Virus record (IMG/VR): IMGVR_UViG_3300007541_000109
Span: 1 to 31,290 of that record
Length of the DNA stretch: 31,290 nucleotides
Source of the DNA: a virus
Strand: one strand, 5' to 3'
The notes beneath the pieces are model-generated. The model saw only the letters and a list, made by a program, of their open reading frames with translations, ran no database searches and was not told the origin of the DNA. A program made the position numbers and the translations under genes. Shown one piece after another: positions 1 to 31,290 of this stretch. Position 1 is the first letter of the stretch; each line of letters opens with the position of its first letter.

Positions 1-648
1 CTCGGCTGTGGTTACAGACACTCTCTGGCTTCTTAGATTGCGCGTGGCCCTAGGGTTGGTCATCTGAGCCACTGCCACGTAGCCAGCAGGCCACCAGAGG
101 TTAGACGTGTTGGCGCTAAAGGACAAGGCTGAGGTCCCAGCAATGTGAGCGCTAGCCTCTGAGGAGCGTAGGCTGTAGATCTCATCGGTGTCGGCGTCGG
201 CAGTCTGCCATGATGCAGAGCTAGGATCAAAAGGAGTAAATACCCTGTTTATAATCTCTAGAGAGCCGTTACCCTCACACCTAATGTTGTGGAGGTGAAT
301 ATCACCGAGGTCTCCAGAAAGTGCAACCTCGATTAAAGTGGGCTGGCGCAGGACCTGAGGCAAAGCGTCGATTGCGTCTTGGACAGTTGTGAAGACGTTA
401 GCGCTGGCGTCGGAGGCCGTTGGAATGCTAGAAGATACGCATAGTGCCAGCCCTGGTAGTGATGAGGTGGCCCATCCTGTGGCCTTCTCCCACAGGTAAT
501 AGGAGCGCTCCTCAACGTCGTGCAGGGGAAGGTTATCAGTTTCCCAGTTATAGAATGCAGAACTATCGAACTTAGTTACGATAGGATTCCAGTAGTTGAA
601 CAGGGTTACTCCAGCAGAGACGCTGTAAAGGTCGTTGGGGTCGAACAT
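1..648 (-). CDS. Tail fibre/spike protein, N-terminal part (beta-helix-like), runs off the window
   Basis: An open frame of exactly 216 codons begins at the ATG complementary to 646-648 and is still open at base 1, so the C-terminal part is missing. The start lies 3 nt beyond the stop of the upstream gene (652-654). Residues 30-55 carry an aromatic and acidic stretch (YNWETDNLPLHDVEERSYYLW). After it, near residue 87, comes FTTVQDAIDALPQ and then short beta strands rich in Ile, Asn and Gly, as in the pectate-lyase-like right-handed beta-helix of phage tail spikes. Its place at the end of the baseplate operon also fits a fibre or spike. The fold is inferred from pattern only. No catalytic residues can be assigned, and depolymerase activity is possible but not shown. 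Confidence 0.7.
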   Translation of the reverse strand, partial: MFDPNDLYSVSAGVTLFNYWNPIVTKFDSSAFYNWETDNLPLHDVEERSYYLWEKATGWATSSLPGLALCVSSSIPTASDASANVFTTVQDAIDALPQVLRQPTLIEVALSGDLGDIHLHNIRCEGNGSLEIINRVFTPFDPSSASWQTADADTDEIYSLRSSEASAHIAGTSALSFSANTSNLWWPAGYVAVAQMTNPRATRNLRSQRVSVTTAE

Positions 649-651
649 GGC

Positions 652-1227
652 TTAGAACTGTATGGTCCAGAGGAAGATCAGGGAGAAGGCGTCGGTCTTC
701 TTGATGCCTGCGAAGGGCCTATAGGCCACTAATATAGGTGAGGCTGGGACTAGCCCCTGAGGATTGTTCATGAATAGTCCAACCTCTGTAAGCTCGTCTT
801 GAATGTTGGCAGTCTGGTCATCTAGGACCAGGGTGAATCGGACAGCAGTCTTGGATAGCCTGTGAATGTTACTGTATCTGATAGATACGAAGTCCTTGGC
901 TACACCCAGAGAACCGTTCTCAATAGCGCTCCTGCTGGTTACTACCGCTCCACCATCGCCGTAGTCTGCGTCAGTTAGTGCTGAACTTAGGGCGAAGATT
1001 TCTGGTCCATAGTTATTTACGTCTCCTGAGACGCCAACCTGGAACTGCCCGATCTGAAACCCCTCGATATCCTCGCTACCTGAGGCTGAGAATAAGTGGG
1101 ATAGGGCTACACCCATTCCAGAGGTAATCACGTTGTGATCATCCCATACAGTTTCCTCAGTGCCGTCCTTGTATATCTTTAAAATGGTAAGGTGGCCTGT
1201 GGGTGTCAGCTTGCTCTTCTTGCCCAT
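652..1227 (-). CDS. Tail-tip/fibre attachment protein, single-domain paralogue
   Basis: This 191-aa protein is essentially one copy of a domain also present in the next two upstream genes. It opens with GHLTILKIYKDG, then DDHNVITSGMGVAL near residue 30. It closes with VRFTLVLDDQ, LTEVGLFMNNPQG, ILVAYRPF and a final FSLIFLWTIQF. The same landmarks in the same order are at the N-terminus of the 735-aa neighbour. No enzyme motif is seen. It is probably a virion protein at the tail tip that connects or caps fibres. It is the only gene in the run with a clear upstream gap (17 nt), and no strong ribosome-binding site precedes its ATG. Function is inferred from position and paralogy. Confidence 0.75.
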   Translation of the reverse strand: MGKKSKLTPTGHLTILKIYKDGTEETVWDDHNVITSGMGVALSHLFSASGSEDIEGFQIGQFQVGVSGDVNNYGPEIFALSSALTDADYGDGGAVVTSRSAIENGSLGVAKDFVSIRYSNIHRLSKTAVRFTLVLDDQTANIQDELTEVGLFMNNPQGLVPASPILVAYRPFAGIKKTDAFSLIFLWTIQF

Positions 1228-1237
1228 ACTTTTATGT

Positions 1238-1243
1238 ATTATA
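1238..1243 (-). promoter_or_regulatory. Possible -10 element (TATAAT) in the 17-nt gap
   Basis: On the minus strand the gap reads GTATAATACATAAAAGT before the ATG at 1227. It contains a perfect TATAAT hexamer, which also resembles a T4-type late box (TATAAATA) with one base missing. No matching -35 was found, and the predicted transcript would have a leader of only a few nt. It could simply be an AT-rich linker. Confidence 0.2.
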
Positions 1244-1244
1244 C

Positions 1245-3452
1245 CTAGAGTGTGAAGCGGGTTTCAGTCTGCCCGCTGTTATTTGTTCTTACTCCCCCGA
1301 TTGGGGTATTGAAGCAGTCCATTGCTGGGTAATAAGGGTCCGCAGAAGGTCCTTGCTCAAACATTAATCCAGCCATCATAGTTCCAGAAACATCTACAGG
1401 AACTGAAGTATCCACCATGGTTCCTGAGTCTAGAACGTGTGGGTATACCTTATAAGACATCTCTTCCCCGATGTATGATGATACGAACCCTGCCGCAGTA
1501 AAGGCTACGCGATACCATCCACCCCCAATAGTATCAACGGAGGTGCTTCCTACGGACAGTCCATTAGAGGCTCCTGCAAAGGGGCTTACTACTCCAGAGT
1601 TCCACTCCCACACCATCCTCACGTAGGAGCCATTCCCTAGAGCAACCTCCGTGGTAAAATACTTTGAGCTTGCAATAGTGTCGTCTTCGTCTGGAACTCC
1701 AGTTAGAGTAGCAGTTCCGAAGTCTCTTACAAACATACTTAAGGTCCATGTAGTAGAAGATGAGACATCGTATGGGAACCTTTCTACCTGCATACCGCTA
1801 GAGCGACCCAAACCATCTACCTGTAGAGGGACTCTGGACTCTGTGATGTAAGGTGCAGCGTAGTCGGACCCAGGCCAGACGTAGTATTCCTTGGGGACGT
1901 AGACAATCTGAGAGCCTCCATAGGGCAGAGGTCCAGAGGCGTCTAGTGTCTTAAGAATGAAAGGTTGTGGAGGATCAGCCGTGTAGGTCGTAGAGGTTTG
2001 GTAATCCTTGGTCCTCTGGTTGCCCACATGGAAGTAGGAGGGACCGCCCACGAAGTTCCTGTAGCGTCTATCATTAGGTGAGTCGAAGTCTCCTGGAGAG
2101 GAGGACACATCTCGGTAACCTAGTAGTGGGTCTGGGACTTCATGGGAATCGAAGTTTACAGAGTTGCCTACTCGGTTCATCCTCCCATAGGTTGGAGCTA
2201 CAGGGTTGTGGGCGCTGACAATGTAATCAAAGCCAGCCACTGCATCAATGGTGAAGTCGTGGGAAGTTACCCCTGATGGAATAGTGACTGTATAAGGACC
2301 ATTGTATGTTCCACCATTGGATGAAACCTCCAAGTATACAGTCATCTCCTCGGTTGAAGAGGAGTCTAGGAGGATAGTTTGTGTGGTGTCAGCAATGATT
2401 GCGCTATCAAACTCTAGCTGTGGGGCAGTTGCCGAGGAGGTCAGGACGAACTCCATGGTAGATGGCTTGCCGTAGTAGAACTTATCAGCAATGTTCCTGT
2501 CCCCAGAGTAGCTAAGGAGATGTAGCTTGAGTGTCTTGGGAGTGAACCAACCCTTACCGATATTCCTCACTACCTGATTCATCTTCTGCTCCCCTGGTGT
2601 GAAGAGCAGTGAGGATGCGGTTAGGCTGTAGTGGACACCTTCTACTGCATCACCCGTGGATGAGAATACTAGTAGCCCTGAGGACTGCACTGGGTTCAGT
2701 GTCTCTACCTGCGCTACGAACAGATCCCCTGAGGACAATGCTTTGGTAAACTGATCCCCAGGCTCAACACCCTTGACGGTAGGATACCAGTAGATAGACT
2801 CAGCAATCTTATCAGAGAAGAAGTCTGAGTTAGCGAAGTCGATGACCCATTCTAGGTCGATGCTGAACTCGTTAGTCTTCTCAATAGGCTCCATCAGTGG
2901 CTTGTATGCAGCCAGGATCATAAGATCCTCGTCCTTATGCCCCTCTGGGTTAGCGATGTATAGCCCAAACTCACGCAAAGTCTGACCTACTAAACCCTCA
3001 CGGTCAAGGTTGAGCTTGACACGAATGGCGTCACCCTCAATAGTGGTGACGTTTTGTGGAGGCAGCTTGGCGAATACTCCACCAGACGTAGTATACACTA
3101 CGTCCTTATCCTCTACCCACTTAGTCTCTACTGTGATAGCAGAGCCCTCATCAGCACGGATTGTGGACTCTAGACCATATCCGTCCACTGACGATACTGG
3201 AGATGCTAGCTCGTATAGACAGTTACGCACAGAGTCTGGCTGTGCGTCTGAGTAGTTCTCACTATCGTAGTGCGTTCCGCTTCCTGCTGCCCAATATCCT
3301 AATTGGAAATCTCTCATCTTCCTGAATGGAGAAGAGGTTAGCAGGTTGGTAATGGCGATACCAAATCCATCAGTCACCGTGTTGTCATAATCCACGGGGA
3401 CAATCTCTACGCGGTCTTCGTAGACCTTCTTGACAGTTAGGTAGCCTCTCAT
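1245..3452 (-). CDS. Large tail fibre-like protein: paralogous N-domain, Calx-beta-like segment, carbohydrate-binding-like C-domain
   Basis: A 735-aa protein. Residues 1-207 match the whole 191-aa neighbour (GYLTVKKVYED, DYDNTVTDGFGIAI, LREFGLYIANPEG, ILAAYKP, FSIDLEWVIDF). Around residues 255-320 a segment with EGVHYSL and LLFTPGEQ looks like a Calx-beta repeat. Residues ~565-705 contain TWTLSMFVRD and GGGWYRVAF, a pattern typical of carbohydrate-binding beta-sandwiches in phage fibres. The frame also opens at a TTG 21 nt upstream (3473). I chose the ATG at 3452 because it forms an ATGA overlap with the upstream stop and has GAGGG about 7 nt before it. Likely a virion adhesin; the ligand is unknown. 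Confidence 0.75.
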   Translation of the reverse strand: MRGYLTVKKVYEDRVEIVPVDYDNTVTDGFGIAITNLLTSSPFRKMRDFQLGYWAAGSGTHYDSENYSDAQPDSVRNCLYELASPVSSVDGYGLESTIRADEGSAITVETKWVEDKDVVYTTSGGVFAKLPPQNVTTIEGDAIRVKLNLDREGLVGQTLREFGLYIANPEGHKDEDLMILAAYKPLMEPIEKTNEFSIDLEWVIDFANSDFFSDKIAESIYWYPTVKGVEPGDQFTKALSSGDLFVAQVETLNPVQSSGLLVFSSTGDAVEGVHYSLTASSLLFTPGEQKMNQVVRNIGKGWFTPKTLKLHLLSYSGDRNIADKFYYGKPSTMEFVLTSSATAPQLEFDSAIIADTTQTILLDSSSTEEMTVYLEVSSNGGTYNGPYTVTIPSGVTSHDFTIDAVAGFDYIVSAHNPVAPTYGRMNRVGNSVNFDSHEVPDPLLGYRDVSSSPGDFDSPNDRRYRNFVGGPSYFHVGNQRTKDYQTSTTYTADPPQPFILKTLDASGPLPYGGSQIVYVPKEYYVWPGSDYAAPYITESRVPLQVDGLGRSSGMQVERFPYDVSSSTTWTLSMFVRDFGTATLTGVPDEDDTIASSKYFTTEVALGNGSYVRMVWEWNSGVVSPFAGASNGLSVGSTSVDTIGGGWYRVAFTAAGFVSSYIGEEMSYKVYPHVLDSGTMVDTSVPVDVSGTMMAGLMFEQGPSADPYYPAMDCFNTPIGGVRTNNSGQTETRFTL

Positions 3453-5047
3453 TCTATAACCCTCAGTGTCCAAGTAATCTCCAAGTCCCTCTCGTCAGAC
3501 GCCCCTGGAGTAGTTCCCTCGTCAGGAAGGAATGTTAGTGGGAAGTTGAATACCTTCTTTGCAATCATTCTCCACCCAGGGACATGCAGTCCAAGGGTAA
3601 ACACACCACCCATAAGATCAGCCCATCTTCTGTCACCAGGGTTAAGGGTGATGGTGTAATCTATCTCACCAGTAGAGGAGAAGTTAACAGGGTCGTAATA
3701 TACCTTTACGTGACCTGCTGTTCCTCCTGCATAGGTTGGAGTGGACCCTGTGAAGAATCTTGGGTATGCCACCTTGATATAACCTTCCTGATCTACAGAG
3801 TTAGTATCTGCAAGGACGGCTGTGTTAGAGTGAGTCAGAGTGGTCATCGGATCATCGTAGCTGTCCAGGGACGAAACCATGTTGTATGTAATGTCCGAAG
3901 GAGGATAGCCTGATATCCATCGCATGTCAGCGTGGACCACCTGTGAGGACAGGTCTGTCCCTGCGGTCCAACCCTCGACATAATTATGTATGGGGGTAGA
4001 GGGAATACTTCCCTCATAGATGGACAGACCTAAGTTGTGACCTTGTGGAAGAGATAGGGAAGTGGCGGTCTCGTATGGAGTCCTGGTAATCTCCTGTCCC
4101 TTAGTATCATAAGGGGTAGGGTTTGCGGGGTAGGAGGCGATGACGTTGTAGGCAGACAGGTCAGAAGTAACTGTTCCAGGTCCTGATAAGAAGAACATGC
4201 CATGCCTATCGGCGTTCACCACTGAGGATGCTATCAGTGGGAATGTATCCTCCTCGGATGCGAACGTGAACTCATCGGTAGTTGAAGACATGTAGTAGTT
4301 CACTGGGACAGATCCGACGTGCATGGCGGGTCTTCTCATGTCCAGTCTTCCGTAAGCGCCTCCTGCGGTGATTAGGCTGTTGTGATTAGCGTCACCTGTA
4401 ATAACAATACCAAACTCTAGTTCAGTAGTGTTAGAGGTTAGAGTTCCAGGGACGAGACATACACGATACCAATCGTTGGCTAGCTTCTTAATATACCCGT
4501 GCTGCTCGTCTACAAGAGTAGGAATGCCAGAGGCATCCCATCTTAGGTTTATGGCTACCTCGTTACCCCATACATTTCCAGATACAGTGGTGTAGGAGCT
4601 TCCGTCTGTGGCTGATGCAATAGGTAGTTGGTAGTCGTATCGCAAGTCTACCTCAAAGGAAATAGGATCACCTTGTAATCCCTCCTCAAGGTAGCTGCTG
4701 ATTAGAGGCGTCTTAATAGCATCGTCTGGTGCTCCAGCAGCGATGTTGAAGTAACCCTCCATGTCGAACATCTGACCTGTTCCAGTAGTCCTCCAGTAGT
4801 CCACTACCTCAGATCCACGAACTAGGTTGTGCAGCTTATATGCGTGCATATTTGCAGCATATGCTGCTTGTGTAGTGCCCATGGTTACTCCTCGCACAAC
4901 ATAGTTAAACACGCTGGAGAGGTCCCCTGAGGTGTGAGGAGGGGCGGTTAGGATATCAACCAATGTCTCTGCTGCACCATCAACGATAAGGTTATCCTCC
5001 TTGTATAGGACCTCACCATTCCTGCGAACTGTAACTACTCCTTTCAT
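3449..5047 (-). CDS. Tail fibre-like protein with a split paralogous domain and a carbohydrate-binding-like insert
   Basis: A 532-aa protein. The first ~60 residues (GVVTVRRNGEVLYKEDN, VDGAAETLVDIL) match the opening of the 735-aa and 191-aa neighbours. The closing part of that domain appears only at the C-terminus, from about residue 450: a strand resembling the LNLD strand, FTLGLHVPGWRMIAKKVF, then a final LEITWTLRVIE. Between them lie nearly 400 residues, including a beta-sandwich-like piece with LANDWYRVCLVPG (about 170-185), related in pattern to the GWYRV piece in the neighbour. The start shares one base with the upstream stop (TGATG), implying translational coupling to the gp7-like gene. 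Tail-tip location is inferred. Confidence 0.75.
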   Translation of the reverse strand: MKGVVTVRRNGEVLYKEDNLIVDGAAETLVDILTAPPHTSGDLSSVFNYVVRGVTMGTTQAAYAANMHAYKLHNLVRGSEVVDYWRTTGTGQMFDMEGYFNIAAGAPDDAIKTPLISSYLEEGLQGDPISFEVDLRYDYQLPIASATDGSSYTTVSGNVWGNEVAINLRWDASGIPTLVDEQHGYIKKLANDWYRVCLVPGTLTSNTTELEFGIVITGDANHNSLITAGGAYGRLDMRRPAMHVGSVPVNYYMSSTTDEFTFASEEDTFPLIASSVVNADRHGMFFLSGPGTVTSDLSAYNVIASYPANPTPYDTKGQEITRTPYETATSLSLPQGHNLGLSIYEGSIPSTPIHNYVEGWTAGTDLSSQVVHADMRWISGYPPSDITYNMVSSLDSYDDPMTTLTHSNTAVLADTNSVDQEGYIKVAYPRFFTGSTPTYAGGTAGHVKVYYDPVNFSSTGEIDYTITLNPGDRRWADLMGGVFTLGLHVPGWRMIAKKVFNFPLTFLPDEGTTPGASDERDLEITWTLRVIE

Positions 5048-8000
5048 CAGTTGGTCACCGTAATATCCATGGGCCTTCTCACGTTCCAGTTGGTTGGCTC
5101 AAATGCACCATCAGCATATGTTCTGTAATTCATTCTAGCTCCACCAGATAGCTCGAAGTCTAGCTCTGATAACGTCTGCTCTCTGCTATATTGAGTATCA
5201 GCCAAATCCTTATATGCCCTGAGGATTGTAAGGGTTTGCTCAGGAGTTATTTGATACGTCGCTGTATCATTATAGATAACATTAGACCCTAGCTTCTTTC
5301 CAGTAAGGCGTAGATTTGGGAAATTTGTCCCGAACTTAGTAAAGTTCTGTTGTGTAAAAAGTCCCTCAAAAGGTCTCTCTGGCATGAAGTTTCCAGAGTT
5401 GTTAAATCCCTCTATCATTACAGCGCTCACGCTCTCATACAAATAAGGCTTTAGTATTAGTTGACCATTAGATGCTACACCCATCTCCAGAGTTAGTAAG
5501 TGGTCTCCATGATAAACCTTATCTCCTCTAATCTCTAACTCAACACCTGATGGGACGAAACTCCCGTCACTGTATAGGAATCTCACAGCATCCGTAGTAG
5601 TCTTCTGGATGGAACGGAAGTCGTAAGCTGATACGTCGAGTCCGATCTTGGTCATGTTATTAGCGGTAACGCTAAACATCTTGACACCATTTAAAGTCCA
5701 GAAAGACTCCTCATCAAGTGTGTTGAATGGAAAGACCTCTAGAACATACTTTTGATCCATTCGATGAACCTGTTTATGAGCTTGGTAATAGAATAGAGGA
5801 ACCTTGATGGGCTGGTTCTTTGTGTCAATGTCCAGCACTTGAACCTTAAAGTCCTCGTTGGATAGTGCTAGTAGAGACTGCTTAGGGAAGCTGTTGGTGT
5901 CACAGCTCTTAGGAGTTCCTATCAATGGTCCTCCTACGTGAGTATCCTTGTGGCATAGATTGTCACGGACAAAGTCCCTGGTTAGACCAGAGGCAGACAG
6001 CATCTCCCACTTACCGTTAGGCATGTAGTTCCAGAATACCCAGTTGCCGTAGTAATCCTGCTCTGGCTCAGTGTGGATCCAAATACCTGTCTGACCACCG
6101 CTCTTGCTAAAGGTCCCTTCTCTAAGGAACACTGAGGACATGTCTAGCTTGTAGTGGTGCTCAGGGAATAGAAGGTTCTCGTCACCATAATTGAAGGTAT
6201 ATCGCAGACGGGGGAAACGCGACCTTGCTTTCATGGTGACGAGAGTATTGTGTAGGAGAGGTGAGTCCTCATCCAGTAGACTATCGTCTGATGACAGAGC
6301 GTAAACAGAGATGTAGTTATTAGTAGAGCTTACAGAGTCTGTTACCTCTACACCGCTTATGTAAGTAACATCACGATACTCGTTAGTGCCGATAGGCATG
6401 TTCTCTACTCTACTTACAAGGAACCTGTCAGGTGATGCTGACACCATAAGATTCTCTTTGTCATCGAAGATGGTTCTGCAACGATTCTCGTTCTTCCCTA
6501 CCGTGTGCAGGTATGCGTTATACCATACAGGACCGAAGGTCTGGGACAGCACTGACAGTCCGCCGTCCTCCATCTCATCTAGGGTGGAATTGGATATACC
6601 TTCCCCTGCGATAGGAAGATAGACGTTCTCGTATAGATAAGCCATACCACCGAAAATGCCACGGTTCATCTTGAACTTGTCTAGAGGCACGTTGTATAGC
6701 GTCTCAGTATCCATCACATGCTCTGCCCACTTCTCGTTGGTTAGAGAGCCAAGCTCATCTACCCATGGACGCTGGTAGAGGAAGTTGTTGATCGTATACT
6801 CTAGTAGAGCGTTGGCCTCTACCTTAGCTCTCTCCATCTTCCACAGAAGAGTCTTAAACTCAGAGTAGTCGTCCCTGTAGGTGTAGTGATGGCACTCAGT
6901 CTTGTTGATGCTATCAAGTCCACGGGTGGGGAAGGTAGAAGATGTTACCACACCACTGAATACATGAGGAGAGTCTAAACTCTCGCAAGGACTCCACACA
7001 TCGTCGTCAATGGAAGCGAACTCTAGCGTGCTTGGGTTTAGACCTAGCACAGAGTATCCATCCACGGAACTGTTCTTGAACGTAGGTTGGTTCCACCCTG
7101 TCCTATCGAACATCTCTCCCTGGTTTATGGCGTTTACAAGGTTTCTTCTTCGCTTGGCATTTCTACCCCCACCAATAGCAGCTACAGGTCCACTAAGATC
7201 CACATTTTGGTTGCGCGGGAACCCGATAGGGATACCTGCAAGACGCATGTCAAGACTCGATAGCTGGTATCCAGCGAAAGCGCCCTCGCTCATGAAGTCC
7301 TTGAACTCGTAGTTCACTCTAGGGCATAGGTTTACCTTGGTGAATAGGTAGTCTTGACCCACTAAGTCTACGTGTAGCCTCTGAATTGCCTTCGCTGGTA
7401 TAAAGTCCTTGGTTGCTTTCAGAGCTTGAAAGAACTCTTCCCTACTGAACGCACCGAAGGTGAAGAAGCTATCAGTGAAGCTACCTGAGGAAATACTTAG
7501 GTCGAAGTGTGAACTCTTTCCAGACCACATTGGCATGTATTCAATCTTTTCCTGCTCGAACTCTGCGAATACATCAGCGTAGTTAGGAGGTAGTTCTAAG
7601 CTGCTTGTTAGAATTAACCATGCGTTGTTGTAATACTTCCCTGGTCTTTCTCCCTGGATAGTGTTGTCTAGGATAAACTCTTTCCAATCTAGAGCATACT
7701 GCTCAGGGACTCCCAGACAAATAACGCGATCCGTCAACCAGTCGATAAACTCAAAGGTAACATCGCAGTCCTTGTAGAAACGCTCGTCCTCGAAAGGAGG
7801 AACAACCATGGTGCGACCTCTGTATTTGAACCTGAACTGAAAAGGATCCCAGTCTGTAAACCTCTTTCCTCTGAGAGTGAATAGATGTGGGAACTGATGA
7901 CACCCATCTAGCAATATGTTGTCTATAACATATCGGATGTTAAGGTCTGTGCTTTCAGTTGAGAACTCTCCTCTTGCGAACTGGGTAGCCTCTTCCTGAT

Positions 8001-9291
8001 TCCATGTCTCGAAGCTGCGAACCTTAGACTCAGTGCGTAGGAGGTAGTATAGCTGGTTTGGGAGGTAGCTCTCGAAGAACTCTCCGTAGCTACTGTCGAA
8101 ATCGAACTCTAGTGCAGGAAGGATTACACGTAGAAGTTCCTTGAGACCTTGCTTAGTTCCCTTGCCTTGTAGAAGTCTTAGGGACTCTCTCAACTGCCTT
8201 CTGTGAGAGTCTGAGTTGTTGGTGTATAGAGTCCACCCTATGCTGTCTGCTAGGTAAGGTAGTAGCTCGGCTGGGCACTCGTTGATTGAGTGTAGAGTCT
8301 CAAGAGAAACTATCTGATCGTCAATGTCGGATACAAGCCAGCTAAGAGCCCTGATGAACTTGGATAGGTTGCCTTCCTTCTGTTGAGTGAGAATCTGTGC
8401 TGCTGCTACAGGGTCTACTCCTAGTTGGGATACCACTAAGCGGGCGTCTGGCTGGCTGTAGGAGATGTTGAACTGCGCTCCAGGAGAATCGTAGTATGCC
8501 TCCAGACTATCTCTAACCCAAGTATCCTCAGACTGAGAGAAGTTTGTAGGGTGCAACAATCCGTTTATAGTTATAATCTTTTCAAGACCTTGAGTTCCAC
8601 TGGTCCAAGTATCTGTTCCTGATGCAAATACCCCGTTGGCATAGAAGTTGTTCCATGTAGGTGATCCATGCTGAGTATTCCAAATGTATCTCTTGGCAAC
8701 TTCTAGTGCATCACCTACACCTAAAGTCTTACCTTCCCATAGCTCTGCCAGGACAGCAGGTAGGTAGTCCTTGAAGTCCTCATGGTTTAGGACAAAGAAC
8801 ATACCTAGTGAGTTTAGCAAGTATGTATAAGTCTCTTCCTTAGTGTCACCATATACCTGTTGCGTAGTGGTTTGTATTTCTGGCGTTACTCCAGCAATAC
8901 CACATCGAATGGTTGCTAGGAAAGTCTCTAGGAAGCTCTGAAACTCCTCCTTAGTCTGGTTGTCAGAAATGCTGTATCCCTGAGGCTTGAGAATCTCTAG
9001 GTCGAACTGCTCTGGTGTTACAAGCGTAGTCTCGTTCTGCTTGATGACATAGTTAGGAAGCTCTGTAAGAGTCTGACCATCCCATCCTAGCAGGGAGGCA
9101 ATAGGCTCCACTGCGTGAACGTCGTAAATGTCATGGAAGTTATCAAGGATGTTAATATCACCAATGATAGCGACAGAGAACAAATCTGCCTGCTCATGTG
9201 TCTGATCCTTAATATCCTCTGCGAAGTAGTAGCTAGGGATTAGCTTCCTTATCGCATCGACATAGTTACGCTTGTAATAGGGCTTAGACAT
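5047..9291 (-). CDS. Baseplate wedge protein, gp7-like / P2 gpI-like
   Basis: A very long 1414-aa protein directly downstream of the gp6-like gene, overlapping it by 8 nt. Residues ~310-390 carry the Tail_P2_I (gpI) pattern: a helix with WLVSDIDDQI, then CPAELLPYLADSIGWTLY, HRRQLRESLRLLQGKGT and LKELL. In T4, gp7 pairs with gp6 to form the wedge and holds the same domain; in P2, gpI follows gpJ. The position right after gp25 and gp6 therefore supports a wedge role. T4 gp7 is about 1030 aa, so this version is considerably longer. The extra ~1000 residues after the gpI domain are beta-rich and unrecognised, and may form peripheral wedge or fibre-docking parts. Confidence 0.75.
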   Translation of the reverse strand: MSKPYYKRNYVDAIRKLIPSYYFAEDIKDQTHEQADLFSVAIIGDINILDNFHDIYDVHAVEPIASLLGWDGQTLTELPNYVIKQNETTLVTPEQFDLEILKPQGYSISDNQTKEEFQSFLETFLATIRCGIAGVTPEIQTTTQQVYGDTKEETYTYLLNSLGMFFVLNHEDFKDYLPAVLAELWEGKTLGVGDALEVAKRYIWNTQHGSPTWNNFYANGVFASGTDTWTSGTQGLEKIITINGLLHPTNFSQSEDTWVRDSLEAYYDSPGAQFNISYSQPDARLVVSQLGVDPVAAAQILTQQKEGNLSKFIRALSWLVSDIDDQIVSLETLHSINECPAELLPYLADSIGWTLYTNNSDSHRRQLRESLRLLQGKGTKQGLKELLRVILPALEFDFDSSYGEFFESYLPNQLYYLLRTESKVRSFETWNQEEATQFARGEFSTESTDLNIRYVIDNILLDGCHQFPHLFTLRGKRFTDWDPFQFRFKYRGRTMVVPPFEDERFYKDCDVTFEFIDWLTDRVICLGVPEQYALDWKEFILDNTIQGERPGKYYNNAWLILTSSLELPPNYADVFAEFEQEKIEYMPMWSGKSSHFDLSISSGSFTDSFFTFGAFSREEFFQALKATKDFIPAKAIQRLHVDLVGQDYLFTKVNLCPRVNYEFKDFMSEGAFAGYQLSSLDMRLAGIPIGFPRNQNVDLSGPVAAIGGGRNAKRRRNLVNAINQGEMFDRTGWNQPTFKNSSVDGYSVLGLNPSTLEFASIDDDVWSPCESLDSPHVFSGVVTSSTFPTRGLDSINKTECHHYTYRDDYSEFKTLLWKMERAKVEANALLEYTINNFLYQRPWVDELGSLTNEKWAEHVMDTETLYNVPLDKFKMNRGIFGGMAYLYENVYLPIAGEGISNSTLDEMEDGGLSVLSQTFGPVWYNAYLHTVGKNENRCRTIFDDKENLMVSASPDRFLVSRVENMPIGTNEYRDVTYISGVEVTDSVSSTNNYISVYALSSDDSLLDEDSPLLHNTLVTMKARSRFPRLRYTFNYGDENLLFPEHHYKLDMSSVFLREGTFSKSGGQTGIWIHTEPEQDYYGNWVFWNYMPNGKWEMLSASGLTRDFVRDNLCHKDTHVGGPLIGTPKSCDTNSFPKQSLLALSNEDFKVQVLDIDTKNQPIKVPLFYYQAHKQVHRMDQKYVLEVFPFNTLDEESFWTLNGVKMFSVTANNMTKIGLDVSAYDFRSIQKTTTDAVRFLYSDGSFVPSGVELEIRGDKVYHGDHLLTLEMGVASNGQLILKPYLYESVSAVMIEGFNNSGNFMPERPFEGLFTQQNFTKFGTNFPNLRLTGKKLGSNVIYNDTATYQITPEQTLTILRAYKDLADTQYSREQTLSELDFELSGGARMNYRTYADGAFEPTNWNVRRPMDITVTN

Positions 9292-10879
9292 ACTGGAAGT
9301 TCACGGTTAGGTTGTTTAGCTGTAAAATCTCGTTAAAGTCGAGTCGAACAGCATCCTTGTAATTGTCGATCACGGCTAGGCGTGCCTCTGGGACAACGTC
9401 GAATACGTGGCGACCAAGGTCATCAGGGTAGAAGGTTTCACCAAACTCTCGGTTGTCGATGTTGAAGTAGTCAAGGACAGCAGTCTTGATCTTGTTGGAA
9501 ATGGTTGCTTCGTTTAACTCATACTTCTCGTCTAGTGATACAGATAGGACTACGTCCATCGTGCGAACAAGACCATCTACAATAACTATTTCGTCAGTCA
9601 TCATCTTGATGGGATCCATGGCCTGTAGCAAGGACTCCTTGAAAGTGATGGATGCTTTCTGTAGTTGAGTGTTGGATGCTCTTTCTAGCATATAGATGTC
9701 GATCACGTTTCCTGAGGAGAATGCTTTACGAGTAACTGCTGTTCCCTTTCCTGTTACACCTAGTGGGCTTGAGTAGGTATTAACGAAGGAGGTGTAGTCG
9801 TCGTTGGACACAAGACGGTTCTGCTGTCGGAAGACTAGCTTTCCATACCTCTTAGCATGTCGAACTGTCTCAGCGTCTGCGCCACCTGTGAAGGGAGTGG
9901 CGTTGACCACGCTAAGAACTTCTCCACCCTCTCCTGAGATCTCCTCGTTGATGTATGCAGACTTGGCGTTACCTCGCTCTCCACCACCCACACGATACAT
10001 GATCTTGTAAGTAGCTCCTGCTGGTGGGAGAACTCCAGCCACACCATCACCGAAGTAGACCGTGGCAGTGAAGTTGTCATCGTATGCCATGGAGAATAAT
10101 TTCTGGCTTGAAGAGGATGCAGTAAGTAAGGACTCCACTTCGTCATAGAAACCAGTTACAGATGGACCACCAGAAACGAAGACCTGAATAGATCCATCAA
10201 TAACTGGTCCCTGTGTTAGGGTTATGTTCTTTAGAACATCTACGTCGGTGAAGGTCCCCTCGTCAATTGCGAACTGTCCCTCTACTAGAGCTAAGTTGCT
10301 CCAGTTCTTACCATCTGTAGCTCCTGTTCCATTGTCTGAATCTTCGTATAGAAGCTGTAGCTCTGCGTCAGATGTAGGTGCCTCAATAGCACCATCTCGA
10401 ACTGAGTATAGAGTGTAGCTTACTACTTCACCATCTACAGGAGAGGTGGTTACGATGACCCTCTCAGAAGGAGGTATCGTGATTGAAGTTCCGCTAGTGA
10501 TGATTGTGTCTGAGGTAAGAGTGACCGATGCTGCCGCTGAGGAAGGGCCACGCATACGAACACCAATAAGCTCTAGCAGCTTGCGGACGTTGTTAGGGTT
10601 GCGAGCAGTCTTCAAGTAACCTTCGTGAGCTAACATGTCAGCCTTCATACTCATTACTGCGCCCATGTATGCAACAAGCTCTATAAGCATGACACCTAGA
10701 TCAGACTCAGCGAAGTTGTTGTAGTCTAGTGGGTATACAGCCTTTACATAATCAACTAGTGCCTGCTTCAATGTGTCGAAGTCGGTGGCGGCAAAGTCGA
10801 TCTGATCAGACTTCTCATCCTCAAGGAACTTCACGAACTTCATGAAGTCTGAGCCAGCAGTTGTATAGGGGACGCTCAT
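9284..10879 (-). CDS. Baseplate wedge protein, gp6-like / baseplate J-like
   Basis: A 531-aa protein. Residues 50-105 show the family signature: YNNFAESDLGVMLIEL, AYMGAVMS and AHEGYLKTARNPNNVRKLLELIG. The C-terminal half has GGADAETVRHAKRYGKLVFR followed by NRLVSNDDYTSFV, typical of gpJ/gp6. In contractile tails this protein dimerises and closes the ring of wedges around the hub, linking them to sheath initiation. It overlaps the gp25-like gene by 4 nt (ATGA) and the gp7-like gene by 8 nt, giving the gp25-gp6-gp7 order. It is shorter than T4 gp6 (about 660 aa) and closer to the minimal J-like proteins. Confidence 0.9.
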   Translation of the reverse strand: MSVPYTTAGSDFMKFVKFLEDEKSDQIDFAATDFDTLKQALVDYVKAVYPLDYNNFAESDLGVMLIELVAYMGAVMSMKADMLAHEGYLKTARNPNNVRKLLELIGVRMRGPSSAAASVTLTSDTIITSGTSITIPPSERVIVTTSPVDGEVVSYTLYSVRDGAIEAPTSDAELQLLYEDSDNGTGATDGKNWSNLALVEGQFAIDEGTFTDVDVLKNITLTQGPVIDGSIQVFVSGGPSVTGFYDEVESLLTASSSSQKLFSMAYDDNFTATVYFGDGVAGVLPPAGATYKIMYRVGGGERGNAKSAYINEEISGEGGEVLSVVNATPFTGGADAETVRHAKRYGKLVFRQQNRLVSNDDYTSFVNTYSSPLGVTGKGTAVTRKAFSSGNVIDIYMLERASNTQLQKASITFKESLLQAMDPIKMMTDEIVIVDGLVRTMDVVLSVSLDEKYELNEATISNKIKTAVLDYFNIDNREFGETFYPDDLGRHVFDVVPEARLAVIDNYKDAVRLDFNEILQLNNLTVNFQYV

Positions 10880-11319
10880 TTGGTAATGGTTATTAGTATC
10901 TGCTCATCGTCTTCACGTTCTTTCACAGTTAGACGAATGGTGATTTGATTGGAGCCATTGCTGGCCTCTGAAACTAAAGTGCGAAAGTCGATAACCTCTA
11001 TGTTAGGTGCATACTCAGCGACCTGTTCAAGGATCTCATCCTTGATAGCTCTTAGTAGATCGGTAGTGATAGGCTCGAACAAGTAAGCATCCAGATCAAC
11101 TCCAAAGTCTGGTAGCATCACACGTTCGCCTGGAGCGGTCAGGAGAATCTGCGCCACTTGTGCTCTTATCATCTCCGCACCCTTGTTCTTGTTAGCGAAT
11201 CGAGAGTTGTCGAACTTTACGGATAGCCCAGTGCGCTCCAGCTTAGTAGCGTCGGCAATCTTCTCTACGGTCCTAGGTGTGGCACTTCTGCCAAACAGTT
11301 GTGAACGTCTTGCTACCAT
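10876..11319 (-). CDS. Baseplate wedge / sheath initiator, gp25-like (gpW/gp25 family)
   Basis: A 147-aa protein with the hallmark ILLTAPGERVMLPDFG at residues 58-73, then DAYLFEP, a helix (LLRAIKDEILEQV) and APNIEVIDFR. This is the gp25/gpW fold with its handshake-like C-terminal part, which caps the baseplate and nucleates sheath polymerisation. Length is slightly above T4 gp25 (132 aa), with a basic N-terminal extension of about 45 residues. The gene starts 1 nt after the upstream stop and overlaps the gp6-like gene by 4 nt, as in most contractile injection systems. Confidence 0.95.
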   Translation of the reverse strand: MVARRSQLFGRSATPRTVEKIADATKLERTGLSVKFDNSRFANKNKGAEMIRAQVAQILLTAPGERVMLPDFGVDLDAYLFEPITTDLLRAIKDEILEQVAEYAPNIEVIDFRTLVSEASNGSNQITIRLTVKEREDDEQILITITK

Positions 11320-11320
11320 A

Positions 11321-13936
11321 TCAAACCTCTATGTTATCGAAGAACTCCTTATGTGCGTCGTAGTTGTGCTTGGCTTGTTCCTCACTCAGTCCTTTACGGT
11401 AGAACTTTAGACTACCTAAGTATCCGTTTAGACCACTGTAATGTCCACGGCTCTCGCCCATGAATCCCATACCGTCTGTCCATCCTCCACCTACAATCCA
11501 TGGAGTGAAGAAGGTCCCTAGCTTTGGACCAGCTAGGAAGTCTAACGTATTGGTATAGTCTATGGTTCCAGAAGTGTATGCGAAGCTGACGTTCTTACCT
11601 TCCTGCTTGATAGCGAAGGATGGGATCTGTGCTGCTCTTCCCTTGATGGTCTGGAATGTCTCAGTGTATGTTTGCTCCTGTAGAAGCTCTCCATTTAGGA
11701 AGACCTTAACGAAGTTCTTGTTAGGGTCCATGGATATAGACAGGTGAACGAACCCACCTGAGCAGTCGTTGATCTTATAGCCACTGGCGGTGGTCTTCGT
11801 GGTTGATATCGACATGCCTAATAGTGGCTTGTCACTATCGTTGCAGTTACCCTTGCGAATGAACTCTACGTCAGAGGTGTTGAGGGACTGAGTAGGTGCG
11901 ATGATGAGAGCATTGAGTCCTACCAAGGCGCTGTTGTCAAGACCTTGCTCCACACCAATCTCTAGATCAGTTCCCCTATCAAACAACCCGTTGCGTGTCC
12001 ACTGAGGGTCACGTGTAAGAGCCACAACCATTCCACGAACCAGAGTGCTAGACTCGTCTTTTACCATGTCGTTAGCATCTGTCTCTAGATTACCACCAAT
12101 ATTCTCGTTGGCAAGTAGGACCTTGTAGTAGTGGAAGTCTGTCCATTGACCACACGCGCTAAGGGCGGGCTCAGTGATAGCGTCGTTGAGGTCACCTGTC
12201 CAGTCGTATCCAGATGCTCCTGTTCCGAAGGAAGGGAGGTATAGCCACGTATCCATTGTCATGCCTGACATTCCATACATGAGCTTGTCCATATCATTGC
12301 TCTGAGGTAGGCGTAGATATGATCCTAGAGATTTTACAGTCTGGCCCTCATACCTAGCTATGCCAGTCAGTCTAGGAATAGTAAGACCCTTGGGGAATAC
12401 AGCCGATGCGCTCTTGGCTACAAGCTGTGCATTGTTGGTGGTGTCTCCTGTGGTGTTGGCTACTTTATATTCTGTCGAGTTTGGTGCCACCACGTTTGCA
12501 TCCAGGAAACTATAGACAGAAATAAGTCCATCAGTCGTAACTGCATCAGTAAGTGATAGTGCTGGTAGCAGCGTAGAGGATGCTGCTGGTGCTTGAGTGA
12601 GCGCACCTGTTCCGATGCGGTTCATCTCCAGTGGGACAACGGTTGATGCTCTCTGTGAGTCCTTCTCCTTGACGAAGATAGGCTTGACAGGTAGCACGAT
12701 TCCACTAACCTCACCGTGATCGAATGCTAGAATCTTCTGCTTCTTAACGTCTACTGCGACGTTGAAGTCCTTGAGATATCCGAAGTCGTTGATTGGGACT
12801 GTTCCTGGTGCAAAGGTGGCAGAGGCTCCGTATAGGTCAGGTGCCTTGACAGCTAGCTCGATCTGCTTCTTCCTCTTGTTAGCCTTTACCTCGTAGGACT
12901 GTAACTCTGAGAATATTTGCTGTTGGTAGTTGATTACCACAGCGGAATCTTCTTCGTATCCAGATGCTATAAGGTTCTGCTTGTGAGACTCCATGTCGGT
13001 CAGAACCTTGAGCTTCTGTCCCTCGATGACCTGTAAGGTTGCATCAGCATCGTAGTGAAGGATCAGTGCCTCGGAGGAGTCGATCTTGTTTAGGTCAAGG
13101 ATAGTGTCAACATATCTGTCAACATCACGCAGTGTGATCTGTGTTCCCTTTCCTCCAAGTGCTGCTGCATGGTCTAGCTTCCAGGCAGTAGCGTCAGGAA
13201 CGAATCCGATATCCGCCACTCCAGGAACATCCTGACCATCAGCATAGGTCCTGTTCTGTGAGTCGTAGTAGAGACCGTCCTTAGATAGGATGAACTGTCC
13301 TCGCTTGGCCTTAGGTGGGCCATACACTAATCTAAAGATAGCCCCTTCGTCCTCTTCTTCTACAGCGGTTGGCTCTTCAGTGCGCTGCTCAAGGACCGTA
13401 GCGATGTTCTGAAGTCCTTCCGAAGCTCTCTGGAGGAAGTCCTCGGCGTTTGCGATGGTAGCCTCGATGACTGCTTTGCGTGCGGTAGCGGGCATCTCAA
13501 GGTCCTTCCCGATGCCATACTTCTTCTCCTTGTCAGACTTTAGCTGCTCAAGGCAGTTCTTGATCGCCTCAATCTGGTCACCGATCTGCGTGACGAACTG
13601 GTCGATGCCTGCTATGAATCCAGCAATTGCTCCGATTCCAGCCAGGGCCAGACCCAAGGTATACATGTTGGAGTCTGGGAATAGCTGGACCTTACCAGTG
13701 AACGTGTCGAACTCTATGATACCTAGCTTGCCAAATAGCTCCTGCATCAACTCAGCAATCACTGCGTTGGCGTAAGCCATGCCTTCCTGAATAGCTATAG
13801 TAATCTGCATCAGGACAGAGGTAGGGATAATACCTAGAGCTAAGATGTTAGAAACCAAATCCATAACGCAGCTAGGGACCCCAAACTCTTGGGTCACGAA
13901 GCTGCCAGGATCAGTCAGTAGGGATAGGTTACTCAT
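11321..13936 (-). CDS. Large virion protein with hydrophobic N-terminal helices and C-terminal LamG-like domain
   Basis: An 871-aa protein lying between the spike and gp25 genes. The N-terminus is helical, with two hydrophobic stretches (about residues 24-48 and 93-117, the latter Gly/Ala-rich) and a coiled-coil-like part at ~118-185 ending in an acidic patch. The middle (about 210-420) is mixed and unrecognised. From about 480 it becomes a concanavalin/LamG-like sandwich: YSFLDANVV, MTMDTWLYLP, FVHLSISMDP followed by KVFLNGELL, and the closing GYLGSLKFYRKGLSEEQ. The same closing pattern occurs in the other LamG proteins of this window. It overlaps the spike gene by 4 nt. A baseplate or tail-tip location is likely; the exact role is unknown. 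Confidence 0.7.
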   Translation of the reverse strand: MSNLSLLTDPGSFVTQEFGVPSCVMDLVSNILALGIIPTSVLMQITIAIQEGMAYANAVIAELMQELFGKLGIIEFDTFTGKVQLFPDSNMYTLGLALAGIGAIAGFIAGIDQFVTQIGDQIEAIKNCLEQLKSDKEKKYGIGKDLEMPATARKAVIEATIANAEDFLQRASEGLQNIATVLEQRTEEPTAVEEEDEGAIFRLVYGPPKAKRGQFILSKDGLYYDSQNRTYADGQDVPGVADIGFVPDATAWKLDHAAALGGKGTQITLRDVDRYVDTILDLNKIDSSEALILHYDADATLQVIEGQKLKVLTDMESHKQNLIASGYEEDSAVVINYQQQIFSELQSYEVKANKRKKQIELAVKAPDLYGASATFAPGTVPINDFGYLKDFNVAVDVKKQKILAFDHGEVSGIVLPVKPIFVKEKDSQRASTVVPLEMNRIGTGALTQAPAASSTLLPALSLTDAVTTDGLISVYSFLDANVVAPNSTEYKVANTTGDTTNNAQLVAKSASAVFPKGLTIPRLTGIARYEGQTVKSLGSYLRLPQSNDMDKLMYGMSGMTMDTWLYLPSFGTGASGYDWTGDLNDAITEPALSACGQWTDFHYYKVLLANENIGGNLETDANDMVKDESSTLVRGMVVALTRDPQWTRNGLFDRGTDLEIGVEQGLDNSALVGLNALIIAPTQSLNTSDVEFIRKGNCNDSDKPLLGMSISTTKTTASGYKINDCSGGFVHLSISMDPNKNFVKVFLNGELLQEQTYTETFQTIKGRAAQIPSFAIKQEGKNVSFAYTSGTIDYTNTLDFLAGPKLGTFFTPWIVGGGWTDGMGFMGESRGHYSGLNGYLGSLKFYRKGLSEEQAKHNYDAHKEFFDNIEV

Positions 13937-14892
13937 CTCTTAGAAGGTGGAATTGGAGGAATGGGAACCACAGGCTGTAGGTTTACCTGAGCCCCTGATA
14001 TATTTACTTGACCAACTGCCTTGATGTTGATATTGGCAGTAGACTCTAGGTTGATGTTCAGTCCACTCTTAATATTGACGTTGCCTTGGCTGTCTAGCCT
14101 GACCTCTGCCAGTGGATTAGGGACGCTACCAGCCTTGATGATGACTCCTGGGCCTTCTGCTGCGTCTGTTGCAATCAGGGCAGGATCGGTGCAGGACTCA
14201 ATGACCACTTGGTTGTTCTCGCTGGTGACCTTTACATCTCCGTTGAACAGTCCGATTGGTAAAGGGCGTAGAGGGTTTGCCTGGGTGCCCTCGTTGATGA
14301 GCTTTAGCTCTCCTCCGTAAGGGCCTACGGTGACCATGTTAGATCCCTTCCTAGCCCTACTTGTTACAGAGTTAGCAGCGTTGATCTCGATCTGATCAGG
14401 CTTGTTGTTGTATACTCCTGTGATCTTGATGTTCGAGTTCATTCCAGCAGCGTTCATCTGGACAGACTCGTTGCCAGGGTAGTTGTTGATTACAAACTCT
14501 CCTGACCCTCCTGCTCCTTTGAGTCTAGTGATGTTCTTGATGTCGCTCTCACTGATCTCATGTGTGATCGTTACGCCTGCACCTTCCTTGGATGTAAGTC
14601 CTGTGCTGGTCATCTTTCCACCTGCTTGGTAGGTATCAGGATTACCTTTAATGGTCTTAGGAATCGTAGCCAAGTAGTAAAGAGCCATCTCATTCTCAGG
14701 TGAGCATATAAGGATCTCGGAGTCCTTATCAATAGGAGCGCTGAACCCTCCTCCAAGAGGTCCACCTGTAGGGGTTGTATACCTTACAGGAACAAGCATC
14801 TCACCAGCCTGGATGTCTGAGATTCTAACTCTTATGATTCCAGTCCTTGAAGGATCTACATCCTCTGTCACTGTTGCCTTGTATACTTTCAT
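13933..14892 (-). CDS. Baseplate central spike, gp5/gpV-like, without lysozyme domain
   Basis: A 319-aa protein. Residues 1-90 form an OB-fold-like domain (YKATVTEDVDPSRTGIIRVR, GEMLVPVRYTTP, EILICSPE, MALYYLATIP) as at the start of T4 gp5 and P2 gpV. From about residue 120 to 305 short repeated strands rich in Asn, Gly, Val and Ile (VNIKSGLNINLES, INIKAVGQVNISGAQVNL) suggest the trimeric beta-helix needle. No lysozyme domain lies between them, unlike T4 gp5. The end is proline-rich (VVPIPPIPPSKR), with no obvious His-x-His metal site. The gene overlaps its neighbours by 4 nt on both sides, next to the hub candidate. Confidence 0.8.
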   Translation of the reverse strand: MKVYKATVTEDVDPSRTGIIRVRISDIQAGEMLVPVRYTTPTGGPLGGGFSAPIDKDSEILICSPENEMALYYLATIPKTIKGNPDTYQAGGKMTSTGLTSKEGAGVTITHEISESDIKNITRLKGAGGSGEFVINNYPGNESVQMNAAGMNSNIKITGVYNNKPDQIEINAANSVTSRARKGSNMVTVGPYGGELKLINEGTQANPLRPLPIGLFNGDVKVTSENNQVVIESCTDPALIATDAAEGPGVIIKAGSVPNPLAEVRLDSQGNVNIKSGLNINLESTANINIKAVGQVNISGAQVNLQPVVPIPPIPPSKR

Positions 14893-16940
14893 CGGTTCAC
14901 TCGTATGAGACGCCCTCTGCTATCTCTTCTATAACCAGATCCAGGTTCGCCTCTTCTTGGCTTAGGGGGTTTAGTTGGGGGTGGTTCTGGTCTAGGTCCT
15001 ACTGGTGGAAAGTTTAATATGACCCGTTCTTCTTCTTCTCCAAGCAGCATATTAGTCAACTCCTCCCTTCGGGTCTGCGGCGTCGATACATCGGGGAAAC
15101 TATAGTTACTCAGACTTTGCTCCAGGCTTAGTATTGCCTCTGTTTGTGTGATGTCCTCAGGAGATACTTCGTCTGATGTTTGGGACTCCTTTACCATGTC
15201 AAACTCAGTATATGCAGTTCCTTCCATAACTACATGTCTCATCTTAAAGATCCTGTAGAACCCTGTAAGAATAGAATTGTTTAGGAACCTTCTGCTATCC
15301 GTAGTAGTCATGTTGGTGGATAGCAGTAGAGATGGTATGAAAAGAACATCACTGTCTATCAGACTTAGGTCTAAAGGAGTCTTTACTGTTATAATATCAG
15401 CACCTTTCATCTGCTTTAAACGAACAAACACTAGGAAGGCAGCTACTCCTCTAGGATCGACACCTTCATAGACTCTATCAGCACGCTTAAGTGTTTCGTC
15501 TATTGCTAGCTTTACAGCCTCCGTAACTGCCTCTTCCTGAGGAACAGTGTTAATGTCCACACCTTCACTTCTCAAGGCTTCAGCTATATCCTTGATGGAC
15601 GATGAGTTAGTAAGAGCTGCCTTCTTATACATCTGTAAAACTTCGTCTAGAGTCTTAGTATCATTATACAAAACACCTTGTCTCTTTAGAAGCTGTGTAG
15701 ACTGCGTAAGTAGTCCATAGTCAGCAGCGTCGTTAGACTGCTTGCCTACGATAGAGATGACGTTGGCGTCTGCAACCCCATGCTTGAACAATGGGAATAC
15801 CCTATCGTTGATACTCCTAAGAAGACCTTTCTTAGTCAGGATGGGTTGGATCTTCTGTTTCCTATATTTAGCAATAAGCTGTGAAACCTCCTTCAAGGTC
15901 TTGGAGTTATCTGATCTAGACCCTATGCTCTCATGGTCACCCATTGCAAAACTAGTAATTACGGGATCTACTGAAACTAGTCCAATAGATCTAATATGCT
16001 TTAGGTCACCCCTGAACATCTTAACTTCAGTCCTGCCTGTTAGCTGCATACCTGCGACTCTAAGAGGAATGCCAAAGTGTGTAAGCATATGCTTAAGCCT
16101 CATGCTGACATACTTAACTGGTGCAGCTAGACCATCAAACGAAGGATCATCATCAAATACGTCGAGAACATCTCTGGAGGTATTTGCAAGGTATAAAGTT
16201 CCTTCCTTGTTTGTAACTGAGAACCCTAGATCCTCCTCCAGCATCAACTCAAACTCAGTTGGATCCATTGTTCCGTGAGCAACTTCTATAGCATTGAAGA
16301 GTTCGTCTGGTATTACAACCACCCCCATCATGTATATATTAGATATAGTGATAGGGTATGCGAGGACATCCTCCATAGCCCTTACTAGATTGGTAACAAG
16401 TATAGTCCTCTTGAGATCTGAACCGTAACTCTGACCCCAACTCTCTTGCTTACCAATTTCTACGGTTCCAGTCTCGAATACGTTGCCCTGTTTGTAGCTT
16501 ACTCCCTCGGTAAGGTTCTCCTTGGAAGCGATGCTGGTTGATGGTGCTATACGAATCTCAGTTACTGCGGAGTCCTCAGAGGCTTCTAGTCTAGAATATC
16601 TAATAATAGTCCCATAGATAAGGTCAGATCTACGACCTCCTGAGTCCATTCTATAGGCTACACGAAAATCCTTCTCAATAGGAACAGGACCTATAGCATA
16701 CCCATTACCGTCAAGGTGCTTCTTAGCATATGAGTCTAAAGACCAACCTGCTAATCTAGCTCCAACAAAACCATCCTGGTCTAGAAATCTTACATCTAGT
16801 ATAGGGCCAGGAGCTTTGTATGAGAAACTAATGACACTGTCAGCAGCGGAATCTACAAGAGGAACTAACTCCTCGTCACCTTCTGGTGATAGGTTTGTAA
16901 TGAAGACTTCTAGTCTGGGGGTTCCTACACTGTCAGACAT
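14889..16940 (-). CDS. Baseplate hub protein, gp27/gpD-like candidate
   Basis: A 683-aa protein immediately upstream of the spike and overlapping it by 4 nt, which is where hub proteins (T4 gp27, P2 gpD) sit. The N-terminal 110 residues are beta-rich with DLIYGTIIRYS, and near residue 580 comes GFYRIFKMRHVVMEGTAYTEFDM, like the strand pair that ends hub proteins. A helical middle (about 340-500) is larger than in T4 gp27 (391 aa). The last ~40 residues are proline-rich then basic (PPPTKPPKPRRG), probably disordered. Assigned from position, length and local pattern; no decisive motif. Confidence 0.55.
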   Translation of the reverse strand: MSDSVGTPRLEVFITNLSPEGDEELVPLVDSAADSVISFSYKAPGPILDVRFLDQDGFVGARLAGWSLDSYAKKHLDGNGYAIGPVPIEKDFRVAYRMDSGGRRSDLIYGTIIRYSRLEASEDSAVTEIRIAPSTSIASKENLTEGVSYKQGNVFETGTVEIGKQESWGQSYGSDLKRTILVTNLVRAMEDVLAYPITISNIYMMGVVVIPDELFNAIEVAHGTMDPTEFELMLEEDLGFSVTNKEGTLYLANTSRDVLDVFDDDPSFDGLAAPVKYVSMRLKHMLTHFGIPLRVAGMQLTGRTEVKMFRGDLKHIRSIGLVSVDPVITSFAMGDHESIGSRSDNSKTLKEVSQLIAKYRKQKIQPILTKKGLLRSINDRVFPLFKHGVADANVISIVGKQSNDAADYGLLTQSTQLLKRQGVLYNDTKTLDEVLQMYKKAALTNSSSIKDIAEALRSEGVDINTVPQEEAVTEAVKLAIDETLKRADRVYEGVDPRGVAAFLVFVRLKQMKGADIITVKTPLDLSLIDSDVLFIPSLLLSTNMTTTDSRRFLNNSILTGFYRIFKMRHVVMEGTAYTEFDMVKESQTSDEVSPEDITQTEAILSLEQSLSNYSFPDVSTPQTRREELTNMLLGEEEERVILNFPPVGPRPEPPPTKPPKPRRGEPGSGYRRDSRGRLIRVNR

Positions 16941-17214
16941 TAGGTATCCTAATCTTGGAATCTTTGGTTAACTGTTGGAGAGGATCATTCATGTTATTGA
17001 TGTGTTGGACATACCACCAGTTCTGTGGTGTATCATAGAAGACTACGGACAACGAATCAGATCGACCCTCATGATGTTGTAAAAGTCTAGCTGTTCTATA
17101 GACCTTATCATCAGCAGACGCAACCATGTCGTCAAAAGAGGTTCCTACGTTAGTTGTCACCTTCTTACCCTTGTGGTTCATCTCGACCACACCATACTTG
17201 TATCGTGATCTCAT
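16933..17214 (-). CDS. Small LysM-type baseplate protein, gp53/gpX-like
   Basis: A 93-aa protein. Residues ~55-93 match a LysM fold as used inside baseplates: SLSVVFYDTPQNWWYVQHIN, then a short acidic turn and KIRIPNV at the end. T4 gp53 carries such a domain and P2 gpX is little more than one. The gene lies between the tube-junction and hub candidates, overlapping them by 4 and 8 nt, again as in P2 (U-X-D). Here the LysM would act as an assembly clamp rather than bind peptidoglycan. Confidence 0.75.
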   Translation of the reverse strand: MRSRYKYGVVEMNHKGKKVTTNVGTSFDDMVASADDKVYRTARLLQHHEGRSDSLSVVFYDTPQNWWYVQHINNMNDPLQQLTKDSKIRIPNV

Positions 17215-18107
17215 CCATTTACTCCATAAGCTGAGGTGTCAAAAGTAATGCTCTCATCGCTGATCCTGTTATATGATACAAACTTATCAACCATGACCTC
17301 CCAGCCAACGTTTTGATCATACTCTGCCTTGGTCTTTCCGTTAGGCTTAAATTCAGATCTGGACGATAGTCTAACCTCGGTCAGGTCTAATGATACTTTA
17401 ATAACCCTGGGAAGCAAAGTCTTGTTATCGTATCCCGCAGCACCGTCGATACTTATATTGTAGTTGGTAGCAATACAGGGGACATTCTGATATACGATAC
17501 CGTGCGTCAGTCGTATCGTAGGAGGGCCAAGATATGGCTTAGTTGCATGTGTAAGAGTGGAGGATCTAATTAGATTAAGCCAGAATAGAACAGACTTGAT
17601 TGCCTCAATTCTAACGCTAGGGTCGCTTGAAGCAGAGTTCAAGGAAACTGCGCCCTCCCCTAAGACCTTTAGCTTCTGCTCTAAGAACTCTCTTTCAGTC
17701 AGGTAACCATCGAACATCCTGTCAACTGTTCGGACAAGATCGTCATAGCTAGTAACGTCGGAAGTAGTCCTTTCTCTATCATTCTCAAAGTAGGCTTTAC
17801 GATCCTGCTTACGCCTCTGATAACGCTCCATAGGAGTCTCGTCAATACCCATCAAGGTAGTATACTCCATGATGTTTGGAAGGGTTAGATTGAAATCCAT
17901 CTTAAACTTGCGGCTCTCAGACCCCATGTGCATGAAGACTGACCCGTTCCTTCCAATTGGTGTGTATGATGCCAGCTTACTGGATGACGACTCTCGGATC
18001 TTGACGTTCTCCATGAACTCACAGAGCTTCCTTACAGGAGTAGCCTCTGCTGTGTAGAACTCGAATAGGAGGAAGCTCCTATTCTCTAGGTGATTATCTA
18101 TCTTCAT
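17211..18107 (-). CDS. Tail tube-baseplate junction protein, gp48/gp54-like candidate
   Basis: A 298-aa protein just after the tape measure gene. It has FEFYTAEATPVRKL near the start, then SYTPIGRNGSVFMHMG and RKFKMDFNLTLPNI. A charged helical insert spans about 90-180. The C-terminal beta part contains YLGPPTIRLTHGIVYQNVPC, TNYNISIDGAAGYD and LPRVIKVSLDLTEVRL. A GPP..RL.HG..Y..VPC strand set followed by a P..v.v.l.L.E strand is what I associate with tube-initiation and tube-cap proteins of contractile tails. In T4 the genes after the tape measure (29) are 48 and 54. The assignment rests on context and pattern; which of the two it resembles cannot be decided. Confidence 0.5.
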   Translation of the reverse strand: MKIDNHLENRSFLLFEFYTAEATPVRKLCEFMENVKIRESSSSKLASYTPIGRNGSVFMHMGSESRKFKMDFNLTLPNIMEYTTLMGIDETPMERYQRRKQDRKAYFENDRERTTSDVTSYDDLVRTVDRMFDGYLTEREFLEQKLKVLGEGAVSLNSASSDPSVRIEAIKSVLFWLNLIRSSTLTHATKPYLGPPTIRLTHGIVYQNVPCIATNYNISIDGAAGYDNKTLLPRVIKVSLDLTEVRLSSRSEFKPNGKTKAEYDQNVGWEVMVDKFVSYNRISDESITFDTSAYGVNG

Positions 18108-18109
18108 GG

Positions 18110-19558
18110 TTAGTTACTTAGCAATTGGGTTACTGCCATGTCTGACAGGTGAACTGCGGATCTTCCTGAATGTGCGTTGGTAGACTCTGTGGCGGCTGCG
18201 ATCCTCTCAAGCATCTCGATCATAGCGGTGCTTGGATTGAAACCAAGTAGCTCAGTGAGGTCCATGCCAGGGTCAGCCTCAAGCCTGTCAGTCCTTGCTT
18301 GTTCTTCCAGATGGTTCCCTCGCGCAGTCTCGCCCTCTACTCTCTCAGTTGCTTCCTTAACGCCTGTCATCAAGTCAAGCATGTTCGACAGTTGATTTCG
18401 AGTCGTCTCTGCGGTTGCCTTATCGACGGCGCGTGCGACATCCTTGGTCGCCTTATTATCATTCAGCCAGGTGTCCACCTTATCACTAAACCATGAATAT
18501 ACAGGTTGTAGATAAGACGAGATATTATCGAGGAAACTGTTTGCTTGGATCAATAGCCTCGACATAGTTACCTGACCATTTACTGACATCGCCCTGAACT
18601 GAGCTTCATCAGTAAGCTTTGCCTTCAATACTGCCAAAGTGTTCTCAATGCCACCAGCATTTGGGTCAGCCGCCTTTGCGCCCTGTTCTAGCTTGGCTTC
18701 CAGAGCGTTCATCACAGGAAGTAGACCTTGAATCCCTAGCTCAGTAGCAAACAACTGCCTGAACATAGGGTCCATGGACCCCATAACGTTATCCATCCTT
18801 GCCATAGCAGCTTGAAGCACTGGTTTTAGATCGTCTGCGTTACCGATCTGACCCTCAGAGATCTTCCTAGCTAGATCACCCAACCCTACAATGGTAAGTT
18901 TGGCTATATCCTCAGCACTTCTAATCTGTAAGCTGTTCACCAACTTCGCAGCCTGCTCGCCTGCAATGGCACCAAACTTACCAGTGATATCAGATACGAG
19001 ACCCTCAGTAGCCATTACATTAATCCCTACAGCGTTAGCTAGGGCAACGTCGAGCTTGGAGACAGCAGCTACGATATCTTCACCGAACCTACCATACTGC
19101 CTAGCAGTCTCAGAGAATACATTTGCTAGCATCTCCTGCTGTTTGGCATTCAGGTCTGTAGTCCTCTCTAGACCCGCAAATAGCTGGAGAGCGGCTTTGG
19201 TGTTCTGACCAGTGGCCTTGAGTCCTGCTAGGAAGTTAACTGTCCCCTTCCTAGAGTCCTCCATTCCCATCTTCATGAACTCAGTATACACGGCAGCACT
19301 GTTCATCAAGCCACCTGTGTTATCCTTGATGACATCGCTATTCTGTAGCAAGAGACTGTTAGCGTCTCTGTTCATGATGGCTAGGCGCTCATTGATTGCT
19401 AGGGATTGCTTGTTGTATACAGCGTTCCTTTCAAAAGCCTCCTTGAGTGCCTTGGTTGCTAGAGATAGGCCCATCAATGCTGGGTGCATCTTTAGCATGG
19501 ACCCATTCATCTTGCCAATAGCGCCTACAGCGTTACCTAGTGCATTAGTTAAGCTCAT
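18110..19558 (-). CDS. Tail tape measure protein candidate, gp29-like position
   Basis: A 482-aa, almost entirely alpha-helical protein rich in Ala, Leu, Asn and Met. It has an apolar start and long amphipathic helices through residue ~330. One aromatic segment (NISSYLQPVYSWFSDKVDTW, about 345-364) precedes a charged C-terminal region. AGGAG lies about 4 nt before the ATG. At roughly 1.5 angstrom per residue it would span about 70 nm, reasonable for a myovirus tail. T4 gp29 is 590 aa. It is the only tape-measure-like gene in the cluster, and it sits upstream of the tube-junction gene. No peptidase or lytic domain is seen. Confidence 0.65.
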   Translation of the reverse strand: MSLTNALGNAVGAIGKMNGSMLKMHPALMGLSLATKALKEAFERNAVYNKQSLAINERLAIMNRDANSLLLQNSDVIKDNTGGLMNSAAVYTEFMKMGMEDSRKGTVNFLAGLKATGQNTKAALQLFAGLERTTDLNAKQQEMLANVFSETARQYGRFGEDIVAAVSKLDVALANAVGINVMATEGLVSDITGKFGAIAGEQAAKLVNSLQIRSAEDIAKLTIVGLGDLARKISEGQIGNADDLKPVLQAAMARMDNVMGSMDPMFRQLFATELGIQGLLPVMNALEAKLEQGAKAADPNAGGIENTLAVLKAKLTDEAQFRAMSVNGQVTMSRLLIQANSFLDNISSYLQPVYSWFSDKVDTWLNDNKATKDVARAVDKATAETTRNQLSNMLDLMTGVKEATERVEGETARGNHLEEQARTDRLEADPGMDLTELLGFNPSTAMIEMLERIAAATESTNAHSGRSAVHLSDMAVTQLLSN

Positions 19559-20042
19559 CGTTCTCCTGTGCTAGATCATCGGCAATCTGGTCAAGTCCTG
19601 GAACAGTAATCTTTGTAACCACTCCCCTGGCCTTGTCGTTGAATGTTCTGTAGTTCTTACTGCCTAGATCACCTGTGCCTATTACAGACTTAAGGAACCT
19701 CTCGGCGGTCTGGTAAGTAAGGTCTTCTCCTCTCTTGTATATACTACTTAGGATTAATGTAAGGGTTTCTGGTGATAGGTGGTCCACCCTGTATGCTCCA
19801 AATAAGGTATTCTTGGTTCCTGGGTGGTTAAAGGTAGGATCACCCTCACCTACAACGACGACTGTATAGGTCCTGCGCTTACCCTTGTCCTTACCTGTGG
19901 TTTTCCTGTAGGTAAATGATACTAGATCACCCGAGCGCAGGTTGCTGGAAGTCCTATCTCTCTTTGCAGCCATAGCCTTGAGTGTCCCAGAAACTCCTCC
20001 ACTTATATAAATCAGGAATTGTTTTACAGACTTGGTGATCAT
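19545..20042 (-). CDS. Unknown small protein at the head of the baseplate run
   Basis: A 165-aa protein overlapping the tape measure candidate by 14 nt. After a basic N-terminus (KAMAAKRDRTSSN) it has a beta-rich part resembling a small barrel: GDLVSFTYRK, RRTYTVVVVGEGD, NTLFGAYRVDHLSPE. A helix (LTLILSSIY) and a tail with KNYRTFNDKARGVVTKITV follow. I do not recognise the family. The ATG at 20042 has only a weak AGGG upstream; another ATG at 19973 would give 142 residues. Position suggests a tail assembly or baseplate accessory role. Confidence 0.6.
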   Translation of the reverse strand: MITKSVKQFLIYISGGVSGTLKAMAAKRDRTSSNLRSGDLVSFTYRKTTGKDKGKRRTYTVVVVGEGDPTFNHPGTKNTLFGAYRVDHLSPETLTLILSSIYKRGEDLTYQTAERFLKSVIGTGDLGSKNYRTFNDKARGVVTKITVPGLDQIADDLAQENDELN

Positions 20043-20092
20043 GGCCCTAATATTCTTATATACTGGTTTAGGTTATTCTTCTCCTTATTGTC

Positions 20093-20121
20093 TTGTGGTA
20101 TTGGGCGGTATGGCCTAGTAT
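20093..20121 (+). promoter_or_regulatory. Candidate promoter for the plus-strand island
   Basis: TTGTGG (20093-20098), a 17-nt spacer and TAGTAT (20116-20121) have sigma70-like geometry. They lie in the 100-nt divergent gap between 20042 and 20143. The spacer and -10 share the words TTGGG, TATGGCC and TAGTATA with the candidate at 21205-21233. No other gene start in this window shows this block. Confidence 0.4.
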
Positions 20122-20133
20122 AAGAGAGTATAT

Positions 20134-20140
20134 AAGGAGA
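20134..20140 (+). promoter_or_regulatory. Ribosome-binding site AAGGAGA before two adjacent ATG codons
   Basis: AAGGAGA is followed by AC and then ATGATG. Spacing is 2-3 nt to the ATG at 20143 and 5-6 nt to the ATG at 20146, so the second ATG is the better-placed start. Confidence 0.6.
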
Positions 20141-20142
20141 AC

Positions 20143-20430
20143 ATGATGCACGAAGGAAGCGAGGAGATGGAGATCCTGGACCTGATGGATCTTCTACAGT
20201 TTACATTCTCATCACAATTTGTAGAGAAGTGGCGGCACCGTTACAGCACATCATTCGTAGAGAACTTCCAACGACGGCTGTATCTGGCTATGGAGGACAA
20301 GAAGCCTGTAAAACGCAGTAGCCTTACCCATTACCTTGTTAAGAAGTGTAAATATAACGAGCAGATAGTTGAGGACTTCTACGACGCCATAGATATTGAG
20401 ATCTACTATCCTGTAGTTCTGCGAGGTTGA
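20143..20430 (+). CDS. Unknown 95-aa protein, first gene of the plus-strand island
   Basis: A small protein with an acidic N-terminus (HEGSEEMEILDLMDLLQF), an aromatic and basic core (FVEKWRHRYSTSFVENFQRR) and an acidic, tyrosine-containing end (IVEDFYDAIDIEIYYPVVL). It looks like a folded helical protein. No family is recognised. A strong ribosome-binding site precedes it, and the nuclease gene starts 1 nt after its stop, so the two are probably translated together. The true start may be the second ATG (20146). A role with the nuclease and primase is a guess from position. Confidence 0.7.
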   Translation: MMHEGSEEMEILDLMDLLQFTFSSQFVEKWRHRYSTSFVENFQRRLYLAMEDKKPVKRSSLTHYLVKKCKYNEQIVEDFYDAIDIEIYYPVVLRG

Positions 20431-20431
20431 C

Positions 20432-21208
20432 ATGTTCTGCAACACTATCTCCAACTCCAAGCGCGAGACGTTCCGCCAGTGCAGGTTGAAGTATAAGTAT
20501 AACTACGTAGATCGGTATGAGGAGACTGACAAGGGTAATAGTGATGCCCTTCACTTCGGTTCGTTCATCCATGAGATCTTTGAGCACAATACTCACGCCA
20601 CCACTCTGGATCAGCTTCTACAGTATGGCGAGTCGATCCGTGACAAGTATACGTTTGATGACTCCTACATCCCAAAGATCGAGAAGTGCTGCCGTAACTT
20701 CCTCCGCTTCAACGCCAGCCTTCCTAAGGAGTCTATCCAGGAGCACCACTTCTCTGAGGACCTAGGCTCAGACATACTGCACCAGGGATACATTGACCGT
20801 ATTGTCACCACTCCTACAGGAGAGACGCTAGTAATCGACTACAAGACTAGCAAGCGTGAGAAGAAGAAGTTTGAGCTAGTGGGCGACCCGCAGGGCAAGT
20901 CCTATGTATACGCAGCCCACAAGCTTACTGGAAAGCCCATCCGCAAGATCTCCTTCGCGCACTACTACCCACTTACTGGAAACGTAGTGGCTGTGAAGTA
21001 TACGGAGCAGTCTATCGTAGCTCATATCAAGAACGTCGTAGAGGATGTCTGGAAGATACGCAAGGCTAAGACTGAGGATCTGACACCCACTGAGAACGAC
21101 TTCTGTAACTGGTGTAGCTACAAGTCCATATGCCCTCTATTCAATGAGATTGAGGATGTTAAGAAGCGACTCGATGAGTGCACCAAACGTCCCCCTAGAA
21201 AGCGTTGA
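20432..21208 (+). CDS. PD-(D/E)XK nuclease, Cas4/RecB-like, with probable 4Fe-4S cysteines
   Basis: A 258-aa protein with all parts of the RecB/Cas4-type nuclease: HFGSFIHEIF (H47, E48), GYIDRI (D122), LVIDYKTSK (D136-x-K138) and QGKSY (Q154-Y158, the QxxxY motif). Four cysteines fit the iron-sulphur cluster of Cas4 and AddB: C17 near the N-terminus (FRQCRLKY) and C225, C228, C234 near the end (FCNWCSYKSICP). It probably degrades or trims DNA ends with metal ions during phage replication or recombination. GAGGT lies 4 nt before the ATG. There are no CRISPR genes nearby, so a Cas4 role in spacer capture is not indicated. Confidence 0.88.
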   Translation: MFCNTISNSKRETFRQCRLKYKYNYVDRYEETDKGNSDALHFGSFIHEIFEHNTHATTLDQLLQYGESIRDKYTFDDSYIPKIEKCCRNFLRFNASLPKESIQEHHFSEDLGSDILHQGYIDRIVTTPTGETLVIDYKTSKREKKKFELVGDPQGKSYVYAAHKLTGKPIRKISFAHYYPLTGNVVAVKYTEQSIVAHIKNVVEDVWKIRKAKTEDLTPTENDFCNWCSYKSICPLFNEIEDVKKRLDECTKRPPRKR

Positions 21209-21233
21209 CATTGGGTATGGCCCAGCCTAGTAT
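21205..21233 (+). promoter_or_regulatory. Candidate promoter overlapping the nuclease stop codon
   Basis: A perfect TTGACA (21205-21210), a 17-nt spacer and TAGTAT (21228-21233) form a sigma70-like promoter. Its expected start point is about 21240, the A of the primase ATG. The -35 overlaps the nuclease TGA. It shares TTGGG, TATGGCC and TAGTATA with the candidate at 20093-20121. Confidence 0.45.
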
Positions 21234-21239
21234 AGGGTC

Positions 21240-22166
21240 ATGATCAGAGAGTGGATTACCGAGAACATCAAAGGCGGTCGCCTGCAATCAGGTGGTCGCG
21301 AGTATGTTTGTCCTTCGCTGTTCGAGGAGAACGACTGGAAGCGTCACATGTCCATCAACCTGGACACTGGACTCTGGCAGTGCTTCAAGAGCGGGGAGAA
21401 GGGAGGTTTCTACAAGCTGGTCATGCTGGTTCGCGGATGCTCATACGGCACCGCTCGCTCTATCGTCGGTAAGTTCTGCATTGACAGGGGAGAGCTTAAC
21501 TTCGATGATCAGGAGCTTCGCATACATAAGCCTGAGTCGGGCATTGTCGATGACTCCGCGTTCCACGCTATCACTCCTGACAGCCCTGCTGAGGACTACA
21601 TCTTGTCCCGTGGCCTCAACCCCGCAGACTTCATGGCCTGCACCTCTGGTCCATTCTCTGGTCGCCTGATCATCCCTTACACCGATGAGTTCGGGATGTA
21701 TTACTTCAACGCACGCGCCCTAGGTGATCAGTTCCCTAAGTATCTCAACCCTCCCCAAGAGGTCGGTGTAAAGGCTTCCCACGTCTTATTTCCATACGAC
21801 GATCAGGCTGATGTCCTGTATGTCACCGAAGGAGCTATCGACGCTCTAAGCCTCAAGCAGGCTGGTGTAGAGGCTACCTGCACCAATGGTTCATCCCCTT
21901 CACACATCCAAGGGCGCTACCTCAAGGAGTTCAAAGGTCGCATCGTGGTGGCCTACGACAACGACGAGGCGGGGAGAGAGGGTGTGGAGCGCTTCGAGCG
22001 TATGCGTAAGCGCCTATGTATGCCCGAGATCTCCTACGTGTTCCCTCCTGCTGGTTACAAGGACTGGAACAGCCTCCTAGTAGAAGAAGGAGGACCTGCC
22101 GTGAAGCAAGCCCTCCTTAAGGAAACTAGAATGAGTTGGGAGAATAATATACTTAGCGCACTGTGA
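21240..22166 (+). CDS. DnaG-type DNA primase with TOPRIM domain, gp61-like
   Basis: A 308-aa protein. The N-terminus resembles the CHC2 zinc-binding domain (YVCPSLFEE, C24; H36; WQCFKSGEKGG, C48), but the usual last cysteine is a serine (S51). GRLIIPYTDEFG (141-152) is the conserved basic strand of the RNA polymerase domain. The TOPRIM signature follows: VTEGAIDAL (E197, D201) and VVAYDNDEAGREG (D240, D242), then KDWN at 274-277. It would make RNA primers for lagging-strand synthesis alongside a phage helicase. T4 gp61 is 342 aa. Only AGGG two bases before the ATG could serve as a ribosome-binding site. Confidence 0.88.
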   Translation: MIREWITENIKGGRLQSGGREYVCPSLFEENDWKRHMSINLDTGLWQCFKSGEKGGFYKLVMLVRGCSYGTARSIVGKFCIDRGELNFDDQELRIHKPESGIVDDSAFHAITPDSPAEDYILSRGLNPADFMACTSGPFSGRLIIPYTDEFGMYYFNARALGDQFPKYLNPPQEVGVKASHVLFPYDDQADVLYVTEGAIDALSLKQAGVEATCTNGSSPSHIQGRYLKEFKGRIVVAYDNDEAGREGVERFERMRKRLCMPEISYVFPPAGYKDWNSLLVEEGGPAVKQALLKETRMSWENNILSAL

Positions 22167-23010
22167 AGTGCATCATGGGAGAGATGATAGTTTCCCCCAG
22201 GACATTATACTTGGCTTCGACGGAGTAAACACCTCTTGCGGAGCCAAGATTCGTAATTCCGCTACTGAGGACTGAGGTGTCGAATCGGAATACCATGGTG
22301 TTGTCTGACGTGATGGACACTAGGTCTTCTGTATCTGAGAATCCAGAGACATCAACCCATGCAGGAAGATTGCTATCTTCGTTGTGCTTGCGAATACGAA
22401 TCTGTGGGTTGTCCACAACAGTCTGGTTGAAGATGTTGCGGATGTTCTGACTAATACCTTTGTTCTGAACCGTAGTCTCGCAACCTATCTTAAGATCTAC
22501 TACCTCGCCTAGCCTTACTTGATTGGGGGTTAGGCGAGTCTTGGTTCGTAAAAGAACGTCCTCAGTGGTGTTTATAACGCTGTCCTGGAATAACTCGAAC
22601 TCGTTGACGTAGGTCTTCCAGTCGGACAAGGATGCCATTTTGACAGTCCAGATCTCGATGTAGCGTCCAGCAGCTAGATCACCAGCAGCAGAGTTGACAC
22701 CGTCAAGGACGACCACCTTGCGACCGTCATCCACCGAATACACAGAGGATGCCATGGCAAGGGAACCGTCATATGAGGAGGCATCAGCAGCACCTTCCCA
22801 CAGGTATAAAGGAGTCCCGCTAACAAGTCCGCTGTTGTCAAGAACCGAAGAGGGAGAGACGTTGGATTCCTTCTTAAACAGGGCTACCGAGGATACTGCA
22901 TAAGGCTCCTGGTAAGTCCCGTTTATAATAAAGTTAGTGCGGAGAGCTACGCGCTGCATGGTTCCTGCACGCTGGTAGCGTTCAACGACGGTTGCTGTTC
23001 CTAATTTCAT
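22153..23010 (-). CDS. Unknown virion-type structural protein
   Basis: A 285-aa beta-rich protein with no recognised family. It opens with MKLGTATVVERYQRAGTMQR, has a strand-rich middle (RYIEIWTVKM, WKTYVNEFELF) and ends with an Ig-like-looking part (ARGVYSVEAKYNVLGETIIS). AGGAAGA lies about 10 nt before the ATG. The gene start overlaps the end of the -1 frame extension of the gp26-like gene by 29 nt, so translation may be coupled to it. Its 3' end overlaps the primase gene tail to tail by 14 nt. A baseplate or tail role is inferred from the cluster. Confidence 0.6.
   Translation of the reverse strand: MKLGTATVVERYQRAGTMQRVALRTNFIINGTYQEPYAVSSVALFKKESNVSPSSVLDNSGLVSGTPLYLWEGAADASSYDGSLAMASSVYSVDDGRKVVVLDGVNSAAGDLAAGRYIEIWTVKMASLSDWKTYVNEFELFQDSVINTTEDVLLRTKTRLTPNQVRLGEVVDLKIGCETTVQNKGISQNIRNIFNQTVVDNPQIRIRKHNEDSNLPAWVDVSGFSDTEDLVSITSDNTMVFRFDTSVLSSGITNLGSARGVYSVEAKYNVLGETIISPMMHFTVR
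22158..22171. terminator. Hairpin at the convergent primase/structural junction
   Basis: GCACT-GTGA-AGTGC is a perfect 5-bp stem with a 4-nt loop. The primase stop codon lies partly in the loop (22164-22166). On the minus strand it is followed by a moderately T-rich stretch (GCTAAGTATATTATT). It could weakly end transcription from either side. No true U-run is present. Confidence 0.25.
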
Positions 23011-23179
23011 CTAGCTGTTCTTCCTGCTGCATACACTCTTCCTTGTGGAAGAGGAGAAACTGCCTGCGCTCATGTCGTGACATGGACTTTACGTCCGCAT
23101 AGCTGAACCGACACCTTCTAACCAATATATAGGCTTCCCTTAGAAGGTTCTCGACACTTCCATCGGTTAGCTCACGGAG
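22982..23179 (-). CDS. -1 frame extension of the gp26-like protein (tail assembly chaperone, second part)
   Basis: In the -1 frame relative to the gp26-like gene, 65 codons stay open from the slip site to TGA at 22982-22984. They encode a charged helical peptide: LRELTDGSVENLLREAY, then RFSYADVKSMSRHERRQFLL, and an acidic end (ECMQQEEQLDEIRNSNRR). Upstream of the slip site this frame has a stop after only about 8 codons and no start codon. Within it the first possible starts are a TTG at codon 19 and an ATG at codon 33, neither with a well-placed ribosome-binding site. A frameshift would give a 292-aa protein (227 + 65). This mirrors lambda G-T and P2 E-E'. It might instead be a short separate gene from the TTG. 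Confidence 0.75.
   Translation of the reverse strand, partial: LRELTDGSVENLLREAYILVRRCRFSYADVKSMSRHERRQFLLFHKEECMQQEEQLDEIRNSNRR
23101..23172 (-). other. Stem-loop downstream of the slip site (frameshift stimulator)
   Basis: On the minus-strand transcript, AGCTAACCGA (23172-23163) pairs with TCGGTT-C-AGCT (23111-23101): 10 bp with a single bulged C. Inside it, ACCTTCTAA (23148-23140 on the plus strand reads as its complement) and TTAGAAGGT (23121-23113) pair over 9 bp with an 18-nt loop. The structure starts 6 nt after the slippery heptamer and includes the zero-frame UAA stop in its outer stem. Confidence 0.75.
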
Positions 23180-23859
23180 AAAAAACCCTGGGTCAGGGGA
23201 AGCTCAATTGGTCCGTCATGGCCGCAGTTGTTGCACTTGAGTCGAATCTGTGTCTGTAGTCCGTAGTCGGAGGCAGTCACTATACCAATCATTGTGTCAA
23301 TATCCCCTGCTGTTAGCTTTGGAATTACTTTAGAGATGACATCTCTACGGTCATACCCACCAAAACTCTTGATGAACCGCCAGAGGGAGTCCAGCATAAC
23401 CTCGCCGTTCTCCAGATACTTCCTGTCAGCCCTCGTAGCACGTCTTAGAACCACTTCCTTACCAGACATGGGTAGAGTTATCTCTACGTCTCCATCGTCC
23501 TCTAGACGCCTTACAGGAAGCTCTCCGACGTTCACAGAGAAATGCTGCTCTGATCCGCAGGCAGGACATGGCTGAATAAACTTATACTCAGGTCCGTAGC
23601 TAATCTCTCTGATCTTGAAAAGGATGTAGTTGGCGTCAATGTTCATTAGCTCGTCTAGATCAGTATCTTGAACACACCTCTCCAAGATGAAGTCTACGGT
23701 ATCACCCTCCGCATCGGTTCTAGATACCATCTGCTTCTCTACCTCGAAGGTAATAGGGGTTAGGCGAACGGTCTTACCGCTAGGAAGGTCCACCTGAGTC
23801 TCTGCAAAGTGGGAACCCATTAGTTCCTCTACGATACTGTCTGCTGATTGTTTAGCCAT
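23167..23859 (-). CDS. gp26-like zinc-ribbon tail assembly protein (short frame)
   Basis: A 230-aa protein. It has VRLTPITFEVEKQMV near residue 30, then ILERCVQD, DANYILFKIREISYG, and two Cys-x2-Cys pairs: CPACG near residue 100 and CNNCG near 213, fit to bind one zinc. I associate this layout with the T4 gp26-type baseplate hub assembly family (T4_baseplate). AGGAGAG lies 7 nt before the ATG. It diverges from the helicase gene, as gene 26 lies near uvsW in T4. The last codons carry a slippery heptamer, so a second, longer product is likely. By analogy with P2 gpE and lambda gpG it may act as tape-measure chaperone. Confidence 0.8.
   Translation of the reverse strand: MAKQSADSIVEELMGSHFAETQVDLPSGKTVRLTPITFEVEKQMVSRTDAEGDTVDFILERCVQDTDLDELMNIDANYILFKIREISYGPEYKFIQPCPACGSEQHFSVNVGELPVRRLEDDGDVEITLPMSGKEVVLRRATRADRKYLENGEVMLDSLWRFIKSFGGYDRRDVISKVIPKLTAGDIDTMIGIVTASDYGLQTQIRLKCNNCGHDGPIELPLTQGFFSVS
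23179..23185 (-). promoter_or_regulatory. Slippery heptamer T TTT TTC for -1 frameshifting
   Basis: In the zero frame the codons read GGT TTT TTC, giving X XXY YYZ = T TTT TTC. Both tRNA-Phe can re-pair with UUU after a -1 slip. Four codons later the zero frame ends (TAA, 23169-23167), and the -1 frame enters the 65-codon extension at CTC. Confidence 0.8.
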
Positions 23860-23873
23860 AATGCTCTCCTAGT

Positions 23874-23893
23874 TATCATAGTCTTCTATGATA
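23874..23893. promoter_or_regulatory. Perfect inverted repeat in the 38-nt divergent gap (candidate operator/bidirectional -10)
   Basis: TATCATAG-TCTT-CTATGATA is an 8-bp perfect inverted repeat with a 4-nt centre. It fills the gap between the gp26-like start (23859) and the helicase start (23898). Both arms contain TATGAT, a good -10 hexamer on each strand, so it may be an operator or a two-way promoter core. Confidence 0.4.
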
Positions 23894-23897
23894 CTGT

Positions 23898-25304
23898 GTG
23901 AAGTTTGTGATTGGGACGCAGAAGACTCGTCTAGAGACGGACAACCCTAAGATTATCAGGGCTCTGCGAGATGTATATAGCGCCTCGGTCCCAGGGGCAA
24001 GGTATTCACCTGCCTACAGGATGGGTCGCTGGGACGGTATGAAGCACTTCGTAACTAATCGTGGTGTATTCAGGACAGGACTACTAGATTCCATTCAGTC
24101 AGACCTTAGGAAAGCAGGACTAGAGTGGGAAGAGGAGTATAAGGATGAGTCAGTTACATCCCCTAATCTTGAACACATTGCTGGTTACAGCTATTTCGAT
24201 TACCAGGAGAAGGCCATACGATACGGCCTAGAGAAACAGAGGTGCATAATCAAAGCTCCTACGGGTGCTGGCAAGACTCTGATCATGGCAGGGTTAGTGC
24301 AAGCACACCTGGGTAAGCGTATTGTTATACTATTCAATGCCAAGAACCTACTAAAGCAGACCTACGACTTCCTAACAGGGGAGTGTGGTCTTACTAATGT
24401 AGGAGTGTGCTTTGGAGAGGGATACCAGGATGGAGAGGTCATGCTAGCTACGGTTCAGTCTATTGAAAAGATAATAGACCCCTACGTCGAGCAGGCTGAG
24501 GTTCTCATGGTAGATGAGGTGCATGAGTTTGGCGTGGGGGATACTACGGTAGCTGCCATCGAGTCCTTTCCTAATGCAAAGTTTAGATATGGCTTCACGG
24601 CGACGATGCCTACAGAGAAGATCCCTATGTGGAATCTTATAGGTGCATTTGGTCCTGTGTTCATTTGCAAGACTACGTCTGATCTGGTGGAGGAAGGAGT
24701 CCTCTGTAAGCCTATAATTCAGATGCTGTCTACAGAGCAACCTATCAGCGAAGAGGGCCAGCCTACATACGCAGACATTTACGCATCAGGTATAACCAAT
24801 AATGATTACAGGAATGACCAGATAAAGTCCCTTGTGAATCAGATTAGAGAAGGCACACCCAAGGCTAGAATCCTCATCCTGGTCAAGAGTCTGGAGCATG
24901 GTGAGATTCTACAGGAAGCCCTTGGGGAGGACACGTGGTATCTACAGGGGGAAGATGACCTAGGAGACAGGTATCGCACGATAGGAGCATTCACGTCCTG
25001 TGAAGGAGCTTCTGTGCTTATAGGAACTAAGATCCTACAGACAGGGGTGAACATCAGGGAGATTACACACTTCATCAACGCTAGAGGTCTCAAGTCTCCT
25101 ATAGCTACTATCCAAGCCCTAGGACGAGCGCTAAGAACTCATGAGAGCAAGGACAAAGTATTTGTCTACGACTTCCTAGACACTGGTCCGTATTTAGGAG
25201 CACACGCTAACAAGCGCTATAATACTTACAAGAAGGAAGGACACGAAGTCCACAAGGTAGAATGGAATCACACGAAGACAGACAGGCCCGAAAGGGCAAG
25301 CTGA
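23898..25304 (+). CDS. uvsW: SF2 DNA helicase, UvsW-like
   Basis: A 468-aa protein starting with GTG. After an N-terminal domain with RMGRWDGMKHFV (about 41-52) come the helicase motifs: a Q-like FDYQEKAI (100-107), Walker A APTGAGKT (120-127), DEVH (206-209), TATM (234-237) and motif VI QALGRALR (406-413). T4 UvsW (503 aa) has the same design; it unwinds branched DNA and R-loops and helps switch from origin- to recombination-driven replication. No clear ribosome-binding site precedes the GTG, which follows the inverted repeat directly, so expression may be controlled there. The 3' end overlaps the next gene by 43 nt. Confidence 0.9.
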   Translation: MKFVIGTQKTRLETDNPKIIRALRDVYSASVPGARYSPAYRMGRWDGMKHFVTNRGVFRTGLLDSIQSDLRKAGLEWEEEYKDESVTSPNLEHIAGYSYFDYQEKAIRYGLEKQRCIIKAPTGAGKTLIMAGLVQAHLGKRIVILFNAKNLLKQTYDFLTGECGLTNVGVCFGEGYQDGEVMLATVQSIEKIIDPYVEQAEVLMVDEVHEFGVGDTTVAAIESFPNAKFRYGFTATMPTEKIPMWNLIGAFGPVFICKTTSDLVEEGVLCKPIIQMLSTEQPISEEGQPTYADIYASGITNNDYRNDQIKSLVNQIREGTPKARILILVKSLEHGEILQEALGEDTWYLQGEDDLGDRYRTIGAFTSCEGASVLIGTKILQTGVNIREITHFINARGLKSPIATIQALGRALRTHESKDKVFVYDFLDTGPYLGAHANKRYNTYKKEGHEVHKVEWNHTKTDRPERAS

Positions 25305-25486
25305 CAGAAGCCGAGATCAACACTCTCCGTAGTTGTATAAAGACTATGGATAAGTTCATTGAAGATCAGAAGGTGAACTACGAAGGCATGAAAGAGGTAA
25401 ACAACCTATACTCAATGGTTCGTATATTCAATGAGGCTTACACTGAACGGGTAATCAACCTTCTTAAAGAAGGGTATCGTTTCTAG
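25262..25486 (+). CDS. Small helical protein, UvsW.1-like by position and size
   Basis: A 74-aa charged, helical protein (LTEAEINTLRSCIKTMDKFI, YSMVRIFNEAYTERVINLL) whose start overlaps the helicase end by 43 nt. AAGG lies 4 nt before the ATG. In T4, uvsW is followed by uvsW.1, a 76-aa helical protein. The match here is in place and length; sequence relation is unchecked. The first ~12 residues overlap the helicase frame, so a later start cannot be ruled out. Its TAG is shared with the TAG of the converging LamG gene (CTAG). Confidence 0.6.
   Translation: MESHEDRQARKGKLTEAEINTLRSCIKTMDKFIEDQKVNYEGMKEVNNLYSMVRIFNEAYTERVINLLKEGYRF
25286..25297 (+). other. GCCC-GAAA-GGGC hairpin at the helicase 3' end
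   Basis: A 4-bp all-GC stem closes a GAAA (GNRA) tetraloop just before the helicase stop and just after the start of the small downstream gene. No T-run follows, so it is not an intrinsic terminator. It could slow ribosomes or protect the RNA. Confidence 0.25.
25459..25473 (+). terminator. Weak terminator-like hairpin in the end of the UvsW.1-like gene
   Basis: CCTTCT-TAA-AGAAGG is a 6-bp stem with a 3-nt loop, followed by GTATCGTTT. The T-run is poor. It is the only hairpin seen near the end of the plus-strand helicase unit. Confidence 0.2.
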
Positions 25487-26979
25487 AATCCATACTTGGA
25501 TTTATATGTGTCGTATATGAACTTGATCTCTTTAGCATCAAGAGGTCTTGTATACAGTTGGCAGTTGGCTATTTGTCCCAAATAAGCACCGTCAGTGCCG
25601 CCATTATAATTTCCAACATTAAATCTGTTGGTGCTATAAGCAATATCCCCAGTTATAGAGAATGAATTCTGTTCTTCTCCGTTATAGATATAAGTTATTG
25701 TGCTATCTCTACAAACTATCCCTATCTGTTGCCAAGTATCATATTTAACGACAGGTCCTGCTTGGTTGAATTTATAAGGTATTGTGGGAGAATCTTCATC
25801 TTTCCAGTTAACTCCCACACTCCTATTTTCCTGATTCCCTCCTCTCAATTCTAATTGCCACTGACTTACATAATTGAATCCGAATACTCTTTGACCATTA
25901 ATACCAGAAGGGTCAGGTCTAATCCATCCAAGGCATGTAAAGTTGTTTAAGCAACCAGAAGCATTGGCCGCTGGTAAAAATCCATAACACCAGTCATTAG
26001 TGCCATCATAATGAATGGCACTTATCTCTGTGCTCTTTTCAACATGAGCATCGTTAGCATAAACGAAAGTTACACTATCAGATGAGGGCCCAGGGTGTGA
26101 TCCAATATTGGTTGATGCGTTATAGTTATACTGAGGGCTATTAGCATCAATACTTACAATCAAGTCCTCTGTAGGAATATGCGGATATCTATACTTCTCT
26201 ACCAAGTAGTTTTCATAAATCTCATCCGCTGACAAAACTCTATCGTATAAGTAAGCAGATCCGAAATCTCCTTCATGATATCCTACATGGGTTTGTCCTA
26301 ATCTTATATCTAGTATAGGTGTAGGGTCGCCATTGGCGTCAACAGGAGAAGCGGGAGAGAATACAGCATCTCCGTCATTATTAGTATATGTATTGAATGA
26401 CTCATCTGTCAAAACACCATTCTTGTATATTCTTGTGGAAGATGTGGACATGTCTCTAACACATGTAATATGATTCCACTCATCCGTAGTATATCTACAG
26501 TGTTGTTGTGAGGCACCAGAATAGTAATTATTTGGTGAGAAATCTGTCAATCCCCAATACCAACTCAAACGGTAACCAGGATGTGATTCAAGAGTGATAT
26601 TAATGTCCTGTCTATAGGAATTAATCCTACCCATGCCTGCTCGTCTATTGCTATAAGGTCTATGAACTGGCTTAATCCAAAACTGGACTGTAGCATTTCC
26701 ACTAAGAAAGAACGCCTCGTCACTTCCATCAATGTTAATAATATCGTTAGAACCATCCATCCTGAATACAGTATCAGCATAGAAGGTATCTTGAGTGAAA
26801 GTTCCGCTTAGTTGAGAAGGTCCAAGATCTACGACATTGCTACCTGTCTTGGGATAGCATTTCCTATCCTTAGGATCTATCCACATGACAAGACCATCCT
26901 GAATAACATAAGGAGGTCTAATACCCTTACCGCCTAAGGATACTAACTTATTACCATATCTTATACCTTTGGTAGCCAT
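25483..26979 (-). CDS. Adhesin with two LamG-like domains
   Basis: A 498-aa protein. The first 17 residues (TKGIRYGNKLVSLGGKG region) form a tag shared with the 972-aa and 244-aa neighbours. Two concanavalin/LamG-like sandwiches follow. The first (about 28-268) has LVMWIDP, ATVQFWIKP, WNHITCVRD, IYKNGVL and the closing GSAYLYDRVLSADEI. The second (about 272-498) has LIVSIDAN, FTCLGWIRPD, WQQIGIVCRD, YIYNGEEQ and ANCQLYTRPLDAKEI. Such domains bind sugars or proteins, so a receptor-binding or fibre-decorating role is likely. The gene overlaps the 75-aa gene by 19 nt and meets the helicase unit tail to tail (4 nt shared). Confidence 0.8.
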   Translation of the reverse strand: MATKGIRYGNKLVSLGGKGIRPPYVIQDGLVMWIDPKDRKCYPKTGSNVVDLGPSQLSGTFTQDTFYADTVFRMDGSNDIINIDGSDEAFFLSGNATVQFWIKPVHRPYSNRRAGMGRINSYRQDINITLESHPGYRLSWYWGLTDFSPNNYYSGASQQHCRYTTDEWNHITCVRDMSTSSTRIYKNGVLTDESFNTYTNNDGDAVFSPASPVDANGDPTPILDIRLGQTHVGYHEGDFGSAYLYDRVLSADEIYENYLVEKYRYPHIPTEDLIVSIDANSPQYNYNASTNIGSHPGPSSDSVTFVYANDAHVEKSTEISAIHYDGTNDWCYGFLPAANASGCLNNFTCLGWIRPDPSGINGQRVFGFNYVSQWQLELRGGNQENRSVGVNWKDEDSPTIPYKFNQAGPVVKYDTWQQIGIVCRDSTITYIYNGEEQNSFSITGDIAYSTNRFNVGNYNGGTDGAYLGQIANCQLYTRPLDAKEIKFIYDTYKSKYGF

Positions 26980-27188
26980 GGATCTTGCTCCTCTGGGTAT
27001 AACTCATCATACTTCTCTTGGTCTAGTATGAACTCACCGTCTATGAGTTGGTAGCATCCGCAACTAAGATCCTCTGGCCTTTCCTCTATTTCAAGACGAG
27101 AGTAATTAGGTGCCTCATAATATACCAAATCAATTACATAGTTATTCTCATCTAATTTTATATACGGTATGTTCGTAAAGTGTATCAT
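26961..27188 (-). CDS. Small unknown protein between two adhesins (possible fibre accessory)
   Basis: A 75-aa acidic protein (IPYIKLDENNYVIDLVYYE, CGCYQLIDGEFILDQEKYDE, EEQDPWLPKV). It overlaps the 972-aa gene end by 4 nt and the tandem-LamG gene start by 19 nt. Short acidic proteins placed between fibre genes are often fibre-assembly chaperones or caps, and the YxLxDxxFxxD-like strands would suit that. No family is recognised. Confidence 0.55.
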   Translation of the reverse strand: MIHFTNIPYIKLDENNYVIDLVYYEAPNYSRLEIEERPEDLSCGCYQLIDGEFILDQEKYDELYPEEQDPWLPKV

Positions 27189-30103
27189 AACGATCTAACC
27201 TTCCTTATTTGGATGATGTCATCCTTCTCGCCAGATTCTAAGGCAATTCCATAAGCCGTTGTCTTCCTTAAAGGGGGTCCCATCTCTGGTTTATGCCAGA
27301 CCTTTCCTCCATAATCTAGTAGTTTCTGGCTCACCTTGTATGCTACAAGACCGTCGTTTCTAGAAATCCATCTTCCTCCATGTATTTCTAATTCGTTTGT
27401 AAGCGGGTTAACCCAGGGCCAATATATACCATCTTGACCCCAGTGTTGGTTCATTTCTAGATCATTGGCAGGATATTGCTTAATTGTTCCACTTCCATCC
27501 CAAGATAGTAAGAAAGCACTATCACTACCAATGTTTCCATAGTAAGGGTCTATCCACCAAATCTTATTCTGCCACACTACTGAGCGTATAGGATGGCCGT
27601 TGTAGTGGTTTGTCGGTCTATAACCGTAATCTCCTATTGCTACTTCTATAAACTTGTCTTGGACTGAGTTGTATTCAAATATCCTCCAATAAGGCCAAGC
27701 GTCATTTTCTGTTATGAGGTGTAAGTTATCTTTAAACTCAACCCATCCAATGCCCATATATGATCTACTAAATTGGTTATTAGTTCGATACGGCTCATAT
27801 CCAGAAAGGGCAGAAGTGACATACCTAGGAGTGGCTAACTCCATTTCGGTGAATGCTGACGCTCCTGAGTCCAACCTTTCAATTTGTGGACCATAGTAAG
27901 GAGCGTTATAATTATTCTTACCATACCAAATCTTACCTCCATACTCTATAACTTCATCGGTATATGTGGAGATAGTTCCCCCTTCCAGTGTAGGTAATAC
28001 TATATCTGATGTATCACGAAGGTTAGGTATACCAGAAGCATCTTCAACAACCTCCCATATGTAATTCAAACCATAATTCTCTCCAATAGTAAAATAGGTT
28101 TTACTGTCGTGTTGAAATATTCTTGATGCGTTCCACACATTTGCTGTTGGAAGAGTAGCACTAGTCGTCAGATAATCATTTGATAATTTCTTCAACTGAC
28201 CAACTTGTCTGTCATATTGATACAATATCAAGCGTGTAGCGTTATTGTGACCCCCAAGTATATAAAGTTCTCCATTACTGGACTCATACCACCGTGGACC
28301 GTAAAGATAACTGGTGTTAGTGTCTGCCATATATTTACACCTTCTCCAATACCCACTAGTGTCTCCAGACAGATCAAACTCTAATACTGCTTGAAATGGA
28401 TAATGGTTATATCTAACAATTCTGTAAATGGTTCCTGATTGTGTTATCTCGTCTCCTTTATCGCCTAAGAAATCACAGGCAATTGCTGGCATGTAATTAG
28501 TATGATCCTCTCTTGTCACAGAACTACCGTCAAACTCGAAAAACACCAAGGAATCTTGATTGTAGGAATCCATGACCGATACTAAATGAACCTTACCTTC
28601 ATATTCATAAGCATCTACACCCCTTACATACATCATTGTGTTGTAAAGATCCCCTGGAGATAACCTCCAATGGCTTACATATAAATCATCATAATGCTGC
28701 CTTTCCCATTGAGTAGTTGATGGGTTGTATTTAAATAGACGAAGCCAAGCATACTTTTCCTCTTCGTAAGTAGTGCCATCCATATAATCTCTATGTTGGC
28801 CTTGACCTGTGCTCCCTGGACTTATTCCATATGAACTACCTTCTAAGGTTGTCCTATGTTGAGTTGATCCTCCTAAAAAGATGTAATAATCATCATTGTA
28901 TTTAAATGTCTTTGTGGTATAGTTAGCACCATACGGAAGTTCTCTTCTATCAAAGTAACCCCAGTTTTTAAAGTATCCGCTAGACGCCTCATATTTCAGA
29001 GGGACGCCACCAGTCCCTTCAGGCCAATTATTACCAGTCAGTCGGTGTTCAAATATATGCGTCGAAGCATCTAGATGCTGACTCCAGAATGACATGGGTG
29101 TTGACCCAGCATTTACACCTCTATTAAATTGATAGAAATCCCAGTTCTGAGTAGACGGATTCCATTTGTAAATTGTGATATGGGAATACCCATGAGATGA
29201 GTTTAGTTCTTCATTAGGAACAGAAGATGTGTTGTAAAGATAACGATTCTCATATCCAGTTATCAAATACACAGAACCACTAACTTCAATGAAATCAATG
29301 CCTTGAATATACCTACCTGGGCTAGAAGTGTCGTGCGTGGTTTCAGTCCATCTGCCTGAACTCACTTCAATACTATAAGTTTTAAAATTATCTACACCAT
29401 TAAAGTTAGATTCATATAATTCGTCGCTATAGACGCCACTAACATAGTTGCTAAACGCACCATAGGCATTACCGCTGCTATCTTGAAATACACTTGCCGA
29501 CTCTATTTGTCGTCTTCGTTCATAAGTATCCGTCGTTTCGTAAACTTCTGGGTTGGGCCAAGAATCAATTTGATCCATTCCCATAGGTGGTTCTTGTGAC
29601 CACTTACCGTCCTCACCTCTAACAGCCCACATGTTGGGCCATCGACCATAATCACGAACATGAGCGCCAACAGCGTAAGCCACAGTTCCATTGTAATCAT
29701 GAACTCCACCCCAAGTCCCTGTTCGAGTTCCAAAATAACCTGATTTAACATTGCTAGTTATAGCATCCCTTCCTGATCGACCTACCCACTTGCCATTACG
29801 CAGAGAATATACTTCGACTATACCGCCACCCCAAACCTCACAACAAAGTTCATCGTCAATTTCAAAGAATCTGGCGTGATAGCAAAAAGGTTGTCTGTTG
29901 GTAATGTGACTGGTGTGTTTCTCTTCTAGGATGGTATCGAACTTGAGAATAAAATCACCCTTGTTGATCTTGCTACCACAGAGTCCTGATGTTTGAGCAT
30001 TGTGGTTGATATCCTGAACCTCCAACTCAGGGTTAGGTGCGCTTAGAACGTCTCCACCTATAGAGACGATCTGATTACCGATTCTAACTATCTTGCTTAC
30101 CAT
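27185..30103 (-). CDS. Large beta-propeller-like fibre/receptor-binding protein
   Basis: A 972-aa protein. It starts with the tag MVSKIVRIGNQIVSIGG shared with two neighbours. The rest is built of irregular repeats of about 45-60 residues, each with a hydrophobic strand that reports a value (VYLITGY, YYIFLGG, VHLVSVMD, LYILGGH, LHLITEN) followed by an aromatic strand (ITIYKWNPSTQNW, LFKYNPSTTQWE, ILYQYDRQ, IFEYNSVQD). This resembles Kelch or EAR/EPTP propeller blades. It is rich in Tyr, Trp, Asn and Gly and has no enzyme motif. It is likely the main or an alternative receptor-binding protein. The coding sequence is AT-rich compared with the baseplate genes. Confidence 0.7.
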   Translation of the reverse strand: MVSKIVRIGNQIVSIGGDVLSAPNPELEVQDINHNAQTSGLCGSKINKGDFILKFDTILEEKHTSHITNRQPFCYHARFFEIDDELCCEVWGGGIVEVYSLRNGKWVGRSGRDAITSNVKSGYFGTRTGTWGGVHDYNGTVAYAVGAHVRDYGRWPNMWAVRGEDGKWSQEPPMGMDQIDSWPNPEVYETTDTYERRRQIESASVFQDSSGNAYGAFSNYVSGVYSDELYESNFNGVDNFKTYSIEVSSGRWTETTHDTSSPGRYIQGIDFIEVSGSVYLITGYENRYLYNTSSVPNEELNSSHGYSHITIYKWNPSTQNWDFYQFNRGVNAGSTPMSFWSQHLDASTHIFEHRLTGNNWPEGTGGVPLKYEASSGYFKNWGYFDRRELPYGANYTTKTFKYNDDYYIFLGGSTQHRTTLEGSSYGISPGSTGQGQHRDYMDGTTYEEEKYAWLRLFKYNPSTTQWERQHYDDLYVSHWRLSPGDLYNTMMYVRGVDAYEYEGKVHLVSVMDSYNQDSLVFFEFDGSSVTREDHTNYMPAIACDFLGDKGDEITQSGTIYRIVRYNHYPFQAVLEFDLSGDTSGYWRRCKYMADTNTSYLYGPRWYESSNGELYILGGHNNATRLILYQYDRQVGQLKKLSNDYLTTSATLPTANVWNASRIFQHDSKTYFTIGENYGLNYIWEVVEDASGIPNLRDTSDIVLPTLEGGTISTYTDEVIEYGGKIWYGKNNYNAPYYGPQIERLDSGASAFTEMELATPRYVTSALSGYEPYRTNNQFSRSYMGIGWVEFKDNLHLITENDAWPYWRIFEYNSVQDKFIEVAIGDYGYRPTNHYNGHPIRSVVWQNKIWWIDPYYGNIGSDSAFLLSWDGSGTIKQYPANDLEMNQHWGQDGIYWPWVNPLTNELEIHGGRWISRNDGLVAYKVSQKLLDYGGKVWHKPEMGPPLRKTTAYGIALESGEKDDIIQIRKVRSL

Positions 30104-30109
30104 GTCTTA

Positions 30110-30364
30110 TTAAGGTTGTTGATCAGGGTCAGTCCATTCAGAACTAGCCATAATAGCTAAGATCTCTGAGTGAGTGTAAGGACCTTCTGTATTAGTTAGG
30201 AGGTAAACGCAAATAGGCTGCTCTCCATCCCACTTCACAAAGGTCTTAGTCTGATCCACAGACTTCCTAAGCGTGTCTTCTGAAGTCTCTAGGACCTCAC
30301 TGAAGTCGATAGCCGATACTTGATCGACTGGAAATATTATGTAGTTTCTATTTTCATATGCCAT
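30110..30364 (-). CDS. Small conserved-looking protein between adhesin genes
   Basis: An 84-aa protein: an opening strand (RNYIIFPVDQ), an acidic helix (IDFSEVLETSEDTLRKSVD), a strand pair (TKTFVKWDGEQP, ICVYLL) and a second helix (YTHSEILAIMASSEW). It sits 6 nt before the 972-aa gene and 12 nt after the 244-aa gene. I recall similar short proteins in marine T4-like phages, but cannot confirm it here. Function is unknown; a fibre accessory or assembly role fits its place. Confidence 0.65.
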   Translation of the reverse strand: MAYENRNYIIFPVDQVSAIDFSEVLETSEDTLRKSVDQTKTFVKWDGEQPICVYLLTNTEGPYTHSEILAIMASSEWTDPDQQP

Positions 30365-30376
30365 ATCTACCTCTCC

Positions 30377-31111
30377 TTAAATACCATACTTGCCTCTATC
30401 AAGATTAAACATATACTGTATCTCATCTTGAGTCATCGCTCTATTGTGTAAATACACATGACCTATATCTCCATAGAAAGGAGCTGATGTTCCAGTATAT
30501 CTACCAGCCAGTGTTAGATATTGATATGAGGTGCTTGGTGTGCTTAAGTATCCATTATCTGTCGAGTCTGCTGATGAGTCGTTGTCATATATTAGATTAC
30601 CGTTGTGAAACAATTGTCTGTTAGAATATGAATGAACAAATGATATCATACACCACTCATCTGCTACAACCGGACTTTCTGAACTATTTCTCCAAGCCCA
30701 CGGATAACTAGCATAATCAACTCTAGATCCAACAATGGCGACTTCAAAACTGTTTTCAAGAGTAATTATGTTCTGTGTGCCACCTATTGATCCATCCTTT
30801 CTCACAAACATGTTAACAGTGACCTCATCGTAAATGGTCCCTGTTGTAGTAAAATCATTTCTCGTCACTCTTAAGAAATCTGATCCACCATCAAATGTGA
30901 AATGATTAGGACTAGAAGCAAAATCGGATCCGTTATACAGAGTCGCTCCTCCTCCAAGAGTGCTTCTATCTAACCAATCCCCGCTACCTCCATAAGAATC
31001 AGGATCTAACCATAGTGTAAGTCCTTTTAGAAGTGGAAGATCATTACCCGAAATAACACCCCCATTCAGATTGATTAGCTGGCCGTTATAGTTTACTAGT
31101 TGAGAACTCAT
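30377..31111 (-). CDS. Single LamG-domain adhesin
   Basis: A 244-aa protein. The N-terminal tag (SQLVNYNGQLINLNGG) is shared with two downstream genes. One LamG-like domain follows (LTLWLDPDS, VTVNMFVRKDG, WCMISFVHSY, LFHNGNLIYD) and closes with GDIGHVYLHNRAMTQDEI and KYGI at the end, as KYGF in the tandem-LamG protein. The ATG overlaps the upstream stop by one base (TAATG). It is probably exposed on the tail or capsid surface for binding host glycans. Confidence 0.75.
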   Translation of the reverse strand: MSSQLVNYNGQLINLNGGVISGNDLPLLKGLTLWLDPDSYGGSGDWLDRSTLGGGATLYNGSDFASSPNHFTFDGGSDFLRVTRNDFTTTGTIYDEVTVNMFVRKDGSIGGTQNIITLENSFEVAIVGSRVDYASYPWAWRNSSESPVVADEWCMISFVHSYSNRQLFHNGNLIYDNDSSADSTDNGYLSTPSTSYQYLTLAGRYTGTSAPFYGDIGHVYLHNRAMTQDEIQYMFNLDRGKYGI

Positions 31112-31290
31112 TACGCTAACCTCTTAACTATCATAGTGCTTCCCGCTTCGTGACTTGTTGATACAGACACAGCAGCATCTTGGAATGTAGCAGTGATGTA
31201 AGAGCCTGCACTTACCTTTCCTACCCATCTACCACTATACTCACTTGGAGAGTTAGCGGAAACATAATCATGCGTAAGAGTGTTCTTTGC
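31111..31290 (-). CDS. C-terminal end of a structural protein cut by the window edge
   Basis: Fifty-nine codons are open from the window edge to TAA at 31111-31113. They encode a beta-rich end (YSGRWVGKVSAGSYITATF, HEAGSTMIVKRLA). Nothing before base 31290 is seen, so start and size are unknown. The stop overlaps the ATG of the LamG gene (TAATG), showing it belongs to the same operon. Confidence 0.7.
   Translation of the reverse strand, partial: AKNTLTHDYVSANSPSEYSGRWVGKVSAGSYITATFQDAAVSVSTSHEAGSTMIVKRLA

Follow-up and report, generated by a model that had tools for sequence, protein, structure and literature searches.

A T4 gp26-like gene with a conserved −1 slippery site as the predicted tail assembly chaperone locus of a contractile-tailed phage

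The window analyzed here, a 31,290-base IMG/VR record, very probably carries the tail assembly chaperone (TAC) locus of a contractile-tailed phage, in which a −1 ribosomal slip in a T4 gp26-like gene would yield a short and a long chaperone. The slip site, the C-terminal extension behind it, the homology to the T4 gp26 family and the resemblance in fold to known chaperones are established by comparison of sequences and structural models. Gene coordinates refer to the minus strand unless stated otherwise.

The gp26-like gene (23167..23859) encodes a short form of 230 aa, a lambda-G-like TAC-N protein, which was assigned from Pfam PF12322, phrog_150 and a structural model. Direct reading of the minus strand at the slip gave CAG GGT TTT TTC TCC GTG AGC TAA, with the last base at 23167. 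This bore out the initial annotation in placing the slippery heptamer T TTT TTC in the zero frame (23179..23185) and in ending that frame four codons past the slip, at a TAA (23167..23169). An XXXYYYZ heptamer is thus present in the zero frame within the overlap of the two frames, as expected for programmed −1 ribosomal frameshifting (PRF). The −1 frame extends for 65 codons and a stop (22982..23179), was recovered by blind search and alignments, and corresponds to a lambda-T-like TAC-C part; it is closed by a TGA at 22984-22982, giving a fusion of 227 + 65 = 292 aa. Upstream of the slip, the same frame is closed after a few codons and contains no ATG, GTG or TTG. The extension, its lack of an upstream start and the fusion length were therefore as initially described. 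A second XXXYYYZ heptamer, G GGT TTT (23182..23188), overlaps the first and was absent from that description; similar tandem heptamers, GGGTTTTTTC and AAATTTTTTC, occur in some relatives. Among the 27 ORFs of at least 100 aa in the window, only the gp26-like gene combines an in-frame XXXYYYZ heptamer with a −1 extension of at least 50 codons. The combination of heptamer and extension was likewise confined to the gp26 gene among 259 ORFs in 28 representative related loci.

To compare this site across the family, a count was made over 86 distinct gp26 genes belonging to the −1 branches or their close kin. The in-frame T TTT TTC was found at the same position in 83 of them, the exceptions being two Ackermannviridae and XacN1, which has T TTT TTT. 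From the amino acids and the codon usage of each locus, this spelling would be expected by chance at approximately 11% of sites, and for 17 representatives the product of the chances had a log10 of −16.5. The spelling T TTT TTC occurs in 92 Phe-Phe pairs of these loci, about 83 of them being the gp26 sites; by subtraction, it is used in about nine of some 278 Phe-Phe pairs elsewhere. Because of shared ancestry, the locus counts are not independent events, and the fairer measure is the 17 representatives together with the fact that each of the two deep halves of the tree has the site.

The reading frame behind the heptamer is also conserved. The −1 codon following Phe-Phe encodes Arg (CGN) in 68 of the 83 loci, with all four third bases occurring, whereas the zero-frame residue at the same point varies among Gly, Ala, Val and Glu. 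An Arg that is kept in the −1 frame beside a variable zero-frame residue indicates that the −1 frame is read before any ATG, and at the sequence level this conservation upstream of candidate ATGs is the pattern expected from selection on the −1 frame. A profile was built from the extensions of 60 relatives, with the window left out, and was used in a blind six-frame search of the window. The extension was the top match (E value, 0.0055; runner-up, 1.6), so that alignments and blind search agree on a conserved extension in the shifted frame. The alignment of homologous loci proposed as a check of the initial annotation thus came out in its favor, with a homologous extension that follows the −1 frame from the heptamer onward.

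The two Ackermannviridae loci (L044 and L053) lack T TTT TTC, retain the extension and have an ATG overlapping the gp26 stop; reinitiation or a different slip may operate there. In VAP7, the corresponding sequence is GTTTTTC, which is similar to the GTTTTT motif of phage Adele. The initial annotation had named homologues that start the extension with its own ATG and ribosome-binding site, or that have lost the heptamer and stems, as evidence that would count against a frameshift. Neither feature applies to the window, but the heptamer was indeed lost in the two Ackermannviridae examined.

A hairpin downstream of the heptamer (23095..23177), with hairpins at the same place in relatives, is the probable stimulator of the slip. 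Folding confirmed the bulged stem and the inner stem of the initial annotation: the main stem pairs 23172-23162 with 23101-23112 and has one bulge, the inner stem pairs 23148-23141 with 23113-23120, and an outer 4-bp helix joins 23177-23174 to 23095-23098. The minimum free energy was −28.5 kcal/mol (z = −2.9), and 1 of 200 shuffled sequences folded equally well. In a context of 181 nt the z score was only −1.15, and the structural evidence from the window as a single sequence is therefore moderate. The hairpin would supply the stimulator expected for −1 PRF. Many representatives also showed downstream folds with z below −2, reaching −6.9 in S-PM2 (50 nt) and −7.0 in Atu_ph07 (90 nt), and some had none. 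The conservation of the stems, which had been suggested as a check, was seen in part. One cyanophage group (A) has a six-pair stem 10 bases past the heptamer in all 19 loci, with a compensatory change from C-G to U-A in four, and in another (B), which comprises 21 loci, nearly all share a stem of nine pairs, but the consensus fold of a third group (C) gave no common stem. Many cyanophages additionally carry GGAGGG about nine bases 5′ of the slip (anti-Shine–Dalgarno energy, −9.8), resembling a dnaX-type stimulator. Unlike the cyanophages, the window has no Shine–Dalgarno-like element upstream of its slip.

The short product belongs to the T4 gp26 family. It matched PF12322 (T4_baseplate) with an E value of 5e-18 and a score of 66 bits (cut-off, 24.5), residues 21-227 being aligned with positions 4-218 of the 219 in the profile, and it matched phrog_150 with an E value of 3e-21. 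The protein is predicted to consist of an N-terminal chaperone-like domain (approximately residues 8-91) and a zinc ribbon formed by C98xxC101 and C209xxC212. An AlphaFold2 model, built from 20 proteins of the window and of viral contigs, had a mean pLDDT of 76. A search of solved structures by sequence yielded nothing useful, and Foldseek gave no significant match to the model. When the Foldseek candidates (702 chains) were re-aligned, the top match was YqbN (3KLU; Z = 7.0), a tail assembly chaperone (PMC9603447), followed by the HK97 protein (2OB9; Z = 6.4). Both alignments covered 77-78 residues within the first 90 of the window protein; clearly unrelated structures in the same list scored 4.5 or lower, and much of the rest matched zinc ribbons. 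Z scores of 6–7 are moderate and insufficient by themselves, and their weight lies in the top two matches being of the expected kind, namely TACs. The model thus points, with moderate strength, to the TAC fold of HK97 gp13 and YqbN.

Homologues of the protein were found at 21-29% identity in SP-15, Listeria phage LIS04, Streptococcus phage GXN1, uncultured huge phages and a viral contig. Later searches added cyanophages, KVP40, PhiW-14, jumbo phages and many viral contigs. All relatives examined except the T4 types have a shifted-frame extension at the same place: the second Cys motif is followed by two conserved aromatic residues, mostly Phe-Phe, and the extension begins right behind them. 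Searches detected no close relative of the window: megablast had no match among phages, one distant viral contig was recovered, and one genome match was not confirmed by the gp26 profile. In the tree, the window forms a single deep branch with at most 29% identity to any other member. By sequence, its gene is a new, deeply diverged member of the family.

The surroundings of the gene were also compared. The next gene (22153..23010) encodes a 285-aa protein that is beta-rich by composition, and its start overlaps the end of the extension. A weak homologue of this protein occurs at the same place, after the extension, in viral locus L137, and the L137 protein has a clear homologue in huge-phage loci, again adjoining gp26. 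The recurrence of the same gene after the extension indicates that the block is conserved. Other genes of the window match gp25, a gp6-like wedge protein, a UvsW-like helicase, a primase and an exonuclease, a set that fits a contractile-tailed phage. On the plus strand, nuclease, primase-like and UvsW-like helicase genes (20432-22166 and 23898-25304) lie amid the tail genes. A TAC gene usually, though not necessarily, stands between the tube and tape measure genes, as in SP-15, LIS04 and immuto and unlike in T4 types. In the window, the neighbors of the gp26-like gene are the UvsW-like helicase and the 285-aa protein, with no recognizable tube or tape measure gene adjoining. A helix- and Ala-rich protein of 482 aa (18110..19558) is a candidate tape measure protein by composition and place; it had no convincing family match in Pfam and phrog searches and is not named by homology. 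In S-PM2, the large gene after the extension (L038, 4886-8389) shows resemblance to ADP-ribosyltransferases near its start (PF01129; E value, 1e-5), and a phage lysozyme domain lies close to its end.

In the proposed mechanism, most ribosomes would terminate at 23167 and release the 230-aa short chaperone, a member of the T4 gp26 family comparable to lambda gpG. A minority, at a low rate, would slip by −1 on T TTT TTC or on the overlapping G GGT TTT, aided by the downstream hairpin, and would produce a 292-aa long form comparable to lambda gpGT, whose extra C-terminal domain would be required in small amounts. The short form may, by analogy with lambda, coat the tape measure protein and the long form may recruit tail tube subunits, the two together guiding assembly of the tube on the tape measure. 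The occurrence and rate of the slip, its products and their ratio, and the binding partners of each form are what we infer from the comparison. The initial annotation had suggested both a −1 frameshift and a G/GT-like role in tape measure chaperoning; the comparison supports both, through the heptamer and the homologous −1 extension of the relatives, the structural match to TACs, and T4 gp51 as an in-frame counterpart of the fusion.

This counterpart emerged from profile alignments. T4-type gp51 aligned with the profile of predicted fusions over 239 columns (E value, 3e-12), including the C-terminal extension, whereas T4-type gp26 aligned with the first part alone. The controls gp25, gp27, gp28, uvsY and five shuffled gp51 sequences gave no alignment to the fusion profile, and both gp26 and gp51 are strong PF12322 matches. 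Since gp51 matches the fusion end to end and gp26 its first part, the short and long forms are encoded in T4 by two paralogous genes. The tree did not settle T4 gp26 and gp51 as each other's closest kin. This reading fits the description of gp26 and gp51 as hub assembly chaperones, of which gp51 is essential with unknown function (PMC3004832). The G-T frameshift would then extend across the relatives of T4 and far beyond, and given this spread, the two-gene solution of T4 is probably derived.

The downstream frame could instead be a separate small gene, called gp51 in cyanophages, that is translated by reinitiation after the gp26 stop without any frameshift. In many relatives, an ATG coincides with the zero-frame stop or lies no more than 5 nt from it, databases annotate an ATG-started gene of its own, and the two Ackermannviridae described above have a stop-overlapping ATG and no T TTT TTC. 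In the window itself, neither ATG nor GTG stands where the extension begins, and the first start-like codon downstream of the slip is a TTG (23125-23123) located 18 codons inside the conserved extension. Among the 83 relatives, 37 have no ATG up to 20 nt beyond the zero-frame stop and 29 have no ATG, GTG or TTG there. The −1 frame is conserved 5′ of the ATG, both in the Arg after Phe-Phe and in a W..L.DE motif of the huge phages; nearly all relatives with an ATG near the stop retain the heptamer too; and T4 gp51 holds both parts in one ORF. A separate gene was rejected for the window, which offers no start for it, and this explanation is considered unlikely. Where an ATG overlaps the zero-frame stop, as in KVP40, PhiW-14, 121Q and LR756511, reinitiation could add a free C-terminal domain. 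Several database entries (L038 4720-4893, L039 3762-3899, L045 3762-3896 and L046 3684-3824), named gp51 or baseplate hub assembly catalyst, correspond to the −1 extension from a later start, and in RaK2 (L055) the extension is unannotated. Cyanophage and other entries with these two names would accordingly be the tail ends of fusion proteins whose start was annotated too late.

Two further explanations concern the T run itself. Transcriptional slippage could produce the shifted product, as a run of six T exists, but the run is always TTTTTTC, is limited to six bases and keeps one fixed phase, and slippage of this kind would need neither the phase, the final C nor the hairpins. It was rejected for the fixed phase and short run and is regarded as highly improbable. 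A homopolymer error in sequencing or assembly might also have split a single ORF, since the site is a homopolymer and the source an assembled contig. The identical break recurs in 83 distinct loci, each time at the same codon, and the sequenced isolates S-PM2, KVP40 and PhiW-14 are among them. For this recurrence an error was rejected; it has hardly any probability left. A ribosomal −1 slip is thus the preferred reading for the window.

Another group of relatives appears to reach the long form differently. Among the 61 distinct loci of the group formed by the immuto-like, SP-15-like and LR756508 members (L140-L219, L049, L052, L006 and L002-L004), 60 have an extension near the gp26 stop that runs in the +1 frame for at least 40 codons past it. 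The exception (L201) has a shortened extension, probably because its contig ends there. The extension is joined at about the same Phe-Phe position, and in the immuto-like loci the sequence at the join is a nearly invariant TTT YTT TGG CCT. The +1 (or −2) extension in about 60 relatives is possibly new. Most members would use the −1 frame; these include the window, and they occur in both deep halves of the tree. Users of the +1 (or −2) frame would be the immuto-like and SP-15-like loci, a large group. On balance, we lean slightly toward one chaperone family with at least three routes to its long form: by a −1 slip on T TTT TTC, through the +1 (or −2) frame, and as two paralogous genes in T4. 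If this is true, the direction of frameshifting has switched inside one gene family while the product remained unchanged.

According to a review from 2016, G-T frameshifting is conserved among phages with long tails, "except T4" (PMC5009743). Vladimirov, Gautam and Davidson (2022; Virology 566:9-15) subsequently identified the TACs of T4-like phages, as cited in PMC10885494 and PMC12846349. In the summary of that work given with PRFect, a short chaperone gene and a long fused one occur together in some T4-like phages; a paper from 2025 refers to the same study for poly-T −1 signals in T4-like TAC-N genes (PMC12846349). The initial annotation had considered a −1 slip undescribed in gp26-like genes. 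Since T4-like TACs and poly-T slips are, according to these citing papers, known in kind, this claim of novelty does not hold. T4-like TACs consist of a short and a long chaperone, sometimes encoded by two genes, which by the homology presented here would be gp26 and gp51; T4 itself uses two separate genes and no slip, whereas the window has a predicted slip. The slippery heptamer of lambda G/GT is G GGA AAG, in contrast to T TTT TTC with the overlapping G GGT TTT in the window, whose product carries a zinc ribbon and has no demonstrated sequence similarity to gpG. The predicted window locus and lambda G/GT share a short chaperone and a rarer −1 extended form made from one gene with a slip near its 3′ end (PMC5009743). 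Phage Adele, representing the TACs of Vandenendeviridae/Andersonviridae (PMC12846349), similarly has a poly-T slippery motif where the short form ends, with a −1 extension that precedes the tape measure gene, but its motif is GTTTTT. HK97 gp13 (2OB9) and YqbN (3KLU), the best structural matches, share approximately 10-12% sequence identity with the window protein, which differs from them in its added zinc ribbon and about 140 more residues.
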